Source: Trichobilharzia regenti (lineage: Eukaryota > Platyhelminthes > Trematoda > Strigeidida > Schistosomatidae). Taken from it: a stretch of DNA of 64,000 nt. The notes under the pieces were generated by a model. That model saw nothing but the letters and a program-made list of their open reading frames with translations. It had not been told where the DNA came from and ran no database searches. Below are positions 1 to 64,000 of the stretch, piece after piece (within the stretch, counting starts at the first letter, position 1; every line of letters begins with the position of its first letter). The DNA lies in NCBI GenBank assembly GCA_944472135.2, contig OX235263.1:12383517-12447516 (forward strand), read 5' to 3'. The position numbers were made by a program, and so were the translations under genes.

Positions 1-2258
1 GATTTGGTTTCAATTTCCGTGCCATCTATGCTACAGGGATCATGAGAGTTAACTAGTTCAAGTAAGTCACGTCGATGCTTGAAAGTAAAGTCAAGTGCCT
101 GACATTTGGAAGGATTTAATATAAGACCATTTGACTTGGACCAGTTGTTGATGTCCAACAGAAAGCTATTAAGTTTGGAGCTGTCAGACTCGGAAGTGAT
201 AGGCAGTGATACAGTCAGATCATCTGCATATTTAACAAAGTTAGTTTCGTTTGAATGAGGCAGGTCATGTAGGAAGAAAGAAAAAAGAAAAGGAGAGAGG
301 ACAGCACCTTGTGGAACACCGGATTTTGTAAGCGAGGTAGAAGAAGATTTGCCGTTATATACAGTATACTGCATTCTATCAGAAAAATAGGAATGCAACC
401 AACTCTTAGCCCAGGATCCTGTTTGTGTCAATGATAGCTTATTTAATAAAAGGCCCCTAGGTACAGAGTCAAAAGCAGATGTGTAGTCTAAGAAAGCACT
501 ACGAACATATTTAGCACCTTTGTCTAAACAAGAGACAACATTGTGATATAAGACAACCGCAGCATCCAAGGTACTTCTACCATGTTTGTATGCAAATTGT
601 TTAGGATCATTAAAAGGTTTCAAAGCGGGTTCAAGACGAAGTAAAAGTAATTTTTCCATCAATTTTAAAAAGGGGGAAGTAATTGCAATAGGCCGAAATT
701 TAATATCAGAACCAGAAGATGGTTTTGGTATAGGGATAATTTTAATGTTTTTCCATGCAAAAGGTAGAACGTTACCGGAAAAAGAGGCATTAAAAATGTT
801 AGTAAGAGGATAACACAAAATATCAGCACAATTCCTGAGGACAATGGCAGGTATGCCGTCAGGACCAAGGCTTTGAGAAGGCTTAAGAGACCGGAGACAT
901 TTAAGCACATCAAGGGTATTAAAACCACTAAAGTTATTGTCAATATGATTTGTATCATTTGGAAGGGTATCAACAGAAGAGCGTATGAAAGATTTATTAA
1001 GAGTGTCAACATTAAGAGATGGAACAGAAATACATCGCTTACCGTTAGTAATTTCTTTGAAAAGTTTCCATAAATTAGAAGGGGTTTTACATGACAAAAA
1101 TCTTTGATTATATAAAACACTTAGTCTTTTTATTTCCAGTTTTATCAGCATGTTTAACTTTTTTACACCAGGCTTATCATTAGTTTTGAACAACAGTTCT
1201 TTATTTCTACGTAGCTTTTTGAGATATGGCGAAGATAAGCGATCAAATCGGATGAATAATGTTTCTTTAGGACAACATATTTCGAAACAGAATTTAAGAT
1301 AATCGGTAGTGTTTGTGATTGTTTCATCTAATGTTTGTTCTGTAAATAAGTCCCAGTTAGTGTCTTTCAACATGCATCTGAGCTTGTCTAGGTTGTCTTT
1401 TGAGTAGCATCTCCGTTGAACTTTACTGTAGAGGTGAGAGAGGACACCTTTGTGTGATTTGGAATATATTTTAGGCAGTACACGTATTATACAGTGGTCA
1501 GAGTTAAGTAAAGGAGCACGTTTGCGAGCTTCATATATACCAACATCATTGATAAATACTAGATCCAGTTTTTTACCAAGACGGGTGGCAAAGTTAACAA
1601 TATTGTCATGACCAAGTGATATAAGGAAGGAGCAATCGCTCCCATTGAAGTCGCCAGTTACTATTGATAAAGAGTTCTCGAAACAAGCTGCAGCAAAAGC
1701 GGTGAATTCATCGGCGAACATAGATAAATCCAATATGGTACAGCCAGGAGAGACATAAACATTAGAAATATAAATGAATTTGTATTTTGAAATGTGTTTC
1801 GGGCGACATCTCACAGTGATGCAATCAATGAAGTCATTCGAGAATTTGAAACAAACTTTGTTTGAAATGGACCATTTTGAGTGAATAAAAGTTGCAACAC
1901 CTCCACCACACTTTTTCTTGGAACAAATACGGTCTTGTCGAAAAACATTGAAATTGTTTAGAGACACAATATTGTCATCGTATGAGTCATGGAGCCAGGT
2001 TTCTTGCAGAGTGACAATACCAGTATTGTGGTAGGTACTAGAAGACAACAGAGACTGAAAATCCAGAATTTTGTTAGGCAGGGACCGGCAGTTGGTACTA
2101 ATGATAACTGGAACAGTGGTGTGATGTATGGGTGTAGATTTTAAGGCACGCTGCCAACCTCCATGGTGCTTTTTCTTGAGTTTATTGCAAATATGAAAGT
2201 TTTTGGGTTTAAAACGTTTTATAAAATCCCGAGGGTAGATAATACGATTAGAATGCAT
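1..2258 (-). CDS. CR1-type (SR1/Perere-like) retrotransposon ORF: AP endonuclease plus reverse transcriptase, partial
   Basis: Reading from the ATG at 2258 leftwards, the frame stays open to base 1, giving at least 752 codons with no stop; the C-terminus lies outside the window. Order of domains: an APE-type endonuclease with LQETW near residue 85, GDFN near 202-205 and NSDH near 252-255; then a reverse transcriptase with GPDGIPA near 465, FRPIAITS near 523, a first catalytic Asp in SAFLDYTSAFDSVP (about 588-600), SGVPQGAVLSP (about 646) and the catalytic FVKYADDLTVS box (about 675-684). EN followed by RT in one ORF with a YADD box is typical of CR1-clade LINEs such as schistosome SR1. It would make the RNA-copying enzyme for target-primed retrotransposition. 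The lack of stops suggests a young copy. Exact family is inferred. Confidence 0.5.
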   Translation of the reverse strand, partial: MHSNRIIYPRDFIKRFKPKNFHICNKLKKKHHGGWQRALKSTPIHHTTVPVIISTNCRSLPNKILDFQSLLSSSTYHNTGIVTLQETWLHDSYDDNIVSLNNFNVFRQDRICSKKKCGGGVATFIHSKWSISNKVCFKFSNDFIDCITVRCRPKHISKYKFIYISNVYVSPGCTILDLSMFADEFTAFAAACFENSLSIVTGDFNGSDCSFLISLGHDNIVNFATRLGKKLDLVFINDVGIYEARKRAPLLNSDHCIIRVLPKIYSKSHKGVLSHLYSKVQRRCYSKDNLDKLRCMLKDTNWDLFTEQTLDETITNTTDYLKFCFEICCPKETLFIRFDRLSSPYLKKLRRNKELLFKTNDKPGVKKLNMLIKLEIKRLSVLYNQRFLSCKTPSNLWKLFKEITNGKRCISVPSLNVDTLNKSFIRSSVDTLPNDTNHIDNNFSGFNTLDVLKCLRSLKPSQSLGPDGIPAIVLRNCADILCYPLTNIFNASFSGNVLPFAWKNIKIIPIPKPSSGSDIKFRPIAITSPFLKLMEKLLLLRLEPALKPFNDPKQFAYKHGRSTLDAAVVLYHNVVSCLDKGAKYVRSAFLDYTSAFDSVPRGLLLNKLSLTQTGSWAKSWLHSYFSDRMQYTVYNGKSSSTSLTKSGVPQGAVLSPFLFSFFLHDLPHSNETNFVKYADDLTVSLPITSESDSSKLNSFLLDINNWSKSNGLILNPSKCQALDFTFKHRRDLLELVNSHDPCSIDGTEIETK

Positions 2259-2344
2259 AATGTGATATGTAAATACCAATAAAATACGAGTAAATAGATG
2301 CAAAATGTACATGGAATGTGGTAGCCCAAAAATATTCAAACAGG
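2259..2344 (-). other. Short 5' flank of the CR1 ORF
   Basis: AT-rich sequence between the CR1 start codon and the SINE material to the right. No upstream ORF is visible, so the element appears 5'-truncated just before the ORF, or its 5' UTR is cut here. Confidence 0.5.
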
Positions 2345-2995
2345 CCGCCAAGGTCATTCGATGATGAACCTAGCGCCTTCTAGTTACGAGGCAAGCTCTA
2401 TTCAACGGCCTATGAACTTCAACTCCTACCGATTCGTGATTTTAGCACGAACATTAGCCGGTGTCATTGGTGGTGAGTATTTGCCCCACTCCCGAATCAG
2501 TGTTTCAACTGATCACTGCAACTTCAGGCAACTTTGTCCTGTATCCAGTTACTGGCCAGGAGGGGATTAATTTTCAAGAGTTAGCTTTTGGAGATTTGAT
2601 CAAAGTTTGATCACGGACTGATATCATTTTGAGATGTCAGGAGAGAATCCGTGACTAGTAGGATCCATCTGATTGAGAGTGAGGATAACTACTCGCCGCC
2701 AATAATAGTGCCTGGTAACAGCTGCGCTAAAATCGTGAACTACTGGTAGAAGTTAAAATTAATGGGCCGTTGAATCAGGCCGCGGCGGCTGAATGATCTA
2801 CGAGCTTGCCTTGTAACCACAAGGTCCTAGGTGCTAACCCTAGCGGTTGGTGCGTACTGCCGATGAGTCTGAAACTAAGACAGAGATGGTTGTTTAGTAC
2901 TTTGTGGTTTTCAGTGGGTTCTCTAACTGACATCAGTCCGTGAAGAAACCTGAAACAAATCAAATCCCTACAAACAGAATGTTCAACAGCTTCCT
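2345..2995. mobile_element. Hammerhead SINE type 1, head-to-head inverted pair (degraded)
   Basis: About 2345-2490 is a minus-strand head (CCGATTCGTGATTTTAGC pattern); 2690-2960 is a plus-strand copy with the tRNA-like part (CTTGTAACCACAAGGTCC), GTACTG and the tail ending in AATCAAATCCC. The plus ribozyme region at about 2852-2890 is broken: an extra GCC disturbs the CUGANGA core and the GAAA box reads AGAG. Sequence between the two heads is partly shared with other pairs in the window. Old, inactive copies. Confidence 0.5.
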
Positions 2996-3504
2996 AGTGG
3001 CTGAAAAAACTTACATGCTATTTTGATATGTATTCTAACAGCACAAGAAAAAGTGACCAATCATTTAACAGTCTGACTGAAGTAGCGGGCACTTAAAACA
3101 ATGCTAAATTTTGATTGAATGTGTGTCTGTCAAAAACAGGCATTATTTATACATTGTAAATCCTGACTGGTATACTTCTGCATTAACCAGTAGTAACACT
3201 AAACTGCTTCTGAAAATGTGTGGGAGGTTATTACTTCACGCCTGATCACAGCATGGAAACTGTCTTCTTCTTCTTGAAGTATCTGAAACAAAAGCAGCAT
3301 AAATGTCGTCTGACCGCAGAGTATAGAGAAAAACTACTTGAGGTCGATTGCACACACGGCCTGTGTGAAGTGACTTTTGGAGTTGTGTTGGTTAAGCAAA
3401 TCTTACCACCGTAAGTTAATTCGGGATGCAGAAATCTTTGGGTCGATTTATTCCAAACATCTTACTGCCCTGATACTCCCAACATAATGTGAGCGACTCT
3501 TATC
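2996..3504. other. Stretch without a recognised gene
   Basis: No coding, RNA or repeat signature was recognised. A 64-codon plus ORF at 3220-3414 has no domain and no context to support it. Confidence 0.5.
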
Positions 3505-4125
3505 ATGTTGATAACTGGTTTTAGTCTAACTATTGGCCGAACTGACGAGAATATCAAAGCCAGAATCGGAAAAGCAAGACGAGCTTTCATTACTCTCAAG
3601 TTTGTGTGGAGGTCAGCAGCACTCAGCACCAGAAATAAGATACGAATTTTCAACTCCAATGTGAAGTCACTGCTACTATACGGACCAAAGACTTGGCGCG
3701 TCATAAAAAGCACCTCACACAAACTACAGACCTTCATCATCAGCTGTCTTCACTCAATACTTCGTTGAAGATCAAATGGCTGGTCAGGAAAGACCAGCAA
3801 CAGGGATCTCTGGCAATGAGCGAACCAACCAGGAACCGATTCTGGAAAAATTTAGCAGGAAGTAACGGAGATGAATTGGCTGGTCATACTCTGAGGAAAC
3901 CATCAAGTGATTGACATCACTAGACAAGCCACCGCTCGTGTGGAACCCGAAAGGGAAGCGGTGAGTTGCTCGTCCAAGGGTGACTTGGATAAGGTCATGT
4001 GAGTAGGAGATGAAAGCGTGTGGGCAGACTCGGAGCCAGGTGAAAACTCTAGCAGAGAACCGAACGCAATGAAGACGCGCGACTGAAGCCCTATGTTCCT
4101 CTAGAAGTTAAAGGAAATAATAATG
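3505..4125 (+). mobile_element. SR2-like RTE retrotransposon, 5'-truncated 3' end
   Basis: The plus frame reads GRTDENIKARIGKARRAF then WRSAALSTRNKIRIFNSNVK and LLLYGPKTW, the C-terminal part of an RTE-clade reverse transcriptase (the family form is YLGS, ARIGKAR, LLYGSETW). Frames break after about 3768. The 3' end at 4085-4125 has the family signature GAAGCCCTATGTTCCTCTAG followed by AATAATAATG repeats. It lacks the endonuclease and the RT catalytic core, so it is a dead 5' truncation. Confidence 0.5.
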
Positions 4126-4624
4126 ATAAACAATTTAGTCTAATTGCTCTTCAACCGATATCACTGGATTGTGGCAAGACCTGTAACAACATTCGCTAAA
4201 ACAAGCGTAGCTTGTCAGTTCATTGTAAAATGCCACTTGGGTTCAAGCAGCAGCTGTTTGTTAGGCAACAGTGTTACATGATCTCCAGTCTTTGTGAATA
4301 ATACTGTGAAGAGGTTTTAATTTCAATGAGTATTAGAAAAGTTATCGAGTAAATAGGCTTCATTTGAAATTTCATTAAATTAGAATCACACTTATACTAT
4401 AATGGCGGATATTCTTCGCACAAATAGAAAAGACGATGCCTTAGTTATTGGTACATTATCACTATACCAGTAAATGAGTTACAAAGACAGAATGATTATC
4501 AGCCTAAATGTGTTTTTACAATGGCATCATAAAGTGATGTCATTCGCTCTTAAAGAGTTCGATATAAACTCAATCAAGAAAAAAGGTTTGTACAAACACT
4601 AATCAGATTGAAGTTAATCGGTGG
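4126..4624. other. AT-rich stretch without a recognised gene
   Basis: No ORF with a recognisable domain, no RNA gene and no clear repeat boundary was seen here. Confidence 0.5.
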
Positions 4625-4768
4625 ATAGTGACTAGCAGTGGAATCCAGGATGCACATTTCTTCCCATTTGGGACTACTCATCTGGATGTACACGCATTCC
4701 GCAGTGAGTGATGATGTTCCCACTAGCTTGGTTAGTTAACGGTGCACGGAATGAATAATACGCAATAT
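4625..4768 (-). mobile_element. Sm-alpha hammerhead SINE fragment
   Basis: Minus-strand reading gives GGGAACATCATCACTCACTG, then stem I ATCCAG, a damaged core (ATGAGTA in place of CUGANGA), stem II GTCC/GGGA, AGAAATGTGCATC and CTGGAT, followed by TCCACTGCTAGTCAC. This is the ribozyme half of the Sm-alpha element; the tRNA-like head is missing or replaced. Core damage predicts no self-cleavage (ribozyme about 4643-4688). Confidence 0.5.
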
Positions 4769-4799
4769 AGCAGGTCATCCACTATGCTCTACAAAATCG

Positions 4800-5515
4800 A
4801 ATCAGATCGACTAATGTCTGTCTGTCTGGATTCAACATAGGACTTAGCGCCGAAGTGCACCAGTTCGAGTTGTCACGTTCCAAACAGCACACAGAGGTAG
4901 ACAAGAAGATGAGTGAAGAGAATCAATACAGTCTGACAAGTGTAAGAGTGAAACAGAATGGGTAATGGTAGAAAGGAATATGAAAGATTACAGAGACTGA
5001 ATATATCTGAGCCATTGACAACGATTTTGAGCCATTGACAACGATTTTGAGCCATGTCACCTATTGTCTCCAGCCATTGATTCCTAGAGTCAGTCCCGAG
5101 GGCCCCAACCCGGAAGTCTTCATCTCCCTCCCTACCTGACTCAGTTTAACTGTCAAGGATTTCATGGATTGATGAGGCCATGTTTTTGTTTGGCCACCAC
5201 TGGCTCTTTTCCAACCTGCACCTATATCAGCTAGCAATGCCCGTCGGGGGAGGCGGTGGTTAGGCATGGCACCACGTGACCTAGCCATCTCAATCTATGT
5301 AACTTTATAGCCTCGTCGATTGACTTCCCTGTTTGCCCAACACTCTACGCCTAACGTCAACATTACTTAACTTGTGAAACCACCTAACGTGAGACAGAGA
5401 TCGCAGACATCTATGATCGAAAGCAGTCAACCTTTTCATGTCTTCAACGCGTATTGGCCATGTTTCAGAGCCACAGAAAGGACGGAGCGAACTGATGATG
5501 AGATCGACTAATAGA
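4800..5515 (-). mobile_element. RTE-type retrotransposon (second family), 3' region
   Basis: Nearly the same sequence recurs at 62815-63500 on the minus strand, where it joins an RT C-terminus (TYLGSCIST, LLYGSETW). Here only the 3' part is kept: a segment with CCATTGATTCCTAGAGTCAG and the 3' tail ending near GTCTGTCTGTCTGG at 4816-4830. The phrase GAGCCATTGACAACGATTTT is duplicated in tandem at about 5009-5054, a copy-specific change. Non-coding remnant. Confidence 0.5.
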
Positions 5516-5539
5516 AGTAATGATAATATTATAGTAGTA

Positions 5540-6075
5540 ATTTCTATATTTGGTGTGTAAGAGTTGGCTTTGCTTTTTACGAGTTGATCACGGATTGATA
5601 TCAGTTAGAGAACCATTGAAAACCATCAGGGAGTACTGGACAGCTGTTCCATCCTAGTGTTTGGAAATCATCGGAAGTACGCGCCCACCAGATCGGGTTC
5701 CATCCCAGGTCACAAGGTAAGCTAGCTCGTATACCATTCAGCCACTAGGACCCGATTCAATGACCAGGGAATGAATTCTAACTTCTACCAATTCGTGATT
5801 TAGAGCGACCCCAACCATTGTCGTTGGTGAGACATCCATCATCACACTTGACTGGATCCACCTCACTGGTCACTGGTGGTCGCGCTAAATCACGAATTGG
5901 TAGAAATTAGAATTCACCCACTGGTCATTGAATCGAGCCCCAGTGACTGAATGGTATACGAGCTTGCGTTGTAACCAGAAGGTCCTCGTATCGAGTCCCA
6001 CCCCGTCTCTAACTGACATCAATCTTTGATCAAGCTAAAAATTGTATAAATAACAATGTTTGTGGAGGAGTACTC
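5540..6075. mobile_element. Hammerhead SINE type 1, head-to-head inverted pair
   Basis: A minus copy (about 5540-5815) and a plus copy (about 5880-6040) face each other across roughly 65 bases. Both carry the tRNA-like head (TTGTAACCAGAAGGTCC in the plus copy) and the shared leader AATCACGAATTGGTAGAA. The minus ribozyme reads GTACTTCCGATGATTTCC...AGGATGGAACAGCTGTCC, with the GAAA box damaged. The plus copy has lost its ribozyme between head and tail. The spacer AACCATTGTCGTTGGTGAG resembles the spacer of the 37.6-kb pair. Confidence 0.5.
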
Positions 6076-7649
6076 AGCTGACGAGTCCTTCTACGGAAAT
6101 TTATGAATTACTTACATACTGCTGCTTTTTCCACACTTGTTGTTTGTTTTAAATTTACTGCGGGAAAGAAATGTTCTCAACATTTTGATTTAACTACTAC
6201 CCAACCTCTCTTCTAACCTTATCCTATATCAGCTAACATTCCTTGTCCTGGAATGTATTAGCTTGGCACTCGTAACACTTATCCCAACTATCTGATTTGA
6301 TGTAGGCTTATTACCTTATCGGCTGACTCTAATTTGTTTTACCAAATACTTAACGCCTAATCTTGTTACTAATCATCTTGTTATACCACATAATACAAGC
6401 GACAGGACGCAGACACCGATTTTCAGAGACTGTTAACCTTTTCACATCTTCCATTAATAGTAAGCGACTAAATTATAAGCCTACATAAATAAACGAAATG
6501 AAGCACTGGATATAGCTTCTAGTCTTACCATCAAGGTCTACATTAGTACGCATACTACCATCTTGAAGATAATTCAAGCCAGTAATAGAAATACACTAAT
6601 AGACAGAAAGCTCCACAACATTATGAAGTGAATATTCACTATAGTCCGAATCACAAATTCATCAGAACATAGTTGGTTATTTTCTGGTGAATAACTTTCT
6701 CTCAGCAACAGATCAAGAGGTGATATTTAAGCTTCGGTTTTGGATACCTAATCACCAAATAATTTGTCCTCAGAAGTCATATACTACTGATTGGGCGATA
6801 TGAGTATTTGGATACAGTTTACACAGAAGTGTCCTCAAATCAATCAGTCATGGTAACTGGGCGTTGAAGTATCACGATTCAGAAGTGTGAAAGCATCATT
6901 GACCTTGAACTCATACTAGTGGTTGGATAACGAGAGGAACTTACCATTATTATAGCGCCACTATGAACGCCAGTCAGCAAATGAGGTGAAAATTCCATCA
7001 GAATCACGTATCTCACATAATGTTTATGTACTGGATTGATGTCACATAGTCGTAAATGTTCTTTGTCGTACTTCTGTATACATCTAGCGGTGTTCAGAAG
7101 CAAGTGATGGACATATATGTATGAAATAAGTATCCGTAATGGTAAGTTACACACTCAGTTCATCGTTTTCTAAGAACCTCCTTTTCTGAATGTTAACCGC
7201 CACTGACGAATACACTCTTTATCTCCAATTACTGGATATATAAAATGCTGGAGTGAGATCAACGGCTATAGAGACGGAAAATTCCTTGATATCTATTGGG
7301 CAATGGTTCCACAATTTTAGAGATATAGCGTCGTGGAAGATGAATACTGTCACGCAGCTGTTGGGAGAAGCTGGTGTTATTGTTCACATCGATAAAACAG
7401 TTCTCATAGGAAAGAAACATAACCGCGGTCGCACTAAGGCAAACAACGTTTGGGTATTAAAAATTTATGATGTGGTGAGCGCTGTCTGCTAGCAAAATTC
7501 GTAGACACCAATTTACATCCCAGATCTTGGTCATGAGAAAAGAACAAACACTAACATAACAAACAATGACAGCAGACTTTGCATATGCAGATACGATTCA
7601 CAGATATGTGGTCTGACCTTCAAAGAAATAGTCACAAAGATGTGACAGA
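6076..7649. other. Long stretch without a recognised gene; part of an unnamed repeat
   Basis: No convincing coding or RNA gene. About 7500-7655 resembles about 24490-24690 (both contain an ATCTTNGTCATGAGAAAA motif, a GATACGATT motif and a final GACAGAATAAC), and a related stretch lies on the opposite strand at about 58380-58600. This is therefore an unnamed dispersed repeat, possibly the 5' part of an RTE element. The rest looks unique. Confidence 0.5.
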
Positions 7650-8780
7650 ATAACTTTCAACGAATTTATCATCAAGCTGTACAATCGTATTTATTTGGTT
7701 TTTAAGAAGTTACATCCGGTGAGGGAATTCAATCATAGATGTGAATGCATAAGATAATAATAATAGTAGTATGAAATGCAATTAAAACTAAAATGTTTGT
7801 GATTATAATCATAGTTAAATGTCAAGTGGCAAATCAAATTAATGTCATATATGGAATAGTTCATAGGATGGACAGAACTTGTAAAAGGGTGTGCAATTAC
7901 AGGATTAGTAGACAAATCGAATAAAATGAAAACGTTACGTAATATTGTGTGAAATTTGATAGCATAGAATTTAACGTTGTAAAAAAATCATGAAACGAAG
8001 GATATCACAGTCCCTGAAAAGAAAATTCTCTGCTGCATCTTTGAGAATAGCCTTTACCAGTTGACCATCACTGTTTAATAACCTGAAGGACAAGATCCAG
8101 CTGTTGACCAACTCTATGTGTGTGTTATCAATTCACCTGCTCGTGTAGAGCTAGGTATATCGGCCGTTGGACTCGAATTTCGTCCAAGAGGGTGCAAGGA
8201 CACTATCCAGCATGACAGTTACGAAGAGGTGGAAGTGAAGTAATAAGAAGCGTGATCATTGTACATCTGGTCTATAATGATCACCTTACTTCTATAGCCT
8301 CCACCTTTAAAGTCATCTACAAGGAAAAAGTAACCTACCCAAATCACTACGTACCCGACTCATCTGTATTGCTGAAGCTTTAGCTATCGAAACAGAAAAG
8401 CCAGATTTCTGTGTACAGAAGAAGTTCGTTCAACCCCTCCAACTTTCGTGGTCTTAATCCCTCTATGCTAAAGAATGGTAATCCCCAATCATATTTTAGC
8501 TGTACCAATTTTTTTTCATTTTGTCTATTCAATTTGTATACCCTTCCTAAATACATATAGAGAAACTGGTTCAACTTAAAAACTGACACTCTTCATTAAG
8601 ATTGAGACATATTTTTAAGTCATGTCAGCGAAAATTATCCTTTTTAATGTGTCTTCATGCAATTCTTGTGAGTAGGAAACACTGATTTTCCTGACTGGTC
8701 GGCTATAGATCACTCATGCGTTCACATCCCATGGTTTGAGATGGTTTAACTTAACCAATAACTGTACATTTAACAAGTTA
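7650..8780 (+). mobile_element. Penelope-like element with inverted 3' tail at its left end
   Basis: Bases 7655-7990 are the 3' tail of this PLE family read on the minus strand (the same tail is in plus orientation at 18960-19450). From about 8110 the plus strand encodes a decayed GIY-YIG endonuclease (YQFTCSC-like, then ARYIGR, then a HLVYNDH block) and the C-terminal TFKVIYK motif, with stops and frameshifts, ending near 8455. The tail follows. Arrangement: inverted tail, truncated C-terminal coding part, direct tail. Not functional. Confidence 0.5.
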
Positions 8781-9545
8781 ATATTTGATGTTTAGACCAT
8801 CTGAGGTAGTCTCGGGATCTGCAAACTGTTACTGACGATATAAACGATTATTCAGAGTAAGGGGAAATTCTGGATTGAGAGAGAGAGAGAGAGGAATCGG
8901 ACTAGCAGTTTCTAGACTAAGCTGGTGGTTCACCGGACTAGTAATTCAAAGGCCGACGTTACTCGATGAAGGAAACGAAGACTTGACATATGCTACACAT
9001 ATCCTATCCATCTAAATCTATGAAGATTCATAAGGTCAGAGAATGACTCTCCCCTCACATTTAATACTTCACGCCTAACCACCTTATTACTCACTATTTT
9101 GTGCTAACCAACACGAGTAATAAAACGCTAGCAAACATTATCATATCAATAAAAAGAAATATTCTCAACACCACTCCATGATCATTTAATCGTTTCTATT
9201 TTTTTAACCAAAATAGATGAAAAAGGAAGCAATACAATACAATGAAAAGGTTGATGAATACAAACAAAACGTAGTGTTAAACAACAGAATTTAACTACCG
9301 CTAGACTTAAATTTCAAGGTCGTTGTACTTTATCAACAAATCAAAAGTATGCATTAAAACAAACCGATGATAATATCAAAACGATTTGTGTGGAACTCAG
9401 GATAAATTCAGTTTACTACTGTTAATGTTCTCATTAGTAGTAACAACGTTCGGTTGACACAACCAACACTCGTTGAAATCAGTTACTTACTATTCAATTT
9501 AATTGAACAAATTGAATATTGAACATAAATAAACATGTGATTTAA
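8781..9545. other. Stretch without a recognised gene; short GA repeat
   Basis: A GAGA run lies at about 8876-8894. Nothing else was recognised. It lies just downstream (minus strand sense) of the last USP40-like exon and could hold the gene's 3' UTR. Confidence 0.5.
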
Positions 9546-9566
9546 ATATATATATATATATATATG
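9546..9566. repeat. AT microsatellite
   Basis: Uninterrupted TA dinucleotides directly beside the stop codon of the USP40-like last exon. Confidence 0.5.
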
Positions 9567-9576
9567 TTCTTTTTCA

Positions 9577-10933
9577 CTAAATTGGCATTGGTAGACTACG
9601 TAAACGATAGAATAGCATATATGCACATTCAGGACCCTCAAAAACTTTATGAAATGTCATTGGATCAATTTCAATTATGTAATCATCATTCACATCAAAC
9701 CATCTACCATAAACTGTCTCAGAATAATTATTCGTTTTGTCTGAAATATTTTTTGTACTATTATTTCTTACATATTGTTGATTTTCTTGTTGATGAAGAT
9801 GTTGATCACGGTGGTCGTTTGGTTTCGTTTGAGCAAAAGTCGTTGAAGATGCTAACTGTTCACCAACATGACCGCCATCAGCATCATTATCTTGTTGATG
9901 ACCTTGGAGTGTAGATAATTTATGTTTTAATTGGCGCCTTGAATCATTCAGTGTAACATTTTGAGTTGCATTCTTTTGTTGATCATTATCAGAGTAACTT
10001 GAGGTTAGTTTTGCTGTAGTACGCTTGATATTAGACAGTGAACCGTCAATTTGTCTAGGAGCATTTTTCATAACATGACTTAATAAATCTTCACATCTTG
10101 AAATACTTCGATGATACTGTGAATCATTTGATGATAAAGCTCTAGGCATTAGGTGATCATTTCTATGATCAGCTTCAAATAATCGTGATCTCCACTTATC
10201 CGGTTGCTTTGACTTGACCGATGGGCATGGATACAATTTATCTGGATTGACAAATGGAATTTTTGTCCTTGTTTTTGTTGTTGTTGTTGATTTTACTAAC
10301 GGGGTTGGTGGAGCTGGTGGCATTGTCAATATTTCATCTATAGAATTTGTAGCAATCAACTTCTCCGTTGAACTAGTTGACTGCATCCCTGTATTATTGT
10401 GCTGACTTCGCTGATGTTTAGCTGTTAATCTTTCATTTTTCATTCCTCGATGTATTGGTTTATTTCTTAACCTGTTCGATGTAGAATTTTTTAAGTTGAT
10501 TTGACTCATCATTCTTTTATTTGAATATATTGTATTGTACTGACTATGATTTGTTCGCCTGTAATTCCGTTGATCATTTAATTCAGTTGGTTGCCTTGTA
10601 CTACTGGTAGACTTCATGTTAGTAGTAGAAGTACTCGTAACAGGATAAACTTTAATACCATCTAATTGTTGTATCGGTGTTTCTTTTATCTTGTCAAGGG
10701 ACTTCATTGTATTGCCTATAGTATGCTTACTAGGACAATGCTGTACTTTGGTTTTACCCTTATTCGGTGAATTCTGTTCACGTACATTGTTATTCTCTTT
10801 TCTATTGGATAATTGATCTTTATTGATTATTGTTATCATGGACTGAGATTTTAATAGATCAATAAAATCAAGTTGTGTTACTTTTTCATTAGATTTTTTA
10901 TTGATTAACGTTGTTGGCGACTTATGAAGATCA
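9577..10933 (-). CDS. USP40: USP40-like ubiquitin-specific protease, final visible exon with the WFD box
   Basis: This exon carries the end of the peptidase C19 domain. Near its C-terminus it reads RWFDVNDDYIIEI, then FHKVFEGPECAYMLFYR, which corresponds to the block closing the USP40 catalytic domain (WFD, acidic residue, AYMLFYR). Before it lie about 390 residues rich in Ser, Thr, Asn, Gln and Lys with no fold visible, an expanded low-complexity insert. The acceptor is TTCAAG ending at 10934; the first base completes the codon left open by the exon ending at 15876 (phase 2), which supports direct splicing. The frame closes with TAG at 9577. Human USP40 has a long C-terminal extension; here it is absent, or lies in further exons after a donor inside the last codons. 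Confidence 0.5.
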
Positions 10934-11039
10934 CTTGAATATGAAATAAAGTAAAAGAAATCAGAAATTGCAATGAGAATAATAATATTAAAACAATTAG
11001 TCCTTTGATAAATTTGAATAAGGCATTAAGAAGAAAATA
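10934..11039. other. Intron sequence before the last USP40-like exon
   Basis: On the minus strand the sequence just before 10933 is pyrimidine-rich (TTTCTTTTACTTTATTTC), fitting a splice acceptor tract. Confidence 0.5.
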
Positions 11040-12010
11040 TTAGATCCACCAGGAGAGATAACGGAACGATTCAACGATCTATTTTTCGTGAACAGACATG
11101 GAGTGGACAATATCTTCATTTTACCAGTTTTGTTCCTATCCAGCATAAACGTTCTTTGGTGAAATGTTTGTTCTCAAGGGCCCAAAAAATATGCACGAGT
11201 GATACATTGGTCGATGAGTTTCAACATATACATTCAGTTTTATCAGCTAATGGTTATCCGGAAAACTTTATCACTTGTCACAGTAAAGAAAGACCACATC
11301 TCGAAAAGACAGCTTCTGTACCAAAGAAAGCTATCTTTATTAACTTACCATTCAAGGGCGACCAGATTATGCAGTTGACAGTTAGCTCAAAGACTTCGCT
11401 CAGCCATCAAACGCATATTCTACGCCACCACATCTCTTTTTGTCACATCCCGAACATTTTCCATCCCTGTACCTACGATTAAAGGACGGAATTCTGTGGG
11501 CTCTACTTCAAACTGTATTTACAAGTTCACCTGCAGCTGCGGTGACACCTATATAGGTAGAACCAATAGAATGTTCCAATGTCGTCGAAAAGAACATGTT
11601 CCAAAATGGCTACTAAATCATATACAAAATCCCAATGCGATTAATCTGAATAGAAATCCAGCATCATCCATTGCAAAAACACTTAATAATATGTGGTCAC
11701 AAAATCAATATTAATGACTGTTTCACAATTATCTCATTACACATCTCTAATTCAAGGTTGTTTATTGAAGGTGATGGAAGCACTCTGAGAGATTAATCAC
11801 ATACAGCCTAAGCCGTGTGTACAAAAACCAATAGACTTCAATCTTCGCCTACTATGGACAACATGACCTTTTAAATATGATTGGTCATTAGTATGTACTT
11901 TTGGTTTTTTATTTCACTGAGTAATTTTCATGAGCTTTATTTTATTATTGTTAACCATGTTAGTTGTAAAGCGGTTGTAAAGAAACTACGAAATGATATC
12001 ATCTCGCGAA
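11040..12010 (+). mobile_element. Penelope-like element, RT C-terminus plus GIY-YIG, frameshifted
   Basis: The plus strand first encodes the RT-to-endonuclease linker (RSIFREQTWSGQYLHFTSF, LVKCLFSRAQKICTSDTL, then PKKAIFINLPFKGDQI), then after a frameshift the GIY-YIG domain: SNCIYKFTCSCGDTYIGRTN, CRRKEHVPKWLL. The 3' part of the domain is lost after about 11714. The usual PLE tail follows weakly. The element is 5'-truncated and inactive. Confidence 0.5.
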
Positions 12011-12094
12011 ATTTCTCTTCTTAATGCCTTATTCATGAATAATAATAATAATAATAAGCATTGAGACTAGTGAACAAAGAATCTTCGTTTCGAT

Positions 12095-12340
12095 AAATTC
12101 TTCCTCTTTAGATTCTACATTTATGTCTGTCTTTTTTTGACACAGAACTTTGCACTGATGTGCACCAGTTCAAGTCGCCACACTCCATCCATGTAACACA
12201 AAGAAAGAGAAGAAAGTAGAAGAAAAGCATAATAGAGACAGTAAACAGAGGTGTGAGACAAAGGAATAGTAATAACGAAGAACAATATATAGGTTCATTG
12301 GAAATCATAAGTCACAAGGAGTGGATGCATCTGCGTCGTT
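12095..12340 (-). mobile_element. Fragment of the second RTE family
   Basis: The region around GACACAGAACTTTGCACTGA and the following CACCAGTTCAAGTCGCCACA parallels 4816-4880 and 62830-62900, ending near GGATGCATCTGCGTCG (12320-12340). No coding capacity. Confidence 0.5.
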
Positions 12341-12374
12341 TAAAGCATCCTAACAGTGGATCCCATTAAACAAA

Positions 12375-13340
12375 ACAATTTAGTTTGTCTATTACCCTGC
12401 CTCCAATGATTGTCAGGTCAAATACATAGGTCAAACTAGTAGAACAGGGGCAGTCAGTCAGACTAGCCGAGCATAAAACCCTAGCACAATATAGATTGGT
12501 TGACCCAAATAAGATAAGAAATCTAGAGAATAGTTCAGCTCTTCCACTCACTACATGCAGTTACACACAACCATATAAAGAGATGGGATAGGATGACAGT
12601 TTTGAAATCTAATGACACAGGGTGGAGGGAGAGATTAATAACAGACGCTTTGTTTACCGAATCAACTGCAAATACATGTAATAGGAATGATTCAACACCG
12701 CTCCATCCAGATATCTGGAAAATTCTACTACCCCGATGATTACAAATAGGAGAGAACAAAGAAAACTATAAAACTCAAATTTCGGACTCGTATGATCATA
12801 ATTGATATGATTATGAACAATAATAGATTGTGTTCGAAATGTCTTCGAGTAAACAATACTGTTTTACTGTGTGATACATCTAATAGACAAACTAATGTGC
12901 AATAACTTACTATCACAGTGCCAATAGATGAATCATTGGCTATTCGGGGTCTAAAACTGGACCTCTGCGTTTAAAAGCACCACAGAGATTCACTCACTCT
13001 ACCGTGGTCAGGGTAAAGTTCTTACTATAATTTCGCTTCATTTTATTGTGTAAGTTTACTATTTTTATTGTTATTCGCATTGTTTATTCGCATCATCCTT
13101 ATTTTATTATCACTCTATTATTATTTATTAACAACACTGCATTTTTATAAGGATTTTATGAAAACACTTTCCACTGGTTTTTGCTGACTCTACACAATTA
13201 TATTGATCAGTAGTTTTTTCTCACACTTATTACATCATCCCAACTTCTCATCCGTTTATATAATCTCCAATTAGTCATCCCCTTCTAGATTATCCCCCAC
13301 GTTATGTAATATATTCTCAAGGACAAATTTAACCAATATC
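12375..13340 (+). mobile_element. Penelope-like element, GIY-YIG fragment and 3' tail
   Basis: Starting at about 12400 the plus strand reads GQVKYIGQTS-like protein (YIGQTS at about 12430), the heart of a GIY-YIG domain, then decayed sequence up to the C-terminal part (12655-12760), whose copies recur at 37120-37200 and 49900. The tail at 12780-12910 contains the hammerhead-like block GATTATGAACAATAATAG / TGTTCGAAATGTC. The rest up to 13340 is AT-rich and probably tail or flank. Degenerate copy. Confidence 0.5.
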
Positions 13341-13680
13341 TGACTGGTCTTCATCTTTCTTTGTTAAATACGATTGATTGTACTGCTTATGAGAATGGAT
13401 TGTCGAAAAGAAAATTTTCTTCGCTGTTGATGTTGTCCTCTTCTGACTCAATATGGGGATATTCTGTTCACTATCGAATGTTGTTTGTATTGGTCTAAGT
13501 CTAGTGGGTTTTATTACTGATTAAGTCAAATACAGGCTATGTACTAACGAACTAAGATAGTAAAGCTAAAATTCAGAAAATATATCATTTACAATATTGC
13601 AATATGACTGGTATCTACGTCAAACGATTAGCATAACAATCCACCGATCAAGTGTCAACGTCTATCTATCAAATATGTCT
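13341..13680. other. AT-rich stretch without a recognised gene
   Basis: No gene or repeat boundary recognised; it ends at the 13-bp target duplication of the RTE copy to the right. Confidence 0.5.
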
Positions 13681-14609
13681 AGCCACTTGATATTATTATT
13701 ATTATTTATTATTGTATCCTTTAGTTCCTAGAGGAACATAGGGCTTCAGCTGCGCACCTCCATTGACTTCGGTTTTCTGACAACTTTTTCACCCTGCTCC
13801 AGGTATGTCCACATGCTTTCATCTCCTCCTCGCATGACCTCCTCCAAGTCACCCTTGGACGACCAACTCGCCACCTCCCTTTCGTGTTCCACTCGAGCGA
13901 TGGCTTGTCTAGTGATGTCACTTGATGGTTTCCTCAGAGTATGGCCAATCCATCTCCATTTCTTTCTGCCTATTTGTTTCACAATCGGTTCCTGATTGGT
14001 TCGCTCATTGCCAGAGATCCCTGTTCCTGATCTTTTCTGGCCATCTGATCTTGAGTATTGAGCGGAGACAGTTGTTAATGAAGGTTTAAAGTTTGTTTGA
14101 GATGCTCTTTATGACTCGCCAAGTCTCTGATCCGTATAGTAGCACTGACTTCACATTGGAGTTGAAAATCCGGATCTTATTTTTGATGCTGATTGCTGTT
14201 GACCTCCACACAGATTTGAGAGTAATGAAAGCTTGTCTTGCTTTTCCGATTCTGGCTTTGATGTCCTCGTCAGTTCCGCCTGTAGTTGAGACGATGCTTC
14301 CCAGGTAGGTGAAGGAGGTTGTTTCTTTCAGGTTCTTCCCATTTATGCTTATTGTGGTCTGTTGGTGTTGTTGATGTTGGCTAGGAATCTTCATCATCTC
14401 TGTTTTATCTATGTTCACGTGAAGTCCTATCTTTGATGCTTCTTCTGCCAACTTGTTACTTTTCACTTGCATATCTTCCAGTTTATGGGAAATCAGACAT
14501 ATATCATCGGCGAAATCCAGATCCTCCAAAAGACTTGGAGGATCTGGATTTCGCCGATGATATATGTCTGATTTCCCATAAACTGGAAGATATGCAAGCC
14601 ACTTGATAT
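13681..14609 (-). mobile_element. SR2-like RTE copy with 5' inversion and 13-bp target duplication
   Basis: Minus-strand protein contains DLDFADDICLISHKLEDMQV (RT catalytic DD box), VNIDKTEMMK, FTYLGSIVSTTGG, KARIGKARQAFITLKSVWRS and [14 protein letters not shown], the C-terminal half of an RTE reverse transcriptase (long open stretch 14086-14625). The 3' end at about 13725-13745 has the TAGAGGAACATAGGGCTTCA signature. The copy is flanked by AGCCACTTGATAT at 13681-13693 and 14597-14609, so both ends of the insertion are known. Its 5' end is an inverted 64-base duplicate (see the repeat entry). Confidence 0.5.
14466..14598. repeat. Perfect 64-bp inverted repeat (5' inversion junction of the RTE copy)
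   Basis: Arms 14466-14529 and 14535-14598 are exact reverse complements with a 5-base spacer (AAGAC). The right arm ends at the target duplication. This is what 5' inversion (twin priming) during target-primed reverse transcription leaves behind. Confidence 0.5.
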
Positions 14610-14729
14610 ATAGACATATAAACAATGGATTATGCTTTAATGCTGAAGTGGTGAACCAGATCAGCCTAGAAATAAACCAATCAAAATCGGCCTACGTGAA
14701 ATAATGCCCATTATTTTATTGGTCATGAA

Positions 14730-14965
14730 GATAGATTAAATGACGGTCCCAGAGGCTTAATAGCCTACCAGCTCGACTTGTGACTAGATCTTCGGTTCGA
14801 AACACTCTTGGTGGGTGCATACTGATCATGATTCTCGAGCTAGGACGAAACAGCTGTCCAGTACTCCCAGGTTTTCCAATGGTTCTCTAACCAATGTCAG
14901 CTGATAATGAAATCCTCTGAACAATCAAACAAAATCCCTACAAACCAATACAATTCAGTCTGCAG
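14730..14965 (+). mobile_element. Hammerhead SINE type 1 (single copy)
   Basis: The order is tRNA-like head (CTTGTGACTAGATCTTCGGTT, with GGTTCGAAA as B-box), GGTGGGTGCATACTG, a ribozyme with intact AGGACGAAACAGCTGTCC but altered core (ATCATGA) and stem II, then the tail CAATGTCAGCTGATAATGAA and CAAACAAAATCCC. The altered core predicts no cleavage. Confidence 0.5.
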
Positions 14966-15250
14966 CGAAGAAAGGACTAGACACATCACACTAGTTACTA
15001 GTGTCGAATCAAAATATCCAATACAGTCCCACAGGAGGTCAATCACAAGCCAGCCCTAATAGCTCAGTGGTAACGTCTCTGACTTCAGCAGTGGGTAACG
15101 TGGGTTCGAGTCTCAAAAGCGACATGAGTTCCTTCGAGGTTGAAGATGTGCCTTGCTGATGAGTGCCAACTAGCACGAAACCTAGGGCCTAGGCTTCCTG
15201 TGACCGATTGCCTCCAACCATCTAATATCATCGAATCACACATTGTTGTG
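14966..15250 (+). mobile_element. Hammerhead SINE type 2, with an upstream second tail
   Basis: A tail fragment (AAGGACTAGACACATCACAC at about 14972) precedes a tRNA-like head with A-box-like TAGCTCAGTGGTAAC and B-box GGTTCGAGTC, then a hammerhead (15150-15194) and the tail CCGATTGCCTCCAACCATCT. The tail-head-ribozyme-tail order also occurs at 45830-46255, so this family may be copied from dimers or circles. Confidence 0.5.
15150..15194 (+). ncRNA. Hammerhead ribozyme of SINE type 2, near-intact
   Basis: Stem I strand GCCTTG; core CTGATGA; stem II GTGC-CAACTA-GCAC (4 bp); GAAA; stem III CCT/AGG; then C and stem I return strand CTAGGC (one mismatch to GCCTTG). The core boxes are intact. The base before the cleavage C is G instead of T, so the A15.1-U16.1 pair is lost and activity is probably reduced. 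Architecture follows the Sm-alpha hammerhead with a loopless stem III. Confidence 0.5.
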
Positions 15251-15640
15251 TGAAATATACTTTTCGGCTAACGAAGATGTGTATTCTGGCTTAAATGGAG
15301 CAGGCTGGGAAACGGATAGTTGTCATATAATGTTATTAGCGTAGTCAAACGATATCCGTGATTACGGCGTCTATGTGCAACTCGGTGTCTCCATTTCAAT
15401 TTCAACGCGTATTGCGAAATAAAGAAGTAGTTAAATCATAACACTACTATACGGTCATGTGACTTAGCATTTACTTATTGTGCAAACATCCATCACCACA
15501 CAGATTAAGTCGCATAAATTCTGTACTCTATTCTCTCCATTTGTATGTAAAAATAACTTCGATTAAACATTTTGAAATCCCGCCCAATTAGCTGAATAAT
15601 CAACGATTTTAACCTCATAATATATATGAAAGTGATTGGC
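15251..15640. other. Stretch without a recognised gene
   Basis: Nothing coding or repetitive was recognised with confidence between the two SINE copies. Confidence 0.5.
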
Positions 15641-15790
15641 TGGTTCGCTGATATGATCGTAGGTGTACAATGCTGAGGAGTCTGAAATCAGGACGAGACG
15701 GTCGTTCAGTGTGCTCCTTCATTCTCAATGACCTCTCTGTAACTGCTGTTTATTCGTAACAAAATCTACACTGAAGTCAGTAGAGATATT
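15641..15790 (+). mobile_element. Hammerhead SINE type 1 fragment, ribozyme and tail
   Basis: TACAATGCTGAGGAGTCTG then AAATCAGGACGAGACGGTCG and CAGTGTGCTCC keep the ribozyme layout with mutated core and GAAA box (GAGA), followed by TCTGTAACTGCTG tail remnants. The head is missing. Confidence 0.5.
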
Positions 15791-15875
15791 AAAAGTCGTC
15801 TTCCCCAGTATATTTCTCATTACCAGTCATCAGATCTCTATAGACCAAACAAAAATAAATAAGTTTAGAACTTAC

Positions 15876-16830
15876 TTAATTTGTAAATTCTTTAAATTAA
15901 TTTCATTTGTTTGCAAATTCATGTGCAAGCAGTGATCTTGTTCCGCTTCTTTTCTATTGACTTGTTCATAACATGTATCATTTATTGATTTTTTATTATC
16001 AGTAGTATTCTTATCAAAATTATCTTTAAATAATAATATTTCATGCTTAGAATTCCCGTTTTGTTTTAATGTATCCACTTCTGAATGGCCGAAATTTGAA
16101 TCGTACGCTTCATACTCATCGGTCAATTTTGCTTGTTTATCTATCTCTTTTAATATTATTTTTCGATTCAATGGTAAATTATTTTCATATGCTGAAGATT
16201 TTTGATTTAAGCTAGCTGATGTTACAGATTCATGTGAATTTAGTTTACTATGGGTTTCATTTTTTTGCTTATCTAGTGAAATTTCGATGCCATTATCATC
16301 ATCATGTTTTCTATCATTGGTATTTTTATCACTATTTCCATCATCATTGATCATGCGAGTTGTATTGTCCGCGTCACCATTGTCTTCATCGTCCACACCA
16401 CTGTTGTCATTTTTATAGGTACCATGGGCCAGATGAGTTTCTCCATCATTTGTTAAATGTTCAATCATCTTATCATTATGATCGATATAGGCAGCAGCAC
16501 CAGCAGAGTTATCATTCAATGGGAATTTATGCGAATTAATCAATACATCGTGTTGATTTGATTCTTGACTATTTTCTAATTTATTATTACTACTGTCTAA
16601 TCGTATATTTTGTGTACTTGTTGCTGAACAGTTCATTGGGTTTGTACATTTATTATTCTGTAAGTATGAATGAATTGCAGAAAGAAACAAAGAAGGAAAA
16701 TTACATATGTCGAAACCAAGTTCACTTTTAACGGTTTGAAAAATTTGGGCAGTGGGTATATGATATTCATTATAATAAAGGTGTATGTATTTCCCAATGA
16801 ATGAAAAACAAAACGATATTGCTGCTTTTA
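15876..16830 (-). CDS. USP40: USP40-like protease, low-complexity insert exon
   Basis: Open frame ending at a good donor (AA|GTAAGT, exon end 15876, phase 2) that fits the exon starting at 10933. The first third reads YHIPTAQIFQTVKSELGFD then FPSLFLSAIHSY, a weak match to the segment between the His box and the final box of USP40. The rest is Asn-, Asp-, Ser- and Lys-rich low complexity with Asp/Asn runs. The start at 16830 is a choice: GGCAG there, or GCAG before 16821, both match the phase-1 end of the exon at 23815. Both acceptors lie in sequence derived from an inverted PLE tail, so the first roughly 25 residues would be transposon-derived. If the true start is elsewhere, these residues are intronic. 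Confidence 0.5.
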
Positions 16831-18115
16831 CTGCCGTTCCGCTATTTAATGCTGCTAAAAGCTTCATCAAAGTAGTAGTATTAAACCATAATTTACAAAA
16901 TCACCTCAGCTTATATATAACAAAGAGTGAAGGGCTGAGAAAATAGACTTAGGTTAGACGAGCACACTCTCTGGCAACAGATGAGCAGGAAAAAGAGGAA
17001 GAAGAAATATCACACATTACTGAAACTCTCAAGCAAAACAACTACCCAAGGAACTTCATCAACAAAATCAACACAGACATTAAGTATGGCCGAAAACGCA
17101 TTCCGAAAACATGGACCTCAACAGTCGTCATTCCATATAAGGCAGAGACGTCAGACGATATCAGAAGAGTACTCAATCAGCTCGACATTAGAGTTTTCTT
17201 CAAAACATCAGACACGCTTCAAAGCAACCTTGTCCATATAAAAGACCAAATCCCGAAAGATTCTCTATCTAATTGTGTCTATAAAATAAAATGCTTCCTT
17301 GGAATGTGATGCGATCTACATCGGACAAACATCTGGAGAAATCAAAATCAGAAGAAATGAACACCGTAGAGCATCTCTTCGACCACCAAGAAATCCAGTT
17401 AGTGAACTAGAAAAACTTGAAAAATCATCAGCCATAGCTTGTCTACATGCTATAGAATCAGGCCACAAAATTGATTTTGACAATATTGAAATCATCATCC
17501 AGAAAAACTTCAGAAACCACAAAGAACGTCTAACATCATCAGAAGCCAACCATTCATATCAAGTGGAGTCCAAATAGCCTGAATAGGAATGATGGACTAA
17601 AACAGAATCTGACCTGGCTACAACACCCCGCTCCCCCATGAAGTGACAAAATCAACACAAATGTGATAAGCAAGTTCACTATGTAAACACACACTACTTT
17701 CATAATTTTACACACTGATAAAATCCAGCAGCCTACACTTGATTTTGTTATCTTTACCAATTGACCAACTTGACAACAAACGACCCCAGAGTGACGAACG
17801 GTGATCACGTTAGAAAACTCTGTTTTGATATAACAGCGGATATACTATTATCTTTGATGTTTGGTTTCTATGATCTCCATTGTTATTTTGACTTTGAATA
17901 TGTCCTTTTAAGTTGAACTAAGTTTATTTTTGTCACCCCTTAACTCTTTATTATATATATGCTGAGATTGTGTAGATTCCGGTTTAATAATACTTTGAGA
18001 AAGCTATTAGCATTAAATAGCGAAACGTCTGTTAAAAGCGACAATATCGTTCTTTGTTTTTCATTCATTGGGAAATACAAAAAAACCTTCATTATAATGA
18101 TAAGATGCGGATTAT
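16753..18115 (+). mobile_element. Penelope-like element, RT-EN linker and GIY-YIG, with inverted tail at left
   Basis: Left end 16753-16860 is an inverted copy of the tail found at 18005-18115 (shared TTTTTCATTCATTGGGAAAT). From about 16960 the plus strand encodes ETLKQNNYPRNFINKI, VVIPYKAETSDDIRRVLNQL (linker typical of PLEs), SNCVYKIKC, then after a frameshift near 17300 CDAIYIGQTSGEIKIRRNEH, LHAIESGHKIDFDNIEII and NHKERLTSSEA (17299-17577). The tail contains AATAGCGAAACGTCTGTT, a hammerhead-like remnant with stem II GCTAT/ATAGC. It lies antisense in a USP40-like intron and abuts the exon at 15876-16830. Confidence 0.5.
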
Positions 18116-18154
18116 AAATTGTTCATTTAGTCATAATAGTAATAATAATAATGG

Positions 18155-18650
18155 CTTGATCGATTAATTAACTGATGTCAGCTCATGATTAAATCCTCCA
18201 TGCAATCAAACAAAATCCCTACAAAACCAATACTTGAAAATTAATCTGTGCTCACTAGTGACTGGCCCTATTCAGGCAGTTAACCTGGGGTTCTAGTGGG
18301 AAGCTGTGACCAGTAGGGTACAGCAGGTTGAAGATGAGGAAGTAACTCATCGAAGAAGACATTGCGATGTGGTCGCGCTATGTCGTGAACTGGCAGAAGT
18401 TAGAATTCAAGGACCATTGGATCGGGTCCCAGTGGCTTAATGGTCTACGAGCTCGCCTTGTAACCAGAAGGTCCTGGGTTCGAATGGTGGTGGATGCGTA
18501 CTGATGAGGAGTCCCAAACTAGGACGAAACAGCTGTCCAGTACTCCCAGGTTTTCCAGTGGTTCTCTAACTGATGTCAGCTCATGATTAAATCCTTCATA
18601 CAATCAAACCAAATCCCTACAAAACCAATACTTGAAAAATGAATCTGTTA
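18155..18650 (+). mobile_element. Hammerhead SINE type 1 (long copy) preceded by a second tail
   Basis: A tail piece (GATGTCAGCTCATGATTAAA) at about 18176-18240 precedes a copy with leader GGTCGCGCTATGTCGTGAAC, tRNA-like head (CTTGTAACCAGAAGGTCC, GGTTCGAAT) resembling tRNA-Thr with anticodon-loop CTTGTAA, a hammerhead at 18498-18543 and tail to CCAATACTTG. The ribozyme has perfect stem I (GTACTG/CAGTAC), stem II (GTCC/GGAC), GAAA and stem III (ACAG/CTGT), but its core is ATGAGGA, with C3 changed to A; an alternative register would use CTGATGA with three extra bases. Activity is doubtful. Confidence 0.5.
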
Positions 18651-19495
18651 CCAAGCTGTACAGTCGTATACATATAGTTTTAGTGAAATTATATCCGGTA
18701 AGGGAATTAAATCAAAGGTGTGAATATATGAAATAATAATAATAATAGTGTAAAATGCAACTGAAATATTTGTGATCGACTCCTGTCACTCTAACAACCC
18801 TGACCATGATTTTAAGTTCATCTACCAAACCCATGCTAACCTGCCGCGTTTTCTTCGTTACAGACTTCTAAAGACAGCCGATGCCTCGACCATTCATGAA
18901 TTTAAGCCAGACCTTTGTCCACAAAAGAAGTATTTACAATCCCTATTTCTGCCTTCGCCATAGAGGGATAGACATTTATTTTTCCATTTTTTTTTATTTA
19001 GTTAATCTCTGTGCCTTTCCCTCATTACTACGATTATTATTATTATTATTACTATTCTCACTCTGAATTGTTTCTCCTTTCCCACTTGTTATTCTAAATC
19101 CACAATTATTTTTTCTACACTTTTGAATTCTGTCTTATCACATTTCACACCATGTTATGTAACATTTTATATTCGCCTACTAATCCTATAATTATATACG
19201 CCATTCCAACATCTATACACCTTATGTATTATTCTATATATGACATTAATTATTTTGCCACTTGAGATTAAACTATGATCATAATCACGAATATTTTAAC
19301 TGTATTTCATACTATTATTGTTTCATGTATTCATACCTTGGATTGAATTGCCTCACCGTATATATATATATATATACGCATGTATATATACGACTGTACA
19401 GGTTGATAGTAAATTCGTTGAAAAAATTCTCTTCGCTGAATATTGTGTTCTTAATGCTACAATGGGAATTATTAAATTTTGTCAGTAGACAGACA
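18650..19495 (+). mobile_element. Penelope-like element, C-terminal fragment between inverted tails
   Basis: Bases 18655-18775 are the tail in minus orientation. Plus coding from 18772 reads DSCHSNNPDHDFKFIYQT, then FLRYRLLKTADASTIHEF and LCPQKKYLQSLFLPSP stop (18963), the C-terminal end of the PLE protein. The direct tail follows to about 19490. The same family at the right window edge shows the preceding GIY-YIG part. Confidence 0.5.
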
Positions 19496-19534
19496 AGATA
19501 GATTGTGAGTAATAATGGACTAACGATCAGTAGA

Positions 19535-20095
19535 CATTATATACATTACTCTCAAGTCTGTGTGGAGGAAATCAACCATCAGCACTCAGAATGAAAAATA
19601 CCATTCGGATTTTCAACTCCAATGTGAAGTCAGTACTGCTTTATGGATGACAGACTTGGTGCGTCATGAAGAGCACCCAAAAAAACTATAGAACTTCATC
19701 GACAACTGTCTTCGCTCAATACTTCGCTCAAGATCAGATGGCTGGTCAGAAAAGATCAACAACACGGAATCAACCAGGAACCAATTGTGCAACAAATATG
19801 CAGGAAGAAATGGAGGTGGATTGGCTGGCCATACTCTGAGAAGACAAACTATCAAGTGAGTGACATCACACGCCATGCCATTGCTCGAGTGGAACTCCAA
19901 TGGGAAGCGGCGAGTTGATCGTTAACGCGAAGGTGAAACGGAAGAGGAGGTGATGCGAAGAGGAGGTGGAAGTATGTGGGGAGACGTGGAGCCAGGTGAA
20001 AGCGTTGGCAGAGAACCGAAGGCAGTGGAGATGTGTGGCTGAAGCTCTATGTTTCTCTAGGAGTTAAAGTAAATTATAATGATAAATAATAGGAA
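19535..20095 (+). mobile_element. SR2-like RTE 3' fragment
   Basis: Begins in the RT C-terminus (ITLKSVWRKSTI-like at 19548, GNVKSVLLYG-like at 19620-19650, with stops), ends with GAAGCTCTATGTTTCTCTAG and AATTATAATGAT. It shares copy-specific changes (GCTCTATGTTTCTC rather than GCCCTATGTTCCTC) with the minus copy at 29905-30480, so the two belong to one subfamily. Confidence 0.5.
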
Positions 20096-20391
20096 AAGAT
20101 ATCAGACAGGCAAACAAGGAAGATATCGTGTGACTACATGTAAGATATAAAATTAAAATAAAATGTATTACGGTTCAAATACTTAACTTAAATAAACAAT
20201 TAGTCATCAGATAAGGAACTTAAATATATCAAGATTTGGAACTGAGTAATATCAATAATACTAATGACAATAATAATAACGATAATAGGGATGTTTCGAA
20301 ACCTGTTGCTAAGATTTGGGTTAGTACAGCAGGGACTCCTTACCACAAAGAAACATCGGATGAGATAAAGCGAATCCTTAATGAGCATGAC

Positions 20392-20735
20392 ATAAGAGTG
20401 TATTAGATGGTTGGAGGTAATCAGTCACAGGAAGCCTTGGACCTAGGCACTCGTCAGCAAGGCGCATCTGCAACCTTGAAGGAACTCATGTCCCTTCTGA
20501 GATTCGAAACCGCGTCACCCAATGCTGCAGTCAGAGACGTTACCATTGAACTATTTGGTCTAAGGCTTCCTACCGATTACCTCCAACTATCTAGTATCAT
20601 CAAATCAATGTGCACCATGATGGAGAGCTACCTAGAATGATGGCCACATTACAAAGCTGACTGATAGAATTCAGTCTGTACCAAAGAAAGGACTAGACAC
20701 GCCCCACTAGTTACTAGTGCCCAACAAAAATAAGA
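20392..20735. mobile_element. Fold-back SINE type 2 inside the PLE, with 13-bp target duplication
   Basis: ATAAGAGTGTATT flanks the insertion at about 20392-20404 and 20731-20743. Inside, about 20405-20560 is minus-oriented (tail, ribozyme remnant GCCTTG-CTGACGA-GTGC with the loop and GAAA deleted, tRNA-like head GGTTTCGAATCTCAG), and about 20560-20720 is a plus-oriented tail (GGCTTCCTACCGATTACCTC). Both ends of the insertion are therefore SINE 3' tails. Point boundaries are approximate by a few bases. Confidence 0.5.
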
Positions 20736-20848
20736 GTGTATTTTCGTGCAACTAACACGTTCATCACTGGGGAAGGTTAAGGATAAAATAAAAGAAGCAA
20801 ACCAACAGAAATGTATTTACAAGATCATTTTGTGGGGACTGTGACGCC

Positions 20849-20849
<1 letters not shown>

Positions 20850-20891
<42 letters not shown>
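20850..20891. repeat. AT microsatellite
   Basis: About 42 bases of uninterrupted AT dinucleotide at the end of the PLE fragment. Confidence 0.5.
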
Positions 20892-20894
<3 letters not shown>

Positions 20895-20896
<2 letters not shown>

Positions 20897-21082
20897 ATGG
20901 CTTGATTCTACACTGTATTTTTGGTACAAGTATGGACTTTTCAGCATGTTATATCAGTAGCCCAAATTTCGCAGGCCGACCATAGATATCAGGTGTGCGT
21001 CGGCAGGGCATCGAACCCCGGACCATGTGCTTGGTCGGTGAGAGTCATAACCGCTGTGTCACTGACGCACTTACAGACAGGT
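20895..21082 (-). mobile_element. tRNA-derived SINE type 3, head fragment
   Basis: Minus strand reads GTGCGTCAGTGACACAGCGG (A-box region) and GGTTCGATGCCCTGCCGAC (B-box), the same head as at 40561-40783, 23500-23715 and 56160-56410. No RTE-like tail is visible at this copy. Confidence 0.5.
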
Positions 21083-21084
21083 AA

Positions 21085-21905
21085 GTATAACAGTGAAACA
21101 GCATAAGCAACGTCTAGTGGTGGTTCCAAAGACCTCTGTATACTTTAAGAAGCTTGTAAACAGATCAGCGATTGCACTGCATTCGATGGAAACGAGACAT
21201 AAAATCAACTTTGATAGGACTACGGTTCTACAGAAAGGTTTTGGTTCGTATAAAGAAAGACTGATTGCAGAAGCCCTATATATATGAGAGAATCCCAGCT
21301 GTTTGAATAGACGTGAAAGTGTTATGTTAGCTGATGCATGGTAAATCCTGATTAATAAATAAAAATGGATATGTATCACTAACTAATTATACTTCGTCTA
21401 AATTCCCGATTGTCTATATCTTCTTATGGAGAGGCTAATAAATGTTTAACAACTGTTTACCTATGCACACACCTTTGTAAACTGCATATACACATATATT
21501 TTCGTATTCAGTTATCTACGACCATGAACTTTAAGTCAAACGTAATCTGATGAAAAGTAGACTCCGTTTAAAGCGTTTAACAAAAGCAGACTAATTTTTG
21601 CATGTCTGAGGTCAAATTCAGATCACCGTTCATACAATTTTGTTTATTATACATGTTGATACCTGTTTCATGACTCATATGATTGGACAAAGTTTTTAAA
21701 AATAAGAGATGTCCCCCTTTTTATATATAAACCTCTGTTATGTTAATGTCGATTAATTTCCCTGAAGATGTTCGGACCAGATCGCCGAACGAAACGTTGT
21801 AATTACTCGTCTCATTTTCACTGAGATTTTACAAATATATTTACAAATATCTACTTCTCATTCGGCACCCAATTATTTTGGAACTATTCGGTCACATCTT
21901 GATCA
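21085..21905 (+). mobile_element. Penelope-like element, C-terminal fragment and full 3' tail
   Basis: Plus coding 21100-21290 reads SAIALHSMETRHKINFDRTT and SYKERLIAEALYI, matching the HAIESGHKIDFDN and HKERL blocks of the 17.3-kb copy. The tail follows, with a hammerhead-like motif at 21752-21806, and shows extended similarity to the minus element at 57000-57765. Confidence 0.5.
21752..21806 (+). ncRNA. Hammerhead-like motif in a PLE tail
   Basis: CTGAAGA (a valid CUGANGA core) at 21762-21768, one extra T, stem II GTTCGG/CCGAAC (6 bp, loop ACCAGATCG), GAAAC, a 2-bp stem III (AC/GT) and T at the cleavage site. Stem I pairs poorly. Minimal stem III hammerheads are known from Penelope-like elements; whether this copy cuts is uncertain because of the extra T and weak stem I. 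Confidence 0.5.
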
Positions 21906-21919
21906 CAGTTTATAAGAAT

Positions 21920-22500
21920 GGAGAATAAAACGAGTTGAGACAGTAGCACTAATTAAGGATTGTTTTAAATGAATCAAGAATAATAATAAGAGTTAGAATA
22001 AAGTACTGTTAAAATTAATAATAATAGTTAATAAGTGAAACCTATTATCTTGGTTGATTCAGAGTGACCACCATTTCCTTTTGTACACAGAGACCTGGTT
22101 TTTAAGCTTGAATTGTGCAAGCCTCTGCAGTTGCAAGCAACTTTATGTTTCTTTGTCTGCTGATGACAGTGAGTTACTTGACGGCGTCAGTATCATGTCG
22201 TTAATAAATGCTCCATCATGCGAGTAGACAATCGCCTTTCTGTACGGCCTATGTATTTGCTTCCAAAAACACACTTAAATTGATATATACTCAGTTTGAA
22301 GTGTCGACGATTGGTGACTGGTGGCTGGTCTTTGCAAGATTGTTGGAACACCCCCTTGGTAGCATCAAGGAATACAAGATTTGCAGCATAATAAGTCCTC
22401 TGTCGAGTCTTAGTTTGACTACTTCCTTTAAGTCATCTCCTTTGAGTCGCGAATTGATATAAACAGATTTTTGATTCTTACTAGGAAGTGACTACAGGTT
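21920..22500 (-). mobile_element. Penelope-like element, degraded GIY-YIG copy
   Basis: Minus strand matches the element at 43858-44376 almost block by block (AAACGTTTAT/ATCAATTTAAGTGT around the YQF box, the SRMMEH-like block), but about 90 bases of the domain are deleted near 22195 and stops are present. Same PLE family as the 43-45-kb element. Confidence 0.5.
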
Positions 22501-22504
22501 CTAT

Positions 22505-22765
22505 TGAGAGGTCGTGTCAGGGAATAGCAGGCCGAGTAGGGCGCGATATATCATAAAGTGAACCATTGGATTCTATCCCTGTTCGATGAATTCGCTTTGT
22601 AAACTAAGGATACTAGGGTCGATCTTTAGTGCTTGCTTTTGAAGTGTCCCAAACAAGGGTGAAACAACAATCTGATAGTCCCTGGTTTTCAGTGTTTCTC
22701 TAAAAGTAATCAGTTTGTGATCCAAATGAAAGAACAGTTACCCGAGCAAACAACAAAAAAATGAC
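22505..22765 (+). mobile_element. Hammerhead SINE type 1, strongly decayed
   Basis: GCGCGATATATCATAAAGTG leader, GTGCTTGCTTTTGAAGTGTC, then CAAGGGTGAAACAACAATCTG and CCTGGTTTTCAG tail keep the layout. Core and stem III are broken. Confidence 0.5.
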
Positions 22766-22839
22766 CCTAAACTAGCCAATCAGGGAAAGGAGGTAGAATT
22801 AACACAAGGATATGCACGTATTTATCAAGAGGAACGTCT

Positions 22840-23495
22840 CACAAACTGAGAGATAGCAAAAGCAAACAAGTTGTCTGAAGAAGCAGCCAAGGTAGGACTT
22901 CCGGTGAATTTAGTGATGAAGGGAGTGTTCTCAGTAATTTAAGTAAACAGCATCGTTTCAACTACAAGCAGGAGTGATGAGGCTAACAGAACCAGTCACG
23001 ATCGGGAACGGAAACTAGACAGACATGCACTCAAATAAGTATGGAGATCTACGGTAGTTAGTCCAGGAATAAGATCTAAATTTCAAGCATTAATTTAAAT
23101 TCACGGCTTTTGTATGGTTCGGACACTCAGCCCCCCACATTATCGAAGCATTTCCGACGGGATACTGCAGACTTTTATCGGTGGATACCTTAGCTCAAAG
23201 ATGAGATGGCCAACCAATAAGGATAAGCATTGAGAAAGTCTTTCAGATAGTGAACTAACCAACAACCTGTTGTCCAGTGACCAAGCTGAGGGAAATGAAG
23301 ACATTCCATGTAAGACCCTCGAACGGAAACCGAATGAGAAACGACAAGTTAAGCTTGGGTCAGAGGATGACACCAAGGAGATCTTGTGGAACGGAAATGA
23401 AAGTAATAGTGCAGCCACCTATACAGAAAAGCAGTGAACCATGTGAAATTGTGATTCCCTACTTAAGCTCTACATCCCACTTCCTTTTATCTTAT
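22840..23495 (+). mobile_element. SR2-like RTE remnant
   Basis: The plus strand has a LSEEAAKVGLPVNLV-like stretch at about 22873-22915 (parallel to LAEEASKIGLHVNIDKT in better copies) and a distant 3' end ending before the SINE at 23500. Heavily decayed; the 3' boundary is uncertain. Confidence 0.5.
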
Positions 23496-23499
23496 TCCT

Positions 23500-23715
23500 T
23501 TACGTTCACAGTGGAACATAGGGCTTCAAGCTAGAAGTTTGAAGTTTCGGTAGCAGCGGTGCTTGGGGTTGATAGCCTCATGCCTAATCTTCCCTCTATA
23601 CCAGTCTTATTACTGGCTTAGCGAGGTAAAGGAGTGCGTCGGTGGCCGGGGATTGAACCTTGAGCCACCTGAGTAGTCGGCGAGCACTACACCGCTGTTC
23701 CACCGACACCCTCAC
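23500..23715 (-). mobile_element. tRNA-derived SINE type 3
   Basis: Minus strand: GGTGTCGGTGGAACAGCGGT (A-box), GGTTCAATCCCCGGCCACC (B-box), then CGCTAAGCCAGTAATAAGAC body and a tail GAAGCCCTATGTTCCACTGT. The tail matches the 3' end of the SR2-like RTE elements (GAAGCCCTATGTTCCTCTAG), the usual sign of a LINE-SINE partnership. Confidence 0.5.
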
Positions 23716-23814
23716 CCCACTATATAGGAATAATAATTATCTCATGATAATATCACGAAAACAAAGTCAAACATCTCACTAATGATAAATGAATTAATTA
23801 ATTTTAAAAATTAC

Positions 23815-23944
23815 TTGCCGATTGACTATCTCTTTCACCTGTAGATGTTGTACCATATGGATCTTTAATAAATGCATGATAATGCCCACCTCCAGTACTA
23901 CCGCCAACATGAATTACAACTGAAAATAATTCATATTTTAATTT
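23815..23944 (-). CDS. USP40: USP40-like protease, His-box exon
   Basis: Forty-three codons plus one base: KLKYELFSVVIHVGGSTGG then GHYHAFIKDPYG. YELFSVVIH and GGGHYHAFIKD are the catalytic His box of peptidase family C19, and HYH-x-xIKD is the form seen in USP40. Acceptor TTTTAG before 23944 and donor A|GTAATT at 23815 (phase 1). It joins in frame to the LPP/SRF exon at 29570. Confidence 0.5.
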
Positions 23945-24099
23945 CTAAAAAATAAAGATTAAAACATATACACTTAGATGAAAATGTATAATATTTTGAG
24001 AAGAATGATATATTATAACGATTCCTTTGAGTTCTTCGTGAAATAGAAGGCATCAACGTCATATTTTATATCATCCTGTTCTCTGTAGTTCTGTCTAGT

Positions 24100-25150
24100 T
24101 GACTCCTTGATTCACCCCACCCCCCGCCGATACCACCCTTGGACCCATGTCTGCCACATAATGCCACTCAAAGGTCTCCTCAGCTTATATCCACTACACT
24201 TTTGTATCTCTTTGCTTATTGGTTTGGCGATAAAGAAGTTCTTATCGGTTCGTTGCTAAAGTTCCTCCTTTCTAATCCTTTCTTGCCAATTATCTGGTCT
24301 CCAGTATTGAGCCAGAAAATGAAGATTGTTGATAAAAGTCTGCAGCCTGTTGGAAATGACTTCTGTGACACTCAACCCAAGTCTGTGAACCTCACAGAAG
24401 CATTGAGTTCAGTAGAGTTCCACATCAATTTCAGTTTAGTGAAGATATGAATTGTTTTGTCAGTCCCCTTCTGTCTATATTTCACATTTGGTGAGAGCTA
24501 TCTGCTAGACAGCAATTTACATCAATGTTTACGTCCCAAATCTTCGTCATGAGAAAAAACAAGAACAAAGACCAACTCAACAACCAATGCCAGCAGACGT
24601 AGCGTTGGAGGATACGATTAGCATTTATATCAACCGACTGTCTAAGAAACGGCCATGAAGAGATGACAGAATAACCTTCAGCAAAAAAACAACCAATCAG
24701 AAGACGTTGCTTCTCTATTAACAGTAACAAATAATAATGTACATCAAAATCTATAAATATCTTTTGATTTCCTTAATAAACGATCTGTTGCCTGGCCCTT
24801 GTCTTCTGCCGTCACACACATTCTTATCTGTGCCACCTACATTTGAAAAGGTCCTCTGTCTAGATAGGTAAAAGTAGTGACTTCCTTGAGATTTCCCCTG
24901 TCGGTAGTGACTAATGCATGTTGTTGTTGCTATTGTTAATCAGGTATCTTCGTCACATTTGTCTTCTGTACTTTCACCTAAAATATTTCATGACTTCGCT
25001 ACTTCTTCCACCGACTTGCTGATTTGCGCCTGCTGATATTCTAGTTTCTGCAATATTAGATACAAATCATCCATAAAATCCTGATTTTCCGATGTCTTTT
25101 CATTATCTTTTACAAGATGAGTTAATTCTACAAAACTCTGAACTGATATA
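24100..25150 (-). mobile_element. RTE-type element, decayed RT region, interrupted
   Basis: About 24780-25110 on the minus strand reads NQDFMDDLYLILQKLEYQQA (remnant of the ADDI..SHK catalytic block), then SVEEVAKS and a TYLSRQRTF-like stretch; about 24120-24450 is the 3' part (LLYG-like, then KRPLSGIMW-like blocks). Between them 24490-24700 carries the unnamed dispersed repeat shared with 7500-7655. Several stops. Confidence 0.5.
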
Positions 25151-25574
25151 ACCACTAGAGCGACCTTGTAGACTGTGAGTAATAGGAATTTTAACTGCCT
25201 AACAGACCTACTCTAATCGCTTGCTAATGACAACATAAAATCCTATCATAACAACAATGTCAAAGGTACAGCATTGACATCGTCAAACGGCAATCAAAAC
25301 AGTTAACATGGATGGTATGTATACGTTTTAAATTATATGCTGACGTAAGGCCGTTGACGTTTCTCAGCAGATCTGTCAGTGCTGGTGAACATCCAATGGT
25401 TTGTTGATTCGAAATGATCTCCATTGTGGGAGACAACTATGGCAGTCGTTGCTTAATCGCATGCTGTTCGTCAGAGGACTGGAGAAATGCAGTCAGAAGT
25501 ATTATTGTACATATTGCACATAGTAACTTGCAGTCTGTTTCGTAATCATTGAAGGAAAAAAATCGTATTCTCCT
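25151..25574. other. Stretch without a recognised gene
   Basis: No gene or clear repeat was recognised. Confidence 0.5.
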
Positions 25575-25938
25575 CATTTTCTAATATTGGTGTTGGTGAG
25601 AACAGGAGGCCTAGCTCTTCTGTTGCGAAACATATTATAGAGACAGGACATATAATTAACGTTAACACATCTTTTAAACCTATAAAAGTGTTTGGGGCGT
25701 ATCCTTAAGTTTCTGGAGCTCTAGATGGCAGTTAGAAAGTTTAAACCACCTTTATGCATTCAAAGCAACAATTCGTCTCACACTAATCTTCTTTGGTAAA
25801 CTTTGTTTTGATAGCATAGCAGATGTACTATTATTTCTGCTATTTGGTTTAGTGGTCTTCATTGTTATTATGATCTTCCATATGTCCTTTTAACTTGACC
25901 TAACCTGTCTATTTTCTCACGCTTAACTCTATTATTTC

Positions 25939-25986
<48 letters not shown>

Positions 25987-26000
25987 AATATTCCTATGAC
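25575..26000 (+). mobile_element. Penelope-like element, C-terminal fragment and tail
   Basis: Plus strand 25580-25760 reads SSSVAKHIIETGHIINVN and FKPIKVFGAYP, the C-terminal half of a GIY-YIG unit. The 3' UTR (GTCCTTTTAACTTGACCTAA) resembles 17900-17935 and ends in the AT repeat. Confidence 0.5.
25942..25982. repeat. AT microsatellite
   Basis: Forty-one bases of TA dinucleotide at the end of the PLE fragment, as at 20850. Confidence 0.5.
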
Positions 26001-26059
26001 AAGTCCGTGTGTGATCAGATTGTTTGTGTTACTCAAACACATAACACGACTCAGACAAA

Positions 26060-26852
26060 TTACGTCTTTTATCGCTTTGTCTAAATTCATAAAAGTTGGT
26101 TATTGTGTTTCGTATTCAGTTTTTTAGGGGAGATACTCTTGTGGAGATTCTATCCCAACGTTTAACCTGGGCGATCAAGAAAACTTTCTACTCTGTACGT
26201 CTGTGTCTCTTCACTAGCCGTCCAATGTTCACCAGCAACTCAAAGATGTCTTACCTAACCTTAGCTCTTCTTCATGCATATACCATTTTAACTGTTCCTG
26301 TGGTTCAAGTTATGTAGGGCGCACGATTAGGCAGGTTCGTCTACGGGTTCGAGAACACTTACCAGCTTGGTTCAGCAGGGGGGAAACTAAGTGCATAAAA
26401 AGCTCGATCCTGTCACACCTGGTCGATACTGGACATCGCATCGATGTCAAAACAGCTTTCAGAGTTATATACCGAATTCCAAAGTCGCTATCACGTACAG
26501 TTCGCTTACGTCTCCTACACATAGCTGAAGCTGTTGCAATAAGATCGACTAAACCGGAACTGTGTATCCAGCAGGAACACGTCCAGACACTGTTCCTACC
26601 GTGGTCAACCTTGGATTGAAGATTTTTCTTCTCACCAAGAGTGCTCCTTCCCCTTAACCCTCTTGGTTTTTTTGTTTTTTTTCTTTTTACTTTGCTTATT
26701 ATTATAAATATTATTATTATTTTTCGTCATAATTTATGTCCTTTATGCAAACATTCCCTCAATACTATCGAATTTTCATTTGTACGGACCTATTATTAGT
26801 GATATTATCTGTTTTCTCAATATATGCCTCCACCTGTTTCATTTAACATATT
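26060..26852 (+). mobile_element. Penelope-like element with nearly complete GIY-YIG domain (left part, interrupted)
   Basis: Plus coding: VYRIQFFRGDTLVEIL, LTWAIKKTFYSVRL, then after a one-base shift CIYHFNCSCGSSYVGRTIRQ, RVREHLPAWFSRG, KSSILSHLVDTGHRIDVKTA, LLHIAEAVAIRSTKPELCIQ, TLFLPWSTLD stop near 26620. All GIY-YIG landmarks are present: the YVG segment, the Arg of the R-V-R-E-H helix and the C-terminal helices. The 3' tail is split at 26848 by an LTR retrotransposon and resumes at 28624-29035. Confidence 0.5.
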
Positions 26853-27046
26853 TGTGGTGATTGACAATTTCTATCTCTGTATTGTTTAAGTACTTACTGT
26901 TGATTGCTAATATGTTTCATATATGAATTGCATTATAATTCCGCTAAATACAAATTCCTGAATTCCGCCCTCTCTGTGTTTTGTTTGGATTCTTGTAATT
27001 CGGTCATCTCGAAATACTAATACTACGATTACAATAAATTACTACA
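26853..27046 (+). repeat. 5' LTR of the gag-only retrotransposon
   Basis: 194 bases beginning TGTGGTGATTG and ending ATTACTACA (TG...CA ends). It differs from the 3' LTR at only about four positions (roughly 2 percent). It is followed at 27049 by TGGCGTCGCGATGG, a likely tRNA primer-binding site. Confidence 0.5.
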
Positions 27047-27059
27047 AATTGGCGTCGCG

Positions 27060-28400
27060 ATGGAACTAAATAACCTGGGAAAATTTCCTCTAATGTTCTC
27101 CGCGGGAGATTGCTGATTATTTGAATGCTTCGATGCGTGGTGCATTTCAAGAATGTTCGGGATGACAAAATACCAGCACATTTCATCACTGCTATTGGGC
27201 TAGATGCGTATAGCCTAGTGAAGACTCTGTCGTTTCCAGATAAACCAATTTCTCTGCCATATGCTAAGCTCCGTGAACTTCTGATAGATCACTTCCATAT
27301 AACTACTTTTGAGACGCGAGAGAGGGCTCAATTCAACAAACTGGTTCGTGCTCCCAACCAGAAGATTAGAGATTCATTCTTCAACTTCAAATTCAAGCTT
27401 CAAAGTGTAACTTTGGAGATCAGCTGCATACTCAACTACGTGATCGTCTAATTGCTGGAATCAATATTCCTAAGTTAGAGAAAGAGTTAATTCAGATTCC
27501 TTCTTGTACCTTTCAAACTGCTAAAGATTTATGTATTACATATGAAGATGTCAATAATGAATACTCTGCTCCCACTACGTCAGTATCTGATGTCATGCTT
27601 TCTAAAGTCGAAAATACAAGTGTCATGGAAAGCAATCCAAACTGCCGTCCACAGGTAATAGAATGCAGCGAGAGATCAAAAACATTAAATCGTGTTTTTC
27701 CTGTGGAAAGTTACATCTACGAAGCACTTGCCGTTTTCGGGGTGCTAAGTGCCATAAATGTGGTAAAGTTGGACACATCAAGACTGTTTGCAGAAGTTCG
27801 AATACTTATGTTGCTCAACATTCTTATAATTCTCCCAATCTGTCTAGTAAAATGGAGTCAATGTGTCTTTCAACTTTCAAAATACTCAATCTCATCCAAT
27901 GAAAACCTCCACTACAAGTTCAGCAACTCAAGCGTCAACTGTTTCCAAAAATGAGGTAGCCGAGTTACAATGTGAACTGTCGAAAACACGAAAAGACTGA
28001 ATGAGATGAGAGAGCAACTGATTAAAATGGAGGAATTGTTGCATATGCATAGACTGCGTCTGTTGAATGCAGAGCATACAAGTACCCGTGAAAGTCCTGC
28101 AAAACTTTTCAAATCTCGAATTCTCAAAAAGCATCTGATGTCCACGACTTCTAATGTACATTATTACAAAGGGAATGACTACAGACCTTCTGTTGGAATC
28201 ATACTACAAAAAATGGGAAATCGATGTTGAAGATATTAGACATCAAGATCACTCAGTTCATAACGGACACCTGGACAATGTGACAATAAATGAAGTAGAT
28301 AATTCTGAAATAAGCCCAGATAACAGTGATGAAGATAATATCACAGAATTAGTTAGAAGGTCGCAGCTACTTGCAAGCTAACCGAGAGATCGTTATAAAT
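27060..28400 (+). pseudogene. Ty3/Gypsy-type gag, frameshifted
   Basis: The frames in order give MELNNLGKFPLMFSAGD, then HFITAIGLDAYSLVKTLSF, KPISLPYAKLRELLIDHF, TRERAQFNKLVR, then in another frame RDRLIAGINIPKLEKELIQ and FQTAKDLCITYEDVN, then a third frame with two zinc knuckles: [13 protein letters not shown] (CX2CX3HX4C) and [14 protein letters not shown] (CX2CX4HX4C) at 27690-27790. Gag proteins of this kind package the element RNA. At least two frameshifts mean no complete protein. No protease, RT, RNase H or integrase is present. Confidence 0.5.
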
Positions 28401-28429
28401 ACGCAAGGAGATATTCGACGTGTGGCGGA

Positions 28430-28623
28430 TGTGGTGATTGACAATTTCTATCTCTGTATTGTTTAAGTACTTACTGCTGATTGCTAATATGTTTCATATA
28501 TGAATTGTATCATAATTCCGCTAAATACAAATTCCTGAATTCCGCCCTCTCTGTGTTTTGTTTGGATTCTTGTAATTCGGTCATCTCGAAATACTAATAG
28601 TACGATTACAATAAATTACTACA
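28430..28623 (+). repeat. 3' LTR of the gag-only retrotransposon
   Basis: 194 bases, same ends as the 5' LTR, about four differences from it. Confidence 0.5.
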
Positions 28624-29035
28624 ATATTCGTTATCTCACTATGAACCTCTCATTCCAGTGTTACTATCTCCTGTTTAACGCAGACCACTTTGTACTAGCC
28701 ACTCACTCACCTGACACCTTTTATAACCTTGAACTGATTTGTCAATTTTCCTACCCCACACTCTACAGATCTATTATGATCAATCACAACCATTGTCTCC
28801 CATTTTACAATATTTTCTAGTAGATTTCAGCCTAGCACAACGTTTGCCACATAAGTATGACTATTTATTTTGACTTCCTATGAGTACTAATCTGTTGTTC
28901 TACGTTAAAAATGTATCCGCCGCATACCTGGCTATCTTTATTGTAACAGCACAAATATTATATTTTATAATTGTAAGAACCTGAAGAGGAGAAATTATTG
29001 AAAAGAATATTCTTCGTTCAGATTGACTTTTAGTC
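28624..29035 (+). mobile_element. Penelope-like element tail, right part
   Basis: Continuation of the tail that starts after 26620; AT-rich, no coding. The ATATT duplication at its left end belongs to the LTR insertion. The end near 29035 is an estimate. Confidence 0.5.
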
Positions 29036-29049
29036 TTCTGTACTCAGCG

Positions 29050-29470
29050 ATAGGTTCAGGATGCTTGCAATCTGAACATTTAACAAGCTCTTTCTGTCAA
29101 TACCGATGGTCAAACAGCCACAAGGCATGCGTAACAAGGAACTGTAACAAATCTCCAAATGTCTAACAATCTGTTGTCCAACTAATATTCAGAAAGCAAT
29201 GAAGATAGATTAGACACACGCTAAAAAGTTCTTCAAATGACATCACAAGCTAGACCATTAGGTAAGATGCGAATGTAAAGTGATGAGTTGGGAGTATATC
29301 TGAGGGCGATATGGAAAAATTAATGTGAAGAAAAAGTGACAGCTTGCGGGCGTTCGTATATCCAGTTGAAAGCAATGGAACTGAATCCAGTGCAATGAAG
29401 ATGTATCTCTAAGGCTTTTTTTTCCACTGTGAGTTCATTTAAGCTCAACTGAAGGTCTAAGAATGGGAAC
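29050..29470 (+). mobile_element. RTE 3' remnant, strongly decayed
   Basis: Parallels the 3' parts of the SR2-like copies (AAGCAATGAAGATAGATTAG, GAAAGCAATGGAACTGAATC, AGTGCAATGAAGATGTATCTC) and ends near TTTCCACTGTGAG. Identification rests on layout and is tentative. Confidence 0.5.
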
Positions 29471-29569
29471 GTCAGCATTTACTGACAAATGGATCAACAT
29501 TCAAAGACTTACATTTTCTTACTTTTAGAAACAATACCAACCATTTATTAAAATTTAGAAAGAAATTAC

Positions 29570-29725
29570 CTGTTTAGGTTTTTGACTTAAAAAATTTGTC
29601 ATATCCAAGATAAACGGGAAACTGCATAATTTTTCTAACTTCACAGATTGCATTATTTCTGCATCAAAATAAAAACGTGACAATGAAAGTGTTAAAATCG
29701 GTGGAAGTTCTTCAAAACGTGTCAC
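29570..29725 (-). CDS. USP40: USP40-like protease, LPP/SRF exon
   Basis: Fifty-two codons, phase 0 at both ends: VTRFEELPPILTLSLSRFYF, then EIMQSVKLEKLCSFPFILDM and TNFLSQKPKQ. LPP-x-L-x-x-SL-x-RF and FPF-x-LDM correspond to the strand-turn segment of C19 peptidases just before the His box. Acceptor TTGACAG before 29725, donor CAG|GTAATT. Confidence 0.5.
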
Positions 29726-29904
29726 CTGTCAACAACAAAGAGAAGAAAGAGAGATTAAAAGAATAATCCGCAATACTTTTAAATGATTTCAATGAATAAA
29801 CAGTTCTAACTCAATAAAAATTCACAAAAATTTCATTTTATACTCAGAAGTAGATAAAGTATGAAGGAAAATATAATTTATCTAACAGGCATAATATATT
29901 TGCA

Positions 29905-30520
29905 TGATTATTATTATTATTGTTTCTCTTAACTCCTAGAGAAACATAGAGCTTCAGCCACACATCTCCACTGCCTTCAGTTCTCTGCCAACGCTTTCAC
30001 CTGGCTCCACGTCTCCCCACATGCTTCCACCTCCTCTTCGCATCACCTCCTCTTCCATGTCACCTTCGCGTTAACGACCAACTCGCTGCTTCCCATTGGG
30101 GTTCCACTCGAGCAATGGCATGGCGTGTGATGTCACTCACTTAAAGGTTTGTTTTCTCAGAGTATGGCCAGCCAATCCAGCTCCAATTCTTCCTACGTAC
30201 ATTCCTGTTGCACAACTGGTTCCTTCTGGGTTGGGTTGGTTCGTTCATTGCCAGAGATCCCACCCAGTTGCTGATGTTTTCTGGCCAGCCATCAGATGTC
30301 GAGCGAAGTATGTTCAGAGTGCCCTTCATGACCCACAAAATTCCTCTTCTGTACAGTAAGTAGCACTGACTTCACATTGAAATTGAAAATCTGTATGTTA
30401 TTTTTCATGCTGAGTGCTGATTGTTAATTCACTCCACACAGACTTGAGAGTAATGAAAGATTGCCTTGTTTTCCCGATCCTCGCTTTGATGATGTCCTTA
30501 TCACTGCATTTTCAATGCTT
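29905..30520 (-). mobile_element. SR2-like RTE 3' fragment (sister of the 19.5-kb copy)
   Basis: Minus strand ends GAAGCTCTATGTTTCTCTAG then AATAATAATAAT, and inside carries LRSTSDGWPENISN-like and IRTSSKRGSGKQGNLS-like remnants of the KARIGKARQAF block. The copy-specific tail spelling matches the plus copy at 19535-20095. Confidence 0.5.
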
Positions 30521-30611
30521 CCGCTAGGATTCCATCTGCTCCTACTGCTTTTCCAGTTTTTAGCATTTTTATTACCTTCAGGATTTGCGTAGCACATTTC
30601 GGACATTCTGA

Positions 30612-30632
30612 TCACACACACACACACACACA
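30612..30632. repeat. CA microsatellite
   Basis: About ten CA dinucleotides within otherwise unassigned sequence (30520-30850). Confidence 0.5.
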
Positions 30633-30819
30633 TATTGATGTAAAAGTTAATAGAGGATGAAAGGTAAGGCGTTGAGTCAACAGAGGTCATTTCCTTGAAA
30701 TCGCCATTCAATGCCTGAAAGATGGTAGATTTCAGAGGTCAATTCACCGAAATTCGACATGGAATGGGTTATACTACCATTCAGTCGTTTTTGTCCAAAT
30801 AGCTATAAACGAGAACTAG

Positions 30820-31641
30820 TTAAAACTCTGTTCTGTAGAGCTAGGAGAATATGCTCTACAGAAAAAATTAAAGGAGGGATTTCTAATTCTTGAAATGTTG
30901 AAAAACAACGGTTACCTTCAGAGATTCATCAACAAGTACGGTATAGGTGAAGGCTCAAATGTCAAAAGAATCACAGTGGGGAAAAAGCCTACTTTTGCCC
31001 GCACCGACGCAAACCTGATTCAGCTCTATTTTAAAGATGATGACATCGCAGGAATAGTCAACAGAAAACTGATAACCTCACTAACCAGGTTTTATCCTGC
31101 AGCTAAGTTGGCTTTTGTTTATCTGACAACAATGCTCTTTGGTGCAGTTAAAAGTTCACAGACACCCTTCTCATGTTAACTCTAACTGTGTATACAAATT
31201 TACGTGTATCTGCGGGAGCAGTTACATTGGGAGCACAGAAAGAAAGGCACACCTCCGATTCTATGAACACTTACCGAAAAGCCTTTGTCTCAAGGGGACA
31301 AACTCTACCAACAGTGCTATTACCAGACATCTCCTTGATACGGATCATTAGGTGGAAATCGCGAAATCCTTTAAAATTATCAATAGACAAAGGAGTTCAA
31401 TTCTCCTCAAGTTTTCCGAAGCAATTTTTATCAAACGCCTGAAACCCTATTAATGTGTTTAGAAAGAAGCAGTTACCGGTCTTTTCTTCCCTGGTGTCTG
31501 GTTGTCTTTATTCTCTCTTTCATTTGATTACGTAATCGTTGACTTCAACCTCACCCCTTCGATATAGCGTAATTTCACTTGTCTCTTGTTTCTATGATTT
31601 GAGTGATTTGAGTTGAACTCAGTACGTTGTTACCTATTTTA
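30820..31641 (+). mobile_element. Penelope-like element, linker plus GIY-YIG, frameshifted
   Basis: Plus strand: MLKNNGYLQRFINKYG (linker), KPTFARTDANLIQLYFKDDD, then in the next frame NSNCVYKFTCICGSSYIGST, RFYEHLPKSLCLKG, SAITRHLLDTDH and FKIINRQRSSILLKFSEA (to about 31445). The YIG motif and the conserved Arg are present, but at least two frameshifts and a stop after the His block break it. The 3' tail is interrupted at 31655 by a fold-back SINE. Confidence 0.5.
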
Positions 31642-32039
31642 TTATCAAGTATTGGTTTTGTAGGGATTTTGTTTGATTGCATGGAGGATTTAATCATGAG
31701 CTGACATCAGTTAGAGAACCACTGGAAAACCTGGGAGTACTGGACAGCTGTTTCGTCCTAGTTTGGGACTCTTCAGCAGTACGCACCCACCGGGATTCGA
31801 ACCCAGGACCTTCTGGCAGAAGTTAGAATTCAAAGACCATTGGATCGGGTCCCAGTGGCTCAATGGTCTACGAGCTCGCCTTGTAACCAGAAGGTCCTGG
31901 GTTCGAATCCCGGTGGGTGCGTACTGATGAAGGGTCCCCGACTAGTACGAAACAGCTGTCCAGTACTCCCAGGTTTTCCAGTGGTTCTCTAACTGATGTC
32001 AGCTCATGATTAAATCCTCCATGCAACCTATTTTATTAG
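31642..32039. mobile_element. Fold-back hammerhead SINE type 1 with 13-bp target duplication
   Basis: ACCTATTTTATTA occurs on both sides (about 31638-31650 and 32027-32039). Between them is a minus half (tail, ribozyme, part of head; to about 31812) and a plus full copy (leader, tRNA-Thr-like head, ribozyme, tail; about 31813-32026). The arms from the tail to the B-box (about 31678-31812 and 31886-32026) are near-perfect inverted repeats. Both outer ends are 3' tails, so this inserted as one fold-back unit into a PLE tail. Confidence 0.5.
31737..31782 (-). ncRNA. Hammerhead ribozyme with fully intact core
   Basis: Read on the minus strand: stem I GTACTG; core CTGAAGA (fits CUGANGA); stem II GTCC-CAAACTA-GGAC, 4 bp; GAAA; stem III ACAG/CTGT, a loopless palindrome; cleavage-site C; stem I return CAGTAC (6 of 6 pairs). 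Every conserved position is present. The layout matches the Sm-alpha hammerhead, known to self-cleave, but uses a different stem I and a short stem III. The partner copy on the plus strand (31921-31966) has core ATGAAGG and a stem II mismatch and is probably dead. Confidence 0.5.
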
Positions 32040-32599
32040 TCACTCAGCATCTTACTCATCTCTCATCTTTATTACGCAACTACATTGCCATTGTATGCAT
32101 ACATTTACTTTGTTTAAACTTGAACTGCCTGTATGGGGGCTATATAAGCGTAATTTTCTGATCACTGTTCACTAATTGTGGTATCTTCTGTAAAATGATA
32201 TCATGTAAAATTTGCAAGTATGTTAAAACTTTTCTATACATGAGCTTAATCAAAATTTATTCAGGCTGTAAGCAGATGATGAGGAGTCAACGAAATAAAT
32301 GATAGTACCGCTGTTGTTGTTGTTGTTGTCGGTTTATTCGAAATGTCAGATTGTTAATTAGTAGTGAGAATCACAGATGAGAAGTTCACGTTTACGTAAG
32401 CACTTACGGCATTTGAATGATAGGTATTGGCGGTCTGCTTTAAATTTGGGCTACCAAAATCTTCCATTTTTCTATTGCATATATTTTCACTTGTTCTGTT
32501 TGTTTTAATCGGTTAAGAAATCAACTCTAATGGTAACAACTACTCCTTTGTGTATTTAAAAAGTTTACAAGCTTCTCTTTCACAGGTTTCTACTAAACT
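32040..32599. other. Remainder of PLE tail and unassigned sequence
   Basis: The left part continues the PLE tail beyond the SINE target duplication. A GTT repeat lies at about 32308-32330. No gene recognised up to 32600. Confidence 0.5.
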
Positions 32600-32605
32600 T
32601 GGAGA

Positions 32606-32794
32606 ATGAAACGTTTGTGGGGTGGGGGGGGGTGGCAACGTGTTCCAATACAACGTGAGAGAACTGTTCTTCAGTTATTATGTACTTGGGTCTCAAAATG
32701 TACTTTTGAACATCTTATAACTGGCTTTCAACTAGATCGATATTGTGCATTTTTTGAAGGTGATAAAACAGGCATATATGTTATAATGGAATAG
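32606..32794 (+). CDS. Unassigned 62-codon ORF, possible gene fragment
   Basis: It encodes MKRLWGGGGWQRVPIQRERT then VLQLLCTWVSKCTFEHLITG and FQLDRYCAFFEGDKTGIYVI. The composition looks more protein-like than the surrounding chance ORFs and the next frame continues with LRGHCVTGRIYCQLINILL (32800-32890), so this may be a frameshifted retrocopy of a host mRNA or a fragment of an unknown element. No family was recognised. The run of G near 32620 may be a length-variable site. Confidence 0.5.
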   Translation: MKRLWGGGGWQRVPIQRERTVLQLLCTWVSKCTFEHLITGFQLDRYCAFFEGDKTGIYVIME

Positions 32795-33179
32795 CTTGTG
32801 CTTCAACTGAGAGGGCATTGTGTCACAGGAAGGATATACTGTCAATTAATTAATATTTTACTTGAAGATATTGTACAAAGAGAGCAAAATATCATGCAAT
32901 AGACTCCTCTGAAAATTCTATACATTATATAAGTACTGTCCAGAATCAAGATTTACTTGTAGTTACCAATTTGCACGAATGTGTAATAGATTGTTTTACC
33001 TAGTTTCTTTTATTCCTATTTCACATCACTTATGTGGAATTGACATTCTTTATTCATAATCTACTTGTATTCATTATACACTTTTAATAACATCCGAGTT
33101 TTAAACTGTACTTATTCAAATGAATGTTCAATGTTCAACAGTTAACTGAACAATGTAAATTCTTATAAGTATAAAACTT

Positions 33180-34330
33180 GGGCACTAAGGTAGAGCATAA
33201 CTCCGTTATAGATAAGATTTTACTTTGATAAATCACACAGTGTTGTACAGTAATATTAACTGATGACGTTACGAGCAAAAATTATTGCTCATAATCATAT
33301 CAAGGCATTACTTACACAACTTTTTACTTCATTTATATACATTGGTGAAAATGATTAGACATTTGAGTAAAATCAATACATTGATGATACTTTCATTATC
33401 TGTGATGAGAACCTGGAGCTTGAAAACATACTTCAAACATTCAACAATGCCCACCAAAACATTGAATTCACTCTTAAAGCTGAATCTAACGGAATATTCG
33501 ACTTCCTCGACGTCCATCTGACAAGAAACACCGACAACTCTATGAAGAGGTCCATATACAAAAAGCCCACATGGACTGGACAATTCATCAACTTTCAAAG
33601 CTTCGTAACCCTAAGGAGAAAGAGGAACTTGATATACGCTCTTTTCTCGAAGATTCGGAAGATAAGCAGCGAGGGAGTGATTGACGAAGAACTGGGTAAT
33701 CTCCGAAAAACCTTGATGGAAAACGGTTTTTCGCCTAGGTTTATAGACAAAAATATCAAATCAAAGAAGACTTCCGAACAAGTCAAATCCGTTCAAAAGA
33801 AAATACTTCTGCTTAATCTAGAATTCAAATGTGACATCGAAGCAGAAATCTTTCGGAAACAGCTCTGCAAATATCTAAGGAAAACATACTTCACCGCCAG
33901 CCTACGACTGACGTTTTCCTGCAATAAACTGTTCTGCCAAAACGCAAAAGACAAGCTGTCGCATTGGGCTACTTCAAAGTGCATATACCAGTTTAATTGC
34001 TCGTGTGGAGCTGAGTACATCAGTCGTACAATGAACCAACTTGAAAGACGCGCTAGTGAGCACTCTCCAGCCTGGATAGTAAAAGGAGAACGAAAACGTA
34101 TATACAGTTCAGTGAAAGAACATCTGGTCTATTCAGGACATTCAGCACCATTCGAAAAAATCCTTCCAAATAAGATTCGATCAAACCTATCAAAGGGAGT
34201 AAAATTAAGATATCGGGGAATAGTTGAGGCACTAGCTATCCCAAAGCTCAAATCAATGTAAGATAAAGTACATTCAGAAATAATATTAGTGTCATTAATC
34301 AAATATAATCAGGTGGGAAATAAGATGTTT
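33180..34330 (+). mobile_element. Penelope-like element, RT palm to GIY-YIG, with inverted tail at left
   Basis: Bases 33180-33345 are the PLE tail in minus orientation, including a hammerhead-like block. The plus frame is then open from about 33380 to 34261: it starts at the RT catalytic motif (QYIDDTFIICDENLELENIL), continues through FNNAHQNIEFTLKAE and SNGIFDFLDVHL, and the linker and endonuclease follow (separate entry). The 5' half of the RT is missing. Confidence 0.5.
33380..34261 (+). pseudogene. PLE RT C-terminus plus GIY-YIG endonuclease, long open frame
   Basis: About 293 codons without a stop. After the YIDD box come SIYKKPTWTGQFINFQSF, LRKTLMENGFSPRFIDKNIK, KILLLNLEFKCDIEAEIF, then the GIY-YIG part SKCIYQFNCSCGAEYISRTM, LERRASEHSPAWIVKGERK, SSVKEHLVYSGH and RGIVEALAIPKLKSM. 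The central YIG is YIS here, a change at a conserved glycine likely to weaken endonuclease activity. There is no RT fingers region, so the protein could not copy RNA. Recent truncation is likely because the frame is still open. Confidence 0.5.
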
Positions 34331-34434
34331 TTTTACAGTTAAAATAAGTAAGTTTTTAGAATGTCATAATTATATGAACTGAATATATTTTAACATTATT
34401 TTTTATCCTTCACTGTTTTAACCGGTGGCAATAA

Positions 34435-35110
34435 CATTTTCCATATCTCTGGTACTTGCATTGATTCATTTCTGTTGTATGTAATGCGTGTAGATTATTC
34501 GATGAACCAGGTAGGATTCAGTAATCAATCTCTACCTCCTCTATCTACCTAAATTACTTTTTAGAATTTTAACCCTCTCCCATCCTATTGTATGGTTTGT
34601 GTATTAATGCATGCAGTGCAAATGCTGAGTTTTTTCTTCCGTGGAAAGAACTATTCTAACTTTAGCTAAATTCTTATGTTCTGACAATCTAACTACTCAC
34701 GATCTACTAGTTTGACCTAAGTAGTTGACCTAACTCACAGTCATTGCAAGGTATTTTGTAAATTGTAGCATTTTATTTAATTGGGTTCAGCGGGTCCTTT
34801 AACCTACAGAGCTTGTTCTACCTGAGTGAGTTTGTAGGTTTGAATGCCACTAGCCTAATTCCTGCTTTATTAATAATTTTACGTAGAGAGGGTCTCAGAT
34901 GTCCCCTTCTTATATGGTAGGGCTACTGTAGATGCCTTATATTCTTTCTTGTTTATGTTATCAATATTAGTTTCACCATTATTTTTATTTTGACTCTGAC
35001 CTTTTTTGATCTTCCTAATGAATTTTATGGGACATTTAGTTATTTGACACCAACGCTTCTTCTGTCTGTTTCATTTCATCGTTTAGGACCTTTTTTGTGA
35101 ACTGATAAAA
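34435..35110 (-). mobile_element. Penelope-like element, C-terminal and linker fragment
   Basis: On the minus strand 34990-34870 parallels the linker seen at 61620-61700 plus (SYSKGTSEALRRILNKTKIK), 34700-34760 the GIY region, and 34500-34600 the C-terminal part, all with stops. It belongs to the family also seen at 38540-39115 and 58690-59760. Confidence 0.5.
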
Positions 35111-35119
35111 CCACTAAAA

Positions 35120-35995
35120 ATATTATATTATTATTTCCTTTAATTCCCAGAAGAACATAGGGCTTCAGCCACGCGTCTCCATTGCGTTCGATTCTGCGCT
35201 AGAGTTTTCACCTGTCTTCAAGTCTGCCCACATCCTTTCGTATCCTCTTGGAATCACCTCCGCCTCCAAGTCAAACTCGCACTGACAACTAAATCACCGC
35301 TTCCCGTTCGGGTTCCACTCAAGCAATCGCCTTGTGTGTGATGTCACTCACTTGATGATTTGTTTTCTCAGTATATGGCCAGCCAATGCACCTCCATTTC
35401 TTCCTGCCTGTTTCTTGCACAGTCGGTTCCTGCTAGGTTGGTTCGCTCATCGCCAGAGATCCCTGTTCCTGATCTTTCCTGGCCAGCCATCTGATCTTGA
35501 GTAGTATTGAGTGAAGACATTTGTTGATGAAGGTCTGTAGTTTGTTTGAGATGCTCTTTATGACGCACCAAGTCTCTAACCCATAAAGTAAGTAGCACTG
35601 ACTTCACATTGGAGTTGAAAATCCGGATATTATTTTCATTTTCATGCCGAGTGCTTTTGACCTCCACACAGACTTGACAGTAATGAAAACTTGTCTCACT
35701 TTTCCGATTCTGGCTTTGATGTCCTCATCAGTTTTGCCTGTAGTTGAGACGGTGCTTCCCAGGTAGGTGAAGGAGGCCGTTTCTTTCAGGTTCTTCCCAC
35801 TTATGCTGATTGTTGTCTGTTGTTGTTGTTGCTGTTGGCTAGGAATCTTCATCACCTCTGTTTTATCTATGTTCACTTGTAGTCATATCTTTGATGCTTC
35901 TTCTATCGCCAACTTGTTGCTTTTCACTTGCATATCTTCCAGTTTGTGGGAAATCAGACAAGTATCATTGGCGAAATCCGACGATATTATGATAA
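35120..35995 (-). mobile_element. SR2-like RTE 3' part
   Basis: Minus strand: DDTCLISHKLEDMQVKSNKL-like RT block (35900-35985), MNIDKTEVMKIPSQQQQQQQ (a Gln run not seen in the 14-kb copy), FTYLGSTVSTTGKTDEDIK, ARIGKVRQVFITVKSVWRS, then a frameshift and [16 protein letters not shown]. The 3' end at about 35130-35165 has the GGGCTTCA/TTCCTCT-like signature (AGAACATAGGGCTTCAGCC on plus). 5'-truncated and broken. Confidence 0.5.
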
Positions 35996-36055
35996 TATTA
36001 CTAATCTTAATTTTTAAAATAAAGTAAAGCCAATAAAACGTAGGGGATAATTTAC

Positions 36056-36199
36056 CTTCAACGCATCCACTTTTCTTTGACATGTCTCACAAAAGTATTG
36101 ATTATCACCAGTTAATTGTTCCACTTGTGTGTGTGCTGTTAGCGAATCTTCAACAGAATCATTATCAATTACAGATAGATTGATATCTTGAAATTCATC
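36056..36199 (-). CDS. USP40: USP40-like protease, zinc-finger exon
   Basis: Forty-eight codons, phase 0 at both ends: DEFQDINLSVIDNDSVEDSL, then VEQLTGDNQYFCETCQRK and VDALK. F-x-D-I-x-L and the CETC pair belong to the fingers subdomain of C19 peptidases; with CSIC in the preceding micro-exon this makes a four-cysteine zinc site. Acceptor AAACAG before 36199, donor AAG|GTAAAT. Confidence 0.5.
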
Positions 36200-36243
36200 C
36201 TGTTTTATTATTGTTATTATTAGTGTAATTAAAACTTACCTAC

Positions 36244-36282
36244 ATTTCTTTCACTAATTCTACCGCATATTGAACATTGAAT
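36244..36282 (-). CDS. USP40: USP40-like protease, 13-codon micro-exon
   Basis: IQCSICGRISERN, phase 0 at both ends. Acceptor TTTACAACAG before 36282; donor AAT|GTAGGT. The more consensus-like GTAAGT four bases downstream would put a TGA in frame, so GTAGGT is the donor that works. The intron to the next exon is only 44 nt (36200-36243); very short introns are known in schistosome genes. It supplies the first CxxC pair of the zinc site. Confidence 0.5.
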
Positions 36283-36579
36283 CTGTTGTAAATAGATAAA
36301 AAACAATTGAATATTGAAATAAACAAATCAGTTGAGAAAAATCGTAGAATTTTTTCATAGAGGACATAAAATAAGGAATCAGGGCATATACACTAACTGA
36401 TTATTAAGTAATAAGTGCTTCAGCATAGGTGGAGTGACACACGTTGTTATAATACATACTTAGTTTGAGATATTAAAGTATTGCAGAAGGCATGTAGCTT
36501 AGTTGGATCTTTTGTCTTCGGTTTTGTTTACTGAGCTCTATGATTTAATTGTAAAGCGTTTGTTGTCCTCCAGGACATA

Positions 36580-36700
36580 GAAATCACCTCTTAACCTAAG
36601 GCGGACGGGTTCACATTCCTTAAACTAGGACGAAACATACGTCAAATGCTGCCTAGTATTCAGTGGTTAACCAAATAACGTTGGTTTGTGATATAACTTG
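36580..36700 (+). mobile_element. Hammerhead SINE type 1 fragment
   Basis: AACTAGGACGAAACATACGTC, GCTGCCTAGTATTCAGTGGTT keep the right half of a ribozyme and the start of the tail; the left half is lost. Confidence 0.5.
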
Positions 36701-36784
36701 ATATTTATAAATCGCACATTTAGAAGTGAAAATTCACGAAGGCTGATTTCAATTGATTCAGATATCCTGCCTGAGAATAAACTT

Positions 36785-37370
36785 GTGCGCTGTGGTAGAG
36801 TGTAATTCCATTATGGGTAAATTTTGTTTTGATAAAGTCTCACAGTGTTATACAGTAATGTTTACTGATGACGTTTCGAGCACAATTTATTGCTCATAAT
36901 CATATCAAGGTAATCACACGACTTCCTAAATTCATTTATATAGTTCCATTGTTTTTCTCTTGATTTTCACTTGATTTGATTGGTAATAGTAATTGCTCAG
37001 CAATTGCAATACATGCGCTAACACACAACCACACAATAAGGTGGGAGAGGGTTGAAATTCTAAAAAGTAATCTAGGTAGGTGGAGAGAGAGATTGATTAC
37101 TGAATCCTTGTTCATCGAGTCTACACCCAACACATGCAATAGGAATAACTCGTCACTCATACCTGAAATATGGAAAATACTATTACCAATCAAATCAAGT
37201 GGAAATCAAGAGAAAAACAATGGAACTATATAAATGAATTTAGGAAGTCGTGTGATTACCTTGATATGATTATGAGCAATAAATTGTGCTCGAAACGTCA
37301 TCAGTAAACATTACTGTATAACACTGTGAGACTTTATCAAAACAAAATTTACCCATAATGGAATCCTGCC
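36785..37370 (+). mobile_element. Penelope-like element bounded by near-perfect inverted tails
   Basis: Left arm about 36804-36987 is the reverse complement of right arm about 37173-37362 with one mismatch seen (TTTTCAC against TTTCCAC). The arms include the tail with its hammerhead-like block and the last residues of the coding region (PIKSSGNQEKNNGTI is readable outward on both strands). The loop, about 36988-37172, holds plus-strand C-terminal sequence (AIHALTHNHTIRWERVEILK, RERLITESLFIESTPNTC). Confidence 0.5.
37262..37303 (+). ncRNA. Hammerhead-like motif in PLE tail (inverted twin at left arm)
   Basis: Stem I TTGAT/ATCAG, core ATGATTA (C3 and G8 changed from CUGANGA), stem II GAGCA/TGCTC, GAAA, 2-bp stem III AC/GT and cleavage-site C. 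The layout is that of minimal PLE hammerheads; the core changes predict loss of activity. An identical motif lies on the minus strand in the left arm (about 36866-36907). Confidence 0.5.
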
Positions 37371-37434
37371 TGAGCTTAATTCACCAAAGGTGGTATTTGT
37401 GTTCCATTACTATAACAAGCAAATAAAGAATACT

Positions 37435-37650
37435 AAACATCGACAGTATGCACCCACTGGGATTCGAACCCAGTACCTTACGGTTACAAGGTAAGCTCCC
37501 TCGTATACCATTCAAACACTGGAACGCGATTCAATGGCTAGCCCATGAATTCTAACTTCTACCAATTCGTGATTCAGCGCAAACCCAACCATCGTGGTTG
37601 GTGGGAAATACATCCACACACGTGACATCTAATTGGACCTCACTGGTCAC
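37435..37650 (-). mobile_element. Hammerhead SINE type 1, head part
   Basis: Minus strand: leader AATCACGAATTGGTAGAAGT, tRNA-like head (CTTGTAACCGTAAGGTACTG, GGTTCGAATCCCAGTGGG). The ribozyme and tail are not attached at the left; the sequence stops at 37440. Confidence 0.5.
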
Positions 37651-37674
37651 TGATGTAAGAATAAAACTTGTGCA

Positions 37675-37845
37675 CTGTGGTAGACTATAATTCCATTATG
37701 GGTAAATTTTTGTTTTGATAAAGTCTCACAGTGTTATACAGTAATGTTTACTGATGACGTTTCGAGCACAATTTATCGGTCATAATCATATCACCTTGAT
37801 ATGATTGTACTGTGAGACTTTATCAAAACAAAAATTTACTCACTG
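37675..37845. repeat. PLE tail with internal fold-back
   Basis: A minus-oriented PLE tail (37675-37800) is followed at once by a plus-oriented piece of the same tail; GTAAATTTTTGTTTTGATAA near 37700 pairs with TTATCAAAACAAAAATTTAC near 37823-37842. Same family as 36785-37370. Confidence 0.5.
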
Positions 37846-37913
37846 GTCACGACTTCTCAGTAGTACTCCGGAAAACTCCATCCTGTAGCAAGTCACTAGC
37901 GAGTATCAGATTA

Positions 37914-38215
37914 ATTTTCTATAGTTTGGTTTGTAAGGGTTAGTTATGTTTTACGAGTTGCATTAAATCACGAATTGGTAGAAGTTAGAATTGATGGGAT
38001 GGCCTTTGTATCGGGTCCCAGTGTTTGAATGATATACGAGCAAGCTTACCTTGTAACCAGAAGGTACTGGGTTCGAATCCCAGTGGGTGCGTACTTCTAA
38101 TGATTCCCAAACTAGGATGAAACAGCAGCTGTCCAGTACTCCCTGGTTTTCAATGATTCTCTAACTGATATCAATCCGTGATCAACTCGTAAAAACATAA
38201 CTAACCCTTACAAAC
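37914..38215. mobile_element. Hammerhead SINE type 1, plus copy with an inverted tail piece in front
   Basis: An inverted tail piece (GTTTGTAAGGGTTAGTTATG, 37924-37960) precedes the leader, tRNA-like head (CTTGTAACCAGAAGGTACTG, GGTTCGAATCCCAGTGGG), a ribozyme with AATGATT core and GATGAAACAG (degraded) and a tail whose last 48 bases (38167-38215) invert the first piece. Both outer ends are again tails. Confidence 0.5.
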
Positions 38216-38540
38216 CAAATTATAGAAAATACTAAACATCCCTAATTAGCTCGTTATTAAGAAATATGTCATCCACCACTCTATAAATTACGCTGACTGT
38301 ACAATGTTCAGTGACACTACCCAAATATCCGGGTTAAAGCAGGTATGGTGCGATTCAGACACAGGACCTGCTGAACTGAGAGCTAAGTTCTGAAGTCAGG
38401 GAAACACAACTAAGGTAAGTGACTTATCATTTTGGTGTGCTTTAAACAGATTTTAGGTGATTGGTGCCGATTCAGATGAAGCTCTCTGTAACCAAGGTTT
38501 CACACTTTTCGCTCTTGTCAGTATGGTGTATCAATATATG
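38216..38540. other. Stretch without a recognised gene
   Basis: No gene recognised; around 38340-38420 there may be a decayed minus SINE head. Confidence 0.5.
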
Positions 38541-39115
38541 TGTAAAACTTGGGCACTGTGGTAGTAAGTAATTCCACATTAGTTTGTTTACTAGATGTAT
38601 CACACAGTTAGTGAAACAGTATTATTTGCTGGATGACGTTTCGAACACAGTTCATTATTCTTCATATCATATCATCAATTATAATCACACGACCTCGAAA
38701 CTTGACCTTCATAGTTTTCTTTGTCCTCTCCTGTTTGTCATTGTAGGGGAAGTAGAATTTTTCAGGTATCTGGGGCAGGTGTTACATCATTCCTATTACA
38801 TGTATTTACAGTTGATTCGGTAAACAAAGCTTCTGTTATCAACCTCTCACTTCACCCTGCTGCTACATTAGGTTTTAAAACTGTCATCTTATCCATCCTA
38901 TTGTATGGTTGTGTGTAACTGCATGTGGTGAGTGCCATAGCTGAACTTTTCTCTAGATTTCTTATCTACACGTCGGGTCAACTAACCTAGATTTTTCTAG
39001 GTTTTTATGCTCGGCTAGTCTAACTCACTGCCCCTGTTCCACTAGTTTGACCTATGTATTTGACCTGATAGTAATTGCAGGCGGTGAATTAGACAAACTA
39101 ATCTGTTTTGTTATA
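38541..39115 (-). mobile_element. Penelope-like element, GIY-YIG fragment and tail
   Basis: Left 38541-38680 is the tail with GTTCGAAACGTCATCCAGC on the minus strand. Minus coding at 39040-39080 gives VKYIGQTSGTG, the YIG block, and 38740-38880 the C-terminal block, in broken frames. It matches 12375-12910 (plus) closely. Confidence 0.5.
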
Positions 39116-39329
39116 AGATGTATCTGCAACCTAGAATCCATGTCACCCTTTGCTATGGTTATAGGCATCACAATCGAGCTGCTCAAGTCAATTATTATTC
39201 CTAATTAATAATACGTCAACGACCACTAGGAGACAGTTTCCTTTGATTTCTGTAACTCTTCATGAGTGCTTACTTATGACATCACAGAGGGGTAAATTAA
39301 AACCTTTCGATCTCATAATGTTTAACATG

Positions 39330-40080
39330 ATTTCAGTGTAGGCTTTGTCATGAACCAACAAAATTTAGAGAAGCACTTAAAACCGGGGAGTACTAGACGG
39401 ACGTTTCATGCCACTTTGGGACTTTTCAGAAGCACGCCCCGGTGTCCACACCTATAGGGATCAAACCGAGGACCTTCCGGTTACAAGATCGAGTTCGGTG
39501 ACCACCTGCCCATCCACTTGGACAGGAATTCAAAGACGTGTGTTTTATAACTTCATTTTGTTAAATGCAGATACTCTCAACCAAATGCCTTCGGCATACA
39601 TCCATTCCCCTTGACATAGTGAGGCTTACTGGTCACAAATTCCCAGTAGGGCTTCAAAACACCCACCCAGCTGCCATCAGGGAACTGGAGATAACCATTT
39701 AGATTACAGGTTTTTGTAGGGGTTCGCATTAATTTTAGTGTCGATTTCGTCAGTAAATGACATCAGTCAGAGATAACTACAAAAAAACCAGGTGTGTACT
39801 GAAAAGTTACGTCGCAAGCTGACAGAAGTTGGAATTCATGAATCGTAGAATTCCGATCCAAGTTGTTGAATAGTACACGAGCTTGGCCTCTCTTAACCTT
39901 TAGGTCTCAGTTTAATTTTTGGTTTGGTCTTTAGTGTTCCGTGATGAAGAGTCCCAAAGTGAGACGAAACATATATCCGCTGCTACCAAGTTTTCAGTAA
40001 TCTCTATAATTTGTAATATTGATTCGTGACGAAATTTACAGTGAAGCTTATTTAAATCTCCACAAAAGCTTATTATTGAA
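39330..40080. mobile_element. Hammerhead SINE type 1 inverted pair, widely spaced and decayed
   Basis: Minus copy about 39330-39540: ribozyme GTGCTT-CTGAAAA-GTCCC...CATGAAACGTCCGTC with damaged core and head. Plus copy about 39730-40060: head CGAGCTTGGCCTCTC and ribozyme remnant GTGATGAAGAGTCCC...AGACGAAACAT. About 190 bases of unassigned sequence lie between them. Confidence 0.5.
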
Positions 40081-40204
40081 TATAATTATTAAATAGAAAT
40101 ATAATCCTATCTATACTACTAACAAATAACATTAACACTAGCAATTAATAACACTAATATTATTACTACCAATGATAATAATAATAACAATAAAGGTAAT
40201 TTAC

Positions 40205-40330
40205 CCGTGTACATTGAATTCCACGAAATAAATCATTGATTAAATTCATTTCTGGTGTATCTTTCAAGGCGATTTCAATCTGTTCAAATAATAAACGATT
40301 CAGCTCTTGGATATCTTGATGTACACATAC
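40205..40330 (-). CDS. USP40: USP40-like protease, QEL-box exon
   Basis: Forty-two codons, phase 0 at both ends: VCVHQDIQELNRLLFEQIEI then LKDTPEMNLINDLFRGIQCT and R. H-Q-D-I-Q-E-L-N-R corresponds to the QHDVQEL motif of C19 peptidases (here HQD replaces QHD), and NLINDLFRG to the following LI-x-x-L-x-x-G. Acceptor GAATAG before 40330, donor CGG|GTAAAT. It follows the FGW exon in frame. Confidence 0.5.
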
Positions 40331-40560
40331 CTATTCAATGGTAGAAACAGAAGAGGAAGACAAGACGAGAGAGAGAAAAAAACAGAGAAAAGATAAACGG
40401 GGAAACGTCAACATACAGAGATAACAACTGCATAGTTTATTTATGTATCTGAGCCTATAACATACAGTGTTCGAGAGGTGTGGTTGTTTTCTGTCCATAG
40501 TGGAAGCTCTTACTATACATGAGTGAAACTTTGAACTGTGTATACAAAAATCGGTTTACT

Positions 40561-40783
40561 TTTTTTCATTCCTTTACGTTCCCAGTGCAACATAGGGCTT
40601 GAAGTTTTTGTAGCTGTAGTGTTTGTTTTTACGAGATGGGGTTGCCGGTCTCATGCTCAACCTTCCCTCTTTATCAGTCTTACTACTAGCTCAATGAGGT
40701 AAAGGAGTTTGTCGGCTGGGGATTGAACCCTGGACGGTGTGCATGGACAGCGAGCGTCGTAGCCGCTGTGCCACCGACGCACT
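40561..40783 (-). mobile_element. tRNA-derived SINE type 3, 3' part of the chimera
   Basis: Minus strand: GTGCGTCGGTGGCACAGCGG (A-box), GGTTCAATCCCCAGCCGAC (B-box), body with GAGCTAGTAGTAAGACTG and tail CCTATGTTGCACTGGGAACG. The tail end resembles the SR2-like RTE 3' end. Confidence 0.5.
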
Positions 40784-40833
40784 AAAAAATATGGAACGCT
40801 TCACGATTTTGCGTGTCATCTTGCGCAGGGGCC

Positions 40834-40873
<40 letters not shown>

Positions 40874-40890
40874 ACCGCCGAAGCGAATAC
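40784..40890 (-). pseudogene. U6 spliceosomal snRNA copy
   Basis: Minus strand starts GTATTCGCTTCGGCGGTACA (canonical U6 begins GTGCTTGCTTCGGC) and contains the invariant ACAGAGAAGATTAGCATGG block and GCCCCTGCGCAAG, then ATGACACGCAAAATCGTGAA and a terminal T run. The stretch around ACAGAGA is intact. One base is missing in the GGATGAC block and one is changed in AAATTCG. No snRNA promoter was identified and it is fused to a SINE, so it is treated as a retropseudogene. A real gene cannot be excluded by eye. Confidence 0.5.
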
Positions 40891-40964
40891 AGTTTACTAC
40901 CGCTACCTAAAACCTTTTCTGACTTATAAACTGATTTGTTATGTAATCCATCTTCATTCGTTCT

Positions 40965-41268
40965 TATTTCCAACTCCTAAGATGAGGCAGTAACTAATCG
41001 AAGAAGGCATTGCGAAGTGGTCGCACTATGTCATGAATTGGCAGAAGTTAGAATTCATGGGTTGGCCATTGGATTGAGTCCCAGTGGCTTAATGGTCTAT
41101 AGGCTGGCTAGCCTTGCAACTAGAAGGTTCTAGGTTCGATCCCTGGCGGTAGGTGCGTACTGACGAAGAGTCTCAAACTGGGACAAAACAGCTGGCTGTC
41201 CAGTACTCCCATTTGCTTTCCCAATAGTTTTCTAACTCACGATGAAATCCTCCAACCAAATACGAAGC
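40965..41268 (+). mobile_element. Hammerhead SINE type 1
   Basis: Leader GGTCGCACTATGTCATGAAT, head (CTTGCAACTAGAAGGTTC, GGTTCGATCCC), ribozyme near 41157-41207 with GTACTG, core ACGAAGA, stem II GTCTC/GGGAC, AAAA in place of GAAA and an expanded stem III (ACAGCTGGCTGT), and tail CACGATGAAATCC. Two core changes predict no activity. It lies in the USP40-like intron before the FGW exon. Confidence 0.5.
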
Positions 41269-41272
41269 CTCT

Positions 41273-41350
41273 TATTGAATTTGAGATTTTCCCGTCGATT
41301 GACTGGACTGAAGTGCTCGGTCTCAGGTTGACATGTCGGCTTCTTTTGCA
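41273..41350. repeat. Left arm of the inverted repeat around the 7SL/Sm-alpha block
   Basis: GATTTTCCCGTCGATTGACT and GGTCTCAGGTTGACATGTCG reappear inverted at 41838-41925, and once more at 58863-58925 in left-arm orientation. It marks the edges of the 7SL/Sm-alpha composite. Confidence 0.5.
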
Positions 41351-41384
41351 GATGCTTCGCCGATGTCTGGGCATTCAGCTTGTA

Positions 41385-41490
41385 TTTAAACGGTGGATGG
41401 TGACTAGCAGTGGAATCCAGGATGCGCATTTTGTCCTATTCGGGACTCGTCAGCTGGGTGTACCTGCATTTCCCAGTGAGTGATGGTGTT
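41385..41490 (-). mobile_element. Sm-alpha hammerhead part, fused to 7SL
   Basis: Minus strand continues from the 7SL piece with GGGAACACCATCACTCACTG, then stem I CCCAG, core CTGACGA (valid CUGANGA), stem II GTCC-CGAATA-GGAC, AAAA in place of GAAA (G12 lost), stem III ATGC/GCAT, C and CTGGAT (ribozyme 41415-41459). Apart from G12 the ribozyme is complete. The usual Sm-alpha tRNA-like head is replaced by 7SL. Confidence 0.5.
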
Positions 41491-41491
41491 C

Positions 41492-41686
41492 CCCCTGGGC
41501 AGGTTTGCCCCTTCTTAGTCGACCTGGACAACCCGTCCTCCGACAGGTCATCCATATCGGCGCTTTGCTTAGCGTGGACGCCCGATCAACATGAGCAGCC
41601 ATATGCCAGAACTCCCGGTCCCGCAAAATTCCGCACCCTGGCCTCCAAGTAGCTAGATTACAGGTGTACGCCACCACGACCAGCCT
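41492..41686 (-). ncRNA. 7SL (SRP) RNA segment, about the first two thirds
   Basis: Minus strand starts GGCTGGTCGTGGTGGCGTAC and ACCTGTAATCTAGCTACTTG, the 5' (Alu) domain including the GTGGCG and AGCTACT elements, then GGGAGTTCTGGCATATGGC, TGATCGGGCGTCCACGCTAA, GATATGGATGACCTGTCGGA, GTTGTCCAGGTCG and AGAAGGGGCAAACCTGCCC, in the order found in 7SL up to about nucleotide 200 of the roughly 300-nt molecule. The 3' Alu-closing end is absent; the sequence passes directly into Sm-alpha. It is therefore a 7SL-derived retrocopy rather than a complete SRP RNA gene. It reveals what the worm's own 7SL looks like. The Alu-like appearance of 41634-41686 is explained by this. Confidence 0.5.
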
Positions 41687-41837
41687 TTCACACCACGATA
41701 CACCCATTGACTGGGTATTGGTTTTCAGGAGAACCAAACACACGCATCCTTGCCTCTTGCGAGATGAGAACGGCATGCAGGATCAACCTGTGGCGCAACC
41801 ACTCGAGAGCCCTCTCCCTCGGTGGATGATGTTCCAT

Positions 41838-41925
41838 CTGCACAAGAAGCCGACATGTCAACCTGAGACTGAGCACTTCGGTCCAATCAATCGACGGGAA
41901 AAACAAAAATTCACTTCAGTCAATA
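41838..41925. repeat. Right arm of the inverted repeat
   Basis: Reverse complement of 41273-41350 with scattered changes (CGACATGTCAACCTGAGACT, CAATCAATCGACGGGAAAA). Between 41690 and 41838 is GC-richer sequence of unknown kind, part of the same composite. Confidence 0.5.
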
Positions 41926-41939
41926 TGACCGGTTGCACA

Positions 41940-42165
41940 AGAGCCGGCTCTCCTGGCCCAAGTGGTCTAGTGGATAACGTTTTGGCTTTTGAAACTATGG
42001 GTACTGGGTTCAAGCCTCGGTGGGAACATCATCACTCACTGAGAAATTCGGGTACATCCAGCTGACTGCTAGTCCCAAACAGGACGAAACGCACATCCTG
42101 TATTCCACTTCTAGTCACTATCCACAAATTAATTTCGTCATGTATTCAGTCACTAGTCAATCCGA
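41940..42165 (+). mobile_element. Sm-alpha SINE with tRNA-like head
   Basis: Head TGGCCCAAGTGGTCTAGTGG (A-box) and GGGTTCAAGCCTC (B-box), then GTGGGAACATCATCACTCAC, stem I ATCCAG, a damaged core (CTGACTGCTA), stem II GTCC/GGAC, GAAACGCACATC, CTGTAT, and the tail TAGTCACTATCC. This is the ordinary layout of the family, useful for comparison with the 7SL-headed copy. Confidence 0.5.
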
Positions 42166-42413
42166 ATACCCCTGCAACTCAGGTAACCCTGGACAGCTGC
42201 TTCATCCTTCTGTTGATACTCTTCATCCGTTTACATCCAGGGATACTTGGGAGATATGTTTCCAAACATCTCACTCTTATGAGCAGTTTCCTTCTTATTT
42301 CCAATCGCTTGAATCATGAAAGGTAGTCATTTCTGAAAGTTATTCATCACTTAAGGCTTTTTGTTTTACATTACGCAAAACAATTTAAGCAAGTTTCTCA
42401 GTTTGATGCTTAC

Positions 42414-42518
42414 TTCATCTTCTGTCCAACCAAAACTATCTGTCAATGGCTTTGAGGAGATTGCGCCACCGTTAGTTGTTATCAATGCAGAGAATAAATT
42501 GAGCATTTCTTGTATCAT
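42414..42518 (-). CDS. USP40: USP40-like protease, FGW exon
   Basis: Thirty-five codons, phase 0 at the end: MIQEMLNLFSALITTNGGAI then SSKPLTDSFGWTEDE. L-x-x-LF-x-x-L and L-T-x-S-FGW-x-x-x-E are the C19 block between Cys box and QEL box in USP40-like proteases. Acceptor AATAG before 42518, donor GAA|GTAAGC. The start requires phase 0, whereas the Cys exon ends in phase 1, so a short exon must lie between them (about 28 codons in relatives). Confidence 0.5.
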
Positions 42519-42769
42519 CTATTTATTGCATCAGAAATGAAAATGAGAAAAACAATGGAAGGGAGGAGAGAGAGAGTGGGAGAAATAATTATTGATTCAA
42601 TAAAGTTTATGCAATTTACACGTCTCAGATTTCTTTTGCCAACAATTCTTGCCAAGCTGAATAAACGATCTGTTCAGAAAGCAGAAGAACAAAGGAAAAA
42701 TTAAGAGAAGCATGATTATATTTCATCACAATGTGATGTTAGTAAGAGAATTTGTCAAAACGGGGTTTT

Positions 42770-43140
42770 AGTGATTTGTTACAGGATTTCATTATGAGCT
42801 GATATCAGCTCGAGAACTATTGGGAGATCTAGGAGCAGTGGACCATTGGGGTATAGAAGGTCGGATGTGAGGACAAACACTCGCCACGGATGATATTGGC
42901 TAGTCGTCGCGCTATGTCGTGGATAGGCCACTGGATTGGGTCCCACTGGATGAGTGGTCTACGACCTCACCTTGTAACTTTCAAGCCCTGGGTTCGAGCC
43001 CTGGTGGTGGATGTGTACTGCTGAAGATTCCCAAGCACAATGACGAATCAGCTATCTAGTACGTCCAGGTTTTCTAATGGTTTCCTAACCTATGTCAGCT
43101 CATGGTAAATCCTGTAACTAATCAAATCCCTGCATAACAA
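42770..43140 (+). mobile_element. Hammerhead SINE type 1 with intact CUGANGA box
   Basis: Leader GTCGTCGCGCTATGTCGTGG, head (CTTGTAACTTTCAAGCCCTG, GGTTCGAGCCC), ribozyme 43015-43060: stem I GTACTG/TAGTAC, core CTGAAGA intact, but stem II is broken (TTCC...TGAC) and GAAA reads GAAT. Tail ends AATCAAATCCC. A tail-like piece at 42780-42830 precedes it. Confidence 0.5.
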
Positions 43141-43350
43141 CACTTTATTATTTGTAATTTGTTGGTTGTTGTCCAACCTGGCTAGAATGTACCTCCAGAC
43201 ACCACACCATAGCTAACTGATCGCTTGAAAATATTCCTCACATTGAGGTACACAAAAAAGTCAGATTTAACTGAGACAGTCATGATAAAATATCGGATAT
43301 ACATATATCATTTACACATCCATGGAAATTCAAACAACAAATAGAATTTA
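43141..43350. other. Short stretch without a recognised gene
   Basis: Unassigned AT-rich sequence between the SINE and the PLE tail. Confidence 0.5.
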
Positions 43351-45775
43351 AAACAAGCAATAAGGGTTAATAAAGCAGCATTTAATGAATTCATCAAATT
43401 TCGGTAGAACTCGTCAGCTGAATACTCTACATACACGAATATATATACTTTTGAAATTACATAGGGAGATATAAGACTGATAAGTAAACAAACTACATTG
43501 AATTAATCATGCAGAAAGACAGGTGCGAATGTTTTCCAGGTCATGTTCAAATAGATAAGGGGAGAGAGAGTATGAGAGATCAAAATTAAGATAAATTGCA
43601 TTACGCTTCAATTACATCACTTAGATAAACAATTAGTCATTAGGGAATATAACGAGAATTGCAAACAGACTAATATCAATAGTAATAGTTTTAATAACAA
43701 TAATAATAGTGTTGAAGTGAGTTAAGATAATCTTACGGATAAAGCATAGATTTAAATGAATCAAGAATAATAATAATAATAGTAATAATAACAAAAATAA
43801 TAATAAGAAGAGGTAGAATAATAGTAATAACAAGTAGAGAATAATAAGTAAAGCGTATTACCATGGTAGATTCAGAGTGACGACCATCTCCTTTTGTATA
43901 CAGAGGGCTGGTTTGTAAATTCGAATTGCACAAGCCTCTGCAATTGCAAGCATCTTCTTGTTTCTTTGTTTGCTGACGATGGTGAATGACTTGACGGCGT
44001 CGATATCATGTCCGTAATCCACGAGATGTTTTGTTATTGAGGATTTTGGGACTTTGCACTCAGCTGTTTTCAACCATTTTGGCAAATGCTCCATCATGCG
44101 AGTAGACAATCGCCTTTCCGTACGACCTATGTATTTGCTGCCACAAACACACTCAAATTGATATATGCAGTTTGAAGTGTCGAGGATTGGCGACTGGTCT
44201 TTCCCAGATTGTTGAAGCACTCGCTTGGTGGTGTTAAGGATAACAAGTTTTGCAGCATAATAAGTTCTCTTGATGGCTTTGTCAAGTCTTCGTTTCACTA
44301 CTTCCTGTACGTCATCTCCTTTGAATGGCAAATTGATATAGACAGGTTTCTTTGGAACTGTTGAATTGTTTTGCAAGGGGTAGTTTCTTTAGAGTATTTA
44401 TTAATGAACTTCTCAGGATATCCATTCTTACATAAAATATCCTTCAGAGATTTTATTTCATGTTCAATAGTACTGTCAGAACAAATTTTCGTGCTCTATT
44501 GAACAGTGTTCTGACTAAGTTCTTTTTGTATTCGATTGGAACAAAGCTCTTGAAATGCATGTACTGTCCTGTCCATGAGGACTTTCTAAATATAGATCTT
44601 TCGATTGTGCCATCATTCATTTTGGTCAGAAGAACGTCTAGAAATTTAATAGTATCGTTTTCCTCGTGTTCTACTGTGAAATTGAGATTTGGATGGCATG
44701 ATTGAATTTTGTTAACATGTCTTCCGCTTTTGATCTGCTTTCACAGACAATAAAAATGTCATCAACATATCTTAGGTATGCATTTGTTTCTTGTATATGT
44801 TGCTGCAAAGTACCGGTTTCTAGGCGTGACAAGAAAAGTCTGCGAAAAGTGGTCCCAAAGGGCTTCCCATTGCGACACCATCAACTTGACGGAACAGACG
44901 CCCGTTGAATTGGAATTGGACATTTTTAGTACATAAAAGTAGTAATTTCCTCAATTCCGATTTGGAATGGGTATGTCTTCAGCTTCTTTACATATGAAGT
45001 CGATAGTTTCAACGACTGGCACATTTGTGAAAAGGGAGGTAACATCGAAAGAGACTAAATGCTTATCGGATACATTGAAATCTTTAATTTGATTGACAAA
45101 TTGAAATGAATCAGAGACTATATGTGTTCCGAAACGTTTCAGCAAGGGCTGCAACAGTTCACATAGCCACTGTGCTAATCTGTGGTATGGTGAGTTTATC
45201 ATAGAGAGTATGGGTCTTAACGGCGCTCCTGGTTTGTGTATTTTTACGCGTCCGTATAGTTTTGGGATTTGTGACCCAATCTGCTTTATTAACCCTTATT
45301 GCTTGTTTTAAATTCGTATCGGGAAATAAATGTTTTCAACAAATAGAATATCGCTGCCTGGTTGGTTGCATGACTTTGAGGGTCCCTCGAAAACTATCCA
45401 TTCGAAAACCGTCCACTCAGGCTATCATGGCAGTATATGAATCAGTCATATCTTCGTCGCTAACAGCAACAAATTGTCCGGCCTCACACCTCTGCCTATT
45501 AAAACTTTCAATTGTGGGACCACTGGAAGATATTCGCCAATGATACCTTTCTCACCTTCCGAAAAAGTGCTTGATGCACAGTTGACTTTACCAGCGAAAG
45601 TAAGGTAGTCACCACGTTTGTAGGGGAAGTTGAACACCAAAGTATTTTCCCCTAAAATTTTACCTGGTTCCACTGTCTTGCTATTATTATTGAGGGTTTC
45701 AAAACCAGTGATACATTTACGTTCATTGGGTGTCTATTTTTTAACCTTGTGATGAAAACTACAACTTAGTTATTT
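43351..45775 (-). mobile_element. Penelope-like element with RT and endonuclease blocks
   Basis: Longest PLE in the window. On the minus strand from 45770: EPGKILGENTLVFNFPYKRG (45640), GRLFRQVDGVAMGSPLGPLF (44830-44900, RT motif with the MGSPLGPL core), a YLRYVDDIFIV-like block near 44740-44780, and the intact endonuclease ORF 44376-43858. The 3' tail runs to about 43350. Several frameshifts and stops break the RT half (the open pieces are 45446-45673 and 44951-45202). It lies in the large intron between the first two visible USP40-like exons, same strand as the gene. Confidence 0.5.
43858..44376 (-). CDS. PLE GIY-YIG endonuclease ORF, intact
   Basis: 172 codons: PKKPVYINLPFKGDDVQEVV, RRLDKAIKRTYYAAKLVIL, then SNCIYQFECVCGSKYIGRTE, RRLSTRMMEHLPKWLKTAE, KSSITKHLVDYGHDIDAVKS, MLAIAEACAIRIYKPALCIQ. 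YIG, the R-x-x-x-H helix (STRMMEH) and the KSSITKHL segment are all present. GIY-YIG in PLEs nicks target DNA for retrotransposition. The ATG at 44376 may be internal to the full RT-EN reading frame, which is broken just upstream. Of the PLE endonuclease copies here this one looks the most complete. Confidence 0.5.
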   Translation of the reverse strand: MQNNSTVPKKPVYINLPFKGDDVQEVVKRRLDKAIKRTYYAAKLVILNTTKRVLQQSGKDQSPILDTSNCIYQFECVCGSKYIGRTERRLSTRMMEHLPKWLKTAECKVPKSSITKHLVDYGHDIDAVKSFTIVSKQRNKKMLAIAEACAIRIYKPALCIQKEMVVTLNLPW

Positions 45776-46260
45776 CAATTAATGCTTATACTGTGGATGG
45801 TGCAGATTGATATGAAGTGGCCAAAATTGTTATGAAAAATTTTAAGTCAATGACTGCCCAGTTAGAAGCATCCGGCTGCACCAGAAAAGGACCAGATACA
45901 TTACACTGGTTACTAGTGTCTAATCAAAGTATCCATTACAGCCCTACAGGAGGTAAATCGTGAGCCCGAATAGCTGAGTGGCAACGTCTCTGACTTCAGC
46001 ACTGGGTTACGCGAGTTCGAATCTTAGAAGAGACATGAGTTCCTTCGAGTGAGTCCCAAATAGTACGAAACCTAGGTCCAAGACTTCCTGTCGATTGCCT
46101 CAAACCATCTAATATCATTAAATCAATGTGCACCGTGATGGCGAGCTACCTAATGGCATGGTACCCACATTGCAAACCTGACTGATAGAATTCAGTCTGC
46201 ATCAAAGAAAGGACTGGACACATCACACTAGTTACTAGTGTCCAATCACAGGAGCATTTG
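45776..46260 (+). mobile_element. Hammerhead SINE type 2 with an upstream second tail
   Basis: An upstream tail piece (GTTACTAGTGTCTAATC at about 45908) is followed by head TAGCTGAGTGGCAACGTCTC, GAGTTCGAATCTTAG, a ribozyme remnant that has lost its CTGATGA box (GAGTCCC...TACGAAACCTAGGTCC, 46045-46085) and the tail to AGTTACTAGTGTCCAATC. Same tail-head-tail order as 14966-15250. From 45776 to about 45830 nothing else is recognised. Confidence 0.5.
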
Positions 46261-46459
46261 TTCCTACTCAAATCTGGATTTATTTTACGTTGTGAACATG
46301 AAATGACCTCACTGGACAATGCTTTTAGTCTCGGGTCAATTGCCAACCAATCAAAACAGACAAATTGGTCTCCTCTGACCTAGACGAACTTTAATGTGGT
46401 TAAAAATGTAAAACTATGTATTTTTCCTTAAATAAAGCATCTCATCAGACTAGTTACAA
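46261..46459. other. Short stretch without a recognised gene
   Basis: Unassigned. Confidence 0.5.
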
Positions 46460-46835
46460 TATTTGATTCATATTTTCAACTGAGTAATTAACATCCGGCC
46501 TAAAACACGTCCAAAAGTATTTTAACCAGGTTTCAGAAGTACAGTAATTCAAGTTACCACATACTATACAGCACAAACAGGTAGGCAAAATAGAGAAAAA
46601 TTCAAAAGAATCATAGTGTGATGAAATGTACGGAGGAAAGAATAGCCACACGGAGAAGCATCAGGAATTAAATGATTTGAGTGGTCAAAAAGAGTGAATG
46701 CATCTCCGTCAGTGACAATAATTCTGAGTCATATCGCCAATTGTTTGAGTCTATTGATATTTAGTGTCTCGGGGACCATAACAAGGCAGTCTACACACCT
46801 CTTTACATGTCTGACTTAAACCAACATTAAAAGAC
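46460..46835 (-). mobile_element. Fragment of the second RTE family
   Basis: GCAGAATAGCC-like and GAATGCATCTCCGTCAGTGA, then GAGTCATATCGCCAATTGTT, run parallel to 4890-5150 with many changes. No coding capacity. Confidence 0.5.
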
Positions 46836-47695
46836 CAATAATAATAATTCTGAGTCGCATCATCCTGGAGAGAATAAAGGACGCACTGGATACACAACTC
46901 CGACCAGAACAAGCTGGATTCAGGAAAGGCAAATCATGTTCTGACCAAATTGCAACTCTACGCATCATCATCAAACAAAGCATGTAATGGCAACCAAACC
47001 TCTACCTCAACTTTATACACTTTGAGAAGGCCTTCGACAGCGTTGACCGTGAAGTAATTTGGAAACTACTCGAGTACTATGGCGTGCAGCGCCCAAATAT
47101 TCATCAACATTATTCAACAGCTGTACGACAACGGCACATGTCAAGTCATCCACAACGGAAAACTCAGCGAGGCGTTTGGAGTAAACACAGGAGTCAGACA
47201 AGGCTGCCTGTCTATTATCACCAATGATAATCCTAATTGTGGTGGACTGACTGGATCATGCGTCAGACAGTGATTGGGAAACGAGAAGACACGGATATCC
47301 TGGACCGACATGAAGAACCTAGAAGACCTGGATTTCGTGCGTGGATGATTTATGTTTGATGTCACACAAAATCGAAGACTTACAAGCGAAAACCGACAAA
47401 CTGGTCGAAGAATCAGCCGGCGAAGACAGGACTCCAGGTGAACATAGGTGAACAAGACGGAGGTTATGAAAACGACCAACCAACAACAACAGTAACATCC
47501 AGCGTCAATCACCATCCACGGGAGGGATTTAAAAGATGTTACTTCATTCACTTATCTAGGAAGCATTATCTCAACTACAGGAGGAACGGACAAGGACGTC
47601 AAATCGAGAGAGAATCATGAGGGCGAGAAACACATTCATCAACCTGAAACCAATCTGGAACCCAAGGGAACAGAACGGAATTTTCAGCTTTTCTA
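46836..47695 (+). mobile_element. SR2-like RTE, RT domain from the palm onward, decayed
   Basis: Plus strand: RIILERIKDALDTQLRPEQA, GFRKGKSCSDQIATLRIIIK, then YLNFIHFEKAFDSVDREVIW (first catalytic Asp region; the DF normally read as a D-F-x-KAFD box is HFEKAFD here), LLEYYGVQRP, then frameshifts, DLDFVRGW-like remnant of the second catalytic box and VNIGEQDGGYENDQPTTT. Good match to the family at the protein level but with many breaks. Confidence 0.5.
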
Positions 47696-47878
47696 TACAG
47701 ACTGCTACAGTCAAGCCGGGCTTCCTGCCGATTACCTCTAACCATCTAACATCGACAATTCAAAGTACACCATGATGGCGAGCTGCCTACAATGATTTCC
47801 ACATCGCAAACCTGGCTGTTAGAATTCAGTCTGCACCAAACAAAGACTAGACATATTACATTAGCTCCTTTTAGAAAT
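47696..47878 (+). mobile_element. SINE type 2 tail
   Basis: GGCTTCCTGCCGATTACCTC, then GAATTCAGTCTGCACCAAAC and a tail end. It joins the RTE fragment directly; no head or ribozyme. Confidence 0.5.
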
Positions 47879-47884
47879 ATGTAC

Positions 47885-48272
47885 GTACATAGTTGGTTTG
47901 TAAGGATTAGATTTGTTTTTTACGCTCCTGACCATGGATTGATATGTTAGACAACCATTGAAAACCAGGGAGTACTAAGCAGCTGTTTCATCCTAGTGCC
48001 TGGGAATCATTGGCAGCACGCACCCACTGAGTCGGTTTCGAACCCAGGACTTTCCGATTACAAGGCGAGCTCGTATAGCATTCAGCCACTGGGACCCGAT
48101 TCACTAACTAGCTCATGAATTCTAACTTCTACCAATTCGTGATTTAGCTTGACCACCAACCGATGGGAATGTAAAGCATATGATTCCCAAGCACTAGGAT
48201 GAAACAGCTGTTCAATACTCCAGTGCTGGTTTTCAATGGTTCTCTAACTGATATCAATCTATGGTCAAACTC
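47885..48272. mobile_element. Hammerhead SINE type 1, head-to-head inverted pair
   Basis: Minus copy 47885-48145: tail, ribozyme (GTGCTGCCAATGATTCCC...AGGATGAAACAGCTGC, broken core), head. Plus copy 48165-48272: right half of a ribozyme (AGCACTAGGATGAAACAGCT) and tail. Its head is deleted at the junction. Confidence 0.5.
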
Positions 48273-48690
48273 GTAAAAAGTAATAATGATAAAACCACCA
48301 CTATAAACAGAATGTTGACAGAAACATAATGAAGTACAAGGAGATTGTATCACAGACAACACATGTAATAATAGTGCTTTTTGCTTGTAATTTGCAGTTC
48401 ACTGTTACTGATTTAAAAAGTTTACAAGTTCTTTTTTGACATTCATTCCTCTTCACATAAAACCCATGCCTAATATGGTGGTATGGTAGAATTTTTATCT
48501 TTAATAGCTGTACGAGCGTAAATTCTTATGGATTTACTTCTAGTGTCATCCTCCAAAGATATGCAAAGAAAAGTTGCCAAGAAAGAGGATGGTCAGTATC
48601 AGACAAGATAACATTCCCTTAACTGTTTGCAAGATTTAAAGTGCCTATTGACAATAATGTCAGCTAGCCGAGACAAAGACCCACACCACT
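48273..48690. other. Stretch without a recognised gene
   Basis: No feature recognised. The missing short exon of the USP40-like gene could be anywhere between 42520 and 50900; I did not find it here. Confidence 0.5.
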
Positions 48691-49520
48691 AAACCTACTT
48701 ACAGTCTTCAAAGTTCTACGTAATATGCATCATAGTCTTTTTGAGAAGTTCAGGGAAGAATAATGGAGAAACATACAAAAGAATAGGCAGAATCCATGTA
48801 GTAATAAACCTCAAGAGAAGATGTTGATTTGTATCAGCAGAAGGACTCAACTTCTTAGCATATTAAGTCAAACGAAAACATTTCCTAGAAATCAACAGGA
48901 TGTGAGACGACCATCAGAGATTTGAAGAGAAACTGATGCCGAGATAAGATATATTCGATTTACTCCCTATCACAGTGCCGCCAATATTACATGAATCATG
49001 AAACTGAATCAGTCAGTCCACGCACGCCAATCTTGTTCACGTCTGAAACTAAAATCAACAACATGACGCTAAAACGGATTCAGTTTAAGACCATTTAGGT
49101 GAGACCATTCGTTAACTTCACATAAGAATATATTCGTATAAGAACAATCTAATGCAGAAGAAACAACTGGGACAGAAATGGTTAGATCATCAGCATATTT
49201 AATGAGCTTAGCTCTGGAATAATATGGAAGGTCATGTAAAAAGAAAGGAAGAAAAAAGGACTGGAGAGAGTACACCGTGCCTTGAGGCATAGCAATTTCC
49301 ATTAGCATAGAAGTGGGGCGCTTTCCATTCAAAACAATATGTTGTTTTCTACCCAAAAAATAGGAAGACAGCTAGCTACCTTGTGACCCAAGACTCAGTG
49401 TTTGCTGAAATCAGTTTCTTAGGCAAACATACCCTAGGAATAGAGTCAAAGCATCAGTGTAGTCTAAAAGGGAGCTCGAATAAACTTTGCGCCTTTATCA
49501 AAACTTGAAGTGAAGTACAC
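48691..49520 (-). mobile_element. CR1/SR1-like retrotransposon fragment
   Basis: Minus strand 49069-49356 reads MGRKQHIVLNGKRPTSMLME, PQGTVYSLQSFFLPFFLHDL, RAKLIKYADDLTISVPVV and EVNEWSHLNGLKLNPF, matching VYNGKSSS, GVPQGAVLSP, LFSFFLHDLP, NFVKYADDLTVSLP and NNWSKSNGLILNPS of the 1-2258 element. Flanking parts are frameshifted. Older relative of that element. Confidence 0.5.
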
Positions 49521-49554
49521 TGACTGCATCTAAAGTATATGTGTAGAACTCCGG

Positions 49555-50765
49555 TACATATTAGTTTGTCTATTAGATGTATCACAGAGTGAAACAGTAT
49601 TATTTATCGGATGACATTTCAAACAAAATTTATTGTTCATAATCATTTCATCAATTATAATTACACGACTTCAAAATCTGAGTTTTATAGTTTTCTTTGT
49701 TCTCTCCTATTTGTCGTCGTTGATGTAGTAGAATTTCCCAGATATCTGGGTGGACATGTGTTGAATCATTCCTATTACATGTACTTTTGCAGTTGATTGC
49801 ACACAACTATACGACAGGATGAGATAAATTGACAGGTTTAAAATCTAATGTCACAGGGTGGAGAGAGGGAGAGATTGATAACAGAGGCTTTACCTATCCA
49901 ATCAACTGCGAATACGTGTAATAAGAATGGTTGTGATTTATCAAGTGAGATTTTGTTCCAGAGACTTTCTAGGAGTATACGGAGTACGTTTTATGCAGCA
50001 TACCTATCACTCTCTAGCCGACCAATGATTGGGACTCAAACGAAGGATAAGCTAGATAGTTTTGCCACATCTATGTACACATATCAATTCAACTGCACCT
50101 GTAGTAACAGTTGTGTTGGGCTTACTACTAGACACTTTAGCCAACGTGTCACTACTGAACATCTCCATCGTGGTTTGGCAAAGGACAGACAAAAACAATC
50201 CGTAGCTCACTTTTGTCACATTTAATTGATAATGGTCATATAGCAGAGAAAACGAGAACCTTCAGAGTAATTCATCGTATCTCACCAAATCTTTCCAATA
50301 GACTTCATATTCGTCTACTGCACACACACAGCTGAGGCGATAGGCATTCGAATTATTAAACCTAAACTATGCATTCAAGATAAGTCCGCACAGCCATTAT
50401 CCCTCCCTCGGCCTATTGAGACATAACTAACTAAAGACTTCTACACCACCCCTTGTTTATATTTTCAACCACTCTCTTAACATTCCCTTAATATTATCAC
50501 ATCTTCATTAAAAACGTTTCTCATTTACTTCCCTTACAATCTAACATTACTTAATCGGTTCATTTGTTTTTACTAGCCTTTATAGACTACTTCCACCTGA
50601 ACAATTGTTTATTTAATCATACTGTTTTTCATTATTCGTGTTATCACAGATTGCCTCACTTTTTCATCCTTATTACTGATAAAACCATCATTAATCTCAA
50701 AGCGTCATCCAGTAAATAATACTGTTTCACTGTGTGATATATCTCATAAACAAACTACTATTCAT
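49555..50765 (+). mobile_element. Penelope-like element pair: inverted tail, then a second PLE endonuclease
   Basis: 49555-49800 is tail and C-terminus of a PLE in minus orientation; 49800-49930 is the same C-terminus in plus orientation (ERERLITEALPIQSTANTCN), so the two form a fold-back. At about 49935 it joins a different PLE: LFQRLSRSIRSTFYAAYLSL, DKLDSFATSMYTYQFNCTCS, CVGLTTRHFSQRV, then in other frames to about 50430. The tail runs to 50760 with GCGTCATCCAGTAAATAATA. All coding is broken (the YIG reads CVG). Confidence 0.5.
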
Positions 50766-50906
50766 CTAAAGTACTTCTACTTTATATGTGGGCAAACTGC
50801 CAATCATGGATTGATCTCTCTCAACCATTTACGAACCTAAATCTATGTCAAGTAACATTTACACTTTTTAATATTATCCAAAATGGATATGATGCATATA
50901 ACTTAC

Positions 50907-51090
50907 ATGTAAATTCTGGTGTATGAAGTAATGTTTGTAGCAGAGTATTCAAATAACATGTTCCGCCTTGATTTAATAATCCAGTCAGTCTATGTCTTGG
51001 TTTCCATGACCATGGAAAATATGGATCTTGTATATTTTGTTCTACTGAATTATCTGATGCATGCCTAGTCAAGTGATTTGAAGGCAACAT
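50907..51090 (-). CDS. USP40: USP40-like protease, first coding exon with the catalytic Cys box
   Basis: Sixty-one codons plus one base from ATG at 51090. Residues 35-45 read LTGLLNQGGTC with the catalytic cysteine at residue 45, followed by YLNTLLQTLLHTPEFT: the Cys box of peptidase family C19, in the NQGGTCYLN form found in USP40 (USP47 has a different spelling). A stop lies two codons upstream in frame, so this ATG is the first available. Donor ACAT|GTAAGT, phase 1. The 44 residues before the active site are a typical short N-terminus. No promoter could be recognised upstream. USP47 is the main alternative identity; the GGHYHAFIKD and final WFD boxes favour USP40. Confidence 0.5.
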
Positions 51091-51425
51091 ATGTCAGTAT
51101 CTTGCATTTTCTATCATTTAAGGTATTCTATATGCAGCCAGCATTATAATAATCTTACAACAGTAATAATAATAAGATAAGTTGAAATGTAGGAAATTCA
51201 TAGAAAAATCAATAATTTAAAATCAATATTACCTGTTGTTTGGAAAGGTATAAACAACATATTAAAGATGGATTACTTACAAGAAGGTTGGTTGAAGTTG
51301 TGTTTTTCGAGATATTAAAAAAATATTATTTTCTATACGTCATTCTGTGCTGAATTCATCTTTTAACATTTCTATTATGACTAATTAGGGAACCTCCTAG
51401 GGAGGTGCACATTGCTCAGTAGCTC
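51091..51425. other. Upstream of the USP40-like gene
   Basis: AT-rich, no CDS recognised. It may contain the 5' UTR and promoter; no specific element could be identified. Confidence 0.5.
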
Positions 51426-51800
51426 TCTCTATATCCTTTTGTATGGATATATAGCATGGTCATTTGAAGTGGAAGAGCTGAAGGGGTTAACTATCTTTGA
51501 ACATAGATATTTGTGATCTTTCCTTCGTGTTAATTGACATAACACTGTAAGTAACATCGAGGTTACACGTAGACTGTTAGGTAACAAGGTTAAATCAATC
51601 GAGGGAGTTGTAAATATTGCTTATTCGAAGCCGACACCTTCCTCTTCGAAGAATTTTACCTGAAATATGTTTACATTTGAAAAGAGTTAAGGTGTGGGGT
51701 CAAGTTAGAATATGGGATTAGTCCATGATGTCTTTGACAGTTAGTTTGAGCTAGCCTCATACGAAGGTGTGAACTATCCGGTTGGGGGTCCCCGGGATGT
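51426..51800 (+). mobile_element. Second-family RTE, C-terminal remnant
   Basis: Plus strand reads LYGYIAWSFEVEELKGLTIF then EHRYL, parallel to LLYGSETW then a short gap and LATFDHRCLQS in the copy at 63305-63613, then the TRRLLGNKVKSIEGVVNI-like block. Stops throughout. Confidence 0.5.
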
Positions 51801-51899
51801 TAGAATCAGTTAAGTCTTCACTTTTCTGCATCATACTATTCTTACTCTCGTATATTGCTGATTATTAAAGCTCATTCAAATTTCATACATTTATTCCCC

Positions 51900-52300
51900 T
51901 TTATGAATTTGAATAAAGCAAGAACAACAGAGTTTTCAGAATAAAATGGTACCATCATTTATTTCGTTAGCTTCTCAAGTAACGACAGAAGACAAGACAC
52001 GGTAGCCAAGGTATATTTTCATTAATCACACCGCTGTTTATATATCTACAGTTTATATTCGTTAACCAATCACTGAACACGTGATTTCGGTTTACACCAA
52101 ATAGACTGTTCGAACATACATTGTATTCTGTTGCCAATGCAGCATTGAACTGTGGGAATAACATTCCGACTCTAACATCAAATTGAATGTTCAAACAGAT
52201 ATATTGTAAGCAATATTGAACTGTGGGAATATGTGAGCGTAACATTCCATTCGCAGACGTTGTCCGTATCACACCATCACACTCGTCTCCCCGTCAAAAC
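51900..52300 (-). repeat. Possible LTR of an LTR retrotransposon
   Basis: On the minus strand the segment begins after a purine-rich tract (GACGGGGAGACGAG) with TGTGATGGTGTGATACGG, contains a TATA-like GATATATAAACAGC and a poly(A)-type AATAAATGATGG about 130 bases further, and two copies of TTCCCACAGTTCAAT. These fit the promoter and R region of an LTR. The partner LTR was not seen in the window, so this is tentative. Confidence 0.5.
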
Positions 52301-52460
52301 TTTCAACTGAAGTTGGTTGGATATTCTTGGTGCTGGTGGCTTTGTTGGCTTGTCTTGCTTTTTGAGTTCCTGCGCTCGCTGACGTTCACTCGCTCCTCTT
52401 TCTTTGCATTTCTGGTGGTATATACGCGACCCCATTCACGGTGACCATATATGATCCTTC

Positions 52461-52745
52461 TCACTTTGGGAGAAGTTTGCATGACCCTGGCATGTATTCG
52501 CCAGTTTTACGCCTCACACTATCATATATTGCCGTCGGCCAACCTTCAAGCAGCGTTCCAAGTAACAGCTTCATCGCTGACGGATCCTGAACACCACTCA
52601 ACTGCGTAGCAGTCTCGAAGTCCTGCCCGAATATCTCTCTCTTTTCTCTGTCATTCGGAACAATATGGAGGAAGTGTATGAAGCTGAACTGGTGCACTTT
52701 TGTGCAAAACTCTATTCTAAAAATGAGTCTGTCAGAGAACTATTG
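52461..52745 (-). CDS. Unassigned ORF next to the possible LTR
   Basis: 78 codons: NDREKREIFGQDFETATQLS, AMKLLLGTLLEGWPTAIYDS, VRRKTGEYMPGSCKLLPK. The next frame continues toward the LTR with a Lys/Ala/Gln-rich stretch. Could be the 3' end of a retrotransposon polyprotein; no family recognised. Confidence 0.5.
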
Positions 52746-52934
52746 CTGTGATATATGAGCTGCTGATTAGGATTTGTAAATGGAATATTATGCGATATCT
52801 TATGCAAGCATCTTGTTATTACAAACTTAGAGACTTTTCTTCTAGTCCTCCTGATGAGTTTATCTTCTTATCGCAAGCCTGGGAAAGAATTGGAGTAGAC
52901 TGACTATTGCTTTGCCATCCTTTGTAACGGTCAC

Positions 52935-54292
52935 CTATTATTATTACCATGGTTTCCGATAGAACATACAGCTTCAACAACACATTTTCACTTTCTTCTC
53001 TTTTCTGCCACCCTCTTCATCGGCCAAAATCTCTCATCTCCTCCATGTCACCTTCACACCAGCGATCCACTTGTCACTTGCCATTGGGATTCCAGTCGAG
53101 AAAATGACCCGCTGTGTGATGTCAGTCGACGGCCTCTTCAACGTATGCCCAATCAATGCATCTCTATATCCTCCTACCTATTTTTTGAGTGATCGGCTCT
53201 TGGTTGCTTTGTTTCTAGCGAAGGTTTCTTGTTGCTAATTCTTTCTGACCGGCTGGCCATTTGATCTTCATTGTGGAGCCAGCGAAGCTGGTAGCTGTTG
53301 ATAAGTCTGTAATTTGTTCGAAATCATTTTTGTGACATGCACGCAAAGTTTCTGACCAGTATAGAAAGACCGATTTCACATTTGTGTTGAAAATATGAAT
53401 CTTGTTCTTTATACTGAGTGACAGGAAACGATTTTCAGACTGGTTTCAAGTTGATGAAGGCGTATCTTGCTCATCCGATTCTGACTTTCACATCTTCATT
53501 CTTGCCGTGTGCTGGTGGTTGAAACCGTGCTTTCCTCAGCAGATAAGTGAAGGAAGTAACCTCGGTCAAATCTCCCCCACCACTGGTGATTAATGCTGGT
53601 TGTTGTTGTTGCTGTTGTTACGGTTCGTTGGTTATCACCTCATCACCTCCGTCTTTTCTATGTTCACTTGGATTGCTGTCTTCGCTGCCTGCCTCACCTC
53701 TTCAGCCAGTCTGTTGGTTTTCATCTACCAGTCTTCGAGTTTATGTGAAATTAGACATAAATTATCTGCAAAATCCAGATCTTCTAGAGTCTTCTCATCG
53801 ATGATACAGCGCACTCTTGTCTCCTTGCTCCCCACAGTCTGACGCTTAATTCAGTCCATCAAAACTATATATATGATCGGGGATAATAGGCAGCCTTGTC
53901 TTACTGCTTTCTCCACCTCGAAAGGCTCTCTGAGATTTCCGTTGTGGATTACCTAGCTGACAAGTGGCATTGTCATATAGCCAGCTGTTGAATGAGGTTG
54001 ATAAAGACTTGGGCACTGCACACCGTGGTGTTGAAGCAGTTTCCAAATTACTTCTCGGTCAACGCTGTCTGGTGAAGGCTTTTTCGAAGTCGATGAAGTT
54101 GAGGAGGAGAGGGGTGTGACTGCCATTCTATACAATCTTGTGTGATGATGATGCGTAGATTTGCAATTTGATCAGCATATGATCCGCCTTTCCTGAATCC
54201 ATCCAGCTTGTACCGGCGGGTGGCGGAATTTTGTATATAATGCATCCTTTATTCTCTCTAGGATGATGCAACTTTGTATTTTACTTGGCGTG
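52935..54292 (-). mobile_element. SR2-like RTE, RT domain to 3' end, decayed
   Basis: Minus strand, right to left: RIKDALYTKF, KPSPDSVDREVIWKLLQHHG (AFD region), IHNGNLREPFEVEKAVRQGC, LLSPIIYIVLMD, DFADNLCLISHKLEDW (catalytic ADD changed to ADN), VNIEKTEVMR, then the YLG to LLYG region in broken frames. The ADN change would remove a catalytic aspartate. 3' end near 52950 with AGAACATACAGCTTCAACAA on plus. Confidence 0.5.
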
Positions 54293-54419
54293 GACAAGAG
54301 CACTGTTCATGGGCTACTGGATAGGATCCCAGTGACTGAATGGTCAATCATAGGACGTGTGTGCTGCTCAGCACTTTGTTTCATCCTTGTTTATAGTTGT
54401 GAGTGAGACATAGTCATAG

Positions 54420-54870
54420 GAAATGAAAGATATGAAAAAGGCTGGCTAGATGTCTCCGATCATAAGTTTATGAGTTCTATCTCTCATGTTAGATGGTACA
54501 GCAGAGTGGGCGATGCTGTGGTTAGGCGTTCACTGCTACATAAGGAGGGAAAATCGATCGAGGAGGTTATGAAGTGGATACGTCGGTTGATATGGGCAGA
54601 ATATGTGTTACTCATGACTAGGCGTCGCTCTCCTCGACGGGTAGATTTAGCTGACATATGATAAGGTTGAAAAAGAGCTATTGATGGTCAAAACAAAACA
54701 TAGCTTCAATAGTCAATGAAATTCATGACAGATAGTTTAAACCAGACTCATATGGAGGTGTAAACTGCCAGTCTGGCCTCAGAATGGTAAGGGCTAATGA
54801 AGGCTAGAGACAGTTGGTGGTAAGATGGCTCAAAATCCTTCTCAATGGTTGGCGCAGATGCATTAACTCT
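54420..54870 (+). mobile_element. Second-family RTE, C-terminal part
   Basis: Plus strand: SSISHVRWYSRVGDAVVRRS (54470, compare SLSHVRWYNKVSNVDVECWA in the 63-kb copy), then LGHVLRMTRRRSPRR-like and a 3' part with CCAGTCTGGCCTCAGAATGG. Frames broken. Confidence 0.5.
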
Positions 54871-55039
54871 TCGTGATTTATGATATCCACTAAATTTCTA
54901 TTAGGCTTCCATGTTACTATTCTTTTACCCTCACACTTCTCTTAATTATCTCTCACTCTTATGAATCTATCTTTACTCCCTTCTCCTTGCTTCGTGTCCT
55001 ACATGGAGAAAGAGTAGCAAATATTTGAAACCAGTCAGT

Positions 55040-55240
55040 TAGTAAGAATGTTCTGCGAGCGTACCTTGTAACCAGAGGTTCTCGGGATCAAACGCAGTCA
55101 CTACGTGCTGATGAGGAGTGCCAGACTAGGTCGAGACAACTGTCAAGTACTACCAGCTGGTTTTTCAATGCTTCTTTAAACGTTATCAATTCATGCTCGA
55201 ACATGTAAATGAGTATTTGGCATAAGCTTGTAACGATTCT
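55040..55240 (+). mobile_element. Hammerhead SINE type 1, decayed
   Basis: GCGAGCGTACCTTGTAACCA head, GGGATCAAACGC B-box remnant, ribozyme GTGCTG-ATGAGGA-GTGCC...AGGTCGAGACAACTGTC (GAAA reads GAGA), CAAGTACTACC tail start. Confidence 0.5.
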
Positions 55241-56155
55241 CAATCCACCATAGCTAGATAAAGATTCTATGAAGGTCAAGTTTAATGTCTCAGTAGTAGG
55301 TTAGATATTTATTCATTTGAATAGGAATTAATAAGATTAGGGAAGTTAAGTTACTTCTGTTCTCCTTACTATGAATTATTTCTAATGAAAATAACCTTTT
55401 TGTAACCCTTCGACACTACTAACCCGTAACCACTTGAGAGATCGAATCCAGGATCCTGAAGCTACGAAGAGAGTCCCCGCTAACCATTCGTTCACCTGGT
55501 TGAATAGTTTTATCATGTATAAATAGGTTTCATGGTATATAGTACTGATTGACTGATATGAGTAGCTAGATACCACTCATATAAATCATTCGTATGATTT
55601 AAGCACTGGGTAACCGTTTCACTGGTTTGAGGCTAATCTTATCAGAGATGCAGCGGATCTGACTAGACTCAGACAGTTGAATCAGTTCAAAACCACCCAA
55701 ATTCTGACTAACTATTGAGCTGATTGCGTTCACTGAGCTAAGTCAAACCAGTTACATAGATGATTACCTCGATCCAAAATGAGTGAAACGGCCGCATTGT
55801 GTTTAAATCACATCGATCAGCCTTGTAAGTACTACTTGACTCTGAACTGAGTTCAAAGCGAATCGCAAATTAAATAAATCAGACCTGATAATTCTGTGAA
55901 AATGTTGTGTCAAATCTGGAAGGCTTTTCGAGAGGGAGAGAGAGAGTAAACTTGTCATTATTTTATGTAAATTAAATACTTTTCTAATTAGATCCATTGA
56001 AATAGTAGGCACAAGGATGATATCTTGAAATAAAAATAACTATGAATTTGAATATGAACAAGTTTTTCTATGGTCTTTGGTAACATTCGATAGTACGTCT
56101 GGAATTCTGTGAATATCTAGTTTCCCCTGGAACTAACAATAATAATAATAACGAT
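55241..56155. other. Stretch without a recognised gene
   Basis: No gene or repeat recognised with confidence in about 0.9 kb. Confidence 0.5.
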
Positions 56156-56159
56156 TTGC

Positions 56160-56412
56160 CTTATTCCGAAACGTGCGTTGGTGGAACAGCGGTAGAATGC
56201 CCGTCAACCACGCAACTGGTCCAGGGTTCGGCCCTCGGCCGACACACTCCTTTAACTCGCTAGTAAATGATAAGACTGGTAAAGAGGGAAGGTTGGGCAT
56301 GAGGCTTGCAACCCAACCTCGTAAAAATAAATACCACTGCTACTGAAACTTCAAGCCTCTAGCCTGAAGCCTTATGTTCCATTTGGAATGTAAAGGAATA
56401 AAAACACATGGC
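56160..56412 (+). mobile_element. tRNA-derived SINE type 3 with RTE-like tail
   Basis: Head GTGCGTTGGTGGAACAGCGG (A-box), GGGTTCGGCCCTCGGCCGAC (B-box), body with AGTAAATGATAAGACTGG, tail GAAGCCTTATGTTCCATTTG followed by AATGTAAAGGAATAAAA. Best-preserved full copy of the family in plus orientation. Confidence 0.5.
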
Positions 56413-56569
56413 ACACCTAACCAAAGCTGATAACACCAACTTTTGGCATAAGCAGAAACAGTAGGGGTAAAATGATGTACAAATTTCAAATGATAAGAAC
56501 AATAATATTAGTGTTAATAATACAAAATTATAATATAATGAGGATAGTGAGCGTCACCACCAGATTACA

Positions 56570-57000
56570 AATATGGGGGAATAACTGAGGCACTTTTTAT
56601 GCTAATGACACAGTAAGTTGTAAGTTCCACGTTTATCACAATTTTTATCACACAGAACGCAGCCATGTTGAATAGGGTATTGTTCATTTTCTATACTTGG
56701 TTGCGCATGCATAAAATCTTCTATAATGACGTCTAGTCTTACCAGATGAGACGTAAGTGGGCGGGGAGACTTTTGAATGGAGAAGGTGTTAATAGTCAGA
56801 CAGTATGGATTTACACCATTTCTCACATGATTTCAGGTATACATCGACTACAGTAGTGACGAACTGACTTAGTAATGGCACACAGCTTACTCTACTGACA
56901 ATCTTTAATAACCTTCTCCTTAATAATGACATAGTCCTTTTTGAGTAGTCCAGGAAAGACTAGGGGGTGCAGTATAGACAAATAGGTGAGATACAAGAGT
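56570..57000 (-). mobile_element. Possible non-LTR retrotransposon 3' fragment
   Basis: Minus ORF 56602-56826 (SPRPLTSHLVRLDVIIEDFM, QHGCVLCDKNCDKRGTYNLL) and the stretch 56920-57000 resembles 48700-48790, next to the CR1-like fragment. Tentative. Confidence 0.5.
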
Positions 57001-57404
57001 TAATAAACTGTAAAAGTAGACGTTAAGTAGTAACTATCTGATAAATCAAATGAACTGTAGTCAAGATTTGACAGAATATTTCTATAATATTTGGGCGCCG
57101 AGTGAGAAGTAGACATTTGTAAAAAAAAATTATATTTGTAAAATCTCAGCGATATTGAAATGAGTAATTCCAACGTTTCGTTCGGAAATCTGGTCCTAAC
57201 TTCTTTAGGGAAATTAATCGAAATTAACATAACAGGTTTATATATAAAAGGAACATCTTTTGTTTTTAAAAACTTTGTCCAATCATGATTCATAAAAAAA
57301 AATTTTAACAACAAGTATAATAAACAAAATTGTACGAGTTGTGATCAAAATTTGACCTCAGACTTACAAATATTGATCTACCTTTGTTAAACACTTTAAG
57401 CAAA

Positions 57405-57406
57405 GT

Positions 57407-57439
<33 letters not shown>
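57405..57439. repeat. GT microsatellite
   Basis: About 16 GT dinucleotides with one interruption, inside the PLE tail. Confidence 0.5.
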
Positions 57440-57440
<1 letters not shown>

Positions 57441-57565
57441 GGATAAACAGTTGTAAAACAATGCCTTAACGTCTCCATAAGTAGATATAGACAGTCGGGA
57501 AACTTTGACCAAGTATTATTAGTTAGTGATACATATCCATTCTTATTTATTAATCAATATTTCCT

Positions 57566-57753
57566 ATGCGTCATCTAACATCACACCTTCATGTATGTTC
57601 AAACTGTTAGTATCTAGAATTTTATGATTAGACGTATTTTCAAAATTATGGTGTTTAGGATTAGAGTTTAGTTGAAAAAAAATACGTCTAATCATAAAAT
57701 TCTAGATACTAACAGTTTGAACAGACATGAAGGTGTGATGTTAGATGATGCAT
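57566..57753. repeat. 75-bp inverted repeat at the end of the PLE tail
   Basis: Left arm about 57566-57640, right arm about 57679-57753, two mismatches seen, loop about 38 bases. It duplicates and inverts the start of the tail, as in other PLE copies here. Confidence 0.5.
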
Positions 57754-57765
57754 AGGGCACAGGGC

Positions 57766-58690
57766 AAGATGGTTAGCCATCAAGCCACTGGGACCCTACT
57801 CAGTAGCTAATGAATTCCAACATCTGACGATTTCTTCGGCGAGTATTTGTCTTAACTTTAAGCCTCATGAACCCTACTGGTCACATCTTCTCACTAAAAC
57901 TGCAGGAAAACTTGAACTGCAGCTTGTCACACTGTTCTGTAACCATTTATAACAAGCAATAACATAGTAAGTAGAACTAGGCCGCGAAAAAGTTGAATGA
58001 TTTCCACTTAAACAAACCACTGATTCATGAAGTCGGGAAACGGCAACCTCTAAACGACTAATGTATTATCTAAGTTTCATACTTCTGAGTAGACTAAGTG
58101 GGAACCCGGAGACAAAGACTCGTGGAAACCAGGCAGACATCAGACTTCGACAAGTATGCATTGATCATGTCTTTAGTATTTAACAGATTCTTGGATATAG
58201 GCATACCTACCGACGTCAAATACTTGTCATTTTCTCTTGAGCTGCTGGCAGGACTTGCGTTAGTCGAGCTTCGATGATGTTTGACTTTAAAAGCAGCTCC
58301 TAGAAATTGTATAATCAGGACATTTCACTCTAATTCATGTTGTTTTGTAACAGCATATAAACAGATTCCATATGAATTAAAGATAACCAGTAGTGTCCAT
58401 CAGTGATGTCCAGTGTCACCATCCTAATTTTATTATGGGTGCATGGATATAGAAGACGATGACGAGCTCCAGCTACTTGGCTGCTGTATCCACCTACGCA
58501 AAGTCTGCTGTGATTGGTTGTTGAATCAGTCTTGTTCATATTTTCTCACGACCAATATTGGGGACATAAACATTGACGTTAATAATTGTCTACCAATTTG
58601 GGTAGCAGCCTGCTCTCACCACACTATGACTGCTAGCTATTCTCTCTATTTTGTCTGACGTTTTTATAGAATGGTGAATCACTAACACAA
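57766..58690. other. SINE remnant and unnamed repeat, otherwise no gene
   Basis: 57770-57850 contains a minus SINE type 1 head remnant (AAGCCACTGGGACCCTACTC). 58380-58610 resembles, inverted, the unnamed repeat at 7500-7655 and 24490-24690. Confidence 0.5.
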
Positions 58691-59765
58691 TGTAAGTGTA
58701 GAACTTGGGCACAATACTGGTAGAATGTTATTTCATATTAGATAAATCTTAAACAACACACAGTGATGATGCAGCATTAACAACTGGATGACAGACAAGG
58801 TTTCAAGCATAAATTACTGTCACTCATAATCATATCAACTCTAGTCACACATTATTGAATTGAATTTTTGATTTTCCCGTCGATTGATTGGACCAAAGTG
58901 CTCGGTCTCAGGTTGACATGTCGGCTCTAGTTACACAGCTTCACAATTTGTCGTATATTTACTTTCTCTCTTTTTGTCTCTCCAAATTCCCTTTGTTGTT
59001 TGTTGCCACTTTCTATATCCTCGGTGTAGGTGGCGTTGCGTCATTCCGATTGCACGCGTGCTGTGATGTTGAATCGATAAAGAAAGCTTCAGTGATTAAC
59101 TTCATTATCTCCCCATCTAACTATACTACTTTTTAATACTCTCACCCTGTCCCACGCCGTCGTTGTGTGATTACATGCAAATGAGTACAATGCAACGGCT
59201 GAGCTTTTTTTATAGATTATTTAACTTAGCAGGGGGTCACTTATTCTAGATCTAGCTAAAATTTTATGTTCCAGTAATTTAGTTGACCCTGATCTACTAG
59301 TTTGATCTATGTAACTGACTTCAGAAACAGTCATTAGATGGTATTTGATAAATTATATTATCTCTCCTAATTGGATGATCTATTGGATTCTTAAGCCGAA
59401 AAAGTTTATCTCTGAGAGAGTCAACTGTTTGGTTTAAATACCACCCTAATTCCATTCTCATTGAAAGTTCTACGTAAGGCCTTTGACGTCCCTTCTTTAT
59501 ACAACTACGCTACTAGAGATAGGGAAAGGGGCAACAAACAGCATAGGGAGGTTGGAGAGACAGAAGTAGAGGAAGTATAACTATAGGACAAATTGTGAAG
59601 CTGTGTGGTTAAATTGATATGATTATGAGTAGCACTAATTTATGCTCGAATCCTTGTCATCCAGTTGTTAATACTGCATCATCACTGTGTGGCTTTCAAA
59701 AATAAACTTATCCAATGTGGAATTACATTCTACCAGTACAGTGCCTAAGTTCTACACTTACATTA
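58690..59765 (-). mobile_element. Penelope-like element flanked by inverted tails
   Basis: Tail in minus orientation at 58690-58855, then C-terminus (about 58980-59160), GIY remnant and linker (59240-59520), all minus and broken; at 59600-59765 the tail appears again in plus orientation (GATTATGAGTAGCACTAATT, CATCCAGTTGTTAATACTGC). A piece of the 41-kb inverted-repeat sequence (GGTCTCAGGTTGACATGTCG) sits at 58863-58925. Confidence 0.5.
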
Positions 59766-59939
59766 ATTCTTTACGGTTATTGAATAGTCATTAAAAGTGT
59801 AAGACAACCAATAGACTTGCTATCTTTGACCATAGGCTTTTCTGATGCCAGGCGATATGACACGATTAGTGATCGTGAAGTTCTGAAGTTCTCTGGATTG
59901 AGATAGTTAGAAAAACAAAACAAGTGATACAGCGAAGAG

Positions 59940-61335
59940 ACTCTTTTCAACAACGAATTTATTATCAAGCTGTACAGTCGTATATAAACATATGGTTTTT
60001 AAGAAGTTATGTCTTGTGAGGGAATTGAATCATAAATGTGAATACATTAAATAGTAATAATTGTATGGGATGCAATTTAAAAGTTGGTGATTATAATTAT
60101 ATTTCAGTTGTGAAGTGGCAAAACAATTAATGTCATATGTAGAACAGTTCATGGGATTTATAGAACTTGGAAGGGGTGTGCGATTATAAGATTAGTAGGC
60201 GAATATAATAGAATCAAATCGTTCAGTAACGTTGTTTGAAGTTTAATAACGTAGAATTTAAAGTTAGAAGAAGTTAGGATTCATGGGCCATCGGATCGGG
60301 TCCCAGTGGCTTATTGGTCTACAAGCTTGCTCGCTAGCCTTGTAACCAGAAGGTCCTGGGTCCGAATCCTGGTGGGTGCGTACTGTTGAAGAGTCCCAAA
60401 CTAGGACGAAACAGCTGTCCAGTACTCCCAGGTTTTCCAGTGGTTTTCTAACCAATGTCAGCTCATGATGAAATCCTGTAACCAATCAACCAAATCCCTA
60501 CAAACCAATACTTGAATAGAATTTAACGTTGTAAAACAGAATTGATTTAGATTGGCAAGTAGAACGAGTGAAATAATACCGCAGACAGTTCAACTTGACA
60601 ATAATAATAGTAGCACCAATTGACGCAATTAAGAGGAGAGTATAAAAATTGAATAAACAAAACAAAAAATAAGTGGAGCGAAAATATGAATGGGGATTAC
60701 CATACTTAAGCAAGAAGTGATTAAGACCGTGAAAGTTGGAGAGGTAGGATGAACTTTCTCTGTATGCAGAAATCTGGCTTTTTTATTTCAATGGCCAAAT
60801 CTTCAGCAATACGACAGATGAGTTGAATGCATAATGATTTGAGTAAATTACTTTTCACCTGGTAGGTGACTTTAAAGGCGGAAGCTGAAGCGATAGGGTA
60901 ACCAATATCTACCAGATGCTCGGTGATTGCACCTTGTATAGCCCCTCTTCCACATCTGCGTAACCACGTAGGACAATGCTGTTGCACCCACTTGGATAGA
61001 ACTTGTATCCACATATTTGTCTCAATCTCCTCATGGGATGAAATTTCTTAAAAACTACTGAGCTTGTCTCTGAGTGAGTATGGGGTTTGAATGCAGCCAA
61101 CCTAATTCCTGCTTTATTGGGAATCCTAGGTAGGCTCTCAGATGTTCCCTCCTTATATGATATAACAGTAGATGACTTATATTATGTTTTATTTATGTCA
61201 TCATTATTAGTTTCACAATTATTTTTATTTTGCTTTTTGCCTTTTCTGATCTTCCTAATGAATTTTATAGGATAGTTAAGTTATTAAACACCGACGCTTC
61301 TTCTTCTCTCTGTTTCATTTCATCATTTTAGTCTT
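59940..61335 (-). mobile_element. Penelope-like element, GIY-YIG and tail, interrupted by a SINE
   Basis: Tail 59945-60250 and 60527-60715. Coding on minus: 61014-60721 reads KWVQQHCPTWLRRCGRGAIQ, GAITEHLVDIGYPIASASAF, KVTYQVKSNLLKSLCI and IAEDLAIEIKKPDFCIQRKF; 61100-60909 covers the start of the domain with a frameshift; 61080-61320 is the linker. 61080-61320 and 61440-61760 are the same linker on opposite strands. Confidence 0.5.
60243..60540 (+). mobile_element. Hammerhead SINE type 1 inside the PLE tail, with target duplication
   Basis: TAGAATTTAAAGTT at about 60250-60263 and TAGAATTTAACGTT at about 60516-60529 flank the copy (one difference). Head CTTGTAACCAGAAGGTCCTG, ribozyme 60380-60425: stem I GTACTG/CAGTAC, core TTGAAGA (only C3 changed), stem II GTCC/GGAC, GAAA, stem III ACAG/CTGT. 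Only C3 separates it from the intact ribozyme at 31737. Confidence 0.5.
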
Positions 61336-61359
61336 TATAAAAAGCAAAGGCATTCTGCT

Positions 61360-61865
61360 AATAGATATTTAGACTTTAATTCATCTCATCCATCGTTGTC
61401 TGTAAAGGCTTACTTAGTTAAGTATCTAACAAACCGAGCAGTAGCACTAAGTAGCACAAGAAGAGACCCAAATGATGAAATAAAACAGATAGAAGAATAG
61501 CTTGTTGGTGTTAAATAACTAACTGTCCTATGAAATCCATTAGGTATATCAAAAAGTAAAATGTCACAGGCAAAATAAAAATAATGGTGAAACTAATAAT
61601 GATAACATAAATAAAACATAATATAAGGCATCTACAGTGGTTCTATCATATAGTAAGGGAACATCTGAGGCCCTACGTAGGATTCTCAATAAAACAAAGA
61701 TTAAGGTGGCTGCATTCGAACTTGCAAACTCACTCAGAGACAAGCTCTGTAGGTTGATTTTATCCCAATATCTAATCAATTTCACTCATATATATATATG
61801 TATATACGATTTTACAGCTTGGTAATAAATTCGTTGAAAACAGTCTTTTTGCTGAATCACTGGTT
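61360..61865 (+). mobile_element. Penelope-like element, linker fragment
   Basis: Plus ORF 61637-61825: MVLSYSKGTSEALRRILNKT then KIKVAAFELANSLRDKLCRL, the PLE linker (compare VVIPYKAETSDDIRRVL at 17 kb). It ends at a tail-like AT stretch. It is an inverted partner of 61080-61320. Confidence 0.5.
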
Positions 61866-61879
61866 TTGATTTCCTCTAT

Positions 61880-62220
61880 GTCCCAGTGAGATGGTTAGAA
61901 CATGTATTATGTAGGCCAAGCCATCACCTTTCCTGGTAAGCTATACTGGTTGATATAGAATTCAATTGCAAAAATAGTTATATGTGATCAAAACAAGACA
62001 TTTCATCAACCCATGTAGTCAGTTAGTCACTCAGTAACTGTTGATTGGAGTCATGTAGAAAGATGTAGGCTGACTGACTAGCAACCTCGATACGTTGAAA
62101 ATCAACGGCTGGGAACTATTAGTGACATGGCTGAAAGTCGTTCTCAGTGGCACAAATTTAGCAACTTCAACTTAAATGGAATCACTAGCACAGTAGTAAC
62201 CGAAATCTTCGATGCATCCT
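61880..62220 (+). mobile_element. Second-family RTE 3' fragment
   Basis: GACATGGCTGAAAGTCGTTC, TCAGTGGCACAAATTTAGCA parallel the 3' part at 54820-54860. Non-coding remnant. Confidence 0.5.
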
Positions 62221-62304
62221 TACCTTCACTTTTAAAGTATCTATTTAATAGAGGCCTTCGGGTAATTATTTTCACTCAAGAGTAGACTAAATTAAGACTG
62301 CAAT

Positions 62305-62828
62305 ATTCAGCGAAGAAACTCCTGTCAACGAATTTATTATCAAGCTGTACAATCAAATATATATAGTTTTTAAGAAGTTATATCCGGTGAGGGAATTAGG
62401 TCAAAGGTGTGAATACATGAAATAATAATAGTAGTATGAAATGCAATTTAAATATTTGTGATTATGATCATATTTTAATGTCAAGTGGTAAAATAACTAA
62501 TGTCACATATGGAATGATTCATAAGATGTATAGATGTTTTAAAGGCATGTATAACTATGGGATTAGTAGGCTAATATACAATGTTACATAACATGGCGTG
62601 AAACTTGATAAGATAGAATTCAATAACGTAGAAAAAATAATTGTCTGTTTAGTATGACAAGTGGGAAAAGAGGAAACAACTCAGAGTGGAAATAGTAATA
62701 ATAGTAACAGTCGTAGTAGCGAGGGGAAGGTACATAGATTAACTAAATAAAGAAAATATGAAAATGCATATCCTTCTACGGCCAAGGCAGAAATAGGGGT
62801 TATACGTTCTTCTTTTGGACATAAAGGA
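62305..62828 (-). mobile_element. Penelope-like element, tail and C-terminal end (left part)
   Basis: Tail 62305-62665 as at 18655-18775 and 59945-60240, then the last residues of the protein on the minus strand (compare LCPQKKYLQSLFLP at 18900). It is split at about 62822 by an RTE copy and resumes at 63700. Confidence 0.5.
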
Positions 62829-63703
62829 CTGTCTGTCTGTCTGGATTCAACACAGAACTTGGCACCGGAGTACAGCAGTTCCAGTTGCCACGTTCCGAAT
62901 AGCACACAGAGGTAGACAAGAGGATGAGTGGAGAGAATCAATAGAGTTTGACAAGTATAAGAGTGAAACAGAATGGGTAATGGTAGAAAGGAATATGGAA
63001 TATTACAGAGACTGAATACATCTGCGCTGGCCATTGACAACGATTTTGAGCCATGTCACCTATTGTCTCCAGCCATTGATTCCTAGAGTCAGTCCTGAGG
63101 GCCCCAACCCGGGAGTCTGCATCTCCCTCCTTACCTGACTCAGTTTAACTGTCAAGGATTTCATGGATTGATGAGGACATGTTTTTGTTTGGCCACCACT
63201 TACTCTTTTCCAACCTGAACCTATATCAGCTAGTAATGCCCGTCAGGGGAGGCGATGGTTAGGCATGGGCAGCACGTGACCTAATCTTCTCAATCTATGT
63301 AACTTTACAGCCTCGTCGATTGATTTTCCCCCATAGCCCAACACTCTACGTCAACATTACTTACTTTATTATACCACCTAACATGAGAAAGAGATTGCAG
63401 ACATCTATGATCGAAAGTAGCCAATCTTTTCATGCCTTCAATTCGTATTGGCCATGTTTCAGAGCCATAGAGAAGGACGGAGCGAACTGATGAGCAGTAC
63501 ACACGTCCCTTGGTTGATAGCCAGCCGGATGTCACGCCTACGCCAGAGATGGTGTAAGTCAGCTGGAGCAGCAGCTCGAGCTTTTTGGATCCGTGGGGAG
63601 ATTTCGTCGCCAATCAGTCCGTTGGTGCTGATACAACTTCCCAAATAGGTGAAGTGGCCAACATGTTCTATCACTTCACTCTTTATCAATAGGCTAGGAC
63701 TGG
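62822..63703 (-). mobile_element. Second-family RTE copy inserted in a PLE, 7-bp target duplication
   Basis: AGGACTG occurs at both ends (about 62826 and 63697). Minus coding: KSEVIEHVGHFTYLGSCIST, NGLIGDEISPRIQKARAA, then KGRVYCSSVRSVLLYGSETW, RIEGMKRLATFDHRCLQSLS, HVRWYNKVSNVDVECWAMG (open pieces 63459-63689 and 63305-63613, one frameshift between). RT catalytic core is missing. This copy explains the fragments at 4.8, 12.1, 46.5, 51.4, 54.4 and 61.9 kb. Confidence 0.5.
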
Positions 63704-64000
63704 CTTAAATTCATGAATGGTCGAGGCTTCTGCTATCTTTAGAAGTTTGTAAGGAAGAAAATGCATCAAGTTAGCATGGATTCGGTAGATGATCTTAATT
63801 AAAATCATGGTCAGTGTTGACATAGTGACAGGAGTCAATCAGGTGTTCTAGAAAAGAGTTCCACACACTCTTCCTTTCTCCCATGTAAAACCATGCTGAA
63901 ATTCGTTCTTGTATCCGTGTGGAAAGTATTCTCCGACTACGGCAAATGTACCTTGCTTCACAGGAGTATGTGAACTGATAGATGAAAATGAAGGCCTCCA
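63697..64000 (-). mobile_element. Penelope-like element, GIY-YIG part (right part, runs off the window)
   Basis: Minus strand from base 64000: FIYQFTYSCEARYICRSRRI, LSTRIQERISAWFYMGERK, SVWNSFLEHLIDSCHYVNTD and HDF, then a stop, and NLMHFL..KIAEASTIHEFK. The YIG reads YIC. It is the missing front of the protein end seen at 18772-18963. It continues beyond the right edge. Confidence 0.5.

Follow-up and report, generated by a model that had tools for sequence, protein, structure and literature searches.

We have identified a chimeric retroelement in which a 7SL (SRP) RNA, represented by its 5' two thirds, is fused, directly and in the same orientation, to the hammerhead-bearing body of an Sm-alpha element, at the position where the tRNA-like head of such elements normally ends. 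The fusion lies in a 64-kb stretch of DNA (referred to below as the window) of a genome that resembles that of a blood fluke, and its parts are summarized in Table 1. It is probable that this structure was produced by a single retrotransposition event of the Sm-alpha type during which the copying enzyme changed template, and within this explanation the 7SL part would thus be a passenger and no selected promoter head, in a copy that is decaying. An earlier note on this DNA had described a "7SL-headed SINE"; that a 7SL 5' part meets a hammerhead-bearing Sm-alpha body at the head boundary is confirmed, whereas the family status is unsupported, no second copy having been found in the 64-kb window or in a 290-kb sample of the same genome.

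The same note had placed the 7SL/Sm-alpha fusion at positions 41385..41686, leaving the strand, which is the minus strand, unstated; coordinates and content both proved correct, the score of the Metazoa_SRP model (RF00017) being far above background. Searched on 41488-41700 alone, the model gives 115.5 bits (E 3.4e-31) over model positions 1-201, and with the body included it gives 82.4 bits over 41684-41393 (gathering threshold 70). Alignment of the 7SL part to the Rfam consensus yields 148 identical columns of 204 aligned and a score of 176, the best of 200 shuffles reaching 50. The predicted fold energy of this part is no better than chance (z -1.25; 29 of 200 shuffles were equally stable). 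The match begins at nt 1, and the copy comprises the 5' Alu-domain loops, the 5' strands of helices 5 and 8, and the whole of helix 6, GGAG loop included, ending in the apical loop of helix 8. No 3' part of 7SL was found in the body, the downstream and upstream flanks and the opposite strand, where scores of 19-24 fall below the 95% shuffle level.

Database proteins that read through 7SL sequence provide a further view of this copy. An open frame across the 7SL part retrieved one protein, P0001, at E<=10 among 4 candidates, and a search with a two-row alignment, yielding 421 candidates, retrieved six at the same threshold, P0001 among them. Four of these six (P0001-P0004) span the junction site, and all of them read QGGNPA there and none the Sm-alpha body; judged from the translations, QGGNPA is the reading expected of ordinary 7SL, unlike the Sm-alpha body. 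The remaining two, weak matches with E 0.1 and 0.5, stop short of the site, and no candidate came from querying the antisense frame that crosses the junction. With P0001 as a proxy for the host 7SL gene, the fusion carries at least 10 changes in 195 nt, a minimum that counts only amino-acid-visible changes. Those at nt 6 and 20 disrupt helix-3 pairs that the P0001 codons would keep, which looks like decay of the 7SL copy. The B-box region shows no amino-acid-visible change relative to P0001, and the A-box region shows a G->T change (box positions from PMC7245038).

The run-on of 7SL into Sm-alpha had been placed at GGGAAC, the normal end of the tRNA-like head, and the comparison copies agree with this placement: the GGGAAC body start is common to the fusion, to the tRNA-headed copy at 42022 and to the headless copy at 4721. 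The tRNA-like head normally ends in GCCTCGGTGGGAAC, the 7SL consensus reads GCCCAGGgcgGAAAc, and the fusion reads GCCCAGGGGGAAC; because both parents resemble each other at the join, the crossover can be placed only to about a dozen bases. Neither the 7SL-to-body junction pattern of the fusion nor the body pattern occurs in public viral contigs (0 matches for each). Three matches of the junction pattern in prokaryote genomes were taken as chance, their best match to the element covering 20-25 nt.

The other part of the fusion is an Sm-alpha SINE in composition, with a body carrying a type I hammerhead and a tail. The order of parts in the element is tRNA head (86 nt), body (106 nt), link (about 35 nt) and X tail (about 85 nt, ending near AAATTCAATT). 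The tRNA-Gln-like head is missing from the fusion half, where 7SL stands in its place, and is present in the oppositely oriented half of the same locus. There, a tRNA-Gln-TTG query scores 51 against 41940-42040 (maximum of 33 in 1000 shuffles); the Rfam tRNA model found nothing up to E 10 in this interval, and ARAGORN found no tRNA over the window. Sm-alpha with a tRNA-Gln-TTG head and a hammerhead is known in S. mansoni (PMC2770079, PMC8490949), and the Sm-alpha/Sj-alpha SINE-like elements are like these partner copies in body, hammerhead and tRNA-Gln-like head, whereas the fusion copy has 7SL instead of that head. The majority sequence of 19 bodies retains CUGACGA and GAAA; the fusion core reads GGAC-AAAA, and an intact CUGANGA / GAAA core is not found in it. 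The ribozyme of the fusion is probably inactive, because the G12->A change hits the residue described as the general base of the hammerhead reaction (PMC6155905). The two other Sm-alpha copies of the window have hammerhead core faults of other kinds. A solitary X tail, for which no head or body was detected, lies at 58856-58926 (-) in the window.

Table 1. Coordinates and characteristics of the 7SL/Sm-alpha fusion, its neighbors and related inverted pairs. Positions are those of the window unless a sampled stretch (L0xx) is named.
Feature	Position	Strand	Basis or remarks
7SL (SRP) RNA copy, nt 1 to ~191 (~196 with the common GGGAA)	41494..41684	-	Rfam RF00017 and alignment
Junction zone CCCAGGGGGAA, likeness of 7SL helix-8 loop (GCCCAGGgcgGAAAc) to Sm-alpha head end (GCCTCGGTGGGAAC)	41489..41499	-	RF00017, alignments, proteins P0001-P0004
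Sm-alpha body of fusion	41392..41493	-	95.1% identical to majority of 19 bodies
Type I hammerhead ribozyme of fusion, core change G12->A	41415..41459	-	Rfam 55.9 bits; majority of bodies GAAA
Link (41391-41355) and X tail (41354-41274), as usual at the 3' side of the element	41274..41391	-	X 94.9% identical to majority of 12
Spacer of 150 nt, upstream of 7SL copy	41685..41834	-	No match in window or 29 sampled stretches
X tail of opposite half of inverted pair	41835..41926	+	95.2% identical to majority
tRNA-Gln-like head of opposite half	41936..42021	+	93.0% identical to majority of 12
Sm-alpha body of opposite half; hammerhead 42056-42103 with broken CUGANGA	42022..42130	+	90.6% identical to majority
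Comparison Sm-alpha body ending at same boundary, no tRNA head or 7SL	4616..4721	-	Sequence comparison
Example inverted pairs	L024:5845-6461; L006:1362-1923; L029:4509-4960; window 41274-42130
Pairs with body end / X end	L005; L006; L019; L024 5845-6461; L029
Deviating pairs	L026; L007; L032; L024 8107-8301		L026 body end on either side; L007 lacks X; L032 one half truncated; L024 8107-8301 degraded
Target-site duplications of pairs	L024; L005; L029; L019		16 bp exact; 13 bp exact; 13 bp, one mismatch; 17 bp, two mismatches

Read on the minus strand from 42130 to 41274, the unit in the window consists of the reverse complement of X-tRNA head-body, the spacer (41834-41685), 7SL nt 1 to ~196, and body-link-X. 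Within this inverted pair of Sm-alpha elements, the inner join is taken up by the 7SL copy and the spacer; in better preserved pairs (e.g., L024 5845-6461) a tRNA head and a short junction are found there instead. Divergence is similar among the modules (Table 1), and the spacer has only a background-level match in Rfam. The 79-nt inverted repeats at 41276-41354/41835-41913 were considered as the terminal repeats of a MITE and rejected, being X tails that are found with the body elsewhere. No target-site duplication surrounds the whole unit, the best score of 5 being reached by 53 of 72 mismatched-flank controls, and the best candidate around the 7SL-body piece alone (10 of 12 bases, 23 nt from 7SL) is unconvincing. 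A full-length match to U6 snRNA (105.8 bits), ending in a T-run, lies at 40785-40890 (-), about 0.5 kb from the fusion.

These features also bear on whether the halves of the fusion were brought together by two events, Sm-alpha copies having inserted beside or into 7SL sequence already present with its 5' flank, either a retrocopy or part of a gene. In that case the spacer could be the genomic flank of the 7SL copy, and the halves are not tied together by any duplication. A history of this kind is nevertheless very unlikely, as the far side lacks a 7SL 3' half, no convincing duplication surrounds the body-X part, and the flanking halves together show the order of a sister pair. Insertion of Sm-alpha into a 7SL pseudogene is likewise ruled against by the missing 7SL 3' half nearby.

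In the sampled parts of this genome, the paired architecture is found for most Sm-alpha copies. A sample of 29 stretches of 10 kb each (290 kb in total; labels L0xx) from the assembly that contains the window holds 22 further Sm-alpha bodies, giving 25 with the three of the window; the G+C content of the first 210 kb of the sample is 0.38, equal to that of the window. Twenty of the 25 bodies, window included, lie in ten head-to-head inverted pairs, with the left member on the minus and the right member on the plus strand in every case. The nine sampled pairs are spread over four contigs (C1, C2, C3, and C6), and five of them have a body end (CCACCAATT or a one-base variant) on one side and an X end on the other. 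That the unit in the window is an assembly artefact could be argued from the fact that inverted repeats assemble poorly, but with nine other such pairs in sampled stretches of four contigs, and with modules that have diverged like the others, we give this reading hardly any credence. Two further hammerheads that face in opposite directions, L031:3195-3239 (-) and 3532-3576 (+), were seen by Rfam and missed by the search for Sm-alpha bodies.

Target-site duplications were evaluated for nine of the ten pairs against 72 mismatched-flank combinations. Duplications exceeding all 72 controls were found in four of the nine, the remaining five including the window unit, and because of these four at least some of the pairs are single insertions. 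In several pairs (e.g., L006, L019, and L029) X precedes the head on the same strand, and the RNA template would therefore have been tandem or circular; we infer twin priming on a template of this kind for the pairs. A circular RNA template would agree with what has been reported for hammerhead retrozymes (PMC7229834).

A second, more abundant tRNA-headed family is represented in the window by a hammerhead at 31737-31782 (-) that keeps the canonical CUGANGA / GAAA core, and further copies of this family lie at 18498-18543, 60380-60425, and 41157-41206. The open frames at 26218-26619 (+), 33371-34261 (+), and 43858-44388 (-) resemble what we take to be fragments of Penelope-like retroelements, a possible source of the enzyme for the hammerhead elements.

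The sample also speaks to the number of copies that share the 7SL junction, which is one in the window and zero in 290 kb of the same genome. Seventeen of the 22 sampled bodies reach the head boundary (i.e., begin no further in than nt 11 of the body), the other five being cut further in. A tRNA-like head, whole or partial, is present on 14 of these 17; the three without a recognised one (L005 970, L024 8193, and L026 1118) carry remnants at most, and a 7SL head is present on none of the 17. With BLAST, no 7SL was detected in any of the 29 stretches, nor a further 7SL head in the window, and Rfam, applied to 15 of the 29, found no SRP RNA among 18 hammerheads and one miRNA-family match. The sample represents about 0.04% of the six contigs with known lengths (687 Mb), and for this reason thousands of 7SL-headed copies are compatible with none being seen: at the 95% level, finding none in 290 kb is consistent with a density as high as about 10 per Mb, or several thousand copies in 687 Mb. 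A ceiling on copy number from the 12 SRP hits that PMC2770079 gives for S. mansoni was considered and dropped. That survey could miss such copies, because a typed human 7SL query recovers the fusion only at word size 7 (E 9e-5) and not at 11.

A true family of 7SL-headed, hammerhead-tailed SINEs, transcribed by RNA polymerase III from the A and B boxes of 7SL and seen here in one old member, would accommodate the start of the match at 7SL nt 1, the junction at the head boundary and a B-box that is intact at the amino-acid-visible level, and the hagfish family SINE1-1_EBu arose via a similar head swap onto a tRNA-SINE (PMC7245038). We nevertheless regard such a family as unlikely. Apart from the counts above, the element has no 3' strand of the Alu domain, a unique spacer separates the 7SL copy from the other half of the pair, and nothing of the kind was recognised in the literature searched. 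A moderately sized family is unlikely as well; going by the 2020 account in PMC7245038 and the literature searched, it would mean that 7SL-headed SINEs arose independently once more, outside vertebrates and in combination with a ribozyme.

The probable explanation, a template switch within one retrotransposition event, can be outlined as follows. A reverse transcriptase primed at the target would have copied the X tail, the link and the hammerhead body of an Sm-alpha RNA and stalled at the base of the tRNA-like head. It may then have switched to a 7SL RNA at the resembling stretch in the apical loop of SRP helix 8, continued to the 7SL 5' end, and copied 150 nt from a further template. Joining of this strand to another copy (X-tRNA head-body), primed in the opposite direction, would have completed an inverted pair of the usual kind. 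The modules, their order and junctions, the architecture of the sister pairs and the duplications of some of them are observed directly, and stalling, template switching, twin priming and a single occurrence are deduced. In favor of this explanation, the 7SL copy begins at nt 1 and breaks off at its point of resemblance to the end of the Sm-alpha head, where P0001-P0004 read as ordinary 7SL would; 7SL heads are absent from all 17 boundary-reaching bodies as against tRNA-like heads on 14; the ten pairs have one diverging geometry, and at least four of them are single insertions; no 7SL 3' half was found nearby; the modules show similar divergence; and 7SL and spacer lie at the inner join. An established 7SL-headed element would be less likely to give this position, although it too could have been caught in a pair. 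The lack of a duplication at the window unit, the spacer without a match, the small sample and the varying architecture of the pairs weaken this explanation, and because the 290-kb sample is small, our confidence in it comes more from structure than from counting.

The joining could alternatively have taken place between RNAs, a 7SL fragment having been ligated (e.g., by RtcB) to a 5'-truncated Sm-alpha RNA and the product retrotransposed as one. Ligation is a proposed route for chimeras of small RNAs and LINE-1 (PMC13174262), and RtcB ligates animal hammerhead RNAs in vitro (PMC7229834). The junction, however, lies at the end of the tRNA head, away from the hammerhead (41415-41459), and the resemblance at the junction favors strand annealing, which together leave ligation rather improbable.

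A template switch of the type that we favor has a precedent in the WEIRD chimeras of the fungus Magnaporthe grisea (viz. WEIRD-MGL, WEIRD-MgSINE, and WEIRD-MgSINE-MGL), in which an abundant non-coding RNA likewise stands directly upstream of a 5'-truncated SINE or LINE, and whose switch sites were placed by the authors where template structure should slow the enzyme (PMC2104539). The fungal set comprises 33 bipartite chimeras and one tripartite, with full-length WEIRD and 14-bp direct repeats (PMC2104539), whereas the 7SL of the fusion is 3'-truncated, was seen in one copy, is without a direct repeat and lies inside an inverted pair. Chimeras of small RNAs with LINEs and SINEs are well known; those of LINE-1 with U6, U3, 5S, tRNA, 7SL, and other RNAs similarly include cases where a single insertion joins 7SL RNA to a copy of a retroelement, and newly found types are represented by a few to 21 loci; partners cut on their 3' side occur among them, as the 5S pieces are often nt 1-45 (PMC13174262). 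These chimeras are driven by LINE-1 (PMC13174262), whereas the element of the fusion is a hammerhead SINE.

Families of SINEs with a 7SL-derived head provide the other comparison. Primate Alu and rodent B1 likewise begin with 7SL-derived sequence that contains A and B boxes, and hagfish SINE1-1_EBu, which arose when 7SL was fused to an older tRNA SINE, combines a 7SL-derived head with a body and tail common to a tRNA-headed SINE; in 2020 SINE1 was well defined only in Euarchontoglires and hagfish (PMC7245038). Alu and B1 retain 7SL positions 1-63, 76-83, and 267-299, and SINE1-1_EBu, with 2363 full-length copies, has 5' and 3' 7SL parts such that the Alu domain can fold, no ribozyme being mentioned in the part of that source available to us (PMC7245038). 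The fusion, in contrast, has 7SL from nt 1 to ~196, no 3' part and a hammerhead body. Its 5' head is 7SL-derived, as in SINE1, but the paired 5' and 3' parts that close the Alu domain are not present, and it fails the defining feature of SINE1 because the 3' part kept in both SINE1 lineages is missing. In the literature searched, mostly without subscription papers, no fusion of 7SL and a SINE was recognised for a schistosome, a flatworm or any invertebrate.

Our analyses thus point most likely to a single chimeric retro-insertion of a familiar type with an unusual pair of partners. If it was a one-off event, the fusion preserves a clean record of template switching, and the literature searched describes no such chimera for this lineage; it also illustrates how an existing SINE could acquire a 7SL head, a step that has been inferred for the hagfish family. 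If a family were to exist, it would represent a further origin of 7SL-headed SINEs, outside vertebrates. The pattern of inverted pairs may exceed the 7SL fusion in generality and interest, since pairs that were seemingly copied from tandem or circular templates bear on how ribozyme-bearing elements move.
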